From Natronosalvus caseinilyticus (GTDB lineage: Archaea; Halobacteriota; Halobacteria; Halobacteriales; Natrialbaceae): a stretch of 64,000 nt of DNA. The notes beneath the pieces are model-generated. The model had not been told where the DNA came from, made no database searches, and saw only the letters and a program-made list of their open reading frames with translations. Location of the stretch: the NCBI RefSeq assembly GCF_017357105.1, contig NZ_CP071596.1, positions 1,240,001 through 1,304,000 of the forward strand, in the 5' to 3' direction. How positions within the stretch are numbered: position 1 is the first letter of the stretch; the number at the start of each line of letters is the position of its first letter. The position numbers were made by a program, and so were the translations under genes. This document shows, piece after piece, positions 1 through 64,000 of the stretch.

Positions 1-76
1 GTACGGGGTGGGAAACAGAAGAATCGGCACAAGACGCTCCGGAACCTACAACTCACCGCCGGCCGTCCTGCCAGCC

Positions 77-895
77 ATGCCCGAGCCAGCGGTCATTTCC
101 CACCGCGGATTCGCCGGCGTCGCCCCCGAGAACACGATCGAGGCGGCTCGAGTCGCCAGCGAGCACCCCTCGACGGACATGATCGAGATCGACGTCCAGC
201 CCGCTGCCTGCGGAACGCCGGTCGTGATTCACGACGATCGACTCGAGGGGACCCGCGACGGGCGTCCGCTCACCGATTCCGAGGGGATAGTGTGGGAGAC
301 TAGCCTCGAGGACCTCTCGAACGCCCGGATCCTGGGGACAGACGAGACGGTCCCGACGCTCGAGGCGTTCCTCACGGCCGTCGGCCCCGGCGTCGGCGTC
401 AACGTCGAACTCAAGAATCCGGGGACGCCGTCGATCCGTCCGGCGGAGTCGCTGTCGCGGAGTGCGCGCGCCGAACGCCGAGCGATCTGGGAACCGTTCG
501 TCGAGCGCGTCGTCGAGGTCTGTGACGGCTTCGACGGCGAGGTGCTCTTCTCGTCGTTCTGTGCCGGCGCGCTCGCGGCCATCCGGAACGTGGCACCCGA
601 GTATTCCATCGGAACGCTCGTCGAAGACGACCTCGAGACGAGCCTCGAAATCGCCCGCGAGTACGACTGTGAGGCGATCCATCCGCCGCGAAACGCGATT
701 GTCGGGACGGCGCTGTCGACGGAATCGTCCGCCGGCGTCTCGGAAGCGCCGACGGTCGACCTGCTCGAGGTCGCTCGCGACGAGGGGCGAACGGTCAACG
801 TCTGGACGGTCGACACCTGGATCCAGTTCGATCAGTTGCGATCGGCCGGCGTCGACGGGATCATCGTGAACTATCCGGGTCTCGACTCGTGGTGA
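77..895 (+). CDS. Glycerophosphodiester phosphodiesterase family protein
   Basis: Predicted to hydrolyse glycerophosphodiesters, the deacylated polar-lipid headgroups, to an alcohol and glycerol phosphate. The 272-residue product opens with the family signature HRG (SHRGFAGVAPENTIEAA), followed by EIDVQ and VVIHDD, which supply the acid residues and histidine of the GDPD TIM barrel; VELKN and a late NVWTVDT strand complete the fold. An upstream in-frame ATG at 8 would add 23 unconserved residues; the ATG at 77 puts the HRG motif near the N terminus as in the family, so I chose it. There is no signal peptide, so it is probably cytoplasmic. The gene stands alone ahead of a convergent redoxin pair. 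The family is clear; the exact substrate is not. Confidence 0.88.
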   Translation: MPEPAVISHRGFAGVAPENTIEAARVASEHPSTDMIEIDVQPAACGTPVVIHDDRLEGTRDGRPLTDSEGIVWETSLEDLSNARILGTDETVPTLEAFLTAVGPGVGVNVELKNPGTPSIRPAESLSRSARAERRAIWEPFVERVVEVCDGFDGEVLFSSFCAGALAAIRNVAPEYSIGTLVEDDLETSLEIAREYDCEAIHPPRNAIVGTALSTESSAGVSEAPTVDLLEVARDEGRTVNVWTVDTWIQFDQLRSAGVDGIIVNYPGLDSW

Positions 896-968
896 GCGGG
901 TGCTCGGGCGTTCGAGTATTCGAGTATTCGAGCGTTCGTACCAGCCCGGTTTCTGAGGCGTCCGTTGG

Positions 969-1484
969 CTACTCGAGCCCCAGCGTCTCCTCGAGCGCGT
1001 CGTAGTCGGGGAACTCCGGCCACTCGGTGGCGACCCACGACCCCGTCACCGTCAGGTCGGCGTCGACGGCGAAGAAGGCAACCCGTGGCTCACTGAGGCC
1101 GGTCATCCCGTCGAGATCGTGAGCGATTCCGTAGTCTTCGGCGACGTCGTTGCCCGGATCGGCGACGATCTCGAACGGCAGGTCGCGCTCCTCGAGGAAG
1201 CCGGCGATGCCGTAGGGGTTCGCGGCGGAGACGCCGACGACGTGGGCGCGCTCGCCCCACTCGCGCTCGGCGAGTTCCGTCCAGACGTACTGGGCGACGA
1301 ACGAGCCGATCATGGGGGTGAACACCAGGACGAGGTCGTTGCCGTCCTCCTCGGCCGCTAACGCCGATAGCGACCGATCCTCCCAGAACTCGCTCGAGAC
1401 GAGCGGTCGGGTGAAGTCCGGCACCGTCGTTCCCGTTTCGGGATGATCGGCCGGCCCAAGGTCGACGACGTCGAAGTCGACCAC
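969..1484 (-). CDS. Peroxiredoxin-like (AhpC/TSA fold) protein without a peroxidatic cysteine
   Basis: The 171-residue product has the order of a thioredoxin-fold peroxiredoxin: an N-terminal DxxDLGPADHPETG start, the strand LVLVFTPMIGSF, then VVGVSAANPYGIAGFLEER and FEIVADPGNDVAEDYGI. In true peroxiredoxins the FTP motif is followed within a few residues by the peroxidatic cysteine; here the segment reads FTPMIGSF and the whole protein has no cysteine at all. It starts with GTG that overlaps by one base the stop of the upstream glutaredoxin gene, so the two are co-translated. The fold assignment is good, but peroxidase activity by the usual thiol chemistry is not possible; a structural or binding role is inference. 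Confidence 0.75.
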   Translation of the reverse strand: MVDFDVVDLGPADHPETGTTVPDFTRPLVSSEFWEDRSLSALAAEEDGNDLVLVFTPMIGSFVAQYVWTELAEREWGERAHVVGVSAANPYGIAGFLEERDLPFEIVADPGNDVAEDYGIAHDLDGMTGLSEPRVAFFAVDADLTVTGSWVATEWPEFPDYDALEETLGLE

Positions 1485-1798
1485 TAGTCGTCACCCCGGC
1501 TTTCCGCAGCGCCTGCAGCGTCTGCAGTGCCCCCAGCGCCGTCACCGTAAACCGAATCCAGGTAGTCGACGATGTTCGCACTCTCGGCCATCGTGACTCC
1601 AGTTTCCTCGTCGACGAGGACGGGAACCGACCGGACCCCGGCCTCGCGTTTGACCGCGTTTCGTCGCGAGTGCATCGGTTCGACGAAGCGCGATCGGTAC
1701 TCGAGGCCGTACGTTTGCAGTCGGGAAACGACCCGTTCGCAGTAGGGACACCCTTGCAGTCGGTACAGCGTCCGTGGCGAGTCGGCCGGTGCTGACAT
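1484..1798 (-). CDS. Glutaredoxin / GST N-terminal domain protein
   Basis: A 104-residue thioredoxin-fold protein with the glutaredoxin active site CPYC in RLQGCPYCERVV, followed by the cis-proline motif SVPVL and the ESANIVDYL segment that resembles the glutathione-S-transferase N-terminal domain. Haloarchaea generally use gamma-glutamylcysteine rather than glutathione, so the natural thiol partner is probably that compound (inference). The ATG at 1798 is preferred over an upstream in-frame codon at 1843 because it leaves a normal short N terminus before the first strand (TLYRLQGCPYC). The tail after residue 85 is Gly/Ala-rich. It is first in a two-gene minus-strand operon with the cysteine-free redoxin. 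Confidence 0.85.
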   Translation of the reverse strand: MSAPADSPRTLYRLQGCPYCERVVSRLQTYGLEYRSRFVEPMHSRRNAVKREAGVRSVPVLVDEETGVTMAESANIVDYLDSVYGDGAGGTADAAGAAESRGDD

Positions 1799-1888
1799 AG
1801 TTCCCGATTGGGAGACGAGTGCAAAAACGGTGCCGGGGCTCAAAAGGGTAAAACGTTAATCAGTCCGGTGATAACAGACAGGGAGTTA

Positions 1889-3385
1889 ATGGTGTATTCG
1901 CTGCTCGAAGCGGTCGTGTTCGCGTACACGGTCCCAGGACTGGGGCTGGAGATGGACGAATCGATCGTGACGATCCTCGGTGGGATCACCGTGATCTTGC
2001 TCATCGGCCTCTCTGCCTTCTTCTCTTCCTCGGAGATCGCGATGTTCTCCCTGCCGAAACACCGCGTCGAGGGGATGGTCGAGGAGGGCATTCCCGGCGC
2101 AGAGCGTGTCCAGGCGCTCAAATCGGACCCACATCGGTTGCTCGTGACGATTCTGGTCGGCAATAACGTGGCCAACATCGCCATGTCCTCTATCGCGACG
2201 GCCGTCCTGTCTATCCACTTCGGTGGCCTCGTGGGCGTGTTGATCGCGACCTTCGGCATCACCGCCATCGTCCTCCTGTTCGGCGAAAGCGCCCCAAAAT
2301 CCTATGCCGTCGAGCACACTGAGACCTGGTCCGTTCGGACGGCGAAACCGCTCAAGGCAACCGAGTACCTGCTCTACCCGCTCGTCGTCCTCTTCGACTA
2401 CCTCACCCGCCAGATCAACCGCCTGACCGGGTCGGCGACCGGCGCCATCGAGACGCCCTACGTTACCCGCGACGAAATCCAGGAGATGATCGAATCCGGC
2501 GAGCGCGAGGGCGTCCTCGAGGAGGAAGAACACGAGATGCTCACCCGCATCTTCCGGTTCAACAACACCATCGTCAAGGAGGTGATGACGCCCCGACTCG
2601 ACATGACGGCCGTGCCGCGAGAGGCCGGCATCGACGAGGCCATCGAGACCAGCATCCAGAGCGGCCACGCCCGGATCCCGGTCTACGAGGGCAGCCTGGA
2701 CAACGTCCAGGGCGTCGTCCACATCCGGGACCTCGTCCGGGATCTGAACTACGGCGAGTCGACGGATCTCACGATGGAGGACGTTATTCGCCCGACGCTG
2801 CACGTCCCGGAGTCGAAGAACGTCGACGAACTGCTGGGCGAGATGCGCGAAAACCGGATGCACATGGCCATCGTCATCGACGAGTTCGGCACCACCGAGG
2901 GGCTGGTGACGATGGAGGACATGGTCGAGGAAATCGTCGGCGAAATCCTCGAAGGCGGCGAGGAAGAGCCGGTCGAGGAGGTCGACGAGGACACCGTCGT
3001 CGTCCGCGGCGAGGTCAACATCGAGGAGGTCAACGAGGCTCTCGGCATCGAACTCCCGGAGGGCGAGGAGTTCGAGACCATCGCGGGGTTCATCTTCAAC
3101 CGTGCCGGACGCCTGGTCGAGGAGGGCGAAACCATCATGTACGACGAGGACGGCGGTGTCGAGATCACCGTCGAAGAGGTCGAAAACACCCGGATCATGA
3201 AGGCTCGACTCGAGAAACTGGGCCTCGAGGAGGACGAGGAAGCGGTCGATGGAGACGGAGACGAGCCTGGGGGCGATCGAGATGGTGACGGCGACGATGA
3301 AAACGGGAGCGGTTACGGTGACGGAAACGAAAACGAGAACGGCGACGCGGATTCCGACGAGAGCGTGGCAATCGAAGACGAGTGA
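1889..3385 (+). CDS. CNNM/CorC-type membrane protein with CBS pair (hemolysin family)
   Basis: The 498-residue protein has an N-terminal DUF21 transmembrane domain (about residues 20-190, with FFSSSEIAMFSLPKHRVEGM and LVGNNVANIA typical of the family), then two CBS repeats (EVMTPRLDMTAVPR and DVIRPTLHVPESKNVDELL to VIDEFGTTEGLVTMEDMVEEIVGEI), and a CorC_HlyC domain (about residues 365-445). CNNM proteins are linked to Mg2+ or other divalent-cation export, with nucleotide sensing by the CBS pair. The last 50 or so residues are a disordered Asp/Glu/Gly/Asn tail, longer than usual. Start at 1889 is chosen because the upstream in-frame part (from 1808) is unconserved and overlaps the promoter region of the divergent glutaredoxin gene. 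Confidence 0.9.
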   Translation: MVYSLLEAVVFAYTVPGLGLEMDESIVTILGGITVILLIGLSAFFSSSEIAMFSLPKHRVEGMVEEGIPGAERVQALKSDPHRLLVTILVGNNVANIAMSSIATAVLSIHFGGLVGVLIATFGITAIVLLFGESAPKSYAVEHTETWSVRTAKPLKATEYLLYPLVVLFDYLTRQINRLTGSATGAIETPYVTRDEIQEMIESGEREGVLEEEEHEMLTRIFRFNNTIVKEVMTPRLDMTAVPREAGIDEAIETSIQSGHARIPVYEGSLDNVQGVVHIRDLVRDLNYGESTDLTMEDVIRPTLHVPESKNVDELLGEMRENRMHMAIVIDEFGTTEGLVTMEDMVEEIVGEILEGGEEEPVEEVDEDTVVVRGEVNIEEVNEALGIELPEGEEFETIAGFIFNRAGRLVEEGETIMYDEDGGVEITVEEVENTRIMKARLEKLGLEEDEEAVDGDGDEPGGDRDGDGDDENGSGYGDGNENENGDADSDESVAIEDE

Positions 3386-3490
3386 TCGGTCGAGTCGGCG
3401 GCCTCGACCGCGAAGGAGTCTGTTCTGACCGAAGAGGAACTCGAGCGCTGTATCGATGAGGTGGGACTCGAGGTGCAAAAACCGATTCCG

Positions 3491-3523
3491 TACTCGTGCT
3501 CGTGCTCGTACTCGTGCTCGTGG
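3491..3523. repeat. Short tandem hexamer array (CTCGTG/CTCGTA)
   Basis: About five copies of a 6-base unit, CTCGTG or CTCGTA, lie in the convergent gap between the CBS protein and the following minus-strand gene. They may have arisen by slippage. No function is suggested. Confidence 0.6.
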
Positions 3524-3528
3524 CCCCG

Positions 3529-4290
3529 CTACTGCGACCGTGCAATAAGCCCCTCGAGTTCTCGCGCCACCGTCAGCGGCACGACCAGTCGCCGTGGGCC
3601 GGGGACGTACTGGCCGCTGGGGGTGGCGTACTCGAGGGTGACGATAGCCGTCTCACCGATCGGTCGTACGGACGCATCCTCGAGGTGCTCGAGGGCGATC
3701 CGTTCTTCGGGGTCGTGGAGGTAGATGGCGCCCTCGTCGGCGTCGATGGTCCCCACGGAGCGCAGGAACGAGGAGCCGACGAGTGCGATCAGCGCGAGCG
3801 GGAGCGTAAACGCAGCGAGGAACGTGAACGGGCCGGCCCCGACGGCGAGCAGGTCGCCCTGGGAGACGAGCCGGCCGGCGAGCATCAGTGCGCCGACGAC
3901 GCCGACCATGGCGAGCGTGCCGAGAGCGGCGTCTATCGCTCGCTGGAGGCCGCGTTCCCCGGGGGTCGACACCGGAAGCGGGAGTCCAGCGAAGAGCCGC
4001 TCGAGGCGCGCCTGCGTGTGGGGGCTGGCGGCGAGGGCGAGAATCGTTGCGGCGACGCCGAGAAGGGTGGCGACGAGGACGGCCTGTGGGCTCGTCAGTT
4101 CGAACCCGGTGCCGGCGACGGTCGTCGACAGAATGGTCGATCCGGCCTGTCCGAGCAGGTCGAACACCCGCCAGACGGCGACGATCGAGATGACGGCGAA
4201 GAACGTCCCGACGCCGAACGCCCAGAGCGTTCGCACCGCGCGCGAGGTCGTCGCGTCTCGCCGCCACTGGATCGGCTGGGCGTCTGCCAT
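3529..4290 (-). CDS. Conserved hypothetical membrane protein with soluble C-terminal domain
   Basis: I do not recognise the family. The 253-residue product has four hydrophobic segments, at about residues 20-44, 68-90, 120-143 and 150-178, followed by a soluble domain of about 75 residues (SVGTIDADEGAIYLHDPEER onward) with alternating strands that could form a small beta domain facing the cytoplasm. The N terminus is short and charged without a signal peptide. It lies downstream of the phosphate permease on the same strand with about 60 bases between them, so they may share a transcript, but the protein has no feature of a phosphate-transport accessory such as PhoU. Confidence 0.7.
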   Translation of the reverse strand: MADAQPIQWRRDATTSRAVRTLWAFGVGTFFAVISIVAVWRVFDLLGQAGSTILSTTVAGTGFELTSPQAVLVATLLGVAATILALAASPHTQARLERLFAGLPLPVSTPGERGLQRAIDAALGTLAMVGVVGALMLAGRLVSQGDLLAVGAGPFTFLAAFTLPLALIALVGSSFLRSVGTIDADEGAIYLHDPEERIALEHLEDASVRPIGETAIVTLEYATPSGQYVPGPRRLVVPLTVARELEGLIARSQ

Positions 4291-4353
4291 ACTCGAGGTC
4301 GGGTCCGGGCGATTAAAATCCGTTCGGTCCGCTTGCTCGAGCGGACCGTCAGT

Positions 4354-5547
4354 TTAGAGGAGCAGCCAGTCGAGGAACCGAAAGCCCGCGTACGAGAGGA
4401 CGATCGAACCGGCCAGCGAGAGCACCCACGCCAGCACGGTCAATCCCATCTTTCGGGCGCTCACCCCGCCACCGTCGGCACTCGAGGCGGCGTAGCCGCT
4501 CCCGATGATGGCGCTGACGATGATCTCGTTGAACGAGACGGGGATGCCGTAGAGCACGGCCGTCTGGGCGATGGCGAACGAGGGGATGAGTGCGGCGATC
4601 GAGCGACGGGGCCCGAGCGAGGAGTAGTCCTGGGAGATCGCCTTGATCATCCGGGGAGCGCCCGTCCAGGAGCCGACCAGCAGGCCGACGCCGCCGCCGA
4701 CCAGCAGCGCCGTGAGGGGGATCTCGAGGTCGCTCGAGAGGGGTATTAGCGGCCCGATCGCCAGACCGACCTGGCTGCCGCCCGCCGAGAATGCGACCAG
4801 CCCCCCGAGGACGAGCAGGAAGTGTCGTTCGCCGCGTTCGATCGTTCCGCGTGTGTCGGTCCAGAAGAGGAGCGCCCAGAAGAGGGCGACGAGAGCGGTC
4901 ACGGCGACGGGTCCGGCGAGCGCGGGGCCGGGAACGGCGGTACCCGCTGCGAGTGCCAGCGACGCGCTCTCGTCGACCCCGCCGAGGGCAGCGAATTCGA
5001 TGTTCGCGAGGAGCACGCCGACGACGCCGGCGAGACCGACGATGAGCGTTCGTTCGGAGACGGGTTCGTCCCGTAGCAGCCGGGCGATCAGGTACGCGAT
5101 CCCGCCGCCGACGAACGGCGTGAGCAGCCACAGCGCGGCGATCTCCTGGTACTTGGGCCAGGCCGGCGCCCCGCCCATCGCGAGGCCGACGCCGATAATC
5201 GATCCCGTCACCGTAAACGCCGTCGCTATGGGATAACCCGCGAAGACGCCGATGGCGACCAAGACGGCGGCGATCGACAGCCCGATGGTCGCGGCGGCCG
5301 GCGAGAGAACGACGCCGTCGATGAGTTCCGCGCCGACCGCCTCGGAGACGTTCGCCCCCTGCAAGACGGCGCCGGCGAACCCGAGTAATCCGACCAGAAA
5401 GCCCGCTCGCATCACCGAGATGGCGTTCGCGCCGACGGCGGGGGCGAACGGGGTGGAGCCGCTCGAGCCGGCGCCGATCGCCCAGGCCATGAAGAGGCTA
5501 GCGAGGGCGGCGAGGACGAAGGTCAGGAGGGTCGCAATCTCGACCAT
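4354..5547 (-). CDS. pit: Inorganic phosphate transporter, PiT family
   Basis: This 397-residue integral membrane protein has two related halves of the PiT (PF01384) fold. The first half contains FMAWAIGAGSSGSTPFAPAVGANAIS, a variant of the family signature; the second contains the matching FSAGGSQVGLAIGPL and GTPVSFNEI-like VSFNEIIVSAIIGSGYA. About ten transmembrane helices are visible. It should import phosphate coupled to a cation gradient (Na+ in halophiles is likely). Start at the ATG at 5547 (MVEIATLLTFVLA) puts the first helix at the N terminus; the longer frame from 5646 adds 33 hydrophilic residues and was rejected. No PhoU gene is adjacent. Confidence 0.9.
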   Translation of the reverse strand: MVEIATLLTFVLAALASLFMAWAIGAGSSGSTPFAPAVGANAISVMRAGFLVGLLGFAGAVLQGANVSEAVGAELIDGVVLSPAAATIGLSIAAVLVAIGVFAGYPIATAFTVTGSIIGVGLAMGGAPAWPKYQEIAALWLLTPFVGGGIAYLIARLLRDEPVSERTLIVGLAGVVGVLLANIEFAALGGVDESASLALAAGTAVPGPALAGPVAVTALVALFWALLFWTDTRGTIERGERHFLLVLGGLVAFSAGGSQVGLAIGPLIPLSSDLEIPLTALLVGGGVGLLVGSWTGAPRMIKAISQDYSSLGPRRSIAALIPSFAIAQTAVLYGIPVSFNEIIVSAIIGSGYAASSADGGGVSARKMGLTVLAWVLSLAGSIVLSYAGFRFLDWLLL

Positions 5548-5702
5548 TCGTTCGCTATTCGGCCAACCGATACAAGTGTGTGCCGACCCAGCGGCGTCGC
5601 CAGACTCGATTCGAGGCCGTTCGTGGGGCCCCTCGTGATCGGTCACCGATCGCTACTCGTCGGGTGGAGGTCAGGTTGTGGAGGGCAGGGAATGCGTCGT
5701 CG

Positions 5703-6419
5703 TCAGTTCGTCGTCGACCGCGACCCGTCGCTGGGCTCCGGCGGTGGCTCGACGCCCTCGACGGCCTCGGCTCGTTCCGTGTCCTTCTCGGTCTCGACGT
5801 GCCAGCGGTCGACCTCGTCTTCGTACTCGGTGAGCAGGTCCGAGACGTCGGACTTGAGAACGTCGTCGTTGACGTTCACCTCGAAGACGAACTGGGTGCC
5901 GTTGCCCCGGCCGCTCTGCTGGATGTTCGCGCTGACGAGTTCGTTGTCGAAGTAGTACGGCGCGAGCTGGGTCATCACCTTCTGGTAGACGGTGTCCTCG
6001 ACCCGTCGAATCGCCTTACGGCCGGCGGTGTCGGCCGCGCGCGCGACGTAATCGACCGACTCTCGCCAGCTGTCGACGGCCTCGTCCGCCTCGTCGGCCT
6101 CGAGGGCCTCGTACGACGCCGACAACTTCTCGCCGGCCGTCTTGAGGTCGTCGTCGGGATTTTTGCCGGCCTTTTCGCCCTTGCCCTCCTCGACGCTGGC
6201 CTGCTCGGCCGTCTTCTCGCTGACCTCGGTCTCGAGGCGCTCGTGGGCCTTGGGTCGCCACTCGTCCCACTCCTCGAACGCGCGGGCTAACCGCGCACCG
6301 GCGTCGAGGTCGGGATCGTCGACGCCCGTCTCGCGGAGGGCCTGGGTGATTCGCTCGCCGTGCTCGACGACGTCGCCCCAGTCACCGCGGACTTTGAATC
6401 CCGAAATACTCTCTTCCAT
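5703..6419 (-). CDS. Conserved haloarchaeal protein (probably DUF5828 family)
   Basis: A 238-residue acidic soluble protein beginning MEESISGFKVRGDWGDVVEHG. It is rich in helix-forming Glu/Ala/Lys, with a low-complexity stretch near residues 65-95, a helical part to about 145, and a more beta-rich C-terminal part (YYFDNELVSANIQ, FVFEVNVNDDVL). I recognise it as a protein conserved across haloarchaea and believe it is DUF5828, but no function is known to me. A TTTATAA element on the minus strand at 6449-6455 fits a promoter giving a 5' leader of only a few bases. It is divergent from cydA. Confidence 0.75.
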   Translation of the reverse strand: MEESISGFKVRGDWGDVVEHGERITQALRETGVDDPDLDAGARLARAFEEWDEWRPKAHERLETEVSEKTAEQASVEEGKGEKAGKNPDDDLKTAGEKLSASYEALEADEADEAVDSWRESVDYVARAADTAGRKAIRRVEDTVYQKVMTQLAPYYFDNELVSANIQQSGRGNGTQFVFEVNVNDDVLKSDVSDLLTEYEDEVDRWHVETEKDTERAEAVEGVEPPPEPSDGSRSTTN

Positions 6420-6553
6420 TCGGTCGAGCGGTCCTATGCCCCGCTCGGTTATAAACTTCGTCGCCGGCTAGTGTGAGGTCTTCACGCAGGCCCGCTTCCA
6501 TCTCGGCGCCCGCCCCGCTCCTGTAAGATGCTCGATGTTCCGACCACAAACGA

Positions 6554-6572
6554 TAGGGGGACGTTCCCCCTA
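6554..6572. promoter_or_regulatory. Perfect inverted repeat upstream of cydA (candidate operator)
   Basis: TAGGGGGA-CGT-TCCCCCTA is a perfect 8-base inverted repeat with a 3-base centre. It lies about 20 bases before the TATA-like TTTTAC at 6592-6597 that precedes cydA, a good position for an activator or repressor that senses oxygen or redox state. The regulator itself is not evident in the window. Confidence 0.5.
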
Positions 6573-6661
6573 CCTCCACCAATGGGCTCGGTTTTACACC
6601 CGGCCGACGGCTCGGTCGTAGTGTGCGACGAACCGAATGGTGACGACGGGTACGTCCCGCG

Positions 6662-8086
6662 ATGATCGACCCGGTCCTCGCGAGCCGCCTCCAGTTCGCC
6701 CTCACGACCATCGTCCACATCATCTTTCCCGTGATGAGCATGGGGCTCGCACCGTTTCTCGTCTACTTCACGTGGAAGGACATTCGAACCGGCGAGCCCA
6801 TCTACGAGCAGCTGCGCCGGTTCTGGACGAAGATCTTCGCCGTGAGTTTCGTCGTCGGGACCGTGACGGGAATCGTCCTCGAGTTCGAGTTCGGCACTAA
6901 CTTCGCGGCGTTCTCGACGACCGCCGGCGAACTGTTCGGCGGGCCGCTCGCACTCGAGGGGATGATGGCGTTCATGCTCGAGGCGACGTTCCTCGGGGTC
7001 TTCGTCTTCGGTCGTGAGCGCGTCGGCGACGCGCTGTACATGGTCTCTGCGGTGGCCGTCGGCCTGGGAACGTGGCTGTCGGCCGTCTGGATTCTGATCG
7101 CGAACTCCTGGATGCAGACGCCGCGGGGCTACGAACTGGTCACGGAGAACGACCAGGTGATCGTCACTCTGGTCGACCCGATCGCCGCCTACGCCAACCC
7201 CCGGTTCCCGTGGATGTTCGTCCACATGCAAAACGCGGCGGTGGAATCCGTCGCCCTGTTCATGGCCGGCCTGGGCGCGTACTTCGTCTTTCGCCATCAC
7301 GTGTGGGGCTACCCCGTCGAGAACGTCGACTTCTGGGAGACGACGCTCAAGTTCGGCCTGATCGCGCTAATCGTCACCGCCCCGCTGCAGGTGATCCACG
7401 GCGACCTCTACGCCCGCCACGTCTTCGAGACCCAGCCCCAGAAGTTCGCCGCGATGGAGGCCGTCTGGGTGACCGACACCTACGTCCCCGAGTACATCGT
7501 CGCGTTCCCGACGAGCCTCACCGACCTGCTCGATCCGCGTGCAAAGAGCGTGTTCGGCATCGGCATCCCGGGCGGGGCGTCGTGGCTCGCCAGCGGCGGC
7601 GACCCGCAGGCGACGATCCAGGGCCTCGAGGAGTTCGAGGGCCCCCAGCCGCCCGTCGCGATCGTCTTCTGGGCGTTTCGCATCATGGTCGCGCTCGGCT
7701 TCTGGTTCATCCTGCTGGCCGTCTGGGGCGGCTACCGCTGGTGGCGCGGCGAACTCCTCGAGGACGACCTGCTCCACAGGGCGCTGATGCTCTCGGCACC
7801 GCTCGGCATCGTCGCAGTCGAGTTAGGGTGGATCGTCACCGAGGTCGGCCGCCAGCCCTGGGTCATCCAGGACGTCATGCGGACGAGCGACGGCGTCTCG
7901 CCGGGACTTACTGGGGCCGAAGCGACGCTGACGCTCGCCGGGTTCGCCGTCGTCTACCTCGGCTTGCTCACGCTCTACGCGTACGTCGTCGCCAGGATCG
8001 TTCGCGCCGGGCCGCCGGACGTCGACGGATCCGCCGCTCGAGACGCGCCCGAGACGCCGGCATCCGAGGTGAGCGTTGATGACTGA
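6662..8086 (+). CDS. cydA: Cytochrome bd oxidase subunit I
   Basis: Catalytic subunit of the high-affinity terminal quinol oxidase, which reduces O2 to water and is usually used at low oxygen. The 474-residue product starts with the classic MIDPVLASRLQFALTTIVH; His19, His188 (in FPWMFVHMQ) and the glutamates Glu99 and Glu107 sit at positions equivalent to haem ligands and the proton channel of the E. coli enzyme, and GRQPW appears near residue 400. The quinol-binding loop is of the short type. Its stop overlaps the cydB start by 8 bases. In haloarchaea the electron donor would be menaquinol (established for the group). Confidence 0.95.
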   Translation: MIDPVLASRLQFALTTIVHIIFPVMSMGLAPFLVYFTWKDIRTGEPIYEQLRRFWTKIFAVSFVVGTVTGIVLEFEFGTNFAAFSTTAGELFGGPLALEGMMAFMLEATFLGVFVFGRERVGDALYMVSAVAVGLGTWLSAVWILIANSWMQTPRGYELVTENDQVIVTLVDPIAAYANPRFPWMFVHMQNAAVESVALFMAGLGAYFVFRHHVWGYPVENVDFWETTLKFGLIALIVTAPLQVIHGDLYARHVFETQPQKFAAMEAVWVTDTYVPEYIVAFPTSLTDLLDPRAKSVFGIGIPGGASWLASGGDPQATIQGLEEFEGPQPPVAIVFWAFRIMVALGFWFILLAVWGGYRWWRGELLEDDLLHRALMLSAPLGIVAVELGWIVTEVGRQPWVIQDVMRTSDGVSPGLTGAEATLTLAGFAVVYLGLLTLYAYVVARIVRAGPPDVDGSAARDAPETPASEVSVDD

Positions 8087-9080
8087 CGTCGACGCACTCG
8101 CGGCCGAACCGCTGTTCGGGCTCCCGCTCGCGGACCTCTGGTTCGGCCTCCTGTTTTTCATCCTCGGGACGTTCCTGTTTCTCGACGGGTTCGACTTCGG
8201 CGCCGGCGCGCTGTTCGCGACGCGGGAGGACGCCGAGGAGCGTGAACAGCTTCTCGCCGCGATCGGGCCGTTCTGGGACGGCAACGAGGTGTGGCTCGTC
8301 GTGTTCGGCGGAGCCATGTTCGCGGCGTTTCCGTCCGTCTACGCCAACCTGTTCAGCCGCCACTACCTCCTGATGTTCGCTATCCTGGGCGCGCTCATCG
8401 TTCGCGGACTCTCCCCCGAAATGTACGAACAGCGCCACGACGAAACCTGGCAGACCTGGTGGGGGCGAGCGTTCGTCGTCGGCAGCCTCACGGCGCCGTT
8501 CTTCCTGGGGATGTTTACGGCGAACTGGCTGCTCGGGGCGACGACGATCGTCACGCTGCCGGGAATTATCGTCGGACTCGCCCTCGTCGCGCTGACCGTC
8601 GTCGACGGTGCGGCGTTCCTCCGGCTGAAGACGCGAGGGGACCTGCGCGACGACCTCCGGACGGACGGCTACCGGGCGCTCGCCGCGTACCTCGTCCTGG
8701 TCGTGGCGACGATTGGCTCCGTCTACGTCGCGGCGCCCGACCTCCGAGCGGGCCTCTTCTCCGCGCCGGTCGTCGCGCTCGTTGTCGCGACGCTCACCCT
8801 CGCCGGCGTGTACGCGATGGCGACGCGGGAGGACCGATACTACCTCGCCTTCGGCGCCGCTGCGGGGCTCGTCTTCGCTCTGGTCGGCATCGTCGCCGGC
8901 CTGATGTATCCGGCTATCGACCGGGCCGGCGGCCTGACGGTCGAGTCGGCTATCGTCTCGACGCTCCCGCTTAACCTCATGTCGATCGGGGCAGCGATCT
9001 TGCTCCCGCTGGTCTTCGGGTACTTCGCCGTTCTGTACTCCACGTTTAGCGGCCCGATCGAAGCCGGTGAGTCCTACTGA
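8079..9080 (+). CDS. cydB: Cytochrome bd oxidase subunit II
   Basis: Second core subunit of cytochrome bd, 333 residues. It shows the family opening LADLWFGLLFFILGTFLFLDGFDFGAGALF, then GPFWDGNEVWLVVFGGAMFAAFP and the SRHYLLMFAILGALIVRG segment, with about eight transmembrane helices. The ATG at 8079 is chosen over the TTG three bases earlier. It is translationally coupled to cydA (8-base overlap) and to the small gene that follows (TGATG overlap). It does not carry haem itself in known structures but is required for assembly and stability. Confidence 0.95.
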   Translation: MTDVDALAAEPLFGLPLADLWFGLLFFILGTFLFLDGFDFGAGALFATREDAEEREQLLAAIGPFWDGNEVWLVVFGGAMFAAFPSVYANLFSRHYLLMFAILGALIVRGLSPEMYEQRHDETWQTWWGRAFVVGSLTAPFFLGMFTANWLLGATTIVTLPGIIVGLALVALTVVDGAAFLRLKTRGDLRDDLRTDGYRALAAYLVLVVATIGSVYVAAPDLRAGLFSAPVVALVVATLTLAGVYAMATREDRYYLAFGAAAGLVFALVGIVAGLMYPAIDRAGGLTVESAIVSTLPLNLMSIGAAILLPLVFGYFAVLYSTFSGPIEAGESY

Positions 9081-9388
9081 TGAGCGAACGTGACGGCCGT
9101 CGGTCACCGACCGGCGACGAGCAGCCCCGAGATTGCCCCAGCGGCCGACCGGAATCGAGGTCGAGAGCGCTCGAGTCGTCACCGCCACGGCTGGGCTCTC
9201 GAGTGCTCCTGACGTGGCTCGAACTCACCGTCGTCGGCATCACCGGCGGCATCCTCGGTGCCACCGTCGGCGGGCCACCGGGGTTCGTGATCTACCTGAC
9301 GACGACCCTGCTCACAGTCGCCGTCATCTTCCACAACGTGAACGAACTCATCAAGGCGTGGCTCCGGAGCGAGCGCGGGGCGCACTAG
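9080..9388 (+). CDS. Small two-helix membrane protein in the cydAB operon
   Basis: A 102-residue protein of unknown family. The first 40 residues are charged and low in structure; two hydrophobic helices follow, at about 43-63 (LLTWLELTVVGITGGILGA) and 68-86 (FVIYLTTTLLTVAVIFHNV), and the C terminus ends NELIKAWLRSERGAH. Its ATG shares a base with the cydB stop, so it is the third gene of the operon. By position it resembles small accessory subunits (CydX/CydY-like) of bacterial bd oxidases, but those have one helix and no sequence similarity is obvious. A role in the oxidase complex is inference. Confidence 0.7.
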   Translation: MSERDGRRSPTGDEQPRDCPSGRPESRSRALESSPPRLGSRVLLTWLELTVVGITGGILGATVGGPPGFVIYLTTTLLTVAVIFHNVNELIKAWLRSERGAH

Positions 9389-9445
9389 CTGGTTCCTTTC
9401 CAGGCTGAACGGCCGGTCCGGGCGGATTCGAGATCAGTCTCGGAC

Positions 9446-11026
9446 TCAAACCCGGACCGAAACCATCCCGGCCGCTGCCGGCACCTCGAGCGCGCTTCCA
9501 CCGAGTGCTATCGACGTCGTCGCCCCCGTTTCTTCGGACGGGCGAATCCCCTCGAGCCCCTCGACCGTCGGCGCGCCGACGAGTTCGACGCGGCTCCCGT
9601 CGACGACGAGCCGATAGGCCCCGGCGAAGGGCTCGTCGTCATCGATTCGGTACGTCGCGCGCTCGGCGTCGACTTCCTCGGCACCCCGGTTCTCGAGCAG
9701 GCGCTCGTAAGCGCTGGCGAAGCGGTCGGCGTCCGCTGGCGTGCGGAACTCGAGGGCCCAGACGTGGCCGGTGGCTCCGTTTGCGTCGCCATCGCCGTCT
9801 CCGTCCCCGCCTTCACCCGAACCGTCGCCAGCCGTCGCCTCGTATGCGACGAACGTGTCGCCGGTCCACCCCGCGGTGGCGGGATGTGAGTAGTTGTACG
9901 GCGACAACTCGCGTTCCTCGTCGAGCAGGGAGTGATCCAGCGCCCCGTTGGCCCACAGCGCCCCGAAGAGGGTCGCCTCGCCGACGGTCTCGGTTCGGAC
10001 GTCGCCGCCGTCGTCGGTGATCGGCGACCACGCGGGACTCGAGCGATCGTCGACCGCGACGTCGGCCGGCCGGTCGTCGGGGTAGCGCTCGGGATGGATG
10101 AGCTGGCTGGTGCTCGTCGGCCGGTCGGCGAAGGTGGCGTCGACGGCGTCCCAGCCGCCGGCGTCGTAGACCGACTGGACGAACGTCGGCCCCTCGGCGT
10201 ACGGTGCGTAAATCGAGAGGTAGAGACCGACGTTCAGCGGCTGGCTCGTTTCGCTGGTACCGTCACCGTCGCCATCGTCGTCGCCGTCCGATGGTTCGTC
10301 GCCGCTCTCTGACCTGCCCTCTCCCTCGAGTCCGCCGTCGCTCGTTTCGGGCAGGCACTCCCACGCCGGATCGTCGCGACACCGCTGCTCGTAGCGATGG
10401 GCGAGCAGTTCGGCTTCGCCCTCGATGAGCCCGGTTTCCGCGCGGCGCGCGTCGACGGTCGTTCCCCAGCGCTCGAGGCCGAACTGCTGGTCCTGGAGGG
10501 CGTGGGCGAGTTCGTGGACGAGCGTGGTACGGTCGATTCGGAGGCGGTCGGCGTCGGGGTCGTCGGTGACGACGACGATTCGCCCGTCGACGTAGAAGCC
10601 CAGCACAGAATCGCCGTACAGCGAGTCGAATGCCTCGTTGACGTCGGTCTCGCCATCGACGACGAACGCGGCGCGCCAGAGTTCGTTCGTGAACGCGTCG
10701 GCGGGCTCGCTCTCGCCGTACCACTCGCGGAGTTCTTCGCGGGACCACACCTCGACCTCAACGTCCTCGGTGTACCGAAGGCCGCGAAGCTCCTCGAGGC
10801 GAGCCATCGCGCGGTAGGTGGCGGCCTCGAGTTCGTCCCGACTCAGCCGAGCGGGGTCGTCGACCTCGAGCGTGCTCGTCGCGTTGTAGCCGTAGATCGT
10901 TCCCAGATCCCGATCGGCGGAGGCGGGCGCGTCGCTCGGTGTCGTCAAGGGGGCCGCACAGCCGGCGAGGACGACGAGGAGGGTGACAGTGACGGTGACG
11001 AGAACGAGGTGGCCGCGCGTTCGCAT
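9446..11026 (-). CDS. Hvo_1808 family surface protein, lipoprotein form
   Basis: A 526-residue exported protein with a signal peptide ending in the lipobox LAGC (Cys23), so it is probably a lipid-anchored surface protein. It contains HELAHALQDQ starting at residue 171 and, about 30 residues later, EGEAELLAHRYEQ; an HExxH motif followed by a glutamate in this spacing is typical of zinc metallopeptidases of the gluzincin type. Family membership (Hvo_1808) is recognised from the overall pattern and the paralogue next door. A low-complexity Asp/Gly/Glu linker lies near residue 240 and another near 410. Protease activity is a prediction. Confidence 0.82.
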   Translation of the reverse strand: MRTRGHLVLVTVTVTLLVVLAGCAAPLTTPSDAPASADRDLGTIYGYNATSTLEVDDPARLSRDELEAATYRAMARLEELRGLRYTEDVEVEVWSREELREWYGESEPADAFTNELWRAAFVVDGETDVNEAFDSLYGDSVLGFYVDGRIVVVTDDPDADRLRIDRTTLVHELAHALQDQQFGLERWGTTVDARRAETGLIEGEAELLAHRYEQRCRDDPAWECLPETSDGGLEGEGRSESGDEPSDGDDDGDGDGTSETSQPLNVGLYLSIYAPYAEGPTFVQSVYDAGGWDAVDATFADRPTSTSQLIHPERYPDDRPADVAVDDRSSPAWSPITDDGGDVRTETVGEATLFGALWANGALDHSLLDEERELSPYNYSHPATAGWTGDTFVAYEATAGDGSGEGGDGDGDGDANGATGHVWALEFRTPADADRFASAYERLLENRGAEEVDAERATYRIDDDEPFAGAYRLVVDGSRVELVGAPTVEGLEGIRPSEETGATTSIALGGSALEVPAAAGMVSVRV

Positions 11027-11062
11027 TTGGTCTTTCGAGGGGAGCCAGCGAGTAAGGCGTTC

Positions 11063-12913
11063 CTATCGATTCCGACGGACGCGAGCCAGGCCCGCGAACG
11101 AGAGGAGCAGGGCGCTCACGGCGGCACCGATCCCGAATCCGGGAATGCTGTCGTCGTCGGTCGACTCGTCGTCGCTCGAGTCGTCACCGTCCGCGTCGCT
11201 CTCGGAGCCGTTCGAGTCGTTCGAGCCGTCCGATTCGTCGGTCTCACCGTCACCGTCCACGAGCGGGCTTTCACCCGCCTCGAGCACCTCGACGCCGCCG
11301 TGGACGGCCGTCAGGTCGTCGACGGTGGGCGCGGTGACGATCAAGAGGCGGTCGTCCTCGGGGTAGATCGTCAGCGCCATGTCGAACGCGGAGCCGTCGC
11401 CGAACGCGTAGGTGTGGGCGGTGCCGTCGACGCGCTCGCCGCCCCGGACCTCGATCAGTCGCTCGTAGGTCTCGACGAAGGTGGCGGCCTCGTCGGCGTT
11501 TTCCCACTCGAGGGCCCAGACGGTCGCCGTCTCGCCGTCGCCGTTCTCGTAGGCGTACAGTTTGTCGCCCTGCCAGCCGCTCGTGGCCTCGAGGTCGTAG
11601 TTCAGGGGATCGGTGGTGTTGACCTCACCGCTGGCCTCGAGGTTCAGGAACGATTCCGGGGGAACGACCGGCGTCCCGTCGTAGGCGGGGTCCATGAACA
11701 TCGCCGAGAGGCCGGCCTGCCCGATTACGTTGTAGTTCGGCCCCTCCTCGAACGTGAGTCGTTCCCAGTCGTCACTCGAGCGGTCGGGAACCTCGAGGTC
11801 GTTCGCTTCGAACTCGCCGTAGCGCTCGGGGTAGATCACCTCGACGGCGGAGTCCGGCATGTCGTCGTAGAGGGCGTTGACGGCCTCCCAGCCTCCCTCG
11901 TCGTAGACCGACTGGACGAACGAGGGGCCGTCACTGTAGGGCTGGAACTGCATGAAGTACAGCCCCCAGTTGGGAGGCGCCTGGGCCTGTCCCTGCTCGC
12001 CCTCCTCACCGTCGACGCCGTCGTCGAGGATACAGGGTTCGTTCCACTGGTCGTTCTCGCAGTACGCGAGGTACTGCTGTTCCATGCGGTGGGTGTCGCC
12101 CTCGATGACGCCCAGGACGGCGTTGTCGCGGTCGGTGGTGTTGCGGACGTACTCCTCGAGCGGGAAGTGCTGGTCCTGGAGGGCGTGGCCCAGTTCGTGG
12201 GCGAGGATCGCCTCGTCGAGTTGTAGTTGGTCGCTGTTCTCGGAGATGACGACGATTTCGTCGTTCACGTAGTCGTAGTAGCCGCCGACGGTCGCGTTTC
12301 GGTCCGCCTGGCGCACGTCGACTGCGTCCTGGCCGCTTCCGATGAGCAGCAGGGTCTCGAACTGGGCGTTGTCGAACTGCCGGGTTCGCTGGTCGACGTC
12401 CTCGTACTGGCCGGCGCTCTCCTCGGCGAACGTCTCGCGGTCGACGATTTCGACCGGCGGCAGCGTCTCGAAGGAGAGACACCGGAGCGCCTCGATTCGG
12501 GCAGCCGTCCGGGCACTGACCTTCTCGAGTTCCGCCTGGGTCAGGCCGTCAGAGGCGTCGACCTCGAGTGGCTGGTTGTACCAGTAACCGTCGAACCAGC
12601 CGACGGTGTCGTTTCCGTCCGCGGGTGCATCGAAGTCTTCCGGCGGGTCCGCGGCGCACGCCTGGACGAGGTCGCCGTCGTCCTGGGCGAAATCGAGGGT
12701 CGAGGCAGTCTGCCCCTCGAGTGACGTCCTGTTCGCCGTTGGTCCCTCGAGTACTGCCTCGCTCGCCGTCTCCCCTTCGAGCGTCGTTCCGTCGATCCCG
12801 TTGGCGTCCGTAGCGGGGGGGACCGCGCCGACGGTCCCAGCGACGGTCCCCGAGAGGACGATCAGCGCGACGAACGCGGCGACGACCGCAACCCGTGTGT
12901 TCCCGATTCCCAT
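11063..12913 (-). CDS. Hvo_1808 family surface protein with PGF-CTERM anchor
   Basis: A 616-residue paralogue of the preceding protein with the same core: HELGHALQDQ at residue 239 and EGDTHRMEQQY about 30 residues later, both fitting an HExxH...E zinc site. It has a Sec signal peptide (AVVAAFVALIVLSGTVAG) and ends with an acidic Ser/Asp linker, then PGFG, a hydrophobic helix and basic residues, which is the PGF-CTERM sorting signal processed by archaeosortase A. So the two paralogues are tethered in different ways. Three LEGxTA repeats lie at about 45-71. The ATG at 12913 is preferred over an upstream TTG at 12931. The two genes are 37 bases apart and probably cotranscribed. Confidence 0.85.
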   Translation of the reverse strand: MGIGNTRVAVVAAFVALIVLSGTVAGTVGAVPPATDANGIDGTTLEGETASEAVLEGPTANRTSLEGQTASTLDFAQDDGDLVQACAADPPEDFDAPADGNDTVGWFDGYWYNQPLEVDASDGLTQAELEKVSARTAARIEALRCLSFETLPPVEIVDRETFAEESAGQYEDVDQRTRQFDNAQFETLLLIGSGQDAVDVRQADRNATVGGYYDYVNDEIVVISENSDQLQLDEAILAHELGHALQDQHFPLEEYVRNTTDRDNAVLGVIEGDTHRMEQQYLAYCENDQWNEPCILDDGVDGEEGEQGQAQAPPNWGLYFMQFQPYSDGPSFVQSVYDEGGWEAVNALYDDMPDSAVEVIYPERYGEFEANDLEVPDRSSDDWERLTFEEGPNYNVIGQAGLSAMFMDPAYDGTPVVPPESFLNLEASGEVNTTDPLNYDLEATSGWQGDKLYAYENGDGETATVWALEWENADEAATFVETYERLIEVRGGERVDGTAHTYAFGDGSAFDMALTIYPEDDRLLIVTAPTVDDLTAVHGGVEVLEAGESPLVDGDGETDESDGSNDSNGSESDADGDDSSDDESTDDDSIPGFGIGAAVSALLLSFAGLARVRRNR

Positions 12914-13062
12914 TGTGCTCTCTCGGGGCAACGGGCGGATAAAAGTGTCTGTCCGTTTTCGGGACGTGGCTCGAGGGAGCGTCCCGGTGACGGGCGTTCG
13001 AAACCGCTCGACTCGATTCGACTGCCGTACTTCTTTGGTGACCTGTCTCGAAGGAGGAACCG

Positions 13063-14025
13063 ATGGCCAGTAGCACTAAAGTCGTGCTCGCCGCGCTGTT
13101 CGCGAACGGGGCGATCGCCGTCCTCAAATTCATCGGCTTCACGCTCACTGGGAGCCCCGCGATGCTCTCGGAGACCTATCACTCGATTTCTGACACCGGG
13201 AACCAGGTCTTCTTGCTGATCGGCATCCGCTACGGCGCCCAGGAAGCGAACCGGTCGCACCCGTTCGGCCACGGCAAGGCGCAGTTTTTCTACAGCTTTC
13301 TCGTGAGCATCATGCTCTTCGGCATCGCCGGCTGGGAGAGCGCGAAACACGGGTACCAGGCGTTGCGGGCGGGCGAGGTCCACCGGGCGAGCGAACCCGT
13401 ACCGATACTCGGCGCCTCGGTCGACCCTATCTACGTCAACTACGCGGTCCTGATCGGAGCGATCGTCTTCGAGACGTACGCCTTCTGGAAGGCCTACCAG
13501 GGCATCACCGCTCAGATGGACGAGTACGGCTGGGAGACCTTACGCGAGGCCTTCCGCAAGACCAGCGACGTGACGACGCTGACTGCCCTCACCGAGGACG
13601 CCATCGCCCTCGCCGGTGCCGGCATCGCCCTCTTCGGGATCTACCTCTCGAGGACGTTCGAGAACCCGATCTACGACGCCGGAGCCGCCCTCCTCATCGG
13701 TATCCTGCTCATGGGATTCGCCGTCGCACTGGCCTGGGAGAACAAGCGGCTCATCCTCGGCGAGAGCCTCCCCGAGCCCGCCGAGGACGAACTTCGCGAC
13801 ATCGTCGCCGGCTGGGACGGCGTCGTCGACCTGGTCGACTTCCGGACGGTCTACTTCGGTCCCGAGAAGCTGCTGGTCACCGCCGACGTCGCGTTCGATC
13901 CGACTCTCGATACGGAAACCATCGACGACCGGATTACCGACATCGAGGACGCCCTGCGCGAACACGACGGTCAGATCCGGCGCGTCTACATCGAACCCGA
14001 GACGGGGGAACTCGGTTCGGCCTGA
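13063..14025 (+). CDS. Cation diffusion facilitator (CDF) family transporter
   Basis: A 320-residue divalent-metal exporter with six hydrophobic segments followed by the cytoplasmic ferredoxin-like C-terminal domain (VVDLVDFRTVYFGPEKLLVTADVAF). The metal-site residues on helix 2 are seen in SETYHSISDTGNQ and those on helix 5 in ALTEDAIALAG. SHPFGHGKAQFFYSF is the conserved loop of the family. A good ribosome-binding site, GGAGGA, lies nine bases before the ATG, unusual in a genome where most transcripts look leaderless. The N-terminal motif has H/D rather than D/D at the site, so the metal (Zn, Mn or other) cannot be assigned. Confidence 0.88.
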   Translation: MASSTKVVLAALFANGAIAVLKFIGFTLTGSPAMLSETYHSISDTGNQVFLLIGIRYGAQEANRSHPFGHGKAQFFYSFLVSIMLFGIAGWESAKHGYQALRAGEVHRASEPVPILGASVDPIYVNYAVLIGAIVFETYAFWKAYQGITAQMDEYGWETLREAFRKTSDVTTLTALTEDAIALAGAGIALFGIYLSRTFENPIYDAGAALLIGILLMGFAVALAWENKRLILGESLPEPAEDELRDIVAGWDGVVDLVDFRTVYFGPEKLLVTADVAFDPTLDTETIDDRITDIEDALREHDGQIRRVYIEPETGELGSA

Positions 14026-14142
14026 CTGGGCCCGAATCGTCCTGACTGAACTCGAGTCGGTCGGACTGCACTCGAGTCGGCCTGACCGAACGCGAGCCGA
14101 CCGAACTACTCAACCGAACGAACGCACGGGCGAGACGAACCC

Positions 14143-14148
14143 TTTTAT
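14143..14148 (+). promoter_or_regulatory. TATA box deciding the XPD-like helicase start
   Basis: TTTTAT lies only a few bases before the ATG at 14152 but exactly 27 bases before the GTG at 14173. With transcription starting 25-28 bases after the TATA centre, the ATG at 14152 would not be in the message and the GTG at 14173 would be a leaderless start. Confidence 0.55.
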
Positions 14149-14172
14149 CGGATGGGTGCCCAATCATCAGTC

Positions 14173-16350
14173 GTGCCAGGAGTGGGCGAGTACCTGCGTT
14201 TTTTCCCGTACGAGGAGCCCTACGAGAACCAGCGCGAGGCGATGGACCGCATCTACAACAGCCTCGTGCGCGGGCAGAACGTCCTCTTCGAGGGAGCCTG
14301 CGGGACCGGCAAGACCCTCTCGGCGCTCGTCCCCGCCCTCGAGGTGGCCCGCGAGCAGGACAAGACGGTCGTCATCACGACGAACGTCCACCAGCAGATG
14401 CGCCAGTTCGTCGCCGAGGCTCGAGCGATCACCCGCGAGGAGTCCATCCGCGCGGTGGTCTTCAAGGGCAAGTCCTCGATGTGTCACATCGACGTCGGCT
14501 ACGAGGAGTGTCAGGCCCTGCGGGACAACACCCGCGCGCTCGTCGAGGCCGAGAGCGACCATGCCCAGCTCGAGCAGCGCCAGCGCGACTTACTCGCCGA
14601 GAGCCAGGCCGGCAGCGAGTCGGCCGCGGATGCTCGCGCAGCCGTGATGGACGAACTCGAGAACCTCGAGGAGCAAATCGACGACCTCGAGGAGGCGAAC
14701 GTCTGTGACCACTACCGAAACAATTTGCTCGATACCGAGGCCACCGACGAGTTCTTCGGCTGGCTGTTCGAGGACGTCCGGACGCCCGACGAAATCTACG
14801 AGTACGCCGACCAGCGCGAGCTCTGCGGTTACGAACTGCTGAAGGAGGGCCTCGAGGGGGTCGACCTCGTGGTCTGTAACTACCACCACCTGCTCGATCC
14901 GATGATTCGCGAGCAGTTCTTCCGCTGGCTCGGGCGCGATCCGGACGACGTCATCGCCGTCTTCGACGAAGCGCACAACGTCGAGGACGCCGCGCGCGAC
15001 CACGCCAGCCGCGAGTGTTCGGAGCGAACTTTCGACAGCGCGCTTGACGAACTCGCCGAGACGGAGGACCCGCGGACCGACGACGCCGCGAACGTGCTCG
15101 AGGCGTTTCGCGACGCGCTGGTCGAGACCTACGAGGACAGCTTCGGCTTCGGTCAGCGCGAGTCGGTCGGCGACAACTGGGAGGACGTCCCGATCAGCAA
15201 CGAGAACCGTCGGGACGACCTCACGCTCGCCTTCCTGCAGGCGTACTCGGGCCAGGGAATCGAGGGCGACCTCGAGGCCGCGCGCAAACTCGGCCAGCAC
15301 CTCGACGAGAAGTACGAGGAGGCCTACCGCGAGGGCGAGACGGCGACCCGGACGGAGTGCCAGACCCTCGAGGCGGCCGCGTTCGTCGCGGCCTGGATGG
15401 ACGAGGGGACCGACCAGGGGCTGTACCCCGTCGTCTCCGTCCGCCGGGACGCAGGCACCGACGAGGTCTACGGTCAGGCGGAACTCTACAGTTGCCTTCC
15501 TCGCCACGTCACCGGACAGCTCTTCGAGGCCGTCTCCGGGACGGTCCTGATGAGCGCGACCATCCAGCCGTTCGAGGTCACCGAGAACGTCCTCGGCCTC
15601 GAGGAGTGTGTGACGATGGCTTACGGGTTGCAATTCCCGGAGGATCGCCGGCGAACGTACGCCGTCGAGACGCCCGCACTGTTCGCCTCCGCCCGCGACG
15701 ATCCCGACGTCCAGGCGGCGGTCGAGGAGGCCATCTACGACGCCGTCCGGATGACCCCCGGAAACACGCTCGCCTTCTTCCCGAACTACGGCGAGGCCGC
15801 CCGGTACGCTGAGCGCCTCGAGTCCCGGACCGACGCGACGGTATACCTCGACGAGCCGGGCGTCGGCGCCGAGGAACTTCGCCAGCAATTCGTCGCCGAC
15901 GAACACGCCGTCTGCTGTACCTCGCTCTGGGGGACCCTCGCCGAGGGCGTGAGCTTCGACGGCGACGACGCCCACACGGTGCTGGTCGTCGGCGTCCCCT
16001 ACCCGCACCTCGACGACCGAGCTGAGGCGGTGCAAGAGGCCTACGATGTCGCCTTCGAGGGGACCGACACCGGGTGGCGCTACGCCGTCGAGATTCCCAC
16101 CGTTCGGAAGACCCGACAGGCGCTCGGGCGGGTGATCCGCTCGCCCGAGGACGTGGGCGTCCGCGCTCTCCTCGACCGACGCTACTCGCGACGGGCCAAA
16201 TCCGACCTGGGAACCTACAGCGTCAACGGCACGTTCCCGCACGAGGAACGAGAGGAACTGCTGGACCTTGACCCCGAGAAGCTCAAGTTCGCGATGATGA
16301 ACTTCTACGGCGACCACGACCGGTACGCAGGGGAGCCACCCGCGCCCTGA
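14173..16350 (+). CDS. XPD/DinG-like Fe-S superfamily 2 DNA helicase
   Basis: A 725-residue ATP-dependent 5'-3' helicase of the Rad3/XPD type, expected in DNA repair. The Walker A motif GACGTGKT is at residues 41-48 and the DEAH box at 265-268. Four cysteines at about 104, 113, 178 and 218 (SSMCHID, YEECQAL, ANVCDHY, RELCGYE) match the 4Fe-4S cluster of this family. The C-terminal half has SGTVLMSATIQP, LWGTLAEGVSFDGDD and QALGRVIRSPEDVG (motif VI). The start is placed at GTG 14173 because of TATA spacing and because homologues begin just before YLRFFPYE; the first in-frame ATG at 14152 adds seven residues. Confidence 0.9.
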   Translation: MPGVGEYLRFFPYEEPYENQREAMDRIYNSLVRGQNVLFEGACGTGKTLSALVPALEVAREQDKTVVITTNVHQQMRQFVAEARAITREESIRAVVFKGKSSMCHIDVGYEECQALRDNTRALVEAESDHAQLEQRQRDLLAESQAGSESAADARAAVMDELENLEEQIDDLEEANVCDHYRNNLLDTEATDEFFGWLFEDVRTPDEIYEYADQRELCGYELLKEGLEGVDLVVCNYHHLLDPMIREQFFRWLGRDPDDVIAVFDEAHNVEDAARDHASRECSERTFDSALDELAETEDPRTDDAANVLEAFRDALVETYEDSFGFGQRESVGDNWEDVPISNENRRDDLTLAFLQAYSGQGIEGDLEAARKLGQHLDEKYEEAYREGETATRTECQTLEAAAFVAAWMDEGTDQGLYPVVSVRRDAGTDEVYGQAELYSCLPRHVTGQLFEAVSGTVLMSATIQPFEVTENVLGLEECVTMAYGLQFPEDRRRTYAVETPALFASARDDPDVQAAVEEAIYDAVRMTPGNTLAFFPNYGEAARYAERLESRTDATVYLDEPGVGAEELRQQFVADEHAVCCTSLWGTLAEGVSFDGDDAHTVLVVGVPYPHLDDRAEAVQEAYDVAFEGTDTGWRYAVEIPTVRKTRQALGRVIRSPEDVGVRALLDRRYSRRAKSDLGTYSVNGTFPHEEREELLDLDPEKLKFAMMNFYGDHDRYAGEPPAP

Positions 16351-16429
16351 GCGGGCAGCGGTCTCCAGCGGCCTTTCGCAGTCTCTCGCCGTTTCTCACA
16401 GTCTCGAGGAGCGGCCTCGAGGAGCGGTC

Positions 16430-16930
16430 TCAGGCCGGCAACGAAATCCGACTCACGGGCAAACGATACTGGCCGTCGAAGAACTCGAGTTCGCTCACGG
16501 TCCACGTCACCTTGTCAATCTCGCGGTCGGCGAGTCGACGGGCAGTCTCGAGGTCGCCGCCCCGCGCCAGGGTCACGTGTGGGACGTAGTCGGGTCCCTC
16601 GAGTCCCTCCACGGGGTCGAATACCTCGGTGAGGTCGCGGTGAATCTGCTCGAGGCCGGGACTCTCGACGGCGAGGTAGACCACGGGTGCCGAGCCGAGC
16701 GGCGGCTCCGCAAAGTAGTCGATGCCGGTGACCGCCGCCTCGACTGCGGGGGCGCCCGCCAGGGCGCGGTGAGCGCGGTGCTGGAGGCGGTCGACCTGGG
16801 GGGCGTCGCCGAGGCGTTTGAGCAGGAGGGAGTGGTCGTCCCGCACGGTGTCGAAGCCGACCAGCGACGGATAGAGGTCGGCTGCGAGCGCCCGGACGCG
16901 GCCGGGAACAGGGACGTTGACGCTGTACAC
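16430..16930 (-). CDS. 2'-5' RNA ligase / 2H phosphoesterase family protein
   Basis: A 166-residue protein with the two motifs of the 2H phosphoesterase superfamily: DDHSLLLKRLG (H-x-S variant, first half) and PHVTLARGG (H-x-T, second half). These enzymes act on 2',5' or cyclic 2',3' RNA ends; the archaeal substrates are poorly known. The open frame extends upstream to 17104, but that part is unlike the family, and the GTG at 16930 gives a product beginning VYSVNVPVPG where I expect the fold to start, so I chose it. A GGGGAG sequence lies about 14 bases before. It is divergent from the membrane winged-helix gene. Confidence 0.82.
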   Translation of the reverse strand: MYSVNVPVPGRVRALAADLYPSLVGFDTVRDDHSLLLKRLGDAPQVDRLQHRAHRALAGAPAVEAAVTGIDYFAEPPLGSAPVVYLAVESPGLEQIHRDLTEVFDPVEGLEGPDYVPHVTLARGGDLETARRLADREIDKVTWTVSELEFFDGQYRLPVSRISLPA

Positions 16931-16992
16931 TGGTTCGAGGTACTCCCCGGGACAGTATGAGCGTGGCGGTGTTCGGTAGACGATGGCTAAAA

Positions 16993-17007
16993 CTATACTT
17001 TTTATAG
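16993..17007. promoter_or_regulatory. CTATA-N5-TATAG inverted repeat in a divergent promoter region
   Basis: CTATA-CTTTT-TATAG is a perfect inverted repeat in an A/T-rich island between the divergent 2H phosphoesterase and winged-helix genes. It gives a TATA-like element on the minus strand about 65 bases before the GTG at 16930. On the plus strand it is about 150 bases before the next start. It may act as a promoter, an operator or both. Confidence 0.4.
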
Positions 17008-17155
17008 CAAGTGTTCGGGTGAACGACCGTCGCACACCGCTTGCGAGTCCGCCGCGAAACACGTTGGCAGAATGAGCGAAAGAGCGCCGCTCGAGTGGGC
17101 GCAACCGGTTCCGGGTCGGAAAGACCTATTTGTCCGGCCATGCCAATGGTGAACG

Positions 17156-18541
17156 ATGGATGCGAGGGAGCACCGGGCGCTCCTCGGAGTGCTCGTCGTG
17201 CTCGGGTGTCTGTGCGCGGGATTTCCATCGATCGCTGTCGCCGACGGCGGCGGCCTCGAGGCCGAAGCGGGTGCACGTCTCGGCCTGGACGGTTCGACTG
17301 ACGCCGGGATGGCAGCTGGATCGGTGAGCGATGCGACCGTTCTCACGGAACCGTCGGTGGAGTCGCTCGAGCGTACTGCGCTCCAGGAAGAATCCAACGA
17401 GACTGACGACGCGAACGACACCGGAGACGCCAACGAGAGCGACGATACGGGTGGAAACGCGGCCAACGAGACCGACGGTGGCACCGCCAATGAGACGGGT
17501 AACGAGAGCGCGATTACGGGAGCGACGCCGCCCGGCTACGACGAACTCACGATCGAGGTGACGGTCCACGAGAACGGATCGGCCACCTGGACCCTCGAGT
17601 ACCGGTACCGACTCGACGGCGATGAAAACGCCACCGACCGCTGGGAGTCGGTCCGGTCGACGATCGAGGCGGAAAACGAGACGTACCTCGAGAACGTCGA
17701 GACCAACTGGTCAGAGCGGGTCGACGCCGCGGCCGCGGAGACGGGCCGGGACATGACCGCCAGCGGCTATCGCGTCTCACTCGAGGAGACGTCGACGCCC
17801 CAGGAAACCGGCTACGTCCGCGTCCAGTTCCTGTGGGAGGAGTTCGCGAGCGTCGAACTCAACCACCGAATCCGGATCGGCGACGCCTTCGGGCACCTCG
17901 AACTCGACGACCGCACGCAGTTGATCGTCACCTGGCCGGCGGACTTCCGCGCCCAGACGATCGAACCGTTCCCCAACGACCGGCGCGAGCAGGCGGCGAT
18001 CTGGAACGGGGACGAGACGGACTTCCTCGAGGACGAGCCGTTCGTCGAACTCATGGTACAGACGTCGGAATCGTCGCCCCCCGAACCGGACGACGAGTCG
18101 CCCCTCTCACAATCGTGGCTGGCGGCCCTCGGACTCCTTGTCCTCGCGATCGTGGCTGCGGTGGGCTGGTTCGCCCTGCGAAACGGTGATTCCACTGACT
18201 TCCCGATCGGATCCTGGCGGGAGCAACCCGAGCCGGAACCGCCCGAGCCCGAAACGTCGACGCAACGCCAGCCGTCGACGCCGCCGGACGCGTTACTGAG
18301 CAACGAAGAACGCGTCGTCCGCCTGCTCGAGCAACACGGCGGCCGGATGAAACAACAGGAGGTGGTCTCGACACTCGAGTGGACCGAGGCGAAGACCAGT
18401 CAGGTCGTCAGCGGCCTCCGGGAAGATGGCACGATCGAGGCGTTCCGAATCGGTCGGGAGAACGTGTTGACGCTCGCCGACGAAACCGAGTCCGTCAACG
18501 GCGTCACCGCGAACGGAGCGGACACGGGAAGCGAAACGTAA
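17156..18541 (+). CDS. Membrane-anchored winged-helix regulator with extracellular domain
   Basis: A 461-residue protein with a signal peptide (ALLGVLVVLGCLCAGFPSIAVA), an Asn/Glu/Thr-rich linker with many N-x-T/S sites (about 75-120), an extracellular beta-rich domain (about 125-300, starting DELTIEVTVHENGSATW), one transmembrane helix (about 322-341), a Pro/Glu linker, and a C-terminal winged helix (about 380-445: LLSNEERVVRLLEQHGGRMKQQ, then EAKTSQVVSGLREDG). The layout is that of a one-component sensor with the DNA-binding domain inside the cell; haloarchaeal proteins of this kind are common (I recall DUF7345 and DUF7343 for the two domains, not verified). The target and signal are unknown. 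Confidence 0.8.
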   Translation: MDAREHRALLGVLVVLGCLCAGFPSIAVADGGGLEAEAGARLGLDGSTDAGMAAGSVSDATVLTEPSVESLERTALQEESNETDDANDTGDANESDDTGGNAANETDGGTANETGNESAITGATPPGYDELTIEVTVHENGSATWTLEYRYRLDGDENATDRWESVRSTIEAENETYLENVETNWSERVDAAAAETGRDMTASGYRVSLEETSTPQETGYVRVQFLWEEFASVELNHRIRIGDAFGHLELDDRTQLIVTWPADFRAQTIEPFPNDRREQAAIWNGDETDFLEDEPFVELMVQTSESSPPEPDDESPLSQSWLAALGLLVLAIVAAVGWFALRNGDSTDFPIGSWREQPEPEPPEPETSTQRQPSTPPDALLSNEERVVRLLEQHGGRMKQQEVVSTLEWTEAKTSQVVSGLREDGTIEAFRIGRENVLTLADETESVNGVTANGADTGSET

Positions 18542-18561
18542 CATTTGCCCACCCAGTAGCC

Positions 18562-18568
18562 TTTAATA
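18562..18568 (+). promoter_or_regulatory. TATA box of the arginine leader ORF
   Basis: TTTAATA, centred 29 bases before the ATG at 18594, is placed for a leaderless transcript that begins at or just before that ATG. Confidence 0.6.
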
Positions 18569-18593
18569 GCTCGAGTATCCTACGTCTGTCCAG

Positions 18594-18674
18594 ATGAGCG
18601 CACTCGCCACTACCGTCCTCGCTGTCCTCGGTAGCGCGAGCGCCGTCGCCCCGCGACGACGACCGGGCCTCTAG
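18594..18674 (+). CDS. Candidate arginine leader peptide upstream of argG (26 codons)
   Basis: A short ORF from ATG 18594 to TAG 18672-18674 encodes 26 residues: a small hydrophobic Ala/Val/Leu/Ser stretch, then PRRRPGL. The three arginine codons CGA-CGA-CGA are at 18654-18662. Two hairpins overlap them: CGTCGC-CCC-GCGACG (18644-18658), which covers the first arginine codons, and GGGCC-TCTA-GGCCC (18665-18678 with flanks), which contains the stop codon. A T-rich tract lies about 60 bases downstream (18726-18740). The ORF has a well-placed TATA box for leaderless expression. By position and composition it resembles a bacterial attenuation leader for the argG-argH operon. It could also be a chance ORF or an independent small protein; it is not tested here. 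Confidence 0.5.
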   Translation: MSALATTVLAVLGSASAVAPRRRPGL

Positions 18675-18725
18675 GCCCACTACTACTTCATCCCCAGATT
18701 TCGGTATTGCTCAACGCTGCAGGAT

Positions 18726-18740
18726 TTCCTGTTTTTCCTG
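18726..18740 (+). terminator. Pyrimidine/T-rich tract between the arginine leader ORF and argG
   Basis: TTTCCTGTTTTTCCT contains a T5 run and could act as an archaeal U-tract terminator, stopping transcripts that read through from the leader ORF before argG. No strong hairpin directly precedes it. Confidence 0.4.
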
Positions 18741-18784
18741 GTTAGTGTCCACTTCACCACTAAATTACGAAAATAAAACCAACG

Positions 18785-18818
18785 AATTTAAGTCCCGTAG
18801 CCGATTGTACTCGAGTAC
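18785..18818 (+). promoter_or_regulatory. argG promoter with palindromic operator GTACTCGAGTAC
   Basis: A second TATA element, AATTTAAG (18785-18792), is 33 bases before the argG ATG and predicts a start near 18815. The perfect 12-base palindrome GTACTCGAGTAC at 18807-18818 covers that start site, the place where an archaeal repressor would bind. So argG may have its own repressible promoter as well as read-through from the leader ORF. Confidence 0.5.
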
Positions 18819-18821
18819 GAT

Positions 18822-20072
18822 ATGACACGCGTTGCACTCGCGTTCTCGGGCGGACTGGACACGACCATCTGCGTCCCGCTGCTCGAGGAAGAATACGGAT
18901 ACGACGACGTTATCGGCGTCACGGTCGACGTCGGTCAGCCCGCTTCGGAGTTCGCCGAAGCCAAAGAAACCGCCGAGGCCCTCGGCCTCGAGCACTACGT
19001 CGTCGACGCGCGAGCGGAATTCGCCCAGCTCTGTCTCGATGGCGTTCGCGCGAACGCGACCTACCAGGGCTACCCGCTCGGAACCGCGCTCGCTCGCCCC
19101 GTGATCGCCTCGAAAATTCTCGAGGTTGCCGAGGAACACGGCTGTACGGGCATCGCACACGGCTGTACCGGCAAGGGGAACGACCAGCTCCGGTTCGAGG
19201 CCGTCTGGCGCGACTCGGACCTCGAGGTCATCGCTCCCATCCGCGAACTGGGACTCACGCGCACGTGGGAACAGGAGTACGCCGCGGAGAAGGGCCTGCC
19301 CGTCGAGGGCGGCAACGAGGGCGACTGGTCGATCGACACCAACCTCTGGAGTCGCTCGGTCGAGGGCGACGAGCTCGAGGACCCCGGCTACGTCCCACCG
19401 GAGGACATCTACGAGTGGACCCAGGAACCCACCGGCGAAACTGAACTGATCGAGATCGCGTTCGAGGAGGGCTATCCCGTCGCCGTCGACGGCGAGGAGA
19501 TGGACCCCGTCACCCTCATCGAGCACCTCAACGAGGTCGCCGGCGCCCACGGCGTCGGTCGCACGGACGTGATGGAAGACCGCATGCTCGGGCTCAAGGT
19601 CAGGGAAAACTACGAGCACCCCGCGGCGACGACGTTGCTGAACGCCCACGAGTCGCTCGAGGGCCTCGTCCTGACCCAGGAGGAGCGTCAGTTCAAACAG
19701 CACGTCGACCAGCAATGGGCCCAGAAGGGCTACGAGGGACTGGTCGACGCCCCGCTCGTAAGCGCGCTCGAGGGCTTCATCGCCGAGACCCAGAAGCGCG
19801 TCACGGGCACGGTGACGATCAAGTTCGAGGGCGGACAGGCCCGCCCCGTCGCCCGCGACAGCGAGTACGCGGCGTACTCGGCGGCCCACGCCTCCTTCGA
19901 CACCGAGACCGTCGGCAAGATCGATCAGGAGGACGCCACGGGTGTCGCGAAGTACCACGGCTTCCAGCGCCGCCTGGCGAACAAGTCGCTCGAAGGCGAG
20001 GGTGAGAGCCTCGAGATGGCGACCGACGGCGGCGCCGACACCGACACCGACACTGAGACGACCGACGAGTGA
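18822..20072 (+). CDS. argG: Argininosuccinate synthase
   Basis: Joins citrulline and aspartate with ATP to form argininosuccinate, the penultimate step of arginine synthesis. The 416-residue protein carries the N-type ATP pyrophosphatase loop SGGLDTT (residues 9-15), then GVTVDVGQP, HGCTGKGNDQLRFE and the substrate-binding stretch EGGNEGDWSIDTNLWSRS. It is slightly longer than usual because of an acidic tail (GGADTDTDTETTDE) characteristic of halophiles. Its stop is three bases from the argH ATG, so argG-argH form an operon whose upstream region has a candidate leader peptide and operator. Confidence 0.97.
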   Translation: MTRVALAFSGGLDTTICVPLLEEEYGYDDVIGVTVDVGQPASEFAEAKETAEALGLEHYVVDARAEFAQLCLDGVRANATYQGYPLGTALARPVIASKILEVAEEHGCTGIAHGCTGKGNDQLRFEAVWRDSDLEVIAPIRELGLTRTWEQEYAAEKGLPVEGGNEGDWSIDTNLWSRSVEGDELEDPGYVPPEDIYEWTQEPTGETELIEIAFEEGYPVAVDGEEMDPVTLIEHLNEVAGAHGVGRTDVMEDRMLGLKVRENYEHPAATTLLNAHESLEGLVLTQEERQFKQHVDQQWAQKGYEGLVDAPLVSALEGFIAETQKRVTGTVTIKFEGGQARPVARDSEYAAYSAAHASFDTETVGKIDQEDATGVAKYHGFQRRLANKSLEGEGESLEMATDGGADTDTDTETTDE

Positions 20073-20074
20073 AC

Positions 20075-21580
20075 ATGACCAGAGAGGATTCCCTGCAGGG
20101 CGACGCCGACGCACCCCGCTCGAGTTCGACCGACGAGAGCGACGCGGGCAGCGTCGTCCGCCGTGACCGCTTCAGCGGCGGCCCCGCGCGCGGGTTCCTC
20201 TCGTCGCTGACGGCCGACGAGCGCATCTTCGAGGCGGACCTCGCGGTCGACCGCGCCCACGTCGTAATGCTCGCCGAGTGCGGGATCGTCGAGGACGACA
20301 CCGCGGGCGAGATCCTGCGCGCGCTCGACGCCATCGAGGTAGACGGGCACGCGAACCTCCCCGACGGCGAGGACGTCCACGAGGCCATCGAGACGGCCGT
20401 CATCGACGAGGTCGGAGTCGACGGCGGGAAGATGCACACCGCCCGCAGCCGCAACGACGAGGTCGCGGCGTGCATCCGGTACCGCCTCCGCGAGGACGTC
20501 CTCGAGGCACTCGAGGCGACGCTCGAGCTGCGCGAGGCCCTCTCGGCGGTCGCGAGCGAGCACGTCGAGACGACGATGCCCGGCTACACCCACCTCCAGC
20601 CCGCCCAGCCGACGACCGTCGCCCACTGGGCGCTGTCTTACGAGGGGGCGATTCGTCGCGACACTGAGCGCCTGCTCGAGGCCTACGCGCGGATCAACGT
20701 CTCGCCGCTGGGCGGGGCCGCGTTCGCGGGGACAACCTTCGATATCGATCGCGAACGGACGGCCGAGTTGCTCGGGTTCGACGGGGTCGTGGAAAACTCG
20801 ATGGACGCGTCATCGAGCCGGGACTTCCTGCTCGAGACCGTCCAGGCGCTGTCGACGCTGTCGACGACGCTGTCGGGGCTGGCCGAGGACGTGATCCTCT
20901 TCGCCAACCGCGGCTTCGTCGACCTCTCGGACGACTACTCCTCGACGTCGTCGATCATGCCCCAGAAGAAGAACCCCGACACGCTCGAACTCGTCCGCGC
21001 GGTCGCGGGCGATGCAGCCGCCGGGGTGCAGGGCCTGACGACGATGCTCAAGGGACTGCCCCGTGCGTACAACCGCGACCTCCAGCGGGCGACCCCGCAC
21101 GCGTGGTCGACGGTCGACGCCGTGCTCGAGGCGACCCGAGTCGCTGCGGGCGCAGTCGCCACCGCCGAGTGGAACGAGGACGCCCTCGCCGCGGAGGCGG
21201 GGGCTGGCTTCTCGACGGCGACCGGCGTCGCGGACCTGCTCGCGGCGAACGGGTTGCCGTTCCGGACGGCCCACGAAATCGTGGCCGTCGCCGCCGAGAA
21301 CGGGGCCGACTACGCGGCCATCGAGGACGCCGCCGAGGACGTGCTGGGCGAACCGCTCGAATCCTACGCCGATTCCGGCGCGGTCGAGGCGGCGCTCGAC
21401 CCTGCGACGAGCGTGGCCAGTCGCGACTCGACGGGCGGGCCAGCACTCGGAGCCGCCGAGAGCCAGATAGACGCGGCGACGGCGGTGCTCGAGGCCGACC
21501 GGGAGACCGTCGAAGGTCTCGAGGCGGACCTCGAGGCGGCCCGCGACGCGCTCCGCTCCGAGGTGATGACGTATGTGTGA
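20075..21580 (+). CDS. argH: Argininosuccinate lyase
   Basis: Cleaves argininosuccinate to arginine and fumarate, the final step. The 501-residue product has the fumarase/aspartase superfamily regions: TARSRNDEV-like TARSRNDEVA in HTARSRNDEVA, the TMPGYTHLQPAQPTT stretch with the general-base histidine, and the signature SSIMPQKKNPD. The first 30 residues are an acidic, low-complexity addition. I prefer the ATG at 20075; the GTG at 20069 overlaps the argG stop and would add two residues. It is followed by a hairpin-rich gap and a separate promoter for lysW, so transcription probably divides here. Confidence 0.96.
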   Translation: MTREDSLQGDADAPRSSSTDESDAGSVVRRDRFSGGPARGFLSSLTADERIFEADLAVDRAHVVMLAECGIVEDDTAGEILRALDAIEVDGHANLPDGEDVHEAIETAVIDEVGVDGGKMHTARSRNDEVAACIRYRLREDVLEALEATLELREALSAVASEHVETTMPGYTHLQPAQPTTVAHWALSYEGAIRRDTERLLEAYARINVSPLGGAAFAGTTFDIDRERTAELLGFDGVVENSMDASSSRDFLLETVQALSTLSTTLSGLAEDVILFANRGFVDLSDDYSSTSSIMPQKKNPDTLELVRAVAGDAAAGVQGLTTMLKGLPRAYNRDLQRATPHAWSTVDAVLEATRVAAGAVATAEWNEDALAAEAGAGFSTATGVADLLAANGLPFRTAHEIVAVAAENGADYAAIEDAAEDVLGEPLESYADSGAVEAALDPATSVASRDSTGGPALGAAESQIDAATAVLEADRETVEGLEADLEAARDALRSEVMTYV

Positions 21581-21600
21581 ACGGAACGTCCGCGAGCGGA

Positions 21601-21650
21601 GGCGGCTAGTGAAGCCGCCGCGATCACCGCCGCCGTCCCCGCCCGGGGAC
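21601..21650 (+). terminator. Two hairpins after argH
   Basis: GGCGGCT-AGTGA-AGCCGCC (21601-21619) and GTCCCC-GCCC-GGGGAC (21635-21650) are two perfect stem-loops directly after the argH stop, followed by the A/T-rich AATATACAATTT. They could end the argGH message or stabilise its 3' end. There is no long T run, so termination is not certain. Confidence 0.45.
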
Positions 21651-21757
21651 AATATACAATTTCGATGATATTCGAAACAAGAATTGTGGAAAAGTAGGCT
21701 TTTGACACCGTTAGAGCGGACTATAGGTTGTATAATTTTTCTGGTAGTTTCGAAGGG

Positions 21758-21763
21758 TTTAAG
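21758..21763 (+). promoter_or_regulatory. TATA box of the lysW operon
   Basis: TTTAAG is centred about 30 bases before the lysW ATG at 21791 and predicts a very short leader. GAGGGGAG just before the ATG could also serve as a ribosome-binding site. A second A/T-rich element, TGTATAAT, lies at 21729-21736. Confidence 0.5.
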
Positions 21764-21790
21764 GTACATCGCCGCCGAGAGGGGAGTACA

Positions 21791-21955
21791 ATGACAGAAT
21801 GCGTCGAGTGCGGGGCGGACCTGACCCTGCACGACGATCTGGAAGTCGGAGAAATCGTCGACTGTACCACCTGCGGTGCCGAACTCGAAGTTATCGACAC
21901 CGAGCCGCCAGTCCTCGAGCGAGCCCCCGAGCTCGAAGAGGACTGGGGTGAGTGA
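21791..21955 (+). CDS. lysW: LysW/ArgW amino-group carrier protein
   Basis: The 54-residue carrier to which glutamate is attached and on which ornithine is then built. It has a zinc ribbon with C4-x2-C7 and C25-x2-C28 (TECVECGADL, DCTTCGAEL) and ends with the diagnostic acidic tail EEDWGE, whose terminal glutamate accepts the amino group of the substrate. The upstream in-frame extension to 21728 runs through the promoter and is rejected. It heads a seven-gene operon, overlapping the next gene by four bases. In this genome lysine has its own DAP operon, so the carrier probably serves only arginine (inference). Confidence 0.95.
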   Translation: MTECVECGADLTLHDDLEVGEIVDCTTCGAELEVIDTEPPVLERAPELEEDWGE

Positions 21956-22860
21956 CCTTGAAGATTGGAATACTCTACTCCCGGATCCGCAAGGACGAGA
22001 AGCTCCTCCTGAGCGAGCTTCGCGAGCGCGGCCACAAGGTCGAAAAGATCGACGTCCGCAAGGAGACATTCGACGTCGCCGAGGCCAGCGAGACGTTCGC
22101 CGACCTCGACCTCGTCGTCGACCGCTGTCTCGCTACCAGTCGTAGCCTGTACGCTACGCGGTTCTGCGAGGCCTACGGCGTTCCCGTGGTCAACAGCAAC
22201 GAGACGGCCGAAATCTGCGCCGACAAGGTGAAGAACAGTCTCGCGCTCGAGGCCGCGGACGTCCCCACGCCCGCGACGAAGGTGGCGTTCACCAAGGAGA
22301 GCGCCCTCGAGGCTATCGAGAGCTTCGGCTACCCCTGCGTCCTCAAGCCCGTCGTGGGTTCGTGGGGGCGCCTGATGGCCAAGATCGATTCGAAGAGCGC
22401 CGCGGAGGCGATCCTCGAGCACAAGGCGACCCTGGGCCACTACGAGCACAAGGTCTTCTACGTCCAGGAGTTCGTCGAGAAGCCCGGTCGAGACGTGCGC
22501 GTGCTGGCCGTCGACGGCGAACCCGTGGCGGCGATGGCTCGCTCGTCGGACCACTGGCTCACCAACGCGGCCAAGGGCGCCACGACCGAGCCCTTCGAAC
22601 TGGACGACGAGGCGCTCGAACTGGTCGCAAAGGCGAGCGACGCCGTTGGCGGGGGTCTGTTGGGTATCGACCTCATGGAAGCCGGTGATTCGTACACCGT
22701 CCACGAGGTCAACCACACCGTCGAGTTCAAGGCGCTCAACGATGCCGTCGACGTTGACGTTCCCGGTGTCGTCGTCGACTGGCTCGAGGCGAAAGCCGAG
22801 GCCGAGGCTACGACCGGCGAGGACGGGGCGAACGACGCCGAACTCGAGGTGACGCTGTGA
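21952..22860 (+). CDS. argX: Glutamate--LysW ligase (ArgX/LysX family)
   Basis: An ATP-grasp enzyme of the RimK type that ligates the amino group of glutamate (or aminoadipate in LysX homologues) to the C-terminal glutamate of LysW. The 302-residue protein begins LKIGILYSRIRKDEKLL and contains CVLKPVVGSWGRLMAK (ATP-binding), YVQEFVEKPGRDVRV and EVNHTVEFK with metal-binding residues. The GTG at 21952 overlaps the lysW stop (GTGA); a TTG at 21958 is an alternative giving MKIGILYS. The substrate is inferred as glutamate because the cluster contains argF and the genome has a DAP route to lysine. Confidence 0.92.
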   Translation: MTLKIGILYSRIRKDEKLLLSELRERGHKVEKIDVRKETFDVAEASETFADLDLVVDRCLATSRSLYATRFCEAYGVPVVNSNETAEICADKVKNSLALEAADVPTPATKVAFTKESALEAIESFGYPCVLKPVVGSWGRLMAKIDSKSAAEAILEHKATLGHYEHKVFYVQEFVEKPGRDVRVLAVDGEPVAAMARSSDHWLTNAAKGATTEPFELDDEALELVAKASDAVGGGLLGIDLMEAGDSYTVHEVNHTVEFKALNDAVDVDVPGVVVDWLEAKAEAEATTGEDGANDAELEVTL

Positions 22861-23945
22861 TGGCGACGGGCGCACAGGCCGCGGACGATGCGACCGCGAC
22901 CGACGCCGAGACCGTCACCACTTCCGTCGTCGGCGGCACCGGCTTCACCGGTGGGGAACTCCTCCGCCTGCTCGCCGGCCACCCCACCTTCGAGATTCAG
23001 CAGGCCACGAGTCGCTCTGCGGCGGGAAAGAGTGTCGGCTCGAAGCACCCGCCCCTGCGCGGGAGCGACCTGCGATTCAGCGACCCGGAGGACCTCGAGT
23101 CCGTCGACGTCCTCTTCGCAGCGACGCCCCACGGCGTCTCGATGGGCCAGATCGATGAATTCTTCGACGTCGCGGACACCGTCGTCGACCTCTCGGCGGA
23201 CTTCCGCCTCGAGAGCGAGGACCAGTACGACGAGTGGTACGACGGGCATAGTTCACCAGAGTATCTCGAGCGCGCGGAGTACGCCCTGCCCGAGATCAAC
23301 CGCGAGAACCTCGCGGGCGCCGACCTGATCGCCGGCGGCGGGTGTAACGCCACCGCCACGATTCTGGGGCTGTATCCCCTGTTCGAGCACGGCATCCTCG
23401 AGGGGGGAGAGCAGATCGTCGTTGACGTGAAAGTCGGCTCCTCGGAGGGCGGCGCCGGCGGCGGCGAGGCCTCCTCCCACCCCGAACGCTCGGGAGTCGT
23501 CCGCCCGTACGCGCCGACGGGCCACCGCCACGAGGCCGAAATCGAGCAGTTCCTCGGCACCTCGGTGGCGTTCACCTGCCACGCGGTCGACATGGTTCGC
23601 GGCGCGAGCGCGACGAGCCACGTCTTCCCCTCGGGGCCGGTCTCGAAGGGCGACCTCTGGAACGCCTACCGCGAAACCTACGAGGACGAACCGTTCGTCC
23701 GCATGGCCGCCGGCGGCTCGGGCGTCTACCGCTACCCCGAACCCAAGGCGGTCGCGGGGACGAACATCGCCGAGGTCGGCTTCGAACTCGACCCCTCGAA
23801 CAAACGGATCGTGGTCTTCTCGGCCATCGACAACATGATGAAGGGCTCGGCCGGCCAGGCCGTCCACGCCGCGAACATCGCGCTAGGCTTCGAGGAGACG
23901 GCCGGACTCGAGTTTACGGGATTGCATCCCGTGGGGGCGCCCTGA
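22860..23945 (+). CDS. argC: LysW-gamma-glutamyl-phosphate reductase (ArgC/LysY)
   Basis: NADPH-dependent reductase that converts the LysW-bound glutamyl phosphate to the semialdehyde. The 361-residue protein has the dinucleotide-binding GGTGFTGGELLRLL near residue 25 and the catalytic cysteine Cys162 in the motif GGGCNATAT. SSEGGAGGGEASSHPER and YAPTGHRHEAEIE are the usual C-terminal landmarks. The ATG at 22860 overlaps the previous stop (TGATG); a GTG one codon earlier is possible. The first 20 residues are an acidic, Ala/Thr-rich addition. Confidence 0.94.
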   Translation: MATGAQAADDATATDAETVTTSVVGGTGFTGGELLRLLAGHPTFEIQQATSRSAAGKSVGSKHPPLRGSDLRFSDPEDLESVDVLFAATPHGVSMGQIDEFFDVADTVVDLSADFRLESEDQYDEWYDGHSSPEYLERAEYALPEINRENLAGADLIAGGGCNATATILGLYPLFEHGILEGGEQIVVDVKVGSSEGGAGGGEASSHPERSGVVRPYAPTGHRHEAEIEQFLGTSVAFTCHAVDMVRGASATSHVFPSGPVSKGDLWNAYRETYEDEPFVRMAAGGSGVYRYPEPKAVAGTNIAEVGFELDPSNKRIVVFSAIDNMMKGSAGQAVHAANIALGFEETAGLEFTGLHPVGAP

Positions 23946-23946
23946 G

Positions 23947-24942
23947 ATGACGGTAGTCGTGAAAATCGGCGGTGCCCGTGCGGTCGACCCCGTGGGAGCA
24001 CTGGCCGACGTGGCCCATCTCGTCGCCAACGGGGAGAGCGCGGAACCACGTTCCGCGGACAACTCGAGCGGGCAACGCCCGCGAGAAGACGTAATCGTCG
24101 TTCATGGCGGCTCTACCGCCGTCGACGAGACCCTCGAGGAACTGGACGAGGAGCCGACCTACGTCGAGACTCCCGGCGGCGTCGTCGGGCGCTTTACCGA
24201 CGAGCGCACCATGGACGTGTTCAAGATGGTCATGCCCGGCAAGTTGAATACGGACCTCGTCGAGGCCCTGCAGAACGAGGGCGTCGACGCCGTCGGGCTC
24301 TCGGGTGTCGACGGCCAACTCCTCTCTGGGAAACGGAAGTCGGCCGTCCGCGTCCAGGAGGACGGCAAGAAGAAGATCAAGCGCGGCGACCACTCCGGGA
24401 CCATCGAGGACGTCAATTCGGATCTCCTCGAAACCCTGCTCGCGGGCGGATACGTCCCCGTCGTCGGCGGGCCCGTGCTCGGCGCGGAGAAGGACGGCGG
24501 CTACACCGCGGTCAACGCCGACGCCGACCGCACCGCCGCGGCCGTCGCGGGTGCACTCGAGGCCGACCTCGTGCTCCTGACGGACGTCTCGGGCATCTAC
24601 GCCGACCCCGAGGACGAATCGACGAAGATCGACGAAGCGACGACGGAAGCCGAGTACGAGGCCGTCGAGGAGGCCGCCGAAGGGTTCATGACGAAGAAGG
24701 TCATGGCCGCGACGGAGGCCCTCGAGAGCGGCGCGCGTTCGGTCGTCGTCGCGGACGCGAACGCGAACGACCCCGTCTCGAACGCCCTCGAGGGCTACGG
24801 GACGACTATCACGCCCGGTGCGCTGGGCCTGGGACTCGATGGCAGAGGAGACGGAGGCGACGCGGACGGAAGCGGTACGGACGATGATGACGTAGACGAT
24901 GGCGAAACGGACGAGACGGCGGCGCTCGAGGTGAGCGACTGA
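23947..24942 (+). CDS. argB: LysW-glutamate kinase (ArgB/LysZ)
   Basis: Amino-acid kinase family member that phosphorylates the gamma-carboxyl of LysW-bound glutamate. It opens MTVVVKIGGARAV (Lys of the phosphate-binding site), then VIVVHGGSTAVDE, VGLSGVDGQLLSGKRKS and GGYTAVNADADRTAAAVA. Length is 331 residues, about 45 more than usual, because of a disordered Gly/Asp-rich C-terminal tail from about residue 295 (GRGDGGDADGSGTDDDD). There is also a small hydrophilic insertion near residues 30-45. The start lies one base after the argC stop; the stop overlaps argD (TGATG). Confidence 0.94.
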   Translation: MTVVVKIGGARAVDPVGALADVAHLVANGESAEPRSADNSSGQRPREDVIVVHGGSTAVDETLEELDEEPTYVETPGGVVGRFTDERTMDVFKMVMPGKLNTDLVEALQNEGVDAVGLSGVDGQLLSGKRKSAVRVQEDGKKKIKRGDHSGTIEDVNSDLLETLLAGGYVPVVGGPVLGAEKDGGYTAVNADADRTAAAVAGALEADLVLLTDVSGIYADPEDESTKIDEATTEAEYEAVEEAAEGFMTKKVMAATEALESGARSVVVADANANDPVSNALEGYGTTITPGALGLGLDGRGDGGDADGSGTDDDDVDDGETDETAALEVSD

Positions 24943-26093
24943 TGTCCGGGTTCGTCTTTTCGGAGAAACCGATCTCCATCGAATCGGGCGAGGGCGTCCA
25001 CCTCTCGAGCGAGGGCGGTACCGACTACCTCGACTTCGGCGCGAGTTACGCCTGCACACCGACCGGTCACTGTCATCCGCAGGTGGTCGAGGCGATCCAG
25101 GAGCAGGCGGGCGAGTTGCTGTACGTCCAGGGTTCGTATCCGGTCAAGTCGCGGACGGACCTCCACACCCGACTTGCGGCGCTCGCGCCCGGCGACCTCG
25201 AGAACGTCTGGCTCTGCAATTCGGGTACTGAGGCCAACGAGGCCGCGCTGAAGTTCGCCCGGAGTGCGACCGGTGGGACGAAGATCGTCGCCGCCAAGCG
25301 CGCGTTCCACGGACGCACCGCGGGGACACTATCGGCGACCTGGAAACCCAAGTACAAGAAGCCGTTCGAACCGCTGCTCGCGGACGTCGAGTTCGTCACC
25401 TACGGCGACGACGAGGAACTCGAGGCGGCCGTCGACGACGACACCGCCGCGGTGATCCTCGAGCCCATCCAGGGCGAGGGCGGCATCCACCCCGCGCCGG
25501 CGGGCTACCTCGAGGCGGCCCGCGAGGTCACCGAGGCGACGGGCACGGCGCTGATCTTCGACGAGATCCAGACGGGTCTCGGCCGGACGGGTACGACCTG
25601 GGCCTGCGAGAACGAGGCCGTCGGCGGTCCCGTCACGCCGGACATCCTCACGACCGCGAAGGGACTCGCCAGCGGCCTCCCCCTCGGGGCGACCCTGTGT
25701 GCCGACTGGATCGCCGAGAACGCCGGCCCGCACGGGTCGACGTTCTCCGGGAATCCGCTCGTCTGTGCGGCCGCGAACGCCACCATCGACGTCCTCGTCG
25801 ACGACGATCTGGCGGGGAACGCTGCGGAGGTCGGCGACTACCTGCAGACCGAACTCGAGTCCTCGGACGTTCCCTTCCGGGACGTCCGCGGCGAGGGCCT
25901 GATGCTCGGTCTCGAGGTGAAACGCGGGGCCAACCGCGTACTTCGGGACCTCGCCCTCGAGCACGAGATTCTCGCCCTGCCCGCGGGCCGAAGCGTCGTT
26001 CGGTTGCTGCCGCCGCTGGTCCTCGAGCGCGCACACGCCGACGACCTCGTCGAGGCGCTGTCGGCGATTCTCTCCCCCACACCCGAGCAATGA
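24942..26093 (+). CDS. argD: LysW-ornithine aminotransferase (ArgD/LysJ)
   Basis: Class III pyridoxal-phosphate aminotransferase that transfers an amino group from glutamate to the LysW-bound semialdehyde. In the 383-residue protein, LCNSGTEANEAALKFAR (about 91-107) and FDEIQTGLGRTG (about 206-217) are conserved, and Lys240 in LTTAKGLASGLPLGA is the Schiff-base lysine. The start shares a base with the argB stop, and the stop overlaps argE by four bases. The DAP pathway also needs an aminotransferase (N-succinyl-DAP), and none lies in the dap operon, so this enzyme could serve both routes, as ArgD does in some bacteria (inference). Confidence 0.94.
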   Translation: MSGFVFSEKPISIESGEGVHLSSEGGTDYLDFGASYACTPTGHCHPQVVEAIQEQAGELLYVQGSYPVKSRTDLHTRLAALAPGDLENVWLCNSGTEANEAALKFARSATGGTKIVAAKRAFHGRTAGTLSATWKPKYKKPFEPLLADVEFVTYGDDEELEAAVDDDTAAVILEPIQGEGGIHPAPAGYLEAAREVTEATGTALIFDEIQTGLGRTGTTWACENEAVGGPVTPDILTTAKGLASGLPLGATLCADWIAENAGPHGSTFSGNPLVCAAANATIDVLVDDDLAGNAAEVGDYLQTELESSDVPFRDVRGEGLMLGLEVKRGANRVLRDLALEHEILALPAGRSVVRLLPPLVLERAHADDLVEALSAILSPTPEQ

Positions 26094-27271
26094 CCCAGGC
26101 CACGACAGAGATGGACACGAACGAAACGGACGAGTCGGCGACCGCCGACGAGACCGACGAGACCGACGAAATCGGGACGAGCGCCGCCTCCGACTCGAGT
26201 GCAGTTTCGCGCGAGGCGGCCCGCGAGCTACTGATCGACCTCGTCTCGACTCCCTCGCCCTCCGGTGAGGAGGACGCGGCCGCCGCGGTGCTCGTCGACT
26301 TCTTCGAAGCCCACGACCGCGAGGTCTGGATCGACGAGGTCGGCAACGTGCGGGCCCCGGCCGACGACGCGGTCCTCCTGACCTCACACGTCGACACCGT
26401 GCCGGGGGACATTCCGGTTCGCGTCGAGACGGCCACGAAGGACGACGAAATCGCCGCGGCCGGGGACGACGTCCTCTGGGGTCGCGGCAGCGTCGACGCC
26501 ACCGGCCCGCTGGCCGCGATGGCCGTCGCCGCCGTCACCACCGGCGTCTCCTTCGTCGGCGTCGTCGGCGAGGAGACGGACTCGCGGGGTGCGCGCCACC
26601 TCGTCGCCGACCGGGAGGCGCCCGGTGCCGTGATCAACGGCGAACCCTCGGGCGTCGACGGCATCACGCTCGGCTACCGTGGCTTCCTCGCCGGAACCTA
26701 CGTCGCGACCAGCGAGTCGGGGCACACCTCCCGGCCCGAGCCGAACGCCATCCAGCAGGCCACTCGCTGGTGGTCGGCCGTCGAGGATGCCTTCGAACCC
26801 GACGATTACGAACCGGTGTTCGAGCAGGTGACCGCCAAACCCGTCTCGCTCGAGGGCGGCACCACCGAAGACGGCCTCTCCGTCGAGGCGACCCTCGAGG
26901 CCCAGTTGCGCATCCCGCCGAGTCTCGACGCCGACAGCGTCAGGGAGACGGCGGAGGCGGCTCTCGAGGTCGGAACGGTTTCCTGGAAGGAGCCGATTCC
27001 GCCGGTGATGGAGAGCCCTCGAACCGAAATCGCGCGGGCGTTTCGCGTCGCTATCCGGACGGAAGGCGGCGATCCGCGCCTCCTCCGGAAGACCGGCACG
27101 AGCGACATGAACATCTACGCCGGCGCGTGGGACTGTCCGATGGTGACATACGGCCCGGGGAACTCCGACCTCGACCACGCACCCGACGAACGCCTCTCGC
27201 TCGCTGAGTACGACCGCTCCATCGCGGTGCTCGAGCGCGTCGCGAATACGCTCCGGGGTGAGGAGGCGTGA
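26090..27271 (+). CDS. argE: LysW-ornithine hydrolase (ArgE/LysK, M20 family)
   Basis: Metal-dependent M20 amidohydrolase that releases ornithine from the LysW carrier. The 393-residue product shows LLTSHVDTVPGD (first metal histidine and Asp), WGRGSVDATGPLAAM (bridging Asp region), VGVVGEETDSRGARHL (catalytic Glu) and RKTGTSDMNIYA near the C terminus. The open frame continues upstream through argD in another phase; the ATG at 26090 overlaps the argD stop (ATGA) and is the natural start. The first 40 residues are a Thr/Asp/Glu-rich extension common in halophilic proteins. Its stop overlaps the argF GTG. Confidence 0.93.
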   Translation: MTQATTEMDTNETDESATADETDETDEIGTSAASDSSAVSREAARELLIDLVSTPSPSGEEDAAAAVLVDFFEAHDREVWIDEVGNVRAPADDAVLLTSHVDTVPGDIPVRVETATKDDEIAAAGDDVLWGRGSVDATGPLAAMAVAAVTTGVSFVGVVGEETDSRGARHLVADREAPGAVINGEPSGVDGITLGYRGFLAGTYVATSESGHTSRPEPNAIQQATRWWSAVEDAFEPDDYEPVFEQVTAKPVSLEGGTTEDGLSVEATLEAQLRIPPSLDADSVRETAEAALEVGTVSWKEPIPPVMESPRTEIARAFRVAIRTEGGDPRLLRKTGTSDMNIYAGAWDCPMVTYGPGNSDLDHAPDERLSLAEYDRSIAVLERVANTLRGEEA

Positions 27272-28236
27272 CCTCGGAGGACTCGAGTCGTCCCGCCCAC
27301 GCGAGTCGCTCGGCGGCCGAAAGCGAGGGCGACGTGCGTCACCTGCTCGACGTCGACGACCTCTCTCGCGAGGAACTGTTTACCGTCCTGGACCGGGCGG
27401 CCGACTACAAACTCGCCCAGACGCGTGGCGAGGGCCACGCCGACCTGCCGGGGCAAACGCTGGGCATGCTCTTTCAAAAGCCCAGCACCCGGACGCGCGT
27501 CTCGTTCGAGACGGGGATGACTCACCTCGGGGGGCACGCCATCTTCCTCGGGGCCGACGACATCCAGCTGGGTCGGGGAGAGCCGCTTAAAGACACCGCG
27601 AGGACCCTCTCGCGGTACGTCGACGCGGTGATGGCCCGGGTGTTCAAACACGAGAACATCCGGGTGATGGCCGAGTACGCGGACGTACCGATCGTCAACG
27701 GGCTGACCGATGACGCCCACCCGTGCCAGACGTTGGCTGACCTTCTGACGATCCGCGAGCGTTTCGCCGACCTCGATTCCGTCTCGGCGACCTGGATCGG
27801 CGACGGCAACAACGTCGCTCAGTCGTTCGTTCTCGGCTGTGCACTCGCCGGAATCGACCTCACGGTAGCGACGCCCGAAGAACACGGCATCGACGAGGCC
27901 GTCCTCGAGCGGGCGGCCGAACTTGGAACGGCGCCGTCGGTTACGCACGACCCCGTCGATGCGGTGACGGACGCGAACGTCGTCTACACCGACGTCTGGG
28001 TCAGCATGGGCCAGGAGGACGAACGCGAGATCCGCCTCCGGACGTTCGAGGGGTTCCAGGTCAACCAGGAACTGCTCGAGCACGCGCCCGAAGCGGCGGT
28101 TATGCACTGCCTGCCGGCTCACCGCGGCGAGGAGATCACTGACGCCGTCATCGAGAGCGAGCGTTCGATCATGTTCGACCAGGCGGAAAACCGGCTCCAC
28201 GCCCAGAAGGCAGTGTTGAGCTGGTTGCTCGAGTAG
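27268..28236 (+). CDS. argF: Ornithine carbamoyltransferase
   Basis: Transfers the carbamoyl group from carbamoyl phosphate to ornithine to make citrulline, which then feeds ArgG. The 322-residue protein has the carbamoyl-phosphate motif STRTR at residues 73-77, the DDAHPCQTLADL stretch, YTDVWVSMGQE (ornithine site) and MHCLPAHRGEEI. The GTG at 27268 overlaps the argE stop (GTGA), so the whole lysW-argF set is translationally linked. The first 20 residues are a poorly conserved Ser/Glu-rich extension. This is the last gene of the operon. Confidence 0.96.
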   Translation: MTSEDSSRPAHASRSAAESEGDVRHLLDVDDLSREELFTVLDRAADYKLAQTRGEGHADLPGQTLGMLFQKPSTRTRVSFETGMTHLGGHAIFLGADDIQLGRGEPLKDTARTLSRYVDAVMARVFKHENIRVMAEYADVPIVNGLTDDAHPCQTLADLLTIRERFADLDSVSATWIGDGNNVAQSFVLGCALAGIDLTVATPEEHGIDEAVLERAAELGTAPSVTHDPVDAVTDANVVYTDVWVSMGQEDEREIRLRTFEGFQVNQELLEHAPEAAVMHCLPAHRGEEITDAVIESERSIMFDQAENRLHAQKAVLSWLLE

Positions 28237-28430
28237 CTCGAGCGATGCGGTTGCTTTCTCGTCCGCGGTTGGGCGGTGCGAGGCTGCGGTCGGCCGTTTC
28301 TAGACGACCCCTGCGCGAACAGCAGCGGGCGGAAAACGAGAGACAGCGATGCTTCAAAGGCCACCAGATCGTGTTCAGGATCGGATTGAGCGACCTTCCA
28401 GGTCATTCCTCGAGACGGAAAATCCCATGT

Positions 28431-28438
28431 TTTTATAT
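28431..28438 (+). promoter_or_regulatory. TATA box of the candidate RNA gene between argF and tfs
   Basis: TTTTATAT is a strong archaeal TATA match in an otherwise G+C-rich gap. It predicts transcription starting near 28461, where no convincing protein gene begins. Confidence 0.6.
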
Positions 28439-28460
28439 GGAAGAGCCTGCTATCCCGAGT

Positions 28461-28597
28461 TAGCAGCACGTTAGACAGGCTGCTGCGCACCGCGGATGCC
28501 GTGCGTATGGGGTGCCCGGCAGACGCGGGCGAGCGATGGGGGGAAACCATCTACCACTAACCGATCCACTGGGGGATCGCCTGTTTCCGTTTTTTGC
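28461..28597 (+). ncRNA. Candidate structured non-coding RNA (about 137 nt)
   Basis: Downstream of the TATA box at 28431-28438, five perfect stem-loops follow in series: AGCAGC/GCTGCT (28462-28467 with 28479-28484), CGCAC/GTGCG (28486-28490 with 28501-28505), GCCC/GGGC (28514-28517 with 28527-28530), GATGG/CCATC (28535-28539 with 28547-28551, loop GGGGAAA), and CGATCC/GGATCG (28562-28567 with 28574-28579). The last is followed by a T6 tract (28590-28595), like a terminator. No protein frame here looks real. It does not match SRP RNA, RNase P RNA, 5S RNA or a tRNA as I know them, and lacks clear C/D boxes. It may be a small regulatory RNA or a leader of tfs. Confidence 0.5.
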
Positions 28598-28733
28598 GGT
28601 CGTGACGGAGCGGCGAGCACGATGCTCGAGCGTCTCGACGCCTCAATCGCCCTCGAGGCCCTTCGTCGCTCGATTTCTTGGCGCCCGCGGCGGAACGCGC
28701 CATTAATGTGTCTCGACTCCCGTAGCCGGATAC

Positions 28734-29048
28734 ATGGAATTCTGCGACGAATGTGGCTCGATGATGAAGGCGGACGATGGCTACTGGGTCTGTGGAAATG
28801 ACGAGTGCGGTGCCAAGAAACCGAAAGGCAACAGCGACGAGTACGTGGTCACCGAAGACCAGGAGGCGACCGAGGTGATCGAGTCCTCCGACGAAACCTC
28901 GCTCCCGAAGACCGAGGCCCGGTGCCCCGAGTGTGGCCACGACCAGGCGTACTGGTACCTCCAACAGACGCGCTCGGCGGACGAGTCCGAGACCAGGTTC
29001 TTCGTCTGCGCGGAGTGTGAGTACAAGTGGCGCGAAGACGACAACTGA
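28734..29048 (+). CDS. tfs: Transcription factor S (TFIIS-like cleavage factor)
   Basis: A 104-residue factor that rescues backtracked RNA polymerase by stimulating RNA cleavage. It has an N-terminal zinc ribbon (CDECGSMM...CGNDECG, similar to RPB9) and a C-terminal TFIIS-type ribbon (CPECGHDQAYWYLQQTRSAD, then FVCAECEYKW); the acidic pair in RSADESETRFF sits at the ribbon tip that reaches the polymerase active site. A TATA-like CATTAATG (28701-28708) predicts a start a few bases before the ATG. It stands alone, convergent with trmI. Confidence 0.93.
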   Translation: MEFCDECGSMMKADDGYWVCGNDECGAKKPKGNSDEYVVTEDQEATEVIESSDETSLPKTEARCPECGHDQAYWYLQQTRSADESETRFFVCAECEYKWREDDN

Positions 29049-29057
29049 TTCTCGCGG

Positions 29058-29177
29058 AATCGATCACTCGAGTTCGTCGTTGACGCCCGTAGCGGACGAA
29101 CTCGACAGTCGGTCAGTCGACCGATCGATTGGCCGACTAGTCGCCCAGCGATTACTCGATAAATCGATCACTCGAGT
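29058..29177. repeat. 16-base direct repeat flanking the tfs-trmI gap
   Basis: AATCGATCACTCGAGT occurs at 29058-29073 and again at 29162-29177, the second copy overlapping the end of trmI. The 88-base spacer has nothing else I recognise. It could be a relic of a small duplication. Confidence 0.6.
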
Positions 29178-30022
29178 CGAGCCACGAGCAGGTACCCAGT
29201 GTGGCCGACGGGGGCGGTCGACGGCCGTGACCCCCGGTCGTCGAAAGTCATCTCCCGCTGGATGGTCTCGCGGGTGACGACGCTCGAGAGTCCGGCCTCG
29301 CGAGCGGCCTCGCTGGTCTCGCGAGCGGTCTCGACGAACGGGCTGTAGACGGCTACAAACCCGCCCTCGACGAGGAGGTCGGGCGCGTGCTCGACGATGG
29401 TCGGCGCGTCGCCCGTGTCGAGCGTGAGGACGTCGAAGCCGTCGCCTCCAGCCAGTTCTTCGAGGTCGTCTCGAAGGTCGCCCGTCCGGACCTCGACGTC
29501 GCTCGAGACGCCACCCAGGGCCATGTTCTCTCGTGCGACCTCGGCGAACTCGGGGTCGCGTTCGTAGCTCACCACACTCGCCCCGGCGCGGGCCATCGAG
29601 GCGGCGAGGACGCCGGTGCCGGTACCGGTGTCGAGCACGCGGTCCCCGACGCCGACGCCGGTCTCGCCGATCACGAGGCCGACGTCGCGGGGCACCATCG
29701 GGGCACCGGTACGCTCGAAGTGGTGAAAGAGATCGGGCCCGCGGAGCTTTCGGACGCGAAACTCGGTGCCGAGGTGGGTTTCGAGGACTTGCCCCGGTTC
29801 GACGTCGGTGGGAACCTCGAGGACGCCGAGGTCGGAGCCGAACTCCTCGCCGGGCTGGACGAGGTGTTCGCGGTCCTCGTGGATAAGTAGGACCGGCGGT
29901 CGGTCGGTGGGTTCCGCTTCGGCTTCGGCTACCGGTTCGCCCGCGTCGTTCGCGTTCACGTCTGCGTTCGTGTCTCGCTCGTCAGTTCCACTCTCGTCTC
30001 CGGCGTCAGGTGATCCCGTCAC
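29168..30022 (-). CDS. trmI: tRNA (adenine-N1)-methyltransferase TrmI
   Basis: S-adenosylmethionine-dependent enzyme expected to make m1A at position 57/58 of the tRNA T-loop. The 284-residue protein has a disordered acidic N terminus (about 1-40), a small N-terminal beta domain (IHEDREHLVQPGEEFGSDLG), and a Rossmann methyltransferase domain with VLDTGTGTGVLAASMARAG (motif I) and VLTLDTGDA. PMVPRDVGLVIGE is the family linker. It starts with GTG at 30022, 13 bases after the NAC gene, so the two form an operon of translation-related functions. Confidence 0.9.
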   Translation of the reverse strand: MTGSPDAGDESGTDERDTNADVNANDAGEPVAEAEAEPTDRPPVLLIHEDREHLVQPGEEFGSDLGVLEVPTDVEPGQVLETHLGTEFRVRKLRGPDLFHHFERTGAPMVPRDVGLVIGETGVGVGDRVLDTGTGTGVLAASMARAGASVVSYERDPEFAEVARENMALGGVSSDVEVRTGDLRDDLEELAGGDGFDVLTLDTGDAPTIVEHAPDLLVEGGFVAVYSPFVETARETSEAAREAGLSSVVTRETIQREMTFDDRGSRPSTAPVGHTGYLLVARLE

Positions 30023-30035
30023 GCGAGTATTGGGC

Positions 30036-30434
30036 TCACTCGAGGCGTTCGACTGCGGCTGCGAGGTCGCCGTCCTCGGCTTCGAGGGCCTCGCGGGCCT
30101 CGTCGTCGCTGACGCCGGTGCGGGCCGCGACGATTTCGACGTCGGAGTCGGGGATGGCCGGCTCGCTGTCGGCGTCCGCGTCAGTTACGTCCGCGTCGGC
30201 GCCGCCAGCGCCGCCGGCACTCCCGCGCTCGCGCTCCTCGGGCGTCCCGATGACCTGGTAGGTCTCCTGGCCACGGGCGTCCATCTTCGTGACGTCCGCG
30301 TCGGTGAAGACGAGGTCGTGGTCGGCCGTCCGGATAATGACCTCCTCGGCGTCGAGTTCGTCGACGTCGATCCCCATCTGTTTCATCATCTGTTCCATCT
30401 TCCGTGGATTGAGTCCGCCGCCGCCTCCAAACAT
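30036..30434 (-). CDS. nac: Nascent polypeptide-associated complex protein (alpha-NAC homologue)
   Basis: A 132-residue ribosome-associated chaperone that contacts emerging nascent chains. The N-terminal [20 protein letters not shown] leads into the NAC beta-barrel ([20 protein letters not shown], then QETYQVIG), followed by an acidic linker and a C-terminal UBA domain ([20 protein letters not shown] to AAAVERLE). The start is the ATG at 30434 (MFGGGGG); an in-frame start at 30461 would add nine unconserved residues. Cotranscribed with trmI. Confidence 0.93.
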
Positions 30435-30628
30435 ACTCGAGACGTGGCCAGCCGCGGGCAAAAACCCACCGGAACGGTTTCTCGCGTCTCTCGCGTCTCT
30501 CGCGCCCCTCGACGTCTTTCGGAGTCTTCGCGCCCCTCGCGTCCCGTAGCCGTCGTACCCTTCGCATCCGTCACGTCCGTTTTGTCTTCGTCACATCTCG
30601 ACTCGAGCGACGGAACTCGAGATACGTC

Positions 30629-31135
30629 TCACCGGAAACTTCCGGACTCCTGCGTATCGCCGCTCTCGAGGCCGTCCCGGCCACGCCAACTCCACAGTCC
30701 GAGGACCATCATCGTGATCCCGAGGATCGCGATGACCGCCCAGACGCCGATCTGGGTCGCCGTCAGCGCTGATCCGGTAAACAGGGTCGTCGCCTGGAGC
30801 AAGAACGCGACGAGCAACAGCAGCCCGAACAGCGAGGCGATGGCGACGCCGATCCCCTCCCGGATCGCCCACCGAAGTTCCTCGGCGTCGCGATCGGCTG
30901 TCTCGGTGTGGCGACGTGATCGAATTTCCGCGTCGGCGTCGACGTAGCCGGGCGTCGCCCACGGCGTCTCGAGGTAGCCGATCACGTACGAGAGCGTGGC
31001 GCCGGCGACCATCACGATGGCGAACGTGACCACTCCGGCGACGAGCGTCGGTGGGGCGAACAGGAGCGTGATCACGGCAGCGGCGACGACCGCCCCGCCG
31101 AGCATGACCAGGAATCGTCGCAGTCGTGGGAGCAT
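30629..31135 (-). CDS. Conserved hypothetical membrane protein
   Basis: I do not recognise the family. The 168-residue protein has two pairs of hydrophobic segments, at about residues 8-28, 33-52, 96-116 and 128-149, separated by a charged loop (VDADAEIRSRRHTETADRDAEEL) that is likely cytoplasmic. An AATATGG element about 25 bases upstream of the ATG at 31135 supports this leaderless start; another ATG at 31162 overlaps that element. It lies alone between NAC and the PUA gene. Confidence 0.65.
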   Translation of the reverse strand: MLPRLRRFLVMLGGAVVAAAVITLLFAPPTLVAGVVTFAIVMVAGATLSYVIGYLETPWATPGYVDADAEIRSRRHTETADRDAEELRWAIREGIGVAIASLFGLLLLVAFLLQATTLFTGSALTATQIGVWAVIAILGITMMVLGLWSWRGRDGLESGDTQESGSFR

Positions 31136-31267
31136 AGGTGATACTATGCTACCAAGTACCATATTCCTATCACAGGTCAGTTTCGTGACTCGAGTCGGGA
31201 CAGACGTACGGACCTGGTCGTAGCGACGCGGAGGCTCGAATCCGGGCGAGCCGAACGCTCGAGGCCG

Positions 31268-31771
31268 TCAGTCTTCCGCTTGAACGCCGCTCCGAACGTT
31301 CACCGCCATCCCAGATTCGAAGTCGAGAATCGACTCGCCGTCGAGTTCTGCCCGCCCAACCGCGAGCAGGTCGCCCCGCTCGTGAACGACGAGCACCTCG
31401 TCGCCCGGTCGAATCTTGGGCCCTGTCTCGAGGACGAACTTCGAGAAGACGTTCTTCCCGTCGCGAACGAACGGTTCGCTCTCGTCGTCGACGACGACCC
31501 GGTACGCCGGCGGCTCGAGCGCGTCGTGGAGGCGGCGGCCACCCTCGAGTCCGAGGGTGAATCGACCGTCGGTGCCGAAGGAGACGACCCGCCCGCGGTC
31601 AGCGTGAATCTGCTGAGGGCGACCGGAGGTCGTTCGCTCGATGCGTCGATCTTCGTCGGGCGGGAACAGCGCCGCGCCAGCGCCGCTCCCGAACTGGTAG
31701 TCCGCGATGGTCCGCAGGTCGGCGTCCTCGCCGCCCTCCTCTCGCTCCGCGTCCGCTGCGCGTTCGCTCAT
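31268..31771 (-). CDS. PUA domain protein related to archaeosine transglycosylase C-terminal region
   Basis: A 167-residue protein with a short acidic N terminus, then LRTIADYQFGSGAGAALFP, which resembles the domain preceding the PUA fold in archaeal tRNA-guanine transglycosylase, and a C-terminal PUA RNA-binding domain (PFVRDGKNVFSKFVLETGP, IRPGDEVLVVHERGDLLAVGRA). It is a stand-alone RNA-binding protein, with likely action on tRNA or rRNA. No catalytic domain is present. Function beyond RNA binding is not known to me. It is upstream of the dap operon end, transcribed in the same direction but separated by about 80 bases. Confidence 0.82.
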   Translation of the reverse strand: MSERAADAEREEGGEDADLRTIADYQFGSGAGAALFPPDEDRRIERTTSGRPQQIHADRGRVVSFGTDGRFTLGLEGGRRLHDALEPPAYRVVVDDESEPFVRDGKNVFSKFVLETGPKIRPGDEVLVVHERGDLLAVGRAELDGESILDFESGMAVNVRSGVQAED

Positions 31772-31854
31772 TGGGCGTCGTTCGAGCGGACTCGAGGAAA
31801 GGGCTTCGGACCCGGATCTGCCTCACGGATTGGCGCTCGCCTGGTGATCGCCAC

Positions 31855-32982
31855 TCACGGCGACTCGAGTACTCGCTTCACGGCCTCCGCTCCCGCCCGA
31901 ACGGCGGCCGTCTCGACGTACTCTCGCGGGGAGTGAGCGACGGCGCCGTCCTCGTCCGCGAGCACCCCCGGCCCGAAGACGACGGTGGGCGCGTGGGCGG
32001 CGAAGTAGGAAGCCTCGGTGGCGGCCGTGAACGGGCGCACCTCGCCGCTCCCTCTCGCCGCGAGGGCGTCGACGACCGGCGCCTCCGTGTCGGTCGCCCA
32101 GGCCTCGAGAAACGGCGTCGGTCGCTCGGTGAACGAGAACGAGACGCCCACGTCGGCGGGAACGGCCGCCTCGAGGTGGGCCACCAGCGCCTGTTCGAAC
32201 CCCTCGGCGGTTTCGGGTGGAACGCTCCGGCGGTCGACCGTGAGTCGAACCTGGTCGGGGACCTGATTGGTCGCGTCGCCGCCCTCGACGACCGTCGGCG
32301 TGAGCGTCGCGGCCCCGAGGTCAGGGTGGGCGGGCGGTGCGTCCTCGTGGTCGTCGAACGTCTCGAGCGCCCTCAGAACCTGCTCGAGGGCGGCCACCGC
32401 ATTGACGCCCGACTGCGGTTCGGCGGCGTGAGCGTTCGCCCCCGAGAGTTCGACCGTCCCCTCGAAGCGCCCCTTCGCGGCGGTGCAGACGTCGAGGCCG
32501 GTCGGTTCGCCGACGACGACGGCGTCGGCGTCCCGAATAGGCGAGTCGGGCCGGGAGACGAGGGCGTGGGCGCCCGTCGAGAGGAGTTCCTCGTCGGGGG
32601 TTATCGCGAGTGTCACTCGATTCGTCGTCTCGGCCTCGAGAAACGCGGCGAGCAGCGCGGCGACCTGTCCCTTCGCGTCGCAGGACCCACGGCCGCGGAT
32701 TTTGCCGTCGCCGACCTCGAGCGGGACGTGTGGCGAGACGGTGTCGATGTGGGTATTGAGGACGTAGTGTTGGCCGCCGTTCCGCCATTCGTTGGCTGTC
32801 GTCGGCTCGCGCGTCGCCAGCACGTTCCCCGCCTCGTCGACCGTCGCTTCGATCTCGTAGTCCTCGAGGGTCTCGACCAGGAAGGCTCGCATCTCGGCGA
32901 CCCCGGCCGCAGGGTGTGAGGGAATCGCGACCGCATCCTCGAGGAAGGCGATCGGATCGAATCCCTCCGAAGCCCCCGTCAC
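31855..32982 (-). CDS. dapE: Succinyl-diaminopimelate desuccinylase (M20 family)
   Basis: Removes succinate from N-succinyl-LL-2,6-diaminopimelate using two metal ions. In the 375-residue product the metal and catalytic motifs are LNTHIDTVSPH, RGRGSCDAKGQVAALL, ITPDEELLSTGA and VVVGEPTGLDVCTAAKG. It is the last gene of the dap operon. Its GTG start at 32982 overlaps the dapF stop (GTGA). M20 enzymes are hard to separate by sequence; the DapE call rests on its place in the operon with dapD, which shows the succinylase variant. Confidence 0.9.
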   Translation of the reverse strand: MTGASEGFDPIAFLEDAVAIPSHPAAGVAEMRAFLVETLEDYEIEATVDEAGNVLATREPTTANEWRNGGQHYVLNTHIDTVSPHVPLEVGDGKIRGRGSCDAKGQVAALLAAFLEAETTNRVTLAITPDEELLSTGAHALVSRPDSPIRDADAVVVGEPTGLDVCTAAKGRFEGTVELSGANAHAAEPQSGVNAVAALEQVLRALETFDDHEDAPPAHPDLGAATLTPTVVEGGDATNQVPDQVRLTVDRRSVPPETAEGFEQALVAHLEAAVPADVGVSFSFTERPTPFLEAWATDTEAPVVDALAARGSGEVRPFTAATEASYFAAHAPTVVFGPGVLADEDGAVAHSPREYVETAAVRAGAEAVKRVLESP

Positions 32983-33905
32983 GGGTCGAACGACGAGAAG
33001 TGAGTCGTCTGCACTTCTCCGTCGAACTCGTGTTCGACCGGGCCGATCAGGGTCGCGGTGTCGCCGTCGAAGACGACCTCGAGGTCGCCACCCGGCGGGC
33101 TAACGGAAATCGAGTCGCCGTCGGTGAGCCCCAGCCGGCGGGCGGCCGCCGCGATGGCCACCGCGCCGGTTCCGCAGGCGTCGGTTTCCCCCTCGACGCC
33201 GCGTTCGAACGTTCGTTGTCGGAACCCTTCCGCAGCGGAGCTCGCGAGGTTAACGTTCGTCCCCAGCGGGAACGCATCGGCGTGGCGAACCGGCGTCGCG
33301 ACGGCCTCGAGGTCGACCGCGTCCACGTCGTCGACGAACGCGACGGCGTGTGGAACGCCCGTGTTGACGACCGTGACCTCGAGGCCCTCGATGGGTTCCT
33401 CGATCACGGGGTCGTCTGCGAGTACTGGGATCGACTTCGGGTCGAAGGTTGGCTCGCCCATTTCGACGGCGATCCGGTCGTCCTGATCCTGTTCGTCGCT
33501 TCCGTGGCTTCCGTGGCTTCCGTGGCTTCCGTGGCTTCCGTCGCTTCCGTCGCTCCCGTCGCTCTCGACGCGATAGGCCCGTCGCGTCCCGGCCTGCGTG
33601 TCGATCATGACCTCGTCGCTCTCGGTGCGCTCCATGGCCCACCGGCCGGCGCAACGGGCACCGTTGCCACACATCGGCGCCGTGCCGCCGTCGGGCTGGA
33701 CGAGCGTCATGATCACTCGTGGCGGGTTGTACCGGTCCTCGAGCGCCAGGAACAGGATGCCGTCGGCGCCGACGCCGGTCTCGCGGTCACACTCGCGACT
33801 GGCGAGGCCCCGCCGGTCTGGGACGTAGGTCTCGGCGTCGATCACGAGGAAGTCGTTGCCGGTCCCGTGGTACTTCTCGAAGTGGACGTCGGCGAATGCG
33901 CTCAT
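32979..33905 (-). CDS. dapF: Diaminopimelate epimerase with tandem-repeat insertion
   Basis: Interconverts LL- and meso-diaminopimelate by a two-cysteine mechanism. The 308-residue protein begins VHFEKYHGTGNDFLVID, has catalytic Cys79 in MCGNGARCAG and the second cysteine in DACGTGAVAIAA. Between the two lobes at residues 116-136 there is an insertion of seven tripeptides, (DGS)3 then (HGS)4, coded by a 9-base tandem repeat, followed by the acidic DEQDQDD. This lies in a surface loop and probably does not harm activity. The ATG overlaps the lysA stop by four bases. Confidence 0.93.
   Translation of the reverse strand: MSAFADVHFEKYHGTGNDFLVIDAETYVPDRRGLASRECDRETGVGADGILFLALEDRYNPPRVIMTLVQPDGGTAPMCGNGARCAGRWAMERTESDEVMIDTQAGTRRAYRVESDGSDGSDGSHGSHGSHGSHGSDEQDQDDRIAVEMGEPTFDPKSIPVLADDPVIEEPIEGLEVTVVNTGVPHAVAFVDDVDAVDLEAVATPVRHADAFPLGTNVNLASSAAEGFRQRTFERGVEGETDACGTGAVAIAAAARRLGLTDGDSISVSPPGGDLEVVFDGDTATLIGPVEHEFDGEVQTTHFSSFDP
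33498..33560. repeat. 9-base tandem repeat inside dapF (7 copies)
   Basis: Seven copies of GCTTCCGTG or GCTTCCGTC (one with GCTCCCGTC) in a row on the plus strand. They stay in frame and encode the Gly-Ser-Asp/His tripeptides of DapF. Copy number could vary by slippage between strains without breaking the frame. Confidence 0.9.
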
Positions 33906-35257
33906 CGGGACACCTCCCGCGGTGGGCCGCGATCCGGTTCGTCGGTATCGCTCCCGCCGTCTTCATTCCCAGCCGCTCGCTCGACCCGGGTGACGTCCGA
34001 AAGCGTCTCGCGGCGCCGCGAGAGCGTCGCCGAACCGTCGGGCTCGAGAACGACCGAGGCGGGCCGCGGGCGCGAGTTGTACGTGCTCGCCATCTCGTAG
34101 CCGTAGGCGCCGGCGTTGCCAATCGCGAGGAGGTCGCCGCGGGCCGTCTCCGGCAGCGAGCGGTCCGTACAGAAGACGTCCGAACTCTCGCAGATGGAGC
34201 CCGTCACCGTTTGCGGGTTCTCGGGTCGATCGACGGCGTCGGCCTCGAGGTTTCGAATTGGATGGTAGGAGCCGTACATCGCCGGTCGAGCCAGCGTCGT
34301 CATGCCCGCGTCGACGCCCACGACGGTCGTCTCGGGGGCGTCCTTGACCGTATTCACCCGCGTCAGGAGTACGCCAGCGTCGGCCACCAGGTACCGGCCG
34401 GGTTCGATCGTCAGTCGGGCGTCGACCGTTCCCAGCGCGTCGCGCGTGGCGTCGGCGACCGCCTCGAGGTCGAGCGGCGCCTCGTTTTCGCGGTAGGGGA
34501 CGCCGAAGCCGCCACCGACGTCGATGAACTCGAGGCCCGCCTGCGCGTCGGGAGCGGCGGTCAACGCCTTGTTCAGCTCTCGTGCCAGCTCGCCCATTCG
34601 CGAGACGAACTCGCGGTGAGCGTCCAGGTCGTCGCTCGAGACGCCGGAGCCGACGTGAGCGTGGACGCCGACGACGTCGAACCCGCGCTCGGCGGCGTCG
34701 ACGAGCGTCTCGACCGCCCGGTTCGCGGGAACGCCGAACTTCGCGTCCGCGCCCGTCCGGACCTTCTCGTGGTGGCCCGCACCGATACCGGGGTTCACCC
34801 GGAGACAGAGGCGGCCGTCGTAGCCGCGTTCCTCGAGCCTGTCGATGGTGTCTTCGGCGCCGGCGGTGATCGTCAGATTCGGGTGTTCGTCGGCCGCCTC
34901 GACGGCGACGTCCAGGTCGGCCGCGGGCGGGTTGACCGCCGTGTAGTGGACCCGCTCGCCCGGCGCGCCCGCCTCGAGCGCCCGGACGAGTTCGCCCGCG
35001 GAGGCGCACTCGATGCCCGCATCGGCCTCGAGCAGCGTTTCCAGTACCCTGTCGAGCGCGTTCGCCTTCGCCGCGAACATGATTTCGCTCTCGGGGAACG
35101 CGGCCTCGAGTCGCTCGTAGTTCTCGCGGACGCGCTCGAGGTCGAGGACGTACAGCGGCGTTCCGTACTCGTCGGCCAGGTCCCGCAGGTGGCTCGCGCT
35201 CCAGTCGCCGAGGCGGCGCGCTGGCGGGTTCGGTACCCCCGATTCGGCCGCACTCAT
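33902..35257 (-). CDS. lysA: Diaminopimelate decarboxylase
   Basis: Decarboxylates meso-diaminopimelate to lysine, the final step. The 451-residue alanine-racemase-fold enzyme binds pyridoxal phosphate through Lys64 in MFAAKANAL; HVGSG (in GVHAHVGSG), FIDVGGGFGVPY, EPGRYLVADAG and SICESSDVFC (with the cysteine from the partner subunit) are all present. The frame stays open upstream to 35650, but the ATG at 35257 overlaps the dapD stop (ATGA) and gives the family start. A disordered acidic tail ends the protein. Confidence 0.95.
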   Translation of the reverse strand: MSAAESGVPNPPARRLGDWSASHLRDLADEYGTPLYVLDLERVRENYERLEAAFPESEIMFAAKANALDRVLETLLEADAGIECASAGELVRALEAGAPGERVHYTAVNPPAADLDVAVEAADEHPNLTITAGAEDTIDRLEERGYDGRLCLRVNPGIGAGHHEKVRTGADAKFGVPANRAVETLVDAAERGFDVVGVHAHVGSGVSSDDLDAHREFVSRMGELARELNKALTAAPDAQAGLEFIDVGGGFGVPYRENEAPLDLEAVADATRDALGTVDARLTIEPGRYLVADAGVLLTRVNTVKDAPETTVVGVDAGMTTLARPAMYGSYHPIRNLEADAVDRPENPQTVTGSICESSDVFCTDRSLPETARGDLLAIGNAGAYGYEMASTYNSRPRPASVVLEPDGSATLSRRRETLSDVTRVERAAGNEDGGSDTDEPDRGPPREVSR

Positions 35258-36105
35258 CGGTTCCGTAACACCTCCTCGCGCTCGGAGCGCTCGAGTGTCC
35301 GGTCCTCGAGGGCGGTCGCGACGACGGCGGGCTTGTACGCGCCGCCCTCGAACAGGTCGTGGTCGCTGATCGAGGACTCGACGAACCGGGTGAAGGCGCG
35401 GCGCTCGGCGGGCAACTCGCCGTAGATAACCTCCTCCTCGACGAGGTCGTAGACCGGGATCCGCGGCGTGAGCAGCGTGTTCTCGCCGACGACGGCGTTC
35501 TCGCCGACGACGAAACCCGACGTCACGCGACAGCCCGCGCCCAGCGAGACGCCGTCTTCGACCACGACGGGCGCGCTCTCGACGGGCTCGAGGACGCCGC
35601 CGATCAGCGTGTTGGCCCCGAGCTTGACGTTCGCGCCGATCTGGGCGCACGATCCGACCGTATCGCAGGAGTCGACGAGCGTTCCGTCCCCGACGTGGGC
35701 GCCGACGTTGACGAACGCCGGGCTCATCAGGATGCAGTCGGAGCCGACGTGGGCGCCCCGCCGAACGACCGTGCCGTCGGGCGTGTTTCGAGAGCCGCGC
35801 TCGCCGAAGTCGCTCGAGTCCGCGAGCGGGAGCACGTCGTTGTAGGTGACGCCGCCGTACTCGCGGGCGCGGGTCTCACGGAGGCCGAAGTTGAGCAGGA
35901 TGCCCTGCTTGACCCAGGCGTTAGCCGTCCACTCGCCGTCCTCGCCGCGGGGCTCGGCCGCGCGGACGTCGCCGGCCTCGAGCGCGTCGAGGAACGTCTC
36001 GAGCGTCGCCATGTCGTCTTCGGTCGCCGACTCGGCGTCGACGTCGTTCGCCTCGTAGCGGTTCCACAGGTCGGTAATCGCGGACTCGAGGGTCGATGAG
36101 CTCAT
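35254..36105 (-). CDS. dapD: Tetrahydrodipicolinate N-succinyltransferase
   Basis: Transfers succinate from succinyl-CoA to tetrahydrodipicolinate, committing the route to the succinylase branch. The 283-residue protein has an N-terminal helical domain and a left-handed beta-helix made of hexapeptide repeats (about residues 110-215: GTVVRRGAHVGSDCILMSPA, VGSCAQIGANVKLGANTLIG). The ending EEVLRNR is typical. It overlaps dapB upstream and lysA downstream by four bases each. Confidence 0.93.
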   Translation of the reverse strand: MSSSTLESAITDLWNRYEANDVDAESATEDDMATLETFLDALEAGDVRAAEPRGEDGEWTANAWVKQGILLNFGLRETRAREYGGVTYNDVLPLADSSDFGERGSRNTPDGTVVRRGAHVGSDCILMSPAFVNVGAHVGDGTLVDSCDTVGSCAQIGANVKLGANTLIGGVLEPVESAPVVVEDGVSLGAGCRVTSGFVVGENAVVGENTLLTPRIPVYDLVEEEVIYGELPAERRAFTRFVESSISDHDLFEGGAYKPAVVATALEDRTLERSEREEVLRNR

Positions 36106-36869
36106 GCTGAAAGTACCTCCGCAAAGTCGTATCGCCCGGGTTCCTGGCCGGCCAGCCAGACCGCCGCGTCGACGGCGCCGGCGGCGAAGACGCCCCGGTC
36201 CTCGGCGCGGTGGGTGAGTCGTAGTTCCTCGTGGTTGCCGGCGAGAACGACCTCGTGCTCCCCCGTTACGTTCCCGGCTCGCAGGGCGTGAACGCCGATC
36301 TCGCCTGACGTTCGTGGCTGCTCGCCCTCCCGACCGTGGACGCGGTCCGTGAAGTCGCCGGCCGCTTCGATCTCCTCGAGCAGCCGGTTCGCCGTGCCGC
36401 TGGGGGCGTCGCGCTTGCCGTTGTGGTGGGTCTCGACGAGTTCGACGTCGTAGCCGGGCAGGCTCGCGACGGCATCCCCGACGAGCGCGAGCAGCGCCTG
36501 GACGCCGCGAGCGAAGTTCGGGCTGTGGAGCAGCGCGATTTCGTCGCCGTAGGCCTCGAGCTGGGACGTCTCGTCGTCGGAAAATCCCGTCGTCCCCGTG
36601 ACGAACGGGACGCCCGCCTCGGCGCAGGCGGCGGCGTACTCGAGCGCCGACTCCGGTCCCGTAAAGTCGATCACGGCGCCCGGGTCGCGCTCCTCGAGCA
36701 GGAGGTTGATCTCGAGAGCCGACTCGATCTCGATGCCCTGGACGCGCTCGACGTCGGTGCTCCGGTTGACCGCGAAGGTGACCTCGCAGTCGTCGCGGGC
36801 CGTGAGTACGCCGAGGACGCGTCGCCCCATGCGTCCGGCCGCGCCCGTGACGCCGACCCGGACGCTCAT
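36102..36869 (-). CDS. dapB: 4-hydroxy-tetrahydrodipicolinate reductase
   Basis: NAD(P)H-dependent reductase of the DAP pathway, 255 residues. It has the Rossmann motif GVTGAAGRMGRRV at the N terminus, VIDFTGPES, FVTGTTGFSDDE, SPNFARGVQALL, and the substrate motif ETHHNGKRDAPSGTA. The ATG at 36869 (MSVRVGV) overlaps the dapA stop as ATGA; a GTG one codon earlier is possible. The overlap pattern is the same as at every junction in this operon. Confidence 0.95.
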   Translation of the reverse strand: MSVRVGVTGAAGRMGRRVLGVLTARDDCEVTFAVNRSTDVERVQGIEIESALEINLLLEERDPGAVIDFTGPESALEYAAACAEAGVPFVTGTTGFSDDETSQLEAYGDEIALLHSPNFARGVQALLALVGDAVASLPGYDVELVETHHNGKRDAPSGTANRLLEEIEAAGDFTDRVHGREGEQPRTSGEIGVHALRAGNVTGEHEVVLAGNHEELRLTHRAEDRGVFAAGAVDAAVWLAGQEPGRYDFAEVLSA

Positions 36870-37789
36870 CACTCGGCCTCCGCCCGGGAGGTGGGCTGGT
36901 TCTCGAGGTCCTCGAGGACGGCCTCGAGGTCGTCGCGGTACTCCTCCCGGAGCTGGGTGAGCGGCGGGCGCAGTCTCGCGGGGCCGTACCCGCGGATGGC
37001 CATCGCCTCCTTGACCGGGATGGGGTTCGTCTCGACGAACAGTTCGCGCATCAGCGGCCCGAGTTCGTGGTGAATGGCCCGGGCGCGCTCGTAGTCGCCT
37101 TCGAGGGCGGCCCCGACCATCGCGACGGTTCGTTCGGGTTCGATATTGGCGACGACGCTGATGCCACCGCGTCCGCCGATCGAGAGCATCGGGAGAGTGA
37201 GCGCGTCGTCGCCCGAGAGCACCGAGAAGTCCGAGTCAGCGGTTCGCTCGACGATTTCGCCGATGACACCGAGGTCGCCTTCGGCGGCCTTGTAGCCGCC
37301 GATGTTGGGGTGCTCGGCCAGTTCGACGACCGTGTCCGGTTCGATCGTCCGGCCAGTACGGGAGGGGACGTTGTAGACGATCTGTGGCACGTCGACCGCG
37401 TCCGCGATGGTCCGGTAGTGCTCGAGCAGGCCGCGCTGTTCGGGCTTGTTGTAGTACGGCGAGATCAGGAGCAGGCCGTCGGCGCCGGCGTCGGCCGCGC
37501 GCTCGGAGAGTTCGAGCGCTTCGCGCGTGTTGTTCGAGCCAGTACCCGCGATCACGGGCACGTCGTCGACGGCGTCGATCACCGCCTCGAGCACGCGAAC
37601 GTGCTCGTCGTGGGTCAGGGTGGCGGACTCGCCGGTGGAGCCGACGGGGACGAGGCCGTCGACGCCCGCGGTCTCGAGGCGCTGGGCGTCCGCGCGGAGT
37701 GTCTCGTAGTCGATTCGCTCGTCGGCGTCGAAGGGTGTGCACATTGCCGGGAAGACGCCCGTGAAGTCGATGTCGTTGTCGTGTGTCAT
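36869..37789 (-). CDS. dapA: 4-hydroxy-tetrahydrodipicolinate synthase
   Basis: Condenses pyruvate with aspartate semialdehyde, the entry step to diaminopimelate and lysine. The 306-residue TIM-barrel enzyme has Lys167 in GGYKAAEGD (Schiff base), Tyr139 in IVYNVPSRTG and PVGSTGESATL near residue 50. The ATG at 37789 is chosen because the upstream in-frame extension to 37858 reads through a Thr/Pro/His-rich segment unlike the family. There is no TATA-like sequence close to this ATG; the nearest plausible promoter is 280 bases upstream, in front of a lysine-rich leader ORF, so dapA appears to have a 5' leader of about 250 bases. Confidence 0.95.
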   Translation of the reverse strand: MTHDNDIDFTGVFPAMCTPFDADERIDYETLRADAQRLETAGVDGLVPVGSTGESATLTHDEHVRVLEAVIDAVDDVPVIAGTGSNNTREALELSERAADAGADGLLLISPYYNKPEQRGLLEHYRTIADAVDVPQIVYNVPSRTGRTIEPDTVVELAEHPNIGGYKAAEGDLGVIGEIVERTADSDFSVLSGDDALTLPMLSIGGRGGISVVANIEPERTVAMVGAALEGDYERARAIHHELGPLMRELFVETNPIPVKEAMAIRGYGPARLRPPLTQLREEYRDDLEAVLEDLENQPTSRAEAE

Positions 37790-37921
37790 TGGTGTGGGTG
37801 TGGGTTTGTGGGTCGTGTGTCGTGGATTCTGCACTCGAAAGCAGCGCGAAACGACCACGCTGCCCTCTGAAGTGTGAGTTGGTAGACCGTGCGTTCGATC
37901 CGAAATGTGCCCGAAACGAGG

Positions 37922-37943
37922 GTGCTAATCTCGCAGTGAGCAC
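37922..37943 (-). promoter_or_regulatory. Hairpin just after the lysine leader ORF
   Basis: On the minus strand GTGCT...AGCAC (37943-37939 with 37926-37922, 12-base loop) begins two bases after the leader stop codon. A second, larger stem inside the leader ORF pairs GTCGCGTC (38037-38030) with GACGCGAC (37993-37986). Both lie in the predicted dapA message. Confidence 0.4.
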
Positions 37944-37945
37944 TC

Positions 37946-38041
37946 TTACGCACGTTTTTTCGATTTTGTGGGGCGAAAACGAGGTGTCGCGTCGCTCCGG
38001 GCCGTCGAACGGGCCTCGACCGCGAGCGTGACGCGACGCAT
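37946..38041 (-). CDS. Candidate lysine leader peptide upstream of dapA (31 codons)
   Basis: A short ORF from ATG 38041 to TAA 37948-37946 encodes 31 residues rich in Arg/Thr/Ala, ending PTKSKKRA. Lysine codons are AAA at 37966, 37960 and 37957, directly before the stop. A TATA-like ATAAG (plus-strand CTTAT at 38066-38070) is 26-27 bases before the ATG, so the transcript would be leaderless at this ORF, and no other promoter is evident before dapA. An 8-base-pair stem lies within the ORF and another hairpin follows the stop. The arrangement resembles a bacterial attenuation leader that reads lysine supply. A chance ORF cannot be excluded. Confidence 0.5.
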   Translation of the reverse strand: MRRVTLAVEARSTARSDATPRFRPTKSKKRA

Positions 38042-38064
38042 ACGAGACACACGGCAGTCGAGGA

Positions 38065-38071
38065 ACTTATC
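38065..38071 (-). promoter_or_regulatory. TATA box for the lysine leader ORF and dap operon
   Basis: The minus strand reads CGATAAGTT; the centre is about 26 bases before the leader ATG at 38041. A GTGTG-TTAT-CACAC inverted repeat at 38099-38112 lies just upstream and could be an operator. Confidence 0.45.
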
Positions 38072-38268
38072 GGTTGCGCCTCTCGTCAAATCTGCCTGGT
38101 GTGTTATCACACGATGGTTTGCAGCGTGGGTCACACGGGTTGACGACTCGAGTTGATCGTCGGCCCCGTCCGTCGGCAGGTCGGCCTGGTCGACAGTCAG
38201 CGTCGATCGTCGAGCCGCAACTCGAGTGTGGGGCAAAAACCGACTCGAGGTCGTGACTTCCCGCGATA

Positions 38269-38274
38269 TTTATA
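38269..38274 (+). promoter_or_regulatory. TATA box of htpX
   Basis: TTTATA centred about 29 bases before the ATG at 38301, consistent with a leaderless htpX transcript. Confidence 0.6.
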
Positions 38275-38300
38275 CGTTCGAATCGCTAACTGGAGCGCGT

Positions 38301-39134
38301 ATGAACGACTTTGGATTGAAAGTCCGGATGGCGATCGTCGGCTCGATACTGTTCGGCTTCTACCTCCTCGGGGGGTTCGTCTTCGCCGCCGCCTTCGGCG
38401 CACCGCTGTACCTCGTGCTGGGCGTCGGGATCGTCGTCGTCCCGGCGATCCAGTACAAACTCGGCCGGTGGATGGCCGTCAGGAGCGTCGGCGCCGAGGA
38501 CATGCCAGAATCCGGGCAGTACCAGGAGATTCACCACATGACCGAGACGCTCTGCGATCGGATGGGCCTCGAGACCAAGCCGCGGCTCATGGTCGCCGAC
38601 ATGGGCGTCCCCAACGCGTTCGCCACCGGCCGCAAGGGCGCCGGTATCGTCGTCGTCTCGACCGAACTCATCCGCCTGCTCGAGCGCGACGAACTCGAGG
38701 GCGTCATCGCCCACGAACTCGCCCACATCAACAACCGCGACGTGATCACGATGGTGCTCGGGCAGTCGATCGGCATGATCGTCAGCTACGCCGTCTTCTT
38801 CGTCGTCCGCGGCCTGGGCGAGAACAACATCGGGAGCTTCGTCCTCGCGTACGTCGCCTCCATCGCGGCGAACTTCCTCGTCATGCTGTTCGTCATGGCG
38901 ATTAGCCGCTACCGCGAGTACGTCGCCGACGCCGACGCCCGCGAGGCAATCGGCACCGGCGACCCGCTGGCCCGCGCGCTCGAGAAGATTTCCCGGGGCG
39001 CCGAAGGGCGCGAGTCGAGGATCGACGACAGCGTCAGCGCACTGTGCATTCTGAACACCGACCGGAGCCTCCTCCAGCAGGTGCTCTCGACGCACCCGCC
39101 GACGGAGAAACGCATCGCGCGGCTTCGGAACTGA
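38301..39134 (+). CDS. htpX: HtpX-like membrane zinc metalloprotease (M48 family)
   Basis: Membrane-bound protease for quality control of misfolded membrane proteins. The 277-residue protein has two N-terminal transmembrane helices (about 10-32 and 36-52), HELAH at residues 138-142 (zinc ligands and catalytic Glu), two more hydrophobic segments (about 155-170 and 178-200), and Glu206 in SRYREYVADADA as the third zinc ligand. It ends STHPPTEKRIARLRN, a typical M48 ending. The TATA box supports the ATG at 38301 over a longer frame from 38226. Confidence 0.93.
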   Translation: MNDFGLKVRMAIVGSILFGFYLLGGFVFAAAFGAPLYLVLGVGIVVVPAIQYKLGRWMAVRSVGAEDMPESGQYQEIHHMTETLCDRMGLETKPRLMVADMGVPNAFATGRKGAGIVVVSTELIRLLERDELEGVIAHELAHINNRDVITMVLGQSIGMIVSYAVFFVVRGLGENNIGSFVLAYVASIAANFLVMLFVMAISRYREYVADADAREAIGTGDPLARALEKISRGAEGRESRIDDSVSALCILNTDRSLLQQVLSTHPPTEKRIARLRN

Positions 39135-39156
39135 TTGCTCACTCGAGTCGTCTCGA

Positions 39157-39732
39157 TTACCCGCCCGACTCGACCTGAATCTCGCCGAGCATCGTCCCGA
39201 CGTGCACCTCGCAGACGTACTGGGTCATCTCCGAGGTGGCCTCGAGCGTCAGCGTCTGGGTTTCGCCTTCCTCCTCGATGATCTCGGTCTGGTAGTCCTC
39301 GACGACCTCGTCGTTGTCGTCCCAGATCACGATGTTGTGGGGCTGGCCGTCGGCGTTCTCCCAGGTGATATCGTACTCCTGGCCCTCCATCAGGGTGAGC
39401 GTCGGGTTGGTCTCGCCCTCGATTGGCGCCGGTTCGACGCCCTCCCACCCCTCGGTGATTCCGTCGAGGACGATTTCGTCGACGCCCTCCCACTCACCCG
39501 CGCCGGTCTCGTTACCGTCTCCGGTCTCGTTGCCGGCTTCGGTCTCGTTATCCGTTCCGCCAGCACCGGTCTCGTTTTCGTCGCCACCACCCGTTGTCTC
39601 GTTGTCGCCGCCGGTAGTGTTGTTGTCCCCCGGCCCGCCTCCTTCCGTACAGCCCGCGAGCAGTGCCAGGGTGACACCGGCGCCCGCGGCGGAGAGCACT
39701 CGCCGTCGTGATACTGAATTGTCTCTTTCCAT
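39157..39732 (-). CDS. Halocyanin-like blue copper lipoprotein
   Basis: A 191-residue membrane-attached electron carrier. The N terminus is a Tat-type lipoprotein signal: SRRRVLSAAG followed by a hydrophobic stretch and LLAGC, with Cys28 as the lipid-modified residue. A long Asn/Glu/Thr/Gly linker (about 30-80) leads to the cupredoxin domain, where His132 (DGQPHNIVIW), Cys174, His177 and Met181 (YVCEVHVGTM) make a type 1 copper site. Its redox partner is unknown; cydAB and other respiratory genes are far away. Confidence 0.88.
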   Translation of the reverse strand: MERDNSVSRRRVLSAAGAGVTLALLAGCTEGGGPGDNNTTGGDNETTGGGDENETGAGGTDNETEAGNETGDGNETGAGEWEGVDEIVLDGITEGWEGVEPAPIEGETNPTLTLMEGQEYDITWENADGQPHNIVIWDDNDEVVEDYQTEIIEEEGETQTLTLEATSEMTQYVCEVHVGTMLGEIQVESGG

Positions 39733-39911
39733 GGGACTCCCTTCACCCGTGAGACGGATAAGCCGATACCAGTCACTCGCATGGTTCGCGACCGGCGAAA
39801 GGACCGAATTTGGCCGCCTCGAGTCGATTCGAACCCATCTTCACTGGCACCGTTCTTTTCACGACATTGGAGATGGAAGCGGTTTTCACGGTGGCCCACA
39901 CAGGACACCGT

Positions 39912-40409
39912 ATGACAGACGTTCATCCGGGCCAGCGCGTCGCAGTTCTGGTCGACGCGCAGAATCTGTATCATACCGCCCAGAGTATCTACAGTCGAAA
40001 CATCGACTACTCTGAACTCCTCGAGGAGGCCGTCGACGGCCGCCAGCTCACGCGCGCGATCGCTTACGTTATCCGGGCCGATTCGCCCGAGGAGGAGAGC
40101 TTCTTCGAGGCGCTGTACGACATCGGCTTCGAGCCCAAGATAAAGGACATCAAGCGCTTCTCGGACGGGACGAAGAAGGCCGACTGGGACGTTGGGATGA
40201 GCCTCGACGCCGTCACGCTCGCCAACCACGTCGACACGATGGTCCTCTGTACCGGCGACGGCGACTTCTCGAGGCTCTGTTCGCACCTGCGCCACGAGGG
40301 TGTCAAGGTCGAAGTGATGGCGTTCGAATCCTCGACTGCCGAGGAACTCGTCGAGGCGGCCGACGATTTCGAGGACCTGGGTGAGCGCCACGACACGTAC
40401 CTCCTGTAG
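39912..40409 (+). CDS. NYN domain protein (LabA/DUF88-like, PIN-fold)
   Basis: A 165-residue protein with the NYN fold, a PIN-related nuclease domain. The acidic residues expected at the active site are in VAVLVDAQNLYH (Asp near residue 14), KADWDVGMSLDA and CTGDGDFSRLCSHLR. It is likely an RNase, but the RNA target is unknown. The ATG at 39912 (MTDVHPGQRVAV) is taken because the longer frame from 39810 has no family similarity. It has no partner gene in the same direction. Confidence 0.85.
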   Translation: MTDVHPGQRVAVLVDAQNLYHTAQSIYSRNIDYSELLEEAVDGRQLTRAIAYVIRADSPEEESFFEALYDIGFEPKIKDIKRFSDGTKKADWDVGMSLDAVTLANHVDTMVLCTGDGDFSRLCSHLRHEGVKVEVMAFESSTAEELVEAADDFEDLGERHDTYLL

Positions 40410-40606
40410 GCATTCGTCTTTCTATCGCTCTCGCTCTCGCCCTCGCTTTCGCTCTCGAGCGATCCTGTCGAACGCTGTTCTCACGGTATCCTCTCGTCTT
40501 CTTCGGTCCACCGACCGCTTCCGTTCGGTTCCCCTGCTCAAGCATCGACCACGAGTCGACAGAACGCGTCTCGGTTCGGTCGTCCGCGCCAGCGCTACCT
40601 TCTCTC

Positions 40607-40623
40607 ATAGATATAAAATCTAT
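40607..40623. other. A/T-rich inverted repeat in a convergent gap
   Basis: ATAGAT-ATAAA-ATCTAT sits in an otherwise G+C-rich gap (40410-40682) between the ends of the NYN and moxR genes. As both genes end here it is unlikely to be their promoter. It may be a terminator element or an unmapped promoter. The rest of the gap has only low-complexity CTCTCG/CTTTCG repeats. Confidence 0.4.
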
Positions 40624-40682
40624 AGTACTACCACCGAACCCCTCGAGCCAGTCGGCCACCGATTCCTCGAGCCCCTCGCCCC

Positions 40683-41636
40683 TCACTCGCCCATCGACGG
40701 CACCTGGACGCCATTGAGCGCGCTGTCGATCACCGCACCCCGATCGACGCCGCGGACGTCCGCTTCGGTCGTCAGTACCAGCCGATGGTCGAGGACCGGG
40801 TGCACGACCGCGTGAACGTCCTCCGGAGCGACGTAGTCCCGCCCGCCGAGCACCGCCCGCGCCCGACTGGCCTCGAACAGTCGCTGGATGCCCCGCGGCG
40901 AGACGCCGACCTGAACACGATCGTCGGTGCGGGTCGCCCGGCACACGTCGATCAGGTACGCCCGGATGGCGGGGTCGACGGTCACCGTCTCGGGGACCTC
41001 CTGGAGCGCCAGCACCGCCTCGCGGTCGACGACGGGTTCGACCGTGGGCGTCCGCGAGTGGCGACTCGCCCGGCGATCGATCAGCGTCAACTCGCCGTCG
41101 CGGTCGGGGTACCCCATCGACGTCTTGACCATAAACCGGTCGATCTGGGCCTCCGGAAGCGGGAACGTCCCCTCCTGCTCGACGGGGTTCTGGGTCGCGA
41201 TGACGAAAAACGGCTCTGGCAGGTCGTACGTGTCTCCGGCCACCGACACCTGCCCTTCGCCCATCGCCTCGAGCAGCGCGGCCTGAGTCTTCGGCGGCGC
41301 GCGGTTGATCTCGTCGGCCAGGACGACGTTCGCGAAGATCGGGCCGCGTTCGAATTCAAAGGTCGCGTCGTGTTCGTTGTAGATGTGCGTGCCCGTGATA
41401 TCTGCCGGGAGCAAGTCGGGTGTGAACTGGATCCGGGTGAACTCGAGGTCGAGCGCCGTCGCGATCGTCTGGGCGGTGAGCGTCTTCCCCGTCCCGGGGA
41501 CGTCCTCGAGCAGGACGTGGCCCTGTGCGAGGATGGCAGTCAGTATCGTCTCGAGCCGTCGAGAGTCGCCGACGACGGCGGTCTGGATCTCCGCGAGGGT
41601 GGCCTCGCCGGTTCGCGCGGCCTCGGGAACGTTCAT
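40683..41636 (-). CDS. moxR: MoxR-family AAA+ ATPase
   Basis: A 317-residue chaperone-like AAA+ ATPase. Walker A is at residues 46-53 (VPGTGKT), Walker B in VVLADEINRAPPKTQAALLEAM, then FVIATQNPVEQEGTFPLPEAQ (sensor 1) and VGVSPRGIQRLFEASRA (sensor 2). MoxR proteins usually work with a von Willebrand (DUF58/vWA) partner encoded next door; none is adjacent here, so its partner is elsewhere. The frame extends upstream, but a TATA element (TATATA, 41660-41665) 26 bases before the ATG at 41636 fixes the leaderless start. Confidence 0.92.
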   Translation of the reverse strand: MNVPEAARTGEATLAEIQTAVVGDSRRLETILTAILAQGHVLLEDVPGTGKTLTAQTIATALDLEFTRIQFTPDLLPADITGTHIYNEHDATFEFERGPIFANVVLADEINRAPPKTQAALLEAMGEGQVSVAGDTYDLPEPFFVIATQNPVEQEGTFPLPEAQIDRFMVKTSMGYPDRDGELTLIDRRASRHSRTPTVEPVVDREAVLALQEVPETVTVDPAIRAYLIDVCRATRTDDRVQVGVSPRGIQRLFEASRARAVLGGRDYVAPEDVHAVVHPVLDHRLVLTTEADVRGVDRGAVIDSALNGVQVPSMGE

Positions 41637-41659
41637 GTCTGCTGTCACCGCGGGAGCAC

Positions 41660-41666
41660 TATATAC
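41660..41666 (-). promoter_or_regulatory. TATA box of moxR
   Basis: GTATATAGT on the minus strand, about 26 bases before the moxR ATG, fitting a leaderless start. Confidence 0.6.
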
Positions 41667-41743
41667 GGTTCGGCCGTTTCGTCGCGCAGTCTCTCGAATC
41701 GCCGTCTCTCGAATCGCCGCCGATTCACACGTTGCCGACGCGT

Positions 41744-42658
41744 TCACGCGCCGCCGACGAGCGCGATCACGACGAACAGCGTCAACACGGACGCCACCGT
41801 CGTCACGAAGACGTTGAGCGAGGCGAACCGTTCGTCGCCGCCGAGTTCGCTCGAGAAGACGTACGTGGAGACGGCCGTCGGCATCGCCAGCATGACGACC
41901 GCGGCGGTGAACGTCGCGCCGTCGACCGCCAGCGCGGAGAAGATCACCCAGGCGACAGCGGGCATGACCGCGACCTTCATCGCGGTCACGGCACCGGTCG
42001 CGACGGGATCGAGTTCGGGCAGGTCGAACTCGAGGGAGGCGCCGACGCAGACGAGCGCAAGCGGAAGCGCCAGCGTAGCCAGGACGTCGAGGCCAGTGAC
42101 GAACGGCCCCGGCACCGAAAGGCTGAACGAGCCGACGACCATGCCGGCGACCAGCGCAAGCAAGACGGGATTCCTGAGGAGTCGGACGAGCTGGCGTCTC
42201 GCGCTCGTTTCGGCCCCGTTGAACGTCACGAGAATCGTGATCGTCAGAGGCGCCTGGAGCAGCGTCGCGATGCCGAGGATCACGCTCGCGATCGCGGTTA
42301 CGCTCGCGTCGAAAGTCGCCGCCACGAGCGGAATCCCCAGATAGCCCAGGTTCGAGTGGTACGACTGGACGACGGCGACGCTCCGCCGGGCGCTCGAGTC
42401 GCGATTGCGGTGGACGGCCCACGCCAGCGCCGCCGTGGTCGCCAGGACGGCGACGATGCCGACGGGGAGGGCCGGCGAGAGCAGCGACGCGATCGCCTGG
42501 TCGTAGGTGGCGACGAAGATCAGGGCCGGCAGCGCGACGTAGTAGGTGGCGGCGTTCAGTCGACTCGTCCGCGTCGCGTCGAGGATTCCGGCCGTTCGGA
42601 GTCCGGCGCCGGCGAGCACGACGGCGAGCAACGCCAGCAACCGGAGCAGAACCTCCAT
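41744..42658 (-). CDS. AEC-family (auxin efflux carrier-like) transporter
   Basis: A 304-residue membrane protein with about ten transmembrane segments in two inverted halves, beginning MEVLLRLLALLAVVLAGAGL. Family features include SYHSNLGYLGIPLV in the first half and AVVMLAMPTAVSTYVFSSELGGD in the second, near the crossover site. AEC members export small organic anions or related solutes; the substrate cannot be told. The long upstream reading frame (to 43147) overlaps the divergent gene, and ATG 42658 gives the hydrophobic start. Confidence 0.85.
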   Translation of the reverse strand: MEVLLRLLALLAVVLAGAGLRTAGILDATRTSRLNAATYYVALPALIFVATYDQAIASLLSPALPVGIVAVLATTAALAWAVHRNRDSSARRSVAVVQSYHSNLGYLGIPLVAATFDASVTAIASVILGIATLLQAPLTITILVTFNGAETSARRQLVRLLRNPVLLALVAGMVVGSFSLSVPGPFVTGLDVLATLALPLALVCVGASLEFDLPELDPVATGAVTAMKVAVMPAVAWVIFSALAVDGATFTAAVVMLAMPTAVSTYVFSSELGGDERFASLNVFVTTVASVLTLFVVIALVGGA

Positions 42659-42848
42659 GCCCGTCCCCAGTGGACTCACGGATTTGATCGTTCGGATCTC
42701 GGTCACAGTCGTCTCGAACCCGCTGTCTCGAATCCGTTGCCTCGCACTCGACGGCCTCACTGTTCGTCGATCCATCGTCGACCCCAGTCTCGAGCGCCGT
42801 GCCGTCGGGAAGCCTCCGTACTCGAGTCGGGAAGCCACCGTGCTCGAG

Positions 42849-42856
42849 TTTAAATA
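42849..42856 (+). promoter_or_regulatory. TATA box of the unknown gene-minD operon
   Basis: TTTAAATA centred 27 bases before the ATG at 42879. This supports a leaderless transcript starting at this ATG and excludes the longer upstream frame. Confidence 0.65.
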
Positions 42857-42878
42857 CCAGCGGGAGGCAGGAGCGACC

Positions 42879-43469
42879 ATGGTCGAGGTTGAGGCGACGG
42901 CGACGACCGTCTCCGGGGTGGCGTTCGTCTGCGCGATGGTGTGGAACACATACACGACGCCCCAGCGTGTCCGCGTGCGAAGTACCGTACTCGGACCGAC
43001 GTGGGCGCCGCGAGACGGCGAGGGGGCGACGTCCGGGTGGTCGAACGACGAGTGGACGGCCCGTCTCGAGCCCGGCCGTCGCCGGGGGTTCGGATTCGCG
43101 ACGCCGGTGTCCGAGTCGGTCGACGATGCTCGAACCGCCAATACCACTGACGCTCGAACCGACCTCGAGGCGGCCCTCGAGTCGCCAGTCGAACTCGTAT
43201 CGACCGAACGGGCGGACGGCGAGGGCGGACCGGCCCGACCGGACGACGTCCTGGCGTCGCTCGCGTCGTGGGCACCGATCGGTGCGGTTCTGGACGGTTG
43301 CTCCGATCCGGATTTCGATGCCCCGCGTGGTTCAGGTCGTGATCCTGATCCCGATCACAGTACCGGCGCTCGCTCCGTGCCCACCGATCGTTCTCGAGTC
43401 ATCCTCTCCTCTGGAGATACTCACTCCTCTCGAGCCACCCACCTCCCTCGAGATCCCCTGGAACGATGA
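42879..43469 (+). CDS. Conserved haloarchaeal protein of unknown function, coupled to MinD
   Basis: A 196-residue protein I cannot assign to a characterised family; it may belong to one of the haloarchaeal DUFs (I recall DUF7857 with low certainty). The first half looks like an immunoglobulin-like or beta-sandwich domain (VEVEATATTVSGVAFVCAMV, TPQRVRVRSTVLGPTWAPR), followed by a low-complexity Asp/Arg/Ser/Pro tail. It has no signal peptide or transmembrane segment. Its stop overlaps the minD start by four bases, so translation is coupled; this suggests a function with the MinD-like ATPase, such as a cargo or partner. Confidence 0.7.
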   Translation: MVEVEATATTVSGVAFVCAMVWNTYTTPQRVRVRSTVLGPTWAPRDGEGATSGWSNDEWTARLEPGRRRGFGFATPVSESVDDARTANTTDARTDLEAALESPVELVSTERADGEGGPARPDDVLASLASWAPIGAVLDGCSDPDFDAPRGSGRDPDPDHSTGARSVPTDRSRVILSSGDTHSSRATHLPRDPLER

Positions 43470-44170
43470 TCGTCGCCGTCGCCGGCGGAAAAGGCGGCGT
43501 CGGCAAGTCGACGATGGCGCTAAATATCGGCGCCGAACTCGGAGCGGTCGTCGTCGACGCGGACCTCGCCGCCGCCGACCTCCCGGCGGGATCCGGCCGC
43601 GGTCCGGACCTCCACGACGTCCTCGTCGGCCGGGCGACGCCCCTGGACGCCGTCGATTCGACCGGGTCCGTCCGGATCCTCCCCTGCGGACGTACCCTCG
43701 AGGGCGCTCGAGCGTCGGACCTCGCCGAACTCCCGCGCGTCGTAGACGCGCTCGACCGACGCTACGGCCGCGTCGTCGTCGACTGCCCGGCCGGACTGGC
43801 CCGCGACGTGGGAGTACAACTCGCCAGCGCGGACGCGGCGGTGCTCGTCACGACGCCGTCCCGGGTTGCCATCCACGACGCGTACCGAACCCGCCAGCTC
43901 GCCCTGGCGCTCGAGACGCCGATCGCGGCGGTCGTGGTCAACCGATCGCGCTCCCGTCGCGACGAACGCCTGCTCGATCCAGTCGAGCGCCACTTCGGAG
44001 CGCCGGCGGTGCGGGTCGAAACGCGACCGGCGATCGCCGAGGCGCATTCGTTGGGGCGCCCGCTTCGCACAGTTGCGCCCGAGTGCCCCGCGCTCGAGGT
44101 GCTCGAGGAACTCTCGCGGATGATCGAACGCCGTGCTCGTCGGCCTTCCGAACACGTCGGAACCCTGTAA
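43466..44170 (+). CDS. minD: MinD/ParA-like deviant Walker ATPase
   Basis: A 234-residue P-loop ATPase starting MIVAVAGGKGGVGKST, with the deviant Walker A motif GGKGGVGKS and the signature lysine. VVVDADLAAADLP and VVVDCPAGLARDVG are the switch and Walker B regions. It is short and lacks a clear C-terminal amphipathic membrane-targeting helix; the tail is basic (SRMIERRARRPSEH). Haloarchaea carry several MinD paralogues used in positioning of motility and chemosensory structures rather than division (established for Haloferax); which one this is remains open. It is coupled to the unknown gene upstream. Confidence 0.85.
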   Translation: MIVAVAGGKGGVGKSTMALNIGAELGAVVVDADLAAADLPAGSGRGPDLHDVLVGRATPLDAVDSTGSVRILPCGRTLEGARASDLAELPRVVDALDRRYGRVVVDCPAGLARDVGVQLASADAAVLVTTPSRVAIHDAYRTRQLALALETPIAAVVVNRSRSRRDERLLDPVERHFGAPAVRVETRPAIAEAHSLGRPLRTVAPECPALEVLEELSRMIERRARRPSEHVGTL

Positions 44171-44218
44171 TTTTTGCCGTCCGGAACACCTTTCCGAACC
44201 CTCCGTCGAACTGTATCC

Positions 44219-45169
44219 ATGACGGATCTTCGATCACCTGCCGAAACTGCCGTTCGACAGTGCCTGGCCCTCGAGCCCGACGAATCGTGCGTCGTCGTCA
44301 CCGACGACGAGCGGGTCCAGATCGGGGCGGCCCTCTACGAGGTAGCGAGCGAGATTACCGACGACGCGGTGATCGTGCGCTACCCACCAGGAGAAACCCA
44401 CGGCGGCGAGCCACCGGCGCCCGTGGCGGCCGCGATGGCCGACGCGGACGTCGTCCTCGCGCCGACGAGCAAGAGCCTGAGTCACACCCGGGCGCGAACG
44501 GAGGCCAACGAGGCCGGTGCTCGCGTCGCGACCCTCCCCGGAATCACCGAGGACGTCTTCACCACTGGCCTGGACGCCGACTACGAGACGATCGCGGCCC
44601 ACTGTGCGGACGTTCGCGAGCAGGTCGACGGCGCCGACGAGGTTCGCGTGACGACGCCCATCGGCACCGACGTCACGTTCGGCATCGGCGACCGGCAGTT
44701 CCTCTCGGACACCGGTATCGTCCACGAACCCGGTCGGATGTCGAACCTCCCCGCTGGCGAGGTGTTCGTCAGCCCCGAGACTGCCGACGGGACCTTCGTC
44801 GTCGACGGCACCATGATGCCCCACGGGTTGCTCGAGCCAGGTCAGACGCTCGAGTTCGAGGTCGAAGACGGTCTCGTCACCCGGATCTCGGACCCGGAGA
44901 TCCGCGAGACGGTCGAGACGGCGGCCGAGGAGGTCGGCGACGCGGCGTACAACCTGGCGGAACTGGGTATCGGAACGAACGTCGCGGTGACGACGCTGGT
45001 CGGGAGCGTCTTGCTGGACGAGAAGGCGGCCGGCACGGTCCACATCGCGATCGGCGACGATGCGGGGATCGGCGGCGATGTGGAGGCCCCGATTCACCTG
45101 GACGGGATTCTCCGCGAGCCGACGGTGTACGCCGACGGCGAGGACGTGACGTTGCCGACGAGCGAGTAG
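44219..45169 (+). CDS. Aminopeptidase, M29-like family
   Basis: A 316-residue protein resembling leucyl aminopeptidase (aminopeptidase T/AmpS-like). Conserved segments are RVTTPIGTDVTFGIGDR, NLPAGEVFVSPETADGTFVVDG, ELGIGTNVAVTTLVGSVLLDEKAAGTVHIAIG and a C-terminal HLDGIL. These contain the Glu and His residues expected to bind the metal pair. It probably acts in cytoplasmic peptide turnover. The ATG at 44219 is preferred over an upstream frame start at 44174, which has a Pro/Arg-rich unconserved lead. It follows minD by 48 bases and may be cotranscribed. Confidence 0.82.
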   Translation: MTDLRSPAETAVRQCLALEPDESCVVVTDDERVQIGAALYEVASEITDDAVIVRYPPGETHGGEPPAPVAAAMADADVVLAPTSKSLSHTRARTEANEAGARVATLPGITEDVFTTGLDADYETIAAHCADVREQVDGADEVRVTTPIGTDVTFGIGDRQFLSDTGIVHEPGRMSNLPAGEVFVSPETADGTFVVDGTMMPHGLLEPGQTLEFEVEDGLVTRISDPEIRETVETAAEEVGDAAYNLAELGIGTNVAVTTLVGSVLLDEKAAGTVHIAIGDDAGIGGDVEAPIHLDGILREPTVYADGEDVTLPTSE

Positions 45170-45485
45170 CCGTCGTCGAGTCGTCTCTGTGGCTGTTCTC
45201 GGTGTTTCGTCTCGAAACGCCTGTCATCACGCCGTCTTCGAACCGTCGACTGTCGATTCTGCCGTCTCGGGGGCTCGTCTTCCCAGCTAACTCGTCGCTC
45301 GAGCTCCGGTCTCGCTCGAGAGCAACCACGAACACAGGCCTCTCCCTCCCTAGCCGCCTCACCCTCCCCAGCCGCTTCGCGCGCCACGGCGGGTGGTCCG
45401 TGGCCAAGCAGTGGGTGGCGACCCCTCCTCGAGCATCGAGCCCGCTTCAATCGCCTTTTACGCCCGGAGCCTGTAGAGGCGTGCT
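45170..45485. other. Intergenic gap without a recognisable gene
   Basis: The 316 bases between the aminopeptidase and the HVO_0476-type gene contain only short pyrimidine-rich stretches such as CTCTCCCTCCC and no plausible ORF. A weak TATA-like CCTTTTACG (45453-45461) is about 29 bases before the next ATG and may be its promoter. Confidence 0.5.
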
Positions 45486-46151
45486 ATGAGCGATACCCAC
45501 GCCCAGGACCAGGACCGCATCCCGACGCCCTGTCCCTCGTGTTCGCCCGACCTCGAGACGGTCCACGAGGTGCTCTCGCCCGGCGGCGGCAGCCTCACCG
45601 TCCGCTGTGGGGAGTGCGGCCACGTCCACAAGATCCAGCCCGAACCCGACCGCGAGGTGACCCTCGACGTCGTCGTCTCCCAGGACGGCGAGTCCTTCAC
45701 CGCGAACGTGACCACGCCCGAGGACGAGACCGTCGAGGTGGGCGACGAGTTCCTCCTCGAGACCGATGACGTGCTCGCGACCGTTCGGGTCACGAGCGTT
45801 GAGCTCGAGGGAGACAAACGCGTCGAGTCGGCCCCGGCCGACGAGGCCGCGACCGTCTGGACCCGCGAGGTCGACAACGTCTCGGTCAACGTCACGATCC
45901 ACCCCCAGGACGGCCGGCGAGAGGACAGTCGGAGTCTCACCGTCTACGTCCCCGGTGATTACGAGTTCACCGTCGGGGAGACCGACTCCTTCGGCGACGA
46001 CGAGTTCGAGATCGACGCGTTCGTCGTCCGCGGCGACGCCGAGGGCTATCATCGAGATCGCTTCGAGGAGGCTGGCGACATGGCCTTCGCGAAGGACGTC
46101 AAGCGGGTCTACGCCTACGACGAGACGAGCACGGCCTGGTCGGCCTGGTAA
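45486..46151 (+). CDS. HVO_0476 family zinc finger protein
   Basis: A 221-residue protein with a zinc ribbon near the N terminus (TPCPSCSPDLE... VRCGECGHVHKIQ, C-x2-C and C-x2-C) followed by beta-rich domains (DREVTLDVVVSQDGESFTAN and onward) and ending KRVYAYDETSTAWSAW. I recognise the haloarchaeal HVO_0476 family, which has no assigned function. The zinc ribbon suggests nucleic-acid or protein binding. It leads a run of genes including three methyltransferases, but the spacing of about 80 bases does not show a tight operon. Confidence 0.85.
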   Translation: MSDTHAQDQDRIPTPCPSCSPDLETVHEVLSPGGGSLTVRCGECGHVHKIQPEPDREVTLDVVVSQDGESFTANVTTPEDETVEVGDEFLLETDDVLATVRVTSVELEGDKRVESAPADEAATVWTREVDNVSVNVTIHPQDGRREDSRSLTVYVPGDYEFTVGETDSFGDDEFEIDAFVVRGDAEGYHRDRFEEAGDMAFAKDVKRVYAYDETSTAWSAW

Positions 46152-46228
46152 CGAGTTTCCGCTCCTGCGCACGCTCCGATTACGCTCACGCTCCGATAAC
46201 GACTCCGACTCAGATCGAGAACGAGACC

Positions 46229-46879
46229 ATGACCGATGATGCCACCCGAGACCGACGCGACGAACGCGAACGACTCGCCGAGACTGTCGCCGCCCGAAAC
46301 GAAATCGACGACCGCGTCCAGTCGGCGCTCGAGGCCGTCCCCCGCCACGCCTTCGTCCCCGACGACCGGCAGGCCAACGCCTACGTCGATCGCCCGCTAC
46401 CCATCGGCAACGGACAGACGATCAGCGCCCCGCACATGGTCGCCGTCATGGCCGACGAACTCTCTCTGGAACCGGGCGACGCCGTCCTCGAGATCGGTAC
46501 GGGGTGTGGCTACCACGCCGCGGTCACCGCCGAACTGGTCGGCGCTGACAACGTCTACAGCGTCGAGTACGACCCCGAACTCGCCGACGCTGCGCGAAGT
46601 CGCCTCGCCGACCTCGACTACGAGGCCGTCGACGTCCGGACCGGCGACGGGCGCGACGGGTGGCCCGAACACGCCCCCTACGACGCGGCCTACCTGACCT
46701 GCGCGGCTTCCGCGTTCCCCGACCCGGTCGTCGAGCAGGTCCGTCCGGGCGGTCGACTCCTCGCGCCGCTCGAGGGCGGACTGGGCTCCCAGACGCTGAC
46801 GTTTGCCCGAAAACGGGAGGACGGGTCGCTCGAGCGCGAGGAACGCGGGACGGTGCGATTCGTTCCGATGCGTGGCTGA
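46229..46879 (+). CDS. pcm: Protein-L-isoaspartate O-methyltransferase
   Basis: Repairs isoaspartyl damage in ageing proteins by methylating the abnormal carboxyl from S-adenosylmethionine. The 216-residue protein has RHAFVP and the substrate-binding motif NGQTISAPHMVAVM, the SAM motif VLEIGTGCGYHAAVTAEL, and the C-terminal LLAPLEGGLGSQTLTFARK. All the usual family motifs are present, unlike the second paralogue downstream. Confidence 0.93.
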   Translation: MTDDATRDRRDERERLAETVAARNEIDDRVQSALEAVPRHAFVPDDRQANAYVDRPLPIGNGQTISAPHMVAVMADELSLEPGDAVLEIGTGCGYHAAVTAELVGADNVYSVEYDPELADAARSRLADLDYEAVDVRTGDGRDGWPEHAPYDAAYLTCAASAFPDPVVEQVRPGGRLLAPLEGGLGSQTLTFARKREDGSLEREERGTVRFVPMRG

Positions 46880-46956
46880 GAGAGGCGCCGACCGGCGCAG
46901 CGAACGAGTACGCGTCCTTTTTCGACCCGGCGCACCATCGGCGACCAGAGACGACT

Positions 46957-47904
46957 ATGTCACAGCCACCTGCGACGCCATCGCTCGAACTATTATTGCT
47001 CCTTCGCGCCGCCCGCGAGACCGGCGCGCTCGAGGCGCTAATGACCACTGCGGGCACGCCGACCGACCTGGCGAGCGAAACCGACCTGACCGAACGCGCA
47101 GCCGAGACGCTCGTCGACGTCCTTGAGGCCGAGGGATTCCTCGCGGACGTCAACGGCGCGTACGAACCCACGAATCGCTCGCTCGGTTTCCTCGCGAAGA
47201 CGGACGTCCGGTCCATCGGGTCGCTTCCCGCGACGCTGGATCGACTGGACCGGGGCCTCGAGGCCGACTGGCTCCTGACCGACGACCGGCCCACCGAGAC
47301 GGACGCCGAGCGGCGGAATCGCCTCGGCAGGGCAGCGGCCGCAGACGAGACGAATATCCGCGCGCTCGTCACCGCGGCGATTCGCATTGCTCCCGAGGCC
47401 CGACGCGTCCTCGAGGTCGGCGGTGCGCCGGGACGACGTGCCGTCGAGTTCGCCCGTCGCGGGACGGACGTCACGCTGTACGACGAGGCGGAAGCCATCG
47501 CCGACTCGCGGGCTATCCTCGCCCACGAACCGGTGGCCGTGCTCGAGGGAAGCGTCCCCGGTGGGTTGTCGGAGACGCTCGAAGGAGCCACCACGGACCG
47601 GTTCGACCTGCTCGTCGCCGTCGATCAGCTGTCGCGACTCGATCCAGCGGCGAACGAAACCCTCGTCGACGCCGCAGTGGACGGCCTCGCCCCCGGCGGC
47701 TGGCTCGTCGTCGCGGAACGACTAGAGGGGTCGGCAGCGACGCGGGCCGCCGTGGAAACGCTGCTCGAGACGCCGGCGGGGCGCGTCTACCCGACCGATC
47801 GGTATCGCGAGTGGTTCGAGCGAGCGGGCCTCGAGCGGTGGACCGTCGAGTCGGTACCCGGAACGGCGTACGCGGTGCTCGCCGGCCGGCGCTCGGTCGC
47901 CTGA
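46957..47904 (+). CDS. Methyltransferase with N-terminal winged-helix dimerisation domain
   Basis: A 315-residue protein laid out like O-methyltransferases of the acetylserotonin type: an N-terminal winged helix (TPSLELLLLLRAARETGAL, LASETDLTERAAETLVDVLEAEGF), then a Rossmann SAM domain with VLEVGGAPGRRAVEFARRG as motif I and FDLLVAVDQLSRLD. The substrate is unknown. It sits between two Pcm-type genes. The ATG at 46957 is chosen; the frame from 46660 runs back through pcm in another phase. Confidence 0.82.
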   Translation: MSQPPATPSLELLLLLRAARETGALEALMTTAGTPTDLASETDLTERAAETLVDVLEAEGFLADVNGAYEPTNRSLGFLAKTDVRSIGSLPATLDRLDRGLEADWLLTDDRPTETDAERRNRLGRAAAADETNIRALVTAAIRIAPEARRVLEVGGAPGRRAVEFARRGTDVTLYDEAEAIADSRAILAHEPVAVLEGSVPGGLSETLEGATTDRFDLLVAVDQLSRLDPAANETLVDAAVDGLAPGGWLVVAERLEGSAATRAAVETLLETPAGRVYPTDRYREWFERAGLERWTVESVPGTAYAVLAGRRSVA

Positions 47905-47966
47905 CGTGACACCGAATTGCTCACAGCAAGCGAGTCGTTGATTACCGTCGCGGCGATACCGTCTCT

Positions 47967-48701
47967 ATGGACCCGGCGGTACTGCGTGAGGACATGGTCG
48001 ACGGTCTCGTCCACGAGTCGAAAGGCGTTCTCGCGGACGAATCGCTCGCCGTCGCCATGCGCGACGTCCCGCGCCACGAGTTCGTCGAGGACGAGTCGGC
48101 GGCCTACGCCGACCGAGCCCACGAGTGTCGTGGAACGCGCGTGCTGGCCCCCAGCACGGTCGCGCGATTACTCGAGGCGCTCGCCCCCCGACGCGACGAC
48201 TCCGTCCTCGTCGTCGGGGTCGGCGTCGGCTACACCGCCGCCGTTCTCGCGGAACTCGTCGGCGAGACCAACGTCCACGCCGTCGACATCGCCCGCCCGA
48301 TGGTGTACGAGGCTCGCGAGAACCTCGAGCGAGCGGGGTACGGTGGCGTCCTCGTCGACTGTCGAGACGGGGCCCGCGGATTGCCGGCGTACGCGCCGTT
48401 CGATCGAATCTTGCTCGAGGCGGCGACTGTTTCGCCCCCTAGAGAACTGCTCGAGCAGTGTCGCGAGGACGGCCGGATCGTGTATCCGCGGGGCGCTCAG
48501 CCCCAACGCCTCGAGGCGCGTCGGCCCGACGGTACGACCGAACGATTTGGCGCCGTCTCGTTCGAACCGCTGCTCGTCGACGGCGAGCAGGTCGGGGCTG
48601 TCGAACGAAATCGGACGGCTCGAGAGGACGTCGAGCACGCGACGCGCCGTGCCCAGTCTCGAACCGGCTGGGAGCGAGAGTGGATCGAGTGGGAGGGGTA
48701 G
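47967..48701 (+). CDS. Degenerate Pcm-like protein-isoaspartate methyltransferase paralogue
   Basis: A 244-residue protein clearly related to Pcm (VPRHEFVEDESAAYAD at the N terminus, SAM-fold VLVVGVGVGYTAAVLAEL, APFDRILLEAATVSPP). The substrate motif that reads TISxP in active Pcm is here RGTRVLAPSTVAR, and the SAM motif G-T-G-x-G is changed to G-V-G-V-G. So it may have lost isoaspartate repair and methylate something else. It ends with a longer, Arg/Glu-rich C terminus. It lies 62 bases after the methyltransferase gene. Confidence 0.8.
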   Translation: MDPAVLREDMVDGLVHESKGVLADESLAVAMRDVPRHEFVEDESAAYADRAHECRGTRVLAPSTVARLLEALAPRRDDSVLVVGVGVGYTAAVLAELVGETNVHAVDIARPMVYEARENLERAGYGGVLVDCRDGARGLPAYAPFDRILLEAATVSPPRELLEQCREDGRIVYPRGAQPQRLEARRPDGTTERFGAVSFEPLLVDGEQVGAVERNRTAREDVEHATRRAQSRTGWEREWIEWEG

Positions 48702-48703
48702 GC

Positions 48704-49156
48704 TCAGTTCTCGATGACGACGATTTCCGTGTTCGACTGGTCGTCGACGTAGTCGGTGTTCGTCGGCGGGACGACGTCGACCTGGAGCGTCCCGGTTCGC
48801 TGGCCCTGTCTGAGCGTCGGGTCGAGTCGTAGGGTAACCGTGCCGTCGCTTCCAGTCTCGCCTTTGACGGCCGAGTCCAGCCAGGCGTCGTCGCTTATCA
48901 CGATGACGGTCGCGCCTTCGACGGTGTTGCCGTCGTCCCCGAGGACGGTGAGGTCGACGCTCGTCGTTTTCCCGGCGTCGACCGTCACGGGATCGATCTC
49001 GACGTCCGTTTCCGTCTCGGCCAGCGTGCCGATGCCGCCGAGCATGCTCATCATGATCGCCAGGCTCGCAACGCCGACGACGAGTGCGATGATCAACCTG
49101 ATGGGGAGTCCTTCGATCGCCCTGTCGTCCGCGCCGAACCGATGTGGTGGTCGCAT
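48704..49156 (-). CDS. Membrane-anchored extracellular domain protein, pilin-like N terminus
   Basis: A 150-residue protein conserved in haloarchaea (a DUF whose number I do not trust). A short basic N terminus (MRPPHRFGADDRAIEGLP) leads to one hydrophobic helix (IRLIIALVVGVASLAIMMSML), similar in layout to type IV pilins though the cleavage motif is not certain. The rest is a beta-sandwich (VDAGKTTSVDLTVLGDDGNTV... GSDGTVTLRLDPTLRQGQR) like carboxypeptidase-regulatory or Big-type domains. TTTATATA on the minus strand at 49179-49186 is 27 bases before the ATG at 49156, which fixes this start. Confidence 0.75.
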   Translation of the reverse strand: MRPPHRFGADDRAIEGLPIRLIIALVVGVASLAIMMSMLGGIGTLAETETDVEIDPVTVDAGKTTSVDLTVLGDDGNTVEGATVIVISDDAWLDSAVKGETGSDGTVTLRLDPTLRQGQRTGTLQVDVVPPTNTDYVDDQSNTEIVVIEN

Positions 49157-49178
49157 GACCGGTCTGGCCGCTCGTTCG

Positions 49179-49186
49179 TATATAAA
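49179..49186 (-). promoter_or_regulatory. TATA box of the pilin-like gene
   Basis: TTTATATA on the minus strand, centred 27 bases before the ATG at 49156, predicts a leaderless message. Confidence 0.65.
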
Positions 49187-49245
49187 CTCACGGCTGGACG
49201 ACCGAGTCGACACTCAAGCGTTTGAAAAGTGGGGTGGGGGGTTAA

Positions 49246-49261
49246 GGGGGGGGGGGGGGGG
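49246..49261. repeat. Homopolymer run of 16 G
   Basis: A run of sixteen G (preceded by GGGGTGGGGGGTTAA) in the gap between the pilin-like gene and the BAT regulator. It is the only such run in the window and may be a site of length variation or assembly uncertainty. Four G tracts nearby could form a G-quadruplex. Confidence 0.9.
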
Positions 49262-49359
49262 TGGCGACAGTCTGTCTCAGATCGCCAACTAATGGTATGG
49301 ACGCGGGGCCATTAAAAATAGCTTCTATCTGTTTGGAGGGATAGAAAACACGGCACTAA

Positions 49360-51477
49360 TTAATTAGAGTCGGGTCCGAACGCCAGCGAAACCAGCTTTC
49401 GCTGGGCCGCTCGCAGGTGATAGTGGTAGGTCGGCGGCGTCACGTCGAGGGCCGCGGCGAGGTCCTCGCCCGTACTCTCGCGCGGCCATTCGAAAAAGCC
49501 GCTGTAGTGGGCCGCCTGCAACGCCTCGAACTGTTTGGCCGTCAGCGACTCCTCGAGTCGCGCGTCGAACCGGGTACTCGAGACGCTCGACGTCGTCTCC
49601 CGGCGAGCCGCCAGCTCAGTTTCCGGATAGTGGTCCTGGATCGACTCGACCAGTGCCCGCGTATCGATCTGGCTCGGGACCGACAGCGCGATGGTCGTTA
49701 CCTCGTCGTTCGTGGTGGTGGACGTCACGTGCGCGTCGTACTCTCGCAGTAGCTCGACGAACGGCGTCGGCGCGATCGTCACCTCGAACAGCGTCGACTC
49801 CTCGCCGTCGGAGACGACCGAGAGGGAGTCGACCACCGCCCACCGCTCCGCCAGGTCGAGGATCTCGTCGACCGGCGGTTCCTCGATCGAGACGAACAGG
49901 ACGGTCTCCTGGGCCCGATCGATGATGCCTTCCAGGGTGATTGTCCCGGGGGCAATCGTTCCGAGCCGATTGAACAGCAACTGCGGGTCCTGGCACTCGA
50001 GTTCGATCTCGAGTCGGCTGTCGGTGAGCATCGCCCGGGTGCGCTCGACCGATCGTATCGCGTGGCCGATCGTCTCGCCGAGTTCACCCAGGACCTCGCG
50101 CTCGCTCTCGCTGATCGCGTCCGCCTGTGGGGCGTGGACCACGATGGCGCCGTACCTCCGTTCGGCGTCGAGCAGCGGCACGGCGAGCACCGTCTGGTAA
50201 CCGTAGGTGAGCGCGGCCTTTCGCCGGTCGGCCCACGCCTCGTCGTCGAGCACGTTCTCGACGACCTGCACCGATTCGGTCTCGAGCGCGCGCTCGATCA
50301 GGGCCGCTTCGGGTGCCCCTGCCCCATCCTCGCGAACGCGGTCGACGTAGGTGACGTCGATTCCCTCCCAGACGGTCGGCGACGGCGTTTCCTGGCCCGC
50401 GGTGATCCACGCACAGAGGTAGCGATCGGTTTCGGCGAGGCGTTGACAGACTGTCCGCTCGATCTCCTCTCGAGTCGAGGCCTTGGCGATCCCACGGTTG
50501 ATCGCCCGAACGATCTCGTTCGTGTGATTCAACCGAGTCAGTTCCTCGTTTTGCTCGGTGAGCGTGCGGTCGTGTTCGCGCAGTAACTGCTCGCGCTCGG
50601 CCCGGTCCAGGGCGGCCTCGGTGTTGGCCCCCAGGATGTACAGCAGTTCTCGCATCGACTCGTCGAACCGGTCGGGTCGCTCGCTTCCCGCGACGACGAT
50701 CCCGTGCGTCCCGAGCGGAACGACGAGTTTACTTCGGCTCACCGTATCGGCGACGTCCGTCACCCCTGCTGCCCGGACGTTGGCGTAGTACTGCGGTTCG
50801 CCCTCCGAGAACGCCTCCCAGATCAGCCCGTCGCCACGCCCGACCGTCTCCGCCGGCGTCAGCAACTGGCGCGTCTCGGCCGTCGACGCCGCGTGAGCGA
50901 GCGTCCCCTCGGCGGGTTCGAACCGATACGCGGAGACGATTGGCACCTCGAGGATCGCGCCCGCGGTTTCGACGGCGGCCTCGTAAATCTCGTCCTTCGT
51001 CCCCGCTCGCATCAGGTCGCGCGTGGTGTCGTGGAGTGCCGTCAGCGTCCGTTCGTATCGCCGTTCGTTCTCCCTGAGTTCGGTCTCCGTCCGGTACTGT
51101 GCGACGGCGTTCTCGATCTGATTCGCCAGCAGGGTGAACCGGTCGCTTCCGGGCTGTTTCTGCAAGTACTGGGTCACCCCGGCGGCGATCGCCTCGCTCG
51201 CGATCTCCTCGGAGCCCTTCCCGGTGAACAGGATGAACGGCAACTCCAGATCGCGTTCCCGGACGGCCTCGAGCAACTCGAGTCCGTTCGTCTTGGGCAT
51301 GTCGTAGTCGCTCACGATACACTCGATGGGGTCGGCCTCGAGGACGTCGAGAGCCGCGTCCGCGCTCGAGACGTCCGTCGCCATGATGTCATCGCGTTCG
51401 CGCTCGAGCATCGTCGTCGTCAATTCGGCGAACCTGGCGTCGTTGTCGACGACGAGAACGCGCATGGTTTCGGTCAC
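49360..51477 (-). CDS. Response-regulator/GAF/HTH_10 transcription regulator (BAT-like)
   Basis: A 705-residue regulator of the bacterioopsin-activator type. Domains in order: a receiver domain (residues about 1-120, phospho-acceptor Asp57 in CIVSDYDMPKTNG), a linker helix, two GAF domains (about 145-300 and 330-475, with YLCAWITAGQE and VLAVPLLDAERRYGAIVVHA), a BAT domain (about 490-640), and a C-terminal HTH_10 DNA-binding domain (LTAKQFEALQAAHYSGFFEWP, then LDVTPPTYHYHLRAAQRKLV). Such proteins integrate phospho-relay and small-molecule or redox signals to control genes. GTG at 51477 gives the longest form; ATG at 51465 (MRVLVVDND) is equally possible. No cognate histidine kinase is adjacent. 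Confidence 0.88.
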   Translation of the reverse strand: MTETMRVLVVDNDARFAELTTTMLERERDDIMATDVSSADAALDVLEADPIECIVSDYDMPKTNGLELLEAVRERDLELPFILFTGKGSEEIASEAIAAGVTQYLQKQPGSDRFTLLANQIENAVAQYRTETELRENERRYERTLTALHDTTRDLMRAGTKDEIYEAAVETAGAILEVPIVSAYRFEPAEGTLAHAASTAETRQLLTPAETVGRGDGLIWEAFSEGEPQYYANVRAAGVTDVADTVSRSKLVVPLGTHGIVVAGSERPDRFDESMRELLYILGANTEAALDRAEREQLLREHDRTLTEQNEELTRLNHTNEIVRAINRGIAKASTREEIERTVCQRLAETDRYLCAWITAGQETPSPTVWEGIDVTYVDRVREDGAGAPEAALIERALETESVQVVENVLDDEAWADRRKAALTYGYQTVLAVPLLDAERRYGAIVVHAPQADAISESEREVLGELGETIGHAIRSVERTRAMLTDSRLEIELECQDPQLLFNRLGTIAPGTITLEGIIDRAQETVLFVSIEEPPVDEILDLAERWAVVDSLSVVSDGEESTLFEVTIAPTPFVELLREYDAHVTSTTTNDEVTTIALSVPSQIDTRALVESIQDHYPETELAARRETTSSVSSTRFDARLEESLTAKQFEALQAAHYSGFFEWPRESTGEDLAAALDVTPPTYHYHLRAAQRKLVSLAFGPDSN

Positions 51478-51629
51478 GTCGGACCACGCTCTGCGTCTCG
51501 CAGTGACGGCTCCACGGTGCCGGCCCTAATCGGGCGACTCGTGCTGGCTCGAGGAGCGACGGTACTCATTATCGAGACGTAAACTGGTGTGTACTAAACA
51601 ATTAGCATTGTCCCTCGGCTCTGGCGAAC

Positions 51630-52037
51630 TCACAGCCGCTTCTCGAGACGATAGTCCGACTCCCGTTTCGTCGACGGATGCGCTATCTTGGGTTCCGCGA
51701 TCCGGAGATAGGTGCTCTTCTTTCCGGCGTCTTCCATCGGGACCCAGTACAACTCGTCTGTCTCTCGGCACCGAACGGCGAATCCGTCGATTGTATCGTC
51801 GTAGTCGACGACCGTGTCGGTTCCGTCGACCGTCGTCTTGCTGGCCGTCTTGAATCGAATGACGTCGCCTTCGATCCAGCCGGTTTTGCACTGCACTCGG
51901 AGTATGCGAGCGCCAGTATCGAGCAGGAGGTCGTACTTGTCGTTGTCTCCGAACGGAACCGCCACCGAGTAGCCCATAGCGACCAGTGCCGCCAGGACCA
52001 TCGCTTCGGTCTCGTCTCCCGTTTGCTTCGTATTCAC
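51630..52037 (-). CDS. PD-(D/E)XK endonuclease-like protein (group I intron-associated type)
   Basis: A 135-residue protein with the nuclease core motif DNDKYDLLLD...ILRVQCKTG, which supplies D and Q/CK of the PD-(D/E)XK fold, preceded by a helix containing Glu (GDETEAMVLAALVAMGYSV). It matches the family often annotated as group I intron-associated endonuclease, but there is no intron here, so its role is unclear (a stand-alone nuclease or a domesticated remnant). The start is GTG 52037 (NTKQTGDETEA); a TTG at 52064 would extend it by nine residues. It lies about 210 bases from tRNA-Asp. Confidence 0.75.
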   Translation of the reverse strand: MNTKQTGDETEAMVLAALVAMGYSVAVPFGDNDKYDLLLDTGARILRVQCKTGWIEGDVIRFKTASKTTVDGTDTVVDYDDTIDGFAVRCRETDELYWVPMEDAGKKSTYLRIAEPKIAHPSTKRESDYRLEKRL

Positions 52038-52249
52038 GCAGGATCTGGTCCCGTGTCTGTACAAAAACTCTCGGACTGTGTATACAATTCTACAAGTCCG
52101 GTCGACTCCTGGGCTTCTCTACCGGTGTCCTCGTCGCTATACGCTCGAGTTCTGGCCCAAAACAACCGCCTGGGTGCGAGTTGACCCATCCTACTGTGGT
52201 TCTCGAAATGTGCTGACTCGCTCCGCTCATCGGTTAGTTTCTCGAAAAG

Positions 52250-52322
52250 CGCCCGAGGCGGGATTTGAACCCGCGTCACGACCGTGACAGGGTCGTATGA
52301 TGGGCCACTACACCACCCGGGC
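52250..52322 (-). tRNA. tRNA-Asp (anticodon GTC)
   Basis: On the minus strand GCCCGGG begins the acceptor stem and pairs with CTCGGGC, with one G-U pair. The anticodon loop CTGTCAC holds GTC. The T arm contains GGTTCAAATCC, and the discriminator base is G, as expected for Asp. The 3' CCA is not encoded. A TATA-like CCTTAATAC (plus 52352-52360) lies about 32 bases upstream. No intron. Confidence 0.95.
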
Positions 52323-52699
52323 ACCCTGCAACTCTTCGTTTCCCGGTCGCAGTATTAAGGCTTTCCAATCGGTGACGGTTTGGTAGGCCGGGACGCAACA
52401 CAATTTCTGGATTTTCGACGCCGTTCGAATTGCTCGAAATGACTCGAACTTCGAGCCGGACAAACTTTCGAGCGATGAGACAAACTACCTGACGAACGGT
52501 TGCCAATTCTCCGCAAAGGATTTAATCGATACGTGTGGTACGTACTGGTATGTGACGCCGCCGGCGACGGGTGACGGCCGGCGGGCCGACTAGCCGTGCC
52601 TGTGGGGCAACTTAGTAACCGTTAAATGCCTTCCGGCAATACGTCCCTGTAGTATCTCGTGACAGCCGCTTCTCCCCCGGTAGGCCGGACCAACAACAC
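52323..52699 (+). promoter_or_regulatory. Upstream region of the RNA polymerase operon
   Basis: Two TATA elements face rpoH: ATTTAAT (52520-52526), with transcription expected near 52549, and TTAAAT (52622-52627), with transcription near 52650. The distal transcript would begin with or close to ATGTGA, a start codon followed at once by a stop codon, and continues into a perfect 8-base-pair hairpin, CCGCCGGC/GCCGGCGG (52558-52565 with 52577-52584). This suggests control in the leader. The first part of the gap (52323-52500) holds the tRNA-Asp promoter and nothing else recognised. Confidence 0.5.
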
Positions 52700-52927
52700 A
52701 TGGTAGACGTAAGCCAACACGAACTCGTGCCTGAGCACACCATCCTCGACGAGGAGGTACTCGAGGACGTGCTCGACGAGTACGACATCGACCGTACAGA
52801 CTTGCCAAAAATCAAACGCACGGACAAGGCGCTGCCCGACGAGGCGGAAGTCGGCGACGTCATCAAGATCGTGCGAAACTCGCGAACGACGGACCAGGCC
52901 GTCGTCTATCGACTCGTGGTGGAATAA
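52700..52927 (+). CDS. rpoH: DNA-directed RNA polymerase subunit H (Rpo5)
   Basis: The 75-residue archaeal homologue of the C-terminal domain of eukaryotic RPB5, which sits at the jaw of the polymerase. Typical text includes [33 protein letters not shown] and [13 protein letters not shown]. First gene of the rpo operon; it ends with its stop directly against the rpoB'' start. Confidence 0.96.
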
Positions 52928-54502
52928 ATGGAACTGGATCGAACACTCAGACGGGACATCTCGCGGGAGTATTTTTCGAAAGAACGACTGGCCGAGCACC
53001 ACTACCGCTCGTTCAACGCATTCCTCACGCGAGGGATGCAGGAGGTCGTCGACGAGAAGGCGACCATCGACACGGACATCGGCGACAAGGAGGGCGAGGA
53101 GCCCGTCCGCGTCGATCTCGGGGACGTGCGCGTCGTCACACCCCGAGTTCGCGAGGCCGACGGGTCCGAGGAACTGCTCTACCCGCAAGAGGCCCGCCTG
53201 CGCAACATCACCTACTCCGCTCCCGTCTTCATGGAGATGAGCATCGTCAAGGGCGAGGAGGGCGACGAGCGCGTCGTCGACTCGACGGAGACGAAGATCG
53301 GCCGGATGCCGATCATGGTGGGCTCCGAGAAGTGTAACATCGCGGGCTTTTCCGACCAGGAGCTCGTCGAAATCGGCGAGGACCCCGCCGACCCCGGCGG
53401 CTACTTCATCGTCAACGGCTCCGAGCGCGTGCTGATGACCAGCGAAGACCTCGCGCCGAACAAGATTCTCGCCGAGTACGACACGAAGTACGGCGACGAG
53501 ATTCAGGTCGCCAAAACCTTCAGTCAGCGCCGTGGCTACCGCGCTCTGGTGCTGTGTGAGCGGACCCGGAACGGCCTGCTCGAGGTGTCGTTCCCGTCGG
53601 TATCGGGCTCGATCAACTTCGTCACACTCGTGCGCGCGCTGGGTCTCGAGTCCGACGAGGAAATCGTCCACAAGGTCTCGAACGACCCCGAGGTCGTCAA
53701 GTACATGCTCGAGAACCTCGAGGAGGCGGAGGTCCAGACGAAAGAGGAGGCCATCGAGGCGCTGGGCAAGCGCGTCGCCTCCGGCCAGGGCAAGAACTAC
53801 CAGCTCAAGCGGGCGAACTACGTGATCGACCGTTACCTCCTGCCCCACCTCCACGAGGAGGGCGTCGAGGAAGAAGACGTCCGAATCAACAAGGCTCACT
53901 ACCTCTGTCGGATGGCCGAGGCGTGTTTCGAACTCGCGCTCAACCGGCGCGAATCCGACGACAAGGACCACTACGCGAACAAGCGGCTGAAAGTCAGCGG
54001 CGACTTGATGCGCGACCTGTTCCGGACAGCGCTGAACAAGCTGGCACGCGACGTGAAGTACCAGCTCGAGCGAGCGAACATGCGAAACCGGAACCTGTCG
54101 GTCAACACCGTCGTACGATCCGACGTCCTGACCGAGCGACTCGAGCACCCCATCGCGACGGGGAACTGGGTCGGCGGCCGATCCGGCGTCTCACAGCTCG
54201 TCGACCGAACGGACTTCATGGGCGTTCTGAGCCACCTTCGTCGGCTGCGCTCGCCGCTCTCGCGCTCACAGCCACACTTCGAGGCGCGGGACCTGCACGC
54301 GACCCAGTGGGGTCGCATCTGTCCCTCCGAGACGCCGGAGGGGCCGAACTGTGGGCTGGTGAAGAACTTCGCGCAGGCGATGGAACTCTCCCAGCACGTC
54401 GAGGACGAACAGGACCTGAAACGCGAACTGGCGTCGATGGGTGTCGAGGGCATTCCCGGCATCGAGGGCGTCGAACGAACGACAACGAGTGCGGACGACT
54501 AA
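52928..54502 (+). CDS. rpoB2: RNA polymerase subunit B'' (N-terminal half of Rpo2)
   Basis: The 524-residue N-terminal half of the second-largest subunit, split as in haloarchaea and methanogens. It starts MELDRTLRRDISREYFSKERL and contains the lobe and protrusion domains (NGSERVLMTSEDLAPNKIL) and the fork-loop segment SQPHFEARDLHATQWGRICP and PSETPEGPNCGLVKN near its end. It terminates just before the B' gene after a four-base gap. The split point matches that known for the group. Confidence 0.97.
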   Translation: MELDRTLRRDISREYFSKERLAEHHYRSFNAFLTRGMQEVVDEKATIDTDIGDKEGEEPVRVDLGDVRVVTPRVREADGSEELLYPQEARLRNITYSAPVFMEMSIVKGEEGDERVVDSTETKIGRMPIMVGSEKCNIAGFSDQELVEIGEDPADPGGYFIVNGSERVLMTSEDLAPNKILAEYDTKYGDEIQVAKTFSQRRGYRALVLCERTRNGLLEVSFPSVSGSINFVTLVRALGLESDEEIVHKVSNDPEVVKYMLENLEEAEVQTKEEAIEALGKRVASGQGKNYQLKRANYVIDRYLLPHLHEEGVEEEDVRINKAHYLCRMAEACFELALNRRESDDKDHYANKRLKVSGDLMRDLFRTALNKLARDVKYQLERANMRNRNLSVNTVVRSDVLTERLEHPIATGNWVGGRSGVSQLVDRTDFMGVLSHLRRLRSPLSRSQPHFEARDLHATQWGRICPSETPEGPNCGLVKNFAQAMELSQHVEDEQDLKRELASMGVEGIPGIEGVERTTTSADD

Positions 54503-54505
54503 CAC

Positions 54506-56335
54506 ATGAGTAGCCAACAACGAGAAGCCAAGGTGTACGTCAACGGGTCGCTGGTGGGTACGCACCCGGACCCGGAGAAGCTGGCCGAACAGATTCGCGA
54601 AGCGCGACGCATCGGCGACGTCAGCGAGATGGTCAACGTCTCGGTGAAAGAGCGCACGCGCGAGGTCATCGTCAACGCCGACGCGGGCCGTGCTCGCCGT
54701 CCCCTGCTGGTCGTCGAGGATGGCGAACCCCGCATTACGGACGCCGAAATCGAAGCCCTGCGCGACGGCGACCTCGAGTTCGAGGACCTCGTCGACCACG
54801 GCTACATCGAGTTCATCGACGCCGAGGAGGAAGAGGACATCTACGTCGCCGTCGACGAGGACGACCTGAACGACGATCACACCCACCTCGAGATCGACCC
54901 CTCGCTGATCTTCGGGATCGGTGCGGGGATGATTCCCTACCCCGAGCACAACGCGAGCCCCCGGATTACGATGGGGGCGGGGATGGTCAAGCAGTCGCTG
55001 GGACTCCCGTCGGCCAACTACCGGATCCGGCCGGACACGCGCCAGCACCTGCTGCACTACCCACAGCTGTCGATGGTCAAGACCCAGACGACCGAGCAAA
55101 TCGGGTTCGACGAGCGCCCCGCCGCCCAGAACTTCGTCGTCGCCGTCATGAGCTACGAGGGGTTCAACATCGAGGACGCGCTCGTCATGAACAAGGCCTC
55201 CGTGGAACGCGCGCTCGCTCGCTCGCACTTCTTCCGGACCTACGAGGGCGAGGAACGACGCTACCCAGGTGGGCAGGAGGACCGCTTCGAGATTCCGAGC
55301 CAGGACGTCCGCGGCGCACGCGGCGAGGAGGCCTACACCCACCTCGACGAGGACGGTCTCGTCAACCCCGAGACGAACGTCGACGAGAACTCCGTCCTGC
55401 TGGGCAAGACCTCCCCACCGCGGTTCCTCGAGGAACCCGACGACATGGGCGGCCTCTCGCCCCAGAAACGCCGAGAGACTTCGGTCACGATGCGTTCGGG
55501 CGAAAACGGGATCGTCGACACCGTCACCCTGATGGAGGGCGAGGACGGGTCGAAACTGTCGAAGGTCTCGGTGCGCGACGAGCGAATCCCCGAACTCGGG
55601 GACAAGTTCGCCAGCCGCCACGGCCAGAAGGGGGTCGTCGGTCACCTGGCGCCCCAGGAGGACATGCCGTTCACCGAGGAGGGCGTCGTTCCCGACCTGG
55701 TCGTCAACCCCCACGCCCTGCCCTCGCGGATGACCGTCGGGCACATCCTCGAGATGATCGGCGGCAAACTCGGCGCGATGGAGGGTCGTCGCGTCGACGG
55801 CACGCCGTTCCTCGGCGAGGACGAGGACCAACTTCGCGGCGGACTCGAGGAGGCCGGCTTCAACTCCGCGGGCAAGGAGGTCATGTACTCGGGCGTGACC
55901 GGCGAGAAGATCGAGGCTGAAATCTTCGTGGGCGTCATTTTCTACCAGAAGCTCTACCACATGGTCTCGAACAAACTGCACGCCCGTTCGCGCGGGCCGG
56001 TGCAGGTGCTGACCCGCCAGCCCACCGAAGGGCGGGCCCGCGAGGGTGGGCTGCGCATCGGGGAGATGGAGCGCGACGTGTTCATCGGCCACGGCGCGGC
56101 CATGACGCTCAAGGAACGCCTGCTCGATGAGTCCGACCGCGAGTTCATCCACATCTGTGGTAACTGCGGGATGAGCGCGGTCGAGAACGTCGAGCAACGC
56201 CGGGTGTACTGCCCGAACTGCGACGAGGAGACCGACATCCACGAGATCGAGATGAGCTACGCGTTCAAACTGCTGCTCGACGAGATGAAGGCCCTCGGCA
56301 TCGCCCCGCGACTCGAACTGGAGGACGCCGTCTAA
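54506..56335 (+). CDS. rpoB1: RNA polymerase subunit B' (C-terminal half of Rpo2)
   Basis: The 609-residue C-terminal half of the second-largest subunit. Active-site features are [33 protein letters not shown] and the [23 protein letters not shown] stretch that lies near the catalytic centre. A zinc ribbon is at the end ([18 protein letters not shown], then YCPNCDEET). An acidic insertion (about residues 100-125) is a halophilic feature. Three bases separate its stop from the rpoA' ATG. Confidence 0.97.
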
Positions 56336-56338
56336 CAC

Positions 56339-59302
56339 ATGCAACACAGCACACCCAAAGACATCGGATCGATCAACTTCGGGCTCATGGAGCCCGAAGA
56401 GTACCGGGAGATGAGCGCGACGAAGATCATCACCGCCGACACCTACGACGACGACGGCTTCCCCATCGACATGGGGTTGATGGACCCCAGGCTGGGGGTC
56501 ATCGACCCCGGACTCGAGTGCAAGACCTGCGGGAAGCACTCGGGGTCGTGTAACGGCCACTTCGGCCACATCGAACTCGCGGCGCCGGTGATCCACGTCG
56601 GTTTCACCAAACTCATCCGGCGACTGCTCCGGGGGACCTGCCGCGAGTGTTCGAAGCTCCTGCTCACCGAGGACGAGCGCCAGGAGTTTCGCGACCAGAT
56701 CACGGAGTACCGAAAGCTGGGTCACGACCTGAACGACGTGACGAAGGCGGCGATTCGGCAGGCACGAAAGAAGGATCGGTGTCCGCACTGCGGCGAGATC
56801 CAGTACGACATCGACCACGAGAAGCCGACCACGTACTACGAGGTCCAGCAGGTTCTCACGAGCGAGTACTCCCAGCGCATCGCCGGTGCGATGCAGGGCA
56901 ACGAGGAGGAGGGCATCGACCGAACGACGCCCGACGAACTCGCGGACAAGACCGACATCGAGCTCACCCGGATCAACGAGATCCTCTCGGGTTCGTTCCG
57001 CCCGCGCGAGGATCAACGCAAGGCGATCGAGAAGGCGCTCGACATCGACCTGACCGAGGAGGACACGAACAAGCTGATGCCCTCGGACATCCGCGACTGG
57101 TTCGAGGCGATTCCGGACGAGGACCTCGAGGTACTCGGCATCGACGCCGAGCGGTCCCGACCCGAGTGGATGATCCTGACGGTGCTGCCGGTGCCGCCGG
57201 TCACCGCTCGTCCGTCGATCACGCTGGACAACGGTCAGCGCAGCGAGGACGACCTCACCCACAAGCTGGTCGACATCATCCGGATCAACCAGCGGTTCAT
57301 GGAGAACCGCGAGGCCGGTGCGCCCCAGCTGATCATCGAGGACCTGTGGGAACTGCTCCAGTACCACGTCACGACGTTCATGGACAACGAGATCTCGGGA
57401 ACGCCGCCGGCGCGACACCGCTCCGGGCGGCCACTGAAAACCCTCTCCCAGCGACTGAAGGGGAAGGAGGGCCGGTTCCGTGGTTCCCTGTCCGGGAAGC
57501 GCGTCAACTTCTCGGCCCGGACCGTCATCTCCCCCGACCCCACCCTGAGCCTCAACGAGGTCGGCGTTCCCGACCGCGTGGCGACGGAGATGACCCAGAC
57601 GATGCTCGTCACCGAGCGCAACTTAGAGGAGGCTCGACGCTACGTCGCCAACGGGCCGAACAGCCACCCCGGCGCGAACTACGTGCGACGGCCGGACGGC
57701 CGCCGGCTCAAGGTGACCGAGAAGAACTGCGAGGCGCTCGCGGGGCTGTCCGAGGAAGGTGAACTCGAGAGTTCCCAGACGATCGGTCCAGGCTGGGAGG
57801 TCAACCGGCACCTGATCGACGGCGACATCGTCATCTTCAACCGCCAGCCGTCGCTCCACCGGATGTCGATCATGGCCCACGAGGTCGTGGTCATGCCGTA
57901 CAAGACCTTCCGGCTCAACACCGTCGTTTGCCCGCCGTACAACGCCGACTTCGACGGCGACGAGATGAACATGCACGCCCTGCAGAACGAGGAGGCCCGC
58001 GCGGAGGCGCGCGTCCTCATGCGCGTGCAAGAACAGATCCTGAGTCCCCGCTTCGGGAAGAACATCATCGGGGCGATCCAGGACCACATCTCCGGGACGT
58101 ACCTGCTGACGAAGGACAACCCCCGGTTCAACGAGACGCAGGCGCTCGACTTGCTCCGGGCGACCCGGATCGACGAACTGCCCGAACCCAGCGGCATCGA
58201 CGACGAGGACGAGCCGTTCTGGACCGGCCGGGACGTCTTCTCCGAACTGCTGCCCGACGACATGAACCTCGAGTTCACGGGGACGGTCGGCGACGACGTC
58301 GTCATCGAGGACGGCCAACTCGTCTCGGGAACCATCGCCGAGGATGAGGTTGGCGAGTTCGGCGGCGAGATCGTCGACGCGATCACGAAGCAGTACGGCA
58401 ACACCCGCTCGCGCGTCTTCATCAACGAACTCTCGACGCTCGCGATGCGGGCGATCATGCACTTCGGGTTCTCGATCGGGATCGACGACGAGACGATTCC
58501 GGCCGAGGCCGAAGCGCGCATCGACGAGACGATCGAGGAGGCCTACGACCGCGTCGCGGAACTCATCGAGGCCTACGAGCGCGGCGAACTCGAGAGCCTG
58601 CCCGGGCGGACGCTCGACGAGACGCTCGAGATGAAGATCATGCAGACGCTTTCGCGGGCGCGTGACAACGCGGGGAACATCGCCGAGGAGCACTTCGAGG
58701 GCGACAACCCCGCAGTCGTCATGGCCGAGTCCGGGGCGCGTGGCTCGATGCTCAACCTGACCCAGATGGCCGGCTGTGTCGGCCAGCAGGCAGTTCGTGG
58801 CGAGCGGATCAACCGCGGCTACGAGAACCGCACCCTGAGCCACTACCAGCAAAACGACCTCTCCGCGGAGGCGCACGGCTTCGTCGAGAGTTCCTACACG
58901 GTTGGTCTGGACCCGCGGGAGTTCTTCTTCCACGCGATGGGCGGCCGCGAGGGGCTGGTCGACACGGCAGTCCGGACCTCGAAGTCCGGCTACCTCCAGC
59001 GTCGGCTGATCAACGCGCTCTCGGAACTCGAGGCCCAGTACGACGGCACCGTCCGGGACACGGGCGACACCATCGTGCAGTTCGAGTTCGGCGAGGACGG
59101 CACGTCGCCGGTCCAGGTGGCCTACGACGACGCCCACGACGTCGACGTCGAGGGAATCGCCGAGACGGTGCTCGAAGAGGAGTTCGACTCCGAGGCCGAG
59201 CGCGAGGCGTTCCTCTCCGGGAAGCGGATCGAGACAAACCTCTCGGAACACGCCGACAGTCGTCGACTCGTCGAGCCAGAGGGGGTGAGTTCGGATGACT
59301 GA
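56339..59302 (+). CDS. rpoA1: RNA polymerase subunit A' (N-terminal part of Rpo1)
   Basis: The 987-residue N-terminal part of the largest subunit, carrying the catalytic centre. The Mg2+-binding motif NADFDGDE is at about residues 534-541 ([15 protein letters not shown]). N-terminal zinc sites are [18 protein letters not shown] and CPHCGEIQ. The bridge-helix region is in the C-terminal part ([19 protein letters not shown]). The end overlaps the A'' gene by eight bases. Confidence 0.97.
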
Positions 59303-60521
59303 GACCGAGAACGTCTTCATCCAGGACTACGACGTCGACGACGACGCCGTCGTCATCGTCGAGGATAGCGAACTCCCTCGACGGCTCAAGGATCGCGTCT
59401 ACGCGGTGCTCGAGGAGAAGGGAGACGTGACGATTGAGCAGGCCCAGGATATCGTCAACGCCGTCGAGACCGAGTACGTCGAGACGCGCGTCGACCCGCT
59501 CGACCCCGTCGGGACCGTCAGTGCCCAGTCCATCGGGGAGCCTGGGACGCAGCTGACGATGAACACGTTCCACTACGCGGGGGTCGCCGAGATCGACGTT
59601 ACCCAGGGACTGCCCCGACTGATCGAGCTCGTCGACGCCCGGAAGACGCCCGATACGCCGACGATGCAGGTCCACCTCACAGAGGAGTACGCGACCGAGC
59701 GCGAGAAAGCTCACGAGGTCGTCTGGAACATCGAGGCGACGAAGATCCTCGCGCTGGGTGACGTGTCGACGAACGTCGCCGACATGCGCGTTCAGATCGA
59801 CCTGAACCAGGACACGCTCGAGGAGCGACTCATCACGGCCGAGGAGGTCGCCGAGATCATCGAGGACTCCCTGGGCGTGTCGACGACCCAGCAGGGGACC
59901 CAGATCGAGTTCGGCCCCGAAGAGCCGTCCTACCGGGACCTCCTCCAGCTGGTCGAGGAGCTTCGGGACATCACGTTCAAGGGCATCGAGGACATCTCGC
60001 GGGTCGTCATCCGCCGGGAGGACCTCGAGGTCGAGACCGACGACGGCGTCGAGGAGCGCGAGGAGTTCGTCCTCTACACCGAGGGGTCGGCCTTCGGCGA
60101 CGTGCTCTCGATCGAGGGCGTCGACGCCTCGCGGACGACCTGTAACAACATCCACGAGATTCACCGCAACCTCGGCATCGAGGCCGCCCGCGAGGCGATC
60201 ATCGAGGAGACGAACAACACGCTGGCCGAGCAGGGGCTCGACGACGTGAACGTTCGTCACCTGATGCTGGTCGCCGACATGATGACCAACGAGGGGACCA
60301 TCGAGTCCATCGGCCGGCACGGCATCTCGGGCTCGAAGGACTCCGTGCTCGCCCGCGCGGCGTTCGAGGTGACGGTCAACCACCTGCTCAACGCCGCGAT
60401 CCACGGCGAAATCGACGAACTCGACGGCGTCACCGAGAACGTCATCGTCGGCAAGCCGATCAAGCTCGGCACCGGCGACGTCGACCTCCGGATGGGGTCG
60501 TCGCCGAACCGGGCGGACTGA
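59295..60521 (+). CDS. rpoA2: RNA polymerase subunit A'' (C-terminal part of Rpo1)
   Basis: The 408-residue C-terminal part of the largest subunit, including the trigger loop ([37 protein letters not shown]) and the jaw and clamp-foot region ([21 protein letters not shown]). It starts at an ATG eight bases inside the end of A', so the two parts are translationally coupled. The last residues, MGSSPNRAD, are a short unstructured tail. Confidence 0.97.
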
Positions 60522-60557
60522 CACGCTAACGCTCGTTTTCTAGACGCCCTATACCAA

Positions 60558-60977
60558 ATGACCATCACCCTCGAGGACGACGCCCGCCAGTTCATCGCCC
60601 GCTTCGAGGACGTCTCCGGCATCTCCGGCCAGGACTGTCTCGTCTTCGAGGACCGCCTGGTGATCGTCGCCCCTCCGGGGACGATGGGGCAGGCGGTCGG
60701 CGCCCGCGGCCAGCACGTCGAGCAGTTCGAGCGCCAGACGGGGCGATCCGTGCGGCTAGTCGAAGGCTCGAGCGACCCCGAAGCCTTCGTGGCGAACGCG
60801 CTGGCGCCTGCAGCGGTCCGCAACGTTACGCTCAGCGAGAACGAGACGACGGTCGCCTACGTCGAAGTTGCCGAGGACGATCGCGGAGTGGCAATCGGCA
60901 CCGACGGCCAGCGGATCGAGGACGCCCGAACGCTCGCTGAGCGTCACTTTGGGATCGACGACGTGCAGTTAGCCTGA
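60558..60977 (+). CDS. nusA: NusA-like KH-domain transcription factor
   Basis: A 139-residue protein made of two KH domains, with the GxxG-type loops GTMGQAVGARGQHV and GVAIGTDGQRIEDA. It is homologous to the RNA-binding part of bacterial NusA but lacks the N-terminal polymerase-binding and S1 domains. It follows rpoA'' by about 35 bases, the usual place in archaeal rpo operons. A role in transcription elongation or termination is inferred from the family. Confidence 0.93.
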   Translation: MTITLEDDARQFIARFEDVSGISGQDCLVFEDRLVIVAPPGTMGQAVGARGQHVEQFERQTGRSVRLVEGSSDPEAFVANALAPAAVRNVTLSENETTVAYVEVAEDDRGVAIGTDGQRIEDARTLAERHFGIDDVQLA

Positions 60978-61086
60978 GCGCTCGCCCAATTTCTCTCCAA
61001 TCGTCCTCGATCCGAGGACGCTGTTTCGATCGACGTTCCTCGAGAAGCCCCGAACGTATACGGTCGTTCGTGACAGATCGACAGGC

Positions 61087-62298
61087 ATGACCGACGACGG
61101 GCCAACCTACGGCCGGGAACGGCTGACCGAGATCTACACGCAGGGAATGCTCGCCGGACAGCCGCCATCGCTGCCGCCGTCCTACGAGGCGCTCGAGGCG
61201 GCCGCGGAGGCGGAACTTGAGCCGGAGGCGTTCGGCTACGTCGCGGGAAGTGCCGGTGCCGAACGAACGAAAGCGGCGAACCGGACGGCGTTCGAGCAGT
61301 GGCGGATCGTTCCGCGGATGCTCAGGGACGTCGCTACGCGGGACCTCTCGGTCGACCTGTTCGGCGAAACCTACCCCGCGCCGGTCGCGCTGGCGCCGAT
61401 CGGGGTGCAGTCGATCCTTCACGAGGAGGCGGAACTCGGATCGGCGCGGGCAGCCGCTGGTCTCGGCTTGCCGTTCGTCCAGAGCACCGCCGCCTCCGAG
61501 ACGCTCGAGGACGTCGCCGACGCGGTCGGGGACTCACCAGCGTGGTTCCAGTTGTACTGGAGTTCGGATCGCGACGTGACGGAGAGCTTCGTCTCGCGTG
61601 CGGCGGACGCGGGATACGAGGCGCTGGTCGTCACCGTCGACACGCCGATCATTAGCTGGCGCGAACGCGACGTCGAACAGGCGTACCTCCCGTTCCTCGA
61701 CGGCGAGGGCGTCGCGAACTACTTCTCGGATCCCACCTTTCGGGACCTGCTCGCCGACCCGCCCGAGGAGAACCCCGACGCCGCGGTCATGAAATTCGTG
61801 GACGTCTTCGGCGACGCCTCGCTCACGTGGGACGATCTCCAGTGGCTCGCCGGGCTGACCGACCTGCCGATCCTGGTCAAGGGGATCGTCCACCCGGACG
61901 ACGCCATTCTGGCGTTCGAGTCCGGCGCCGACGGCGTGATCGTCTCGAACCACGGCGGTCGCCAGGTCGACAACGCGCTCCCCGCAATTGAGGCGCTCCC
62001 TCGAGTGGTCGACCGGCTGGCCGACAGCGGGTACGGCGATGCTCCGGTCCTCTTCGACAGCGGCATCCGTCGCGGTGCAGACGCCGTCATGGCCCTCGCT
62101 CTCGGTGCCGAGATGGTGCTTCTGGGACGTCCTTACGTCTACGGACTCGCGATCGACGGCGAAGACGGGGTGCGGGAAGTCTGCCGGAACTTCCTGGCGG
62201 ATCTCGACCTGACGCTCGGGCTGGCGGGTCACGCGTCCGTTGCGGAGCTGGAACGGTCGTCGATCGTCCCCGCCGACGGTTCGTTCGAACTCGAGTGA
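61087..62298 (+). CDS. FMN-dependent alpha-hydroxy-acid oxidoreductase (lactate oxidase/monooxygenase family)
   Basis: A 403-residue enzyme with a TIM-barrel FMN domain: [13 protein letters not shown] near residue 50, [46 protein letters not shown] (phosphate-site Lys) and the catalytic [18 protein letters not shown] with the base histidine, then [20 protein letters not shown]. It probably oxidises a 2-hydroxy acid such as lactate. It is metabolically unrelated to its neighbours, sitting between the nusA-like gene and rps12 in a place where archaeal translation genes usually follow directly. A GGCGCC-containing hairpin follows the stop (62299-62317). Confidence 0.88.
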
Positions 62299-62317
62299 CG
62301 GCGCCTCAGTGGCGCCG
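62299..62317 (+). terminator. Hairpin after the FMN oxidase gene
   Basis: CGGCGCC-TCAGT-GGCGCCG is a perfect 7-base-pair stem directly after the stop codon. There is no T-tract, so it may stabilise the 3' end rather than terminate. Confidence 0.4.
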
Positions 62318-62432
62318 AGTGACCATAGACCGCGCTGAGCCCGTAACTCGAGACCACGAAACGCCCTCAGATCTCTCGATGGGGTTCGATAAAGCGCTCT
62401 CGAGGCGTTTCTCCCGGAAGCAAAAGGGGATG

Positions 62433-62438
62433 CTTAAG
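62433..62438 (+). promoter_or_regulatory. TATA-like element of rps12
   Basis: CTTAAG is centred 27 bases before the rps12 ATG at 62463, consistent with an independent promoter for the ribosomal protein genes and a leaderless start. Confidence 0.5.
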
Positions 62439-62462
62439 TGCCTTCGTCGGATAGCCATCGCC

Positions 62463-62891
62463 ATGGCAAACGGCAAATACGCCGCGCGCAAACTCAAGAA
62501 GGACCGCCAGAACCAGCGGTGGTCCGACTCTGACTACGCGCGCCGAGCACGCGGCCTGCGCGAGAAATCGGACCCGCTCGAGGGTGCGCCCCAGGCTCGC
62601 GGTATCGTCCTCGAAAAGGTCGGCATCGAAGCGAAACAGCCCAACTCGGCCATCCGAAAGTGTGTCCGCGTCCAGCTGATCAAGAACGGCAAGCAGGTCA
62701 CGGCGTTCTGTCCTGGCGACGGGGCGATCTCGTTCATCGACGAACACGACGAGGTCACCATCGCCGGTATCGGTGGCGCGAAGGGTCGTGCCATGGGTGA
62801 CCTCTCGGGCGTCAACTACAAGGTCGACAAGGTCAACGGTGTCGCCATGCTCGAACTGGTTCGCGGCAACGCAGAGAAACCGGTGCGATAA
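62463..62891 (+). CDS. rps12: 30S ribosomal protein S12
   Basis: A 142-residue small-subunit protein near the decoding centre. It contains the conserved [16 protein letters not shown], the [13 protein letters not shown] segment and [20 protein letters not shown]. The ATG at 62463 is chosen over a longer frame from 62295 that runs through the promoter. It is one base ahead of rps7. Confidence 0.97.
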
Positions 62892-62892
62892 C

Positions 62893-63501
62893 ATGAGCGA
62901 ACAGGAACAACCCGAACCCGACGCGCCCGCCGGCGGCAGCGACCTCACTGCAAAGCTCTTTGGTACGTGGGACGTCTCCGAGATCGCCTACAACGACCCC
63001 TCGACCGAGCGCTACCTGGCGGTGACGCCAATCGCGCACACGGCGGGTCGCCACGCGAGCAAGCAGTTCAAGAAGTCCGAACTCTCCGTCGTCGAGCGAC
63101 TGGCCAACCGCCTGATGCAGACCGAGGAGAACACGGGCAAGAAACAGCAGACCCTGAAGATTATTCGCGACGCGTTCGAGATCGTCAACGACCGCACCGA
63201 GGAGAACCCCGTCCAGGTCCTCGTCACCGCTGTCGAGAACGCGGCGCCACGCGAGGAGACCGTCCGCCTGAAGTACGGCGGTATCTCGGTCCCCAAGGCC
63301 GTCGACGTCGCGCCCCAGCGCCGCGTCGACCAGGCCCTGAAGTTCATCGCCGAAGGTGCACACAGCGCCTCGTTCAAGTCGCCGACGTCGGCTTCGGAAG
63401 CGCTCGCCAGCCAGCTCATCGGCGCGTCGAACTACGACGTCCAGACGTACGCGATCAACCAGAAAGAGGAGAAAGAACGCGTCGCGGCCGCTGCGAGATA
63501 A
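62893..63501 (+). CDS. rps7: 30S ribosomal protein S7
   Basis: A 202-residue small-subunit head protein. An acidic, Pro/Glu-rich N terminus precedes the S7 core (KLFGTWDVSEIAYNDPSTERY, SVVERLANRLMQTEENTGKKQ, QVLVTAVENAAPREETVRLKYGG cut here to its parts, RRVDQALKFIAEGAH). It ends EEKERVAAAAR. One base separates it from rps12. The T-tract that follows marks the end of the transcript; the elongation factor 2 gene often found here is absent. Confidence 0.96.
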   Translation: MSEQEQPEPDAPAGGSDLTAKLFGTWDVSEIAYNDPSTERYLAVTPIAHTAGRHASKQFKKSELSVVERLANRLMQTEENTGKKQQTLKIIRDAFEIVNDRTEENPVQVLVTAVENAAPREETVRLKYGGISVPKAVDVAPQRRVDQALKFIAEGAHSASFKSPTSASEALASQLIGASNYDVQTYAINQKEEKERVAAAAR

Positions 63502-63827
63502 CGCGTTTCGTTTTTTGGTTTCGCTCTTTTCCAATTTCGATCCGATTTCGGTTACCAATTGGTGGCCTTGCCTACCGACTACTGACTATCGAGCTCGAGT
63601 TGCCTCTCACATCGAGCCAGCATGCCTCGAGCGCGCTCGACGTTTGTTACCATCCTCCTCGAGTGTGAGCTCGAGTTCGACCTCGTGAGTGACACTGCTG
63701 ATCCAGTCAGTGTACGCCGTACGAACCAGTCGCGACTGATAACAACCTTCTCTGACCAGTTTGCTTGCACTTGCCGGCAAGGCGAGTCAGATTTATAGGC
63801 CCCGCGCGTGGATTCTACGTACTAACT
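63502..63827. other. Gap after rps7 with a promoter for the last gene
   Basis: Apart from the terminator near 63511 there is no recognisable gene. TTTATAG (63792-63798) is a good TATA match, with transcription predicted near 63822, a few bases before the GTG/TTG start of the next gene. Short ORFs here on the minus strand look spurious. Confidence 0.55.
63511..63516 (+). terminator. T-tract terminator after rps7
   Basis: TTTTTT, ten bases after the rps7 stop, with further T-rich runs to about 63530, matches the U-tract type of archaeal terminator. Confidence 0.6.
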
Positions 63828-64000
63828 GTGTTGTCTATTACGTCACCTCGCATCTTCGCCGTTCACCACGACGTTTCTCGAGTGGTATCGGATGCTGAGG
63901 TCCTCTCCGCGGTGTACGACGTTCGCTGCATCGACTTCGACCGATCGATCCTGGATCAACTCGAGGCGGGCGACGACGTCATCCTCGTCGACTGGGAACT
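63828..64000 (+). CDS. Partial gene at the window edge, possibly receiver-domain-like
   Basis: The frame opens with GTG 63828 (or TTG 63831, MSITSPRIFAVHHDV) and continues without a stop to the window end, giving at least 57 residues. The visible part has strands IFAVHHDV and DVILVDWEL separated by a helix (VVSDAEVLSAVYDV), reminiscent of a receiver-type alpha/beta fold in which the aspartate of ILVDW might be the acceptor. That is a weak hint only. A TATA box at 63792-63798 supports expression. No function can be assigned from this fragment. Confidence 0.5.
   Translation, partial: MLSITSPRIFAVHHDVSRVVSDAEVLSAVYDVRCIDFDRSILDQLEAGDDVILVDWE

Follow-up and report, generated by a model that had tools for sequence, protein, structure and literature searches.

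The short, arginine-rich reading frame that stands immediately in front of argG in this haloarchaeal genome raises the question of whether an archaeon can read the supply of an amino acid through the ribosome and, if so, by which means that signal would reach the genes behind it. The standard textbook example of how bacteria exploit the coupling of transcription and translation is amino-acid attenuation. Papers on coupling, in the portions consulted, present attenuation with reference to bacteria and mention none in archaea; it is brought up as a bacterial process in the consulted part of PMC8576121, and the text of PMC8116511 contains no word beginning with “attenuat”. The literature search, within such partial texts, found no archaeal leader-peptide attenuator, and an earlier notice in H. 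volcanii small-protein or ribosome-profiling work is possible. If the leader works as inferred, archaea would use the same logic as bacteria with other parts, and would do so in genetically tractable organisms. From comparative sequence evidence, we consider it very probable that the argG leader is translated and serves as a control leader that senses an amino acid.

The window, by which is meant the whole 64-kb stretch of DNA that was analysed, contains the following elements at and around the leader.

18562–18567, + strand: TATA box TTTAAT (P1), 32 nt 5' of the ATG, the putative promoter of the leader transcript
18594–18674, + strand: leaderless leader ORF, ATG to TAG, 26 codons, with CGA CGA CGA as codons 21–23
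18603–18640, + strand: the conserved 5' hairpin (H1), seen in the fold of the window, with arms that covary in relatives
18654–18662, + strand: arginine run of three CGA codons, read from the sequence
18665–18678, + strand: GC hairpin GGGCC-TCTA-GGCCC (H2), with the stop codon TAG (18672–18674) inside
18679–18697, + strand: G-free tail rich in C, U and A, about 19 nt, directly 3' of H2
18720–18737, + strand: small hairpin CAGGA/TCCTG followed by TTTTTC (18732–18737), a possible terminator in this genus, not conserved
18740–18758, no strand assigned: dyad GGTTAGTGTCCACTTCACC before P2, a putative operator; the AG of its left half is invariant in 61/61 Natrialbaceae
18787–18792, + strand: TATA box TTTAAG (P2), directly 5' of argG
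18822–20072, + strand: argG, the presumed controlled gene

An earlier note on this DNA had described the 26-codon leaderless frame with its TATA box and three CGA codons, the hairpin that holds the stop codon and a separate promoter for argG, and all three are present in the window as listed. The frame translates into a peptide of 26 amino acids, MSALATTVLAVLGSASAVAPRRRPGL. Its first half is spanned by H1, in which CTCGC (18603–18607) pairs with GCGAG (18636–18640) and CTACCG (18610–18615) with CGGTAG (18629–18634). The note had missed this conserved hairpin and placed the upstream one at 18644–18658; the latter exists, but the pairing of that region with the arginine run does not covary in relatives. 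The T-tract reported before argG is likewise real, as TTTTTC, but is not a conserved feature among relatives. No Rfam family matches the leader at the gathering score, the sole such match in the window being a tRNA elsewhere.

Conservation was assessed at 140 argG loci (L003–L142), drawn from 61 whole genomes, a genome collection and 30 separate upstream regions, with some genomes represented twice. The leader occurs at 134 of these haloarchaeal loci; two leaders (L104 and L128) start with GTG, and L118 was recognised by reading. It is absent at the other six, namely a second argG copy (L134) and five loci (L137–L141) from families f2, f9 and f11. Removal of duplicates left 123 leaders for analysis, of which 61 are from Natrialbaceae, 24 are of the Halorubrum type and 38 are others, and in most relatives a TATA box stands 30–33 nt 5' of the leader start. 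The ATG, the arginine codons and the stop hairpin are thereby kept at argG in relatives, the conservation that the note had set as a test, and its proposal of an amino-acid leader frame ahead of argG is further borne out by an independent case with matched codons before ilvB, which is described below. Even at an AT-rich locus (L226), five consecutive arginine codons are kept before H2. The leaders of Halorubrum-type loci (e.g. L088, L094 and L109) are longer and arginine-rich throughout. Extra argG copies are found in some genomes, such as G026 (L134, at G026:C59) and G074, with three argG matches; the extra copy of G026 has no leader in front.

A covariance model of the arginine run, H2 and the tail (R1) was built from 38 sequences and searched against 61 genomes, the majority of them sources of sequences in the collection. 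Matches at E 0.05 or better were obtained in 44 of them, the best match lying upstream of argG in all 44, and the six other matches were all at E 0.002 or worse. A match at E 0.01 or better was present in 73 of 117 genomes of the order, and 54 of these 73 were outside the first set. The best match was upstream of argG in 50 of these 54, coordinates being compared by reading, and just behind argH in the other four (G062, G090, G135 and G106); G106 has an additional match before argG, and G139 an extra match elsewhere. The argG upstream regions of these four genomes and of ten genomes without an R1 match were read, and all 14 carry the leader, the H2 variant GGGGTC/GACCCC being frequent among them. 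The misses of R1 are thus explained by a model built without the Halorubrum form.

The stretch that follows H2 is distinctive in composition. In the 61 Natrialbaceae, the columns behind H2 hold 1.9% G over 1096 aligned bases, with 47% C and 30% T; the H2 finder penalises G in the tail, so that tail counts taken from it are biased and the description of the tail as G-free is based on the alignment. Runs of four or more T occur between H2 and P2 in 34/61 Natrialbaceae and downstream of H2 in 5/27 leaders that lack P2, and across these two sets no intrinsic terminator U-tract is conserved. A T-stretch termination motif has been described, and termination by a hairpin demonstrated, in H. volcanii (PMC7237163, consulted in part); the TTTTTC of the window fits the T-stretch motif.

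Promoters of argG itself were sought by a weight matrix made from the leader TATA boxes, and by reading. Most leaders from Natrialbaceae and Halorubrum, and 11 of the 38 others, have an argG-proximal TATA box. In the remaining 27 of the 38 no argG-proximal promoter is recognisable while P1 is kept, so that transcription of argG would be expected to pass through the leader there; the distance from H2 to argG in these 27 is 80–221 nt. It is this arrangement above all that argues for assigning the leader to argG. The family of the window has its own argG promoter, and the leader may therefore matter little there. The dyad at 18740–18758 is probably a transcription-factor operator, which would constitute a second layer of control. 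Similar dyads of the GTTAG type are seen at 18740–18758, before P2, and at 21710–21726, before the argW promoter, and may be a common operator for an arginine regulator.

The structure of the leader RNA was examined mainly through its hairpins. For H1, the duplex energy of each leader's own arms was compared with that of permuted arms: own arms gave −23.2 versus −19.7 (sd 0.41) in the Natrialbaceae and −24.2 versus −19.7 (sd 0.55) in the others, values reached by 0/20000 permutations in both groups. Pair counts in a fixed alignment were 70.8% of cells paired versus 66.2% when shuffled (0/500), a signal diluted by register shifts. RNAalifold reported almost no structure for the alignment of 61 sequences, because H1 shifts register between clades, so H1 was tested by arm-swap permutation instead. 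H2 is 93.6% paired, and it has pairing-keeping double changes in 5 cells, a count reached by 0/500 shuffles. When all pairs of seven leader segments were scanned for covariation in three groups, only H1 stood out clearly (z −8.8, −6.6 and −2.9); a weaker signal links the tail with the stretch before argG in 27 leaders (z −3.4), and no alternative partner was found for the arginine run, H2 or the arms of H1. Single-sequence predictions for Halorubrum give a larger, branched fold, closed by a long predicted stem between the arginine-rich part and the stretch downstream of H2, which varies so little that it offers no test by covariation.

These features suggest a mechanism in which the ribosome itself would be the sensor. 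Transcription from P1 would start at or near the ATG of the leader, and a ribosome would load directly on the leaderless start. With ample charged Arg-tRNA, the ribosome would reach the stop codon and leave, H2 would close and the tail would be left bare, which would allow RNA polymerase to be terminated before argG, most likely by FttA/aCPSF1, a termination factor of archaea, and, in this genus, with the help of TTTTTC. With scarce Arg-tRNA, the ribosome would stall on the CGA run and cover H2 together with the start of the tail, and transcription would continue into argG-argH. H1 may act as a gate for initiation or keep polymerase and ribosome in step, and P2, where present, would add basal and transcription-factor control. 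That the leader is translated, that ribosomes stall on CGA when Arg-tRNA is low and that transcription responds are all inferred from the arrangement of these parts. Occupancy by the ribosome fits better than a switch between folds, given that the stop codon adjoins the tail and that no conserved alternative fold was found. A reported preference of FttA for U-rich RNA (PMC11616081, consulted in part) counts against the model, as the C-rich tail fits it poorly. In the same source, protection of archaeal RNA polymerase from FttA by the ribosome is put forward as a hypothesis, for which the argG leader, if the model is true, would be a natural assay. Taken as a whole, including factor-dependent termination, the model of an amino-acid-sensing leader controlling argG seems to us slightly better than an even prospect.

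The same stalling on the arginine run could instead alter the stability or processing of the RNA, or re-initiation at argG, and so control translation or the fate of the mRNA with no premature termination. Neither a U-tract nor an alternative fold is conserved, as such control would have it, and argG is apparently read from the leader transcript in 27 of the 38 leaders, at the distances from H2 given above. Where P2 is present, however, argG would have its own short transcript, on which a leader transcript could have no effect in cis, and the leader is still kept. This reading is unlikely in our estimation, though it deserves to be taken seriously.

Factor-dependent termination under ribosome occupancy must also be set against the classical scheme, as in bacterial trp, his and ilv, which was the model of the earlier note: stalling would determine whether an antiterminator fold or the hairpin of an intrinsic terminator forms. 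The frame with its cognate codons and hairpins is what such an attenuator would contain, the small hairpin with TTTTTC lies downstream in this genus, and the long closing stem of the Halorubrum folds, in which the arginine-rich part pairs with the downstream stretch, could be seen in the same light. Yet H1 is the only pairing to covary clearly over the seven segments and three groups, the Halorubrum stem is too invariant to help, and U-tracts are not conserved. The switching of alternative folds by a stalled ribosome was therefore not borne out, given that neither the arginine run nor the stop hairpin has an alternative partner and that no U-tract is universal, and we regard the classical scheme as improbable.

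Evidence that the frame is coding comes from the codons themselves. The arginine density of a single leader was rejected as evidence when taken alone, since GC-rich DNA makes other frames arginine-rich too: another frame with at least three arginines in eight codons is present in 110/124 leaders, and shuffled spans match the observed density in 12.9% of trials. CGA makes up 564 of the 953 arginine codons (59%) in 124 leaders versus 18 of 173 (10%) in seven neighbouring ORFs, where CGC is dominant. The codon at position −4 from the stop is arginine in 82 of 91 leaders (CGA in 63, CGG in 19), and over codons −4 to −9 the entropy is always lowest at the first codon position and highest at the third, the one exception being −5, at which the second slightly exceeds the third. 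The stop codon lies inside H2 in 91 of the 99 leaders that are not of the Halorubrum type (49 TAG, 42 TGA). Among the eight in which it lies outside (L020, L031, L036, L039, L041, L075, L091 and L124), the first five keep both the arginine run and the hairpin; the eight exceptions are a point against the model.

A control with a different pathway was provided by scanning the ilvB loci. A leaderless leader precedes ilvB in 31 of 33 loci (L230–L243 and L356–L374), of which 20 were found by a detector, with two G allowed in the tail, and 11 by reading; the two without it (L356 and L357) belong to families f11 and f9, both of which also lack the argG leader. Many of these leaders end in Leu-Ile-Ile-Val-Gly-Ala-Ala, and their stop codon lies inside an AGGGGC-CGCCTA-GCCCCT hairpin that is followed by a G-poor, C-rich tail. 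The last nine codons of the 20 detected ilvB leaders hold on average 4.25 Ile, Leu or Val and 0.2 Arg, whereas the nine codons up to H2 in the argG leaders hold 0.65 and 4.5, respectively. The genome of the window has an ilvB leader of its own (L238), at about C1:1744731-1744811.

Both leader types also bear on the idea that the frame encodes a functional arginine-rich microprotein in place of a control leader. The frame is conserved, and its peptide has a recurring C-terminal RRPG(L/R) with a periodicity of three nucleotides, as a protein would; but this motif overlaps the arginine run and H2, and the N-terminal half of the peptide follows the pairing of H1. Its fixed position before argG, in one copy per genome, further opposes a microprotein, as does the ilvB leader, where the same architecture comes with another peptide, matched to that pathway; we deem a microprotein very unlikely. 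Less credible still is a riboswitch for some metabolite, or a structured RNA of another kind, with the frame as a by-product of GC-rich helices, for although two strong hairpins and the larger branched Halorubrum fold are there, the leaderless start, the codon periodicity, the run of rare arginine codons and its retention in the five leaders whose stop has left H2, the matching of amino acids at ilvB and the lack of an Rfam match here all speak against it.

The four R1 matches behind argH led to an examination of the argH-argW junction, which in the window contains the following.

21573–21668, + strand: second leader-like ORF (31 codons); it begins in overlap with the stop codon of argH (21578–21580)
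21635–21650, + strand: hairpin GTCCCC-GCCC-GGGGAC, followed by a G-poor stretch
21758–21763, + strand: TATA box TTTAAG before argW (start 21791), read from the sequence

A frame starts at this fixed place, overlapping the argH stop, in 73 of 83 argH-argW junctions, and the module was noted among the junctions of L033–L112 and L210–L213. The junction frames have on average 20% arginine, with CGA as 230 of 493 arginine codons, and 68 of the 83 junctions have a hairpin followed by a G-poor tail (6.7% G), the usual hairpin type being TCCCC..GGGGA; the TATA box and then argW follow. The module appears, on these sequence features, to be related to the argG leader. Some junction frames (e.g. L049, L051, L064 and L066) have three arginines in about 30 codons and are rich in proline, which makes arginine sensing less certain at this junction.

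The rarity of the architecture was gauged with the detector, which combines a TATA box, a leaderless ORF, a stop codon inside a GC hairpin and a G-poor tail. It gave one match in the 64-kb window, the argG leader, and none in the reversed window; in 1.015 Mb of fetched loci it gave 102 matches, and none in the reverse. The fifteen among the 102 that had neither a clear arginine run nor a repeated peptide were inspected, and they comprise 14 argG or ilvB leaders and one argW coding sequence. Matches at PF00682 loci are the ilvB leaders themselves, since ilvB follows shortly behind the PF00682 gene. Examination of trpC (22 loci), hisG (21) and trpE (16) for a comparable leader found none, which counts against the model, and homoserine dehydrogenase gave no strict detector match in 11 loci. 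Over 60 other stretches of 20 kb of the genome of the window (1.2 Mb of the 4.0-Mb contig C1), there were no strict matches against one in the reversed control, and two relaxed matches against seven; these counts are no better than their controls, and no third system is claimed in this genome.

These findings allow the broader proposal that haloarchaea possess a general, translation-sensing attenuation system, made of a leaderless frame, a stop codon within a GC hairpin, a G-free tail and codons matched to the pathway, namely arginine for argG and, as a related variant coupled to argH, for argW, and leucine, isoleucine and valine for ilvB. It would need no alternative folds, as occupancy by the ribosome would shield the nascent RNA from an archaeal termination factor. 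We judge the chances of this proposal to be evenly balanced.

Ribosome-mediated transcription attenuators of bacteria are exemplified by the trp, his, thr, ilvB and ilvGMEDA leaders. They have been described in general in PMC1183508 (consulted in part). The argG leader resembles them in being a short frame with codons of the pathway, directly before a biosynthetic operon, and with hairpins adjoining those codons. It differs from them in being archaeal and leaderless, in the stop codon inside a hairpin and the G-free tail that follows, and in having neither a conserved antiterminator pairing nor a U-tract. The ilvBNC attenuator of Corynebacterium glutamicum, which has three hairpins (PMC11857589, consulted in part), is comparable to the haloarchaeal ilvB leader as an attenuation-type region before branched-chain amino-acid genes. 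The haloarchaeal region is unlike it in consisting of a stop-codon hairpin and then a G-poor tail. A further parallel is offered by tnaC of E. coli, a Rho-dependent leader in which stalling responds to free tryptophan rather than to a shortage of charged tRNA, and which requires Rho, a factor other than the archaeal one. In both tnaC and the argG leader the stop codon adjoins a C-rich, G-poor stretch that a ribosome could cover, an arrangement for which no alternative fold is needed; unlike tnaC, with its free tryptophan and Rho, the argG leader would, in the proposed model, respond to scarce charged Arg-tRNA, with FttA/aCPSF1 as the candidate factor.

Follow-up and report, generated by a model that had tools for sequence, protein, structure and literature searches.

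In bacteria, ribosome-mediated control by leader peptides is a well-known principle, represented by the attenuators trpL, hisL, thrL, pheL/pheST, and ivbL/ilvB, and in a further bacterial type (tna) the leader peptide controls Rho-dependent termination. To our knowledge, Archaea are without Rho. According to a paper from 2021, archaea had no known transcription attenuator at that time (PMC8448881), and our full-text search of open-licence papers found no report of archaeal leader-peptide attenuation, an earlier description elsewhere being possible. Upstream ORFs (uORFs) in long 5'-UTRs with mapped transcription starts have been identified by dRNA-seq in Haloferax volcanii before pheS (26 aa) and a Trp-tRNA ligase gene (23 aa); no function was assigned to them, and dapA is absent from Table 2 of that study (PMC4983044).

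In the window that we analysed (64,000 nt of the Natronosalvus caseinilyticus genome), a short ORF with lysine codons near its end stands in front of dapA and is followed by a hairpin. We consider it likely, from the comparisons given below, that this ORF serves as a leader-peptide lysine sensor of the dap operon, and the bacterial principle apparently takes a new, archaeal form here. As read from the DNA, it would fit ribosome-mediated leader-peptide regulation in the broad sense, as an upstream ORF with end-product codons at a critical place. Like the bacterial attenuators, it combines a short leader ORF (here probably on the same RNA as the genes) with end-product codons near its end and an adjoining hairpin, but it is archaeal, apparently leaderless, has a hairpin with a conserved loop, and comes without an intrinsic terminator or a co-evolving antiterminator. 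With the tna type it shares a ribosome held near the leader end (proposed here), an untranslated C-rich stretch behind the leader, and the lack of an intrinsic terminator; it differs in its proposed signal, a shortage of charged tRNA in place of the free amino acid, and in that aCPSF1/FttA would putatively have to replace Rho. The Haloferax volcanii uORFs (PMC4983044) are likewise haloarchaeal and lie before amino-acid genes but, unlike the dapA leader, were given without mechanism, codon analysis, or RNA structure. Finally, lysine riboswitches and T-boxes likewise act in cis before biosynthesis genes and respond to an amino acid or to its tRNA. The dapA leader differs from them in that sensing would apparently proceed via translated codons and in that neither family gave a covariance-model match: positions 37000-39200, searched on both strands against 4227 Rfam families, yielded nothing at E up to 1.

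The features of the locus, in window coordinates and all on the minus strand, are the following:

38066-38076, minus strand: BRE/TATA-like box CAACCGATAAG at 25-35 nt upstream of the leader ATG, predicted promoter
37946-38041, minus strand: leader ORF, 31 codons plus TAA, conserved in 50/50 genomes, translation MRRVTLAVEARSTARSDATPRFRPTKSKKRA
37986-38037, minus strand: stem 1 inside the ORF, 8 bp GTCGCGTC/GACGCGAC, 38037-38030 with 37993-37986
37955-37966, minus strand: putative regulatory Lys codons K26 (37966-37964), K28 (37960-37958), and K29 (37957-37955), all AAA
37907-37943, minus strand: hairpin 2, beyond the leader TAA, with outer stem 37943-37937/37913-37907 and inner stem 37934-37929/37921-37916
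37790-37906, minus strand: untranslated tail between hairpin 2 and dapA, without U-tract and without promoter box
36869-37789, minus strand: dapA (ORF), first gene of the putatively controlled operon
36102-36869, minus strand: dapB, named from sequence and gene order
35254-36105, minus strand: dapD, named from sequence and gene order
33902-35257, minus strand: lysA, named from sequence and gene order
32979-33905, minus strand: dapF, named from sequence and gene order

The operon thus reads dapA-dapB-dapD-lysA-dapF (32979-37789, minus strand), with neighbouring genes overlapping or abutting, and the identical gene order is documented in Haloferax volcanii (HVO_1096-1101). The leader ATG lies at 38041 and the TAA at 37948-37946. 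Its start codon occupies the position expected for the transcription start of a leaderless transcript, and the spacing of CAACCGATAAG to the ATG is that expected in a leaderless haloarchaeal transcript. Nearly all of the 50 genomes that we compared have a TAAG or other TATA-like box at an equal distance from the start of the leader. Near the dapA ATG (up to 45 nt away), A/T runs of 5 nt or longer are absent. The leader ORF and dapA would therefore share one transcript, given a single promoter box that precedes the ORF, and the two start codons are 252 nt apart. These results agree with an earlier note on this DNA, which had reported a 31-codon ORF upstream of dapA, a TATA box before it as the sole promoter-like element (we likewise saw no second box near dapA), and a leader of about 250 bases. 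The 8-bp stem that it had placed within the ORF and the hairpin that it had described as starting two bases past the stop were also recovered (stem 1 and hairpin 2, respectively).

To evaluate the conservation of the leader, we compared the regions upstream of dapA in 50 haloarchaeal genomes, which represent ten families (37 from the same family, 13 from nine others). The leader ORF was present in 50/50 genomes, with 22-38 codons (median 26), ATG (46) or GTG (4) as start codon, and TGA, TAG, or TAA as stop. Frame 0 had internal stops in 0/50 leaders, whereas the other two frames were interrupted in 26 and 20. Every leader contained in-frame Lys within its last ten codons (two Lys in 31, three in 13, and one in 6), and the residues around Lys varied between leaders (e.g., KKRA, KRKRV, GKKFFS, VKFFGKVGT, GKFYTR, and GKFKTACC). 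Compared with the DapA protein, the leader end was enriched 24-fold in Lys and 3.2-fold in Arg. The Lys codons were AAA and AAG at 102:5 in the leaders vs. 6:144 in the dapA genes. The last codons of the leader are almost always rare lysine codons just ahead of a conserved hairpin. The form of tRNA-Lys that would read AAA is that with a UUU anticodon; our pattern searches at locus L297 and in the genome of the window returned only one tRNA-Lys, with anticodon CUU. This result weighs against the sensor, but the patterns were perhaps too strict for the UUU form.

The start or stop of some leaders was picked by hand among alternatives, and we also applied a blind rule that avoids such choice (an ORF of 18-40 codons, a TATA-like box at the leaderless position, and Lys in the last 9 codons). 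This rule was satisfied by 45/50 dapA upstream regions vs. 1/85 upstream regions of other genes, and with at least two Lys by 41/50 vs. 0/85. As the genomes are related, all of our genome counts are inflated and do not represent independent trials. The Lys-codon leader is real and far above chance. The comparison of dapA upstream regions that the earlier note had suggested shows the Lys match to the end product to hold across ten families while the flanking residues have changed.

An alternative reading takes the product of the ORF to be a small protein with a function of its own, or a basic arrest peptide, acting by its sequence and not by Lys-tRNA supply. Most leaders are about 26 aa long and end in basic residues, which would be consistent with this. 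However, residue identity is mostly lost with the exception of Lys; Arg, unlike Lys, is absent from some leader ends (KKFFS, VKFFGKVGT, KFKTACC); and the first part of the ORF follows the pairing of stem 1, so that we regard a peptide acting by its sequence as scarcely credible.

Both RNA elements showed compensatory changes. For stem 1 (alignment A2, 31 sequences), the covariation score was 0.235 vs. 0.162 in shuffled alignments (reached by 0/500), with both-side changes in 7/11 pairs. Hairpin 2 has the consensus GNGCUCG/CGGGCNC in the outer stem, a 2x2 internal loop, GCG(G/A)G/C(C/U)CGU in the inner stem, and URGCR in the loop (37928-37922 in the window, with UAGCA). In the alignment of hairpin 2 (A1, 47 sequences), 88.7% of cells pair, both-side changes occurred in 38 cells against 11.4 expected, and the covariation score was 0.233 vs. 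0.133 in shuffled alignments (reached by 0/500). Of these sequences, 30 have G-C and 17 have A-U at pair 23-35, and all 47 have G.U at pair 20-38. When arms were swapped among species, own arms paired far better than those of other species for both hairpins (0/5000 permutations each).

Two other readings of the leader end and hairpin 2 were considered and rejected. An overlapping reading frame across hairpin 2 (VLxARxAxSSRAR) was rejected because stem and loop indels are not multiples of three, while the pairing survives. A programmed -1 frameshift at AAAAAAC with the downstream hairpin was also rejected because many leaders have AAA CGT AAA CGC here, and the heptamer lies in the wrong register.

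The regulatory codons lie between two hairpins, as would be expected of a classical Yanofsky attenuator, in which the ribosome chooses between a U-run terminator and an antiterminator (here, the 3' arm of stem 1 with the 5' arm of hairpin 2). Yet the longest T-run between the leader stop and dapA is only 1-4 nt in all 50 genomes, which bears out the remark in the earlier note that a clear U-tract is lacking, and the trp-like pairing of these two arms showed no co-evolution in the swap test (own arms -9.18 vs. swapped -9.09, p 0.36). In the absence of a U-tract and of a co-evolving alternative pairing, the leader is not a classical terminator/antiterminator attenuator, and we regard that reading as highly improbable. 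Nor did the swap test reveal conserved pairing of the hairpin, its loop, or the stem arms with either the tail or the region of the dapA start; the best cross pairing, between the loop and the 5' arm of stem 1, had p 0.016 among 13 tests and was not significant after correction.

The URGCR loop and the invariant G.U pair are kept across the class, and the position of a ribosome alone does not account for them. A simple roadblock would not need a conserved loop sequence, so that both traits are left over by a model based on ribosome position; the URGCR loop is possibly a binding site. These traits would suit a hairpin 2 that senses lysine itself, as a riboswitch or protein-binding element with the ORF secondary, as would its occurrence once per genome, at dapA. 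Such a direct sensor would nevertheless leave the in-frame AAA codons, the AAA bias, and the held distance from Lys to hairpin unaccounted for, and it has no Rfam match; we therefore judge it improbable.

In 40/50 genomes, hairpin 2 begins 14 or 15 nt beyond the last Lys codon, counted from first base to first base. Two to four codons separate the last Lys from the stop, and their number is inverse to the stop-hairpin distance (Spearman -0.68, p 5e-8, uncorrected for relatedness). This inverse relation and the held spacing suggest that the Lys codon, and not just the stop, is apparently under selection for its distance to the hairpin. The leading edge of a ribosome lies about 12-14 nt from its A-site codon. 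With this footprint, a ribosome that waits at Lys would halt right in front of the folded hairpin; had it moved on to the stop codon, it would have most of the outer stem open. This Lys-to-hairpin geometry would form the core of the mechanism that we propose.

In the leader-peptide sensor that we favour, the RNA would begin at the leader ATG, and translation of the short peptide encoded there would serve as a measure of lysine. If charged Lys-tRNA runs short, the ribosome would wait on the AAA codons near the leader end, with its leading edge halted just short of hairpin 2; the hairpin would then stay folded and the ribosome remain on the nascent RNA, and the dap genes would be expressed as long as the ribosome is held at the Lys codons. 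When lysine is plentiful, the ribosome would reach the stop codon, open the outer stem of hairpin 2, and depart, and its departure would lower expression of the untranslated remainder and dapA. We infer the transcription start, the translation of the leader, and the lysine response with its direction from sequence data.

With regard to the output step, premature, aCPSF1/FttA-dependent termination within the C-rich untranslated tail, once the leader ribosome is gone, may be the most likely and most economical outcome, a view that we hold tentatively and with slightly less than even confidence. The sole trait bearing on it, indirectly, is that the tail is C-rich (C 39%, A 26%, G 23%, T 12% across the 50 genomes) and without U-tract. 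Reviews and an FttA structure paper treat coupling-dependent archaeal termination as plausible, though untested (PMC11616081, PMC8116511). The main rival for this step is translational control, in which the leader ribosome or hairpin 2 would alter ribosome access to the dapA start (by reinitiation, scanning, or masking) while RNA synthesis is unaffected. No terminator was seen, and the dapA start lies 80-250 nt 3' of the leader stop, which would favour such control. On the other hand, the hairpin and stem arms have no conserved pairing with the dapA start region, and the tail is variable in length and sequence, so that it gives no hint of a structured start site; we consider translational control rather unlikely.

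To evaluate the distribution of the element, we searched 292 genomes of the class with a covariance model of hairpin 2 (R1; cut-off E up to 1e-4). Matches were obtained in 230/292 genomes, nearly always once per genome; the match in the window scored 49 bits (E 2.3e-11). In the 41 genomes inspected, the strong matches sit at dapA loci. Weak second matches, inspected as possible further copies of hairpin 2, fall within long reading frames and look like chance. Among 20 genomes without a match, 18 had a clear dapA homologue, and 16 of these 18 still carried a Lys leader, its hairpin being more diverged. The earlier note had made its reading depend on finding the short ORF in relatives that have the operon, and the ORF occurs in these 16 genomes as well as in the 50 compared above. 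The other result that it had named as refuting, a dapA start close to 37789, has no promoter box in the sequence to support it. We found the leader in Haloferax mucosum and elongans (...FFSKKRVY/F) and in many Halorubrum (...TRLFSKKRA) and Haloarcula (...AKRKPPF). In deeply branching lineages (L094-L098, L177) and one genome of family f5 (L164), dapA was present with no recognisable Lys leader, and the DapA relatives of bacteria and Thermoplasmata had no credible leader at the loci inspected.

Similar leaders were identified before other amino-acid genes. At pheS, 21/30 loci had a leaderless-type short ORF with terminal Phe codons (ending GFGFFFAR or GFGFFTR), and the pheS leader of the window's own genome reads MAPESRPRARTDAQPTRRAGFGFFTR. 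At ilvB, a leaderless-type short ORF ending LIIVGAA was found in 12/12 loci, own genome included. Before trpS2 (bacterial-type tryptophan-tRNA ligase), several genomes (loci L135, L136, L144, L147) had a short ORF with WRW codons that sits within the loop of a TCCGCTCTC/GAGAGCGGA stem. No Trp leader before trpB and no His leader before hisG was found within the flanks examined. As for sequence behind these ORFs, most pheS leaders are followed by a GGTGGA...GAAACC stretch that looks like a separate hairpin, and behind the ilvB leader we noted a C-rich, G-poor stretch with no obvious hairpin. The uORFs before pheS and a Trp-tRNA ligase gene of Haloferax volcanii (PMC4983044) very likely correspond to these Phe and Trp leaders.

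An arginine leader also lies in the window, before argG (18594-18674, plus strand; MSALATTVLAVLGSASAVAPRRRPGL, ending APRRRPGL; box CTTTAATAG), and is a plausible Arg counterpart. This case is ambiguous because argG has its own leaderless-type promoter box (TTTAAG, 18787-18792), 30 nt before its ATG. The earlier note had equated the Lys match with this arginine case: the Lys match itself holds, but the comparison to argG is weaker on account of that box. With Phe, Ile/Val, Trp, and possibly Arg leaders before pheS, ilvB, trpS2, and argG, the Lys leader at dapA is probably one member of a class of leaders, in which those before pheS and ilvB share their target genes with the bacterial pheL/pheST and ivbL/ilvB.

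There is, in our estimate, about an even chance that these leaders form a haloarchaeal class of sensors (Lys/dapA, Phe/pheS, Ile-Val/ilvB, Trp/trpS2, and perhaps Arg/argG) without intrinsic terminators or alternative pairings, in which the position of the ribosome relative to a conserved hairpin or C-rich tail gates an archaeal termination factor. If true, ribosome-mediated attenuation would thereby be described for the first time in Archaea. A Lys leader across much of Halobacteria, together with its Phe, Ile/Val, and Trp sisters, would then mean that archaea couple the translation of a leader to the expression of an operon, and the leaders would offer genetically tractable sites at which archaeal transcription-translation coupling and aCPSF1/FttA-dependent premature termination could be tested.
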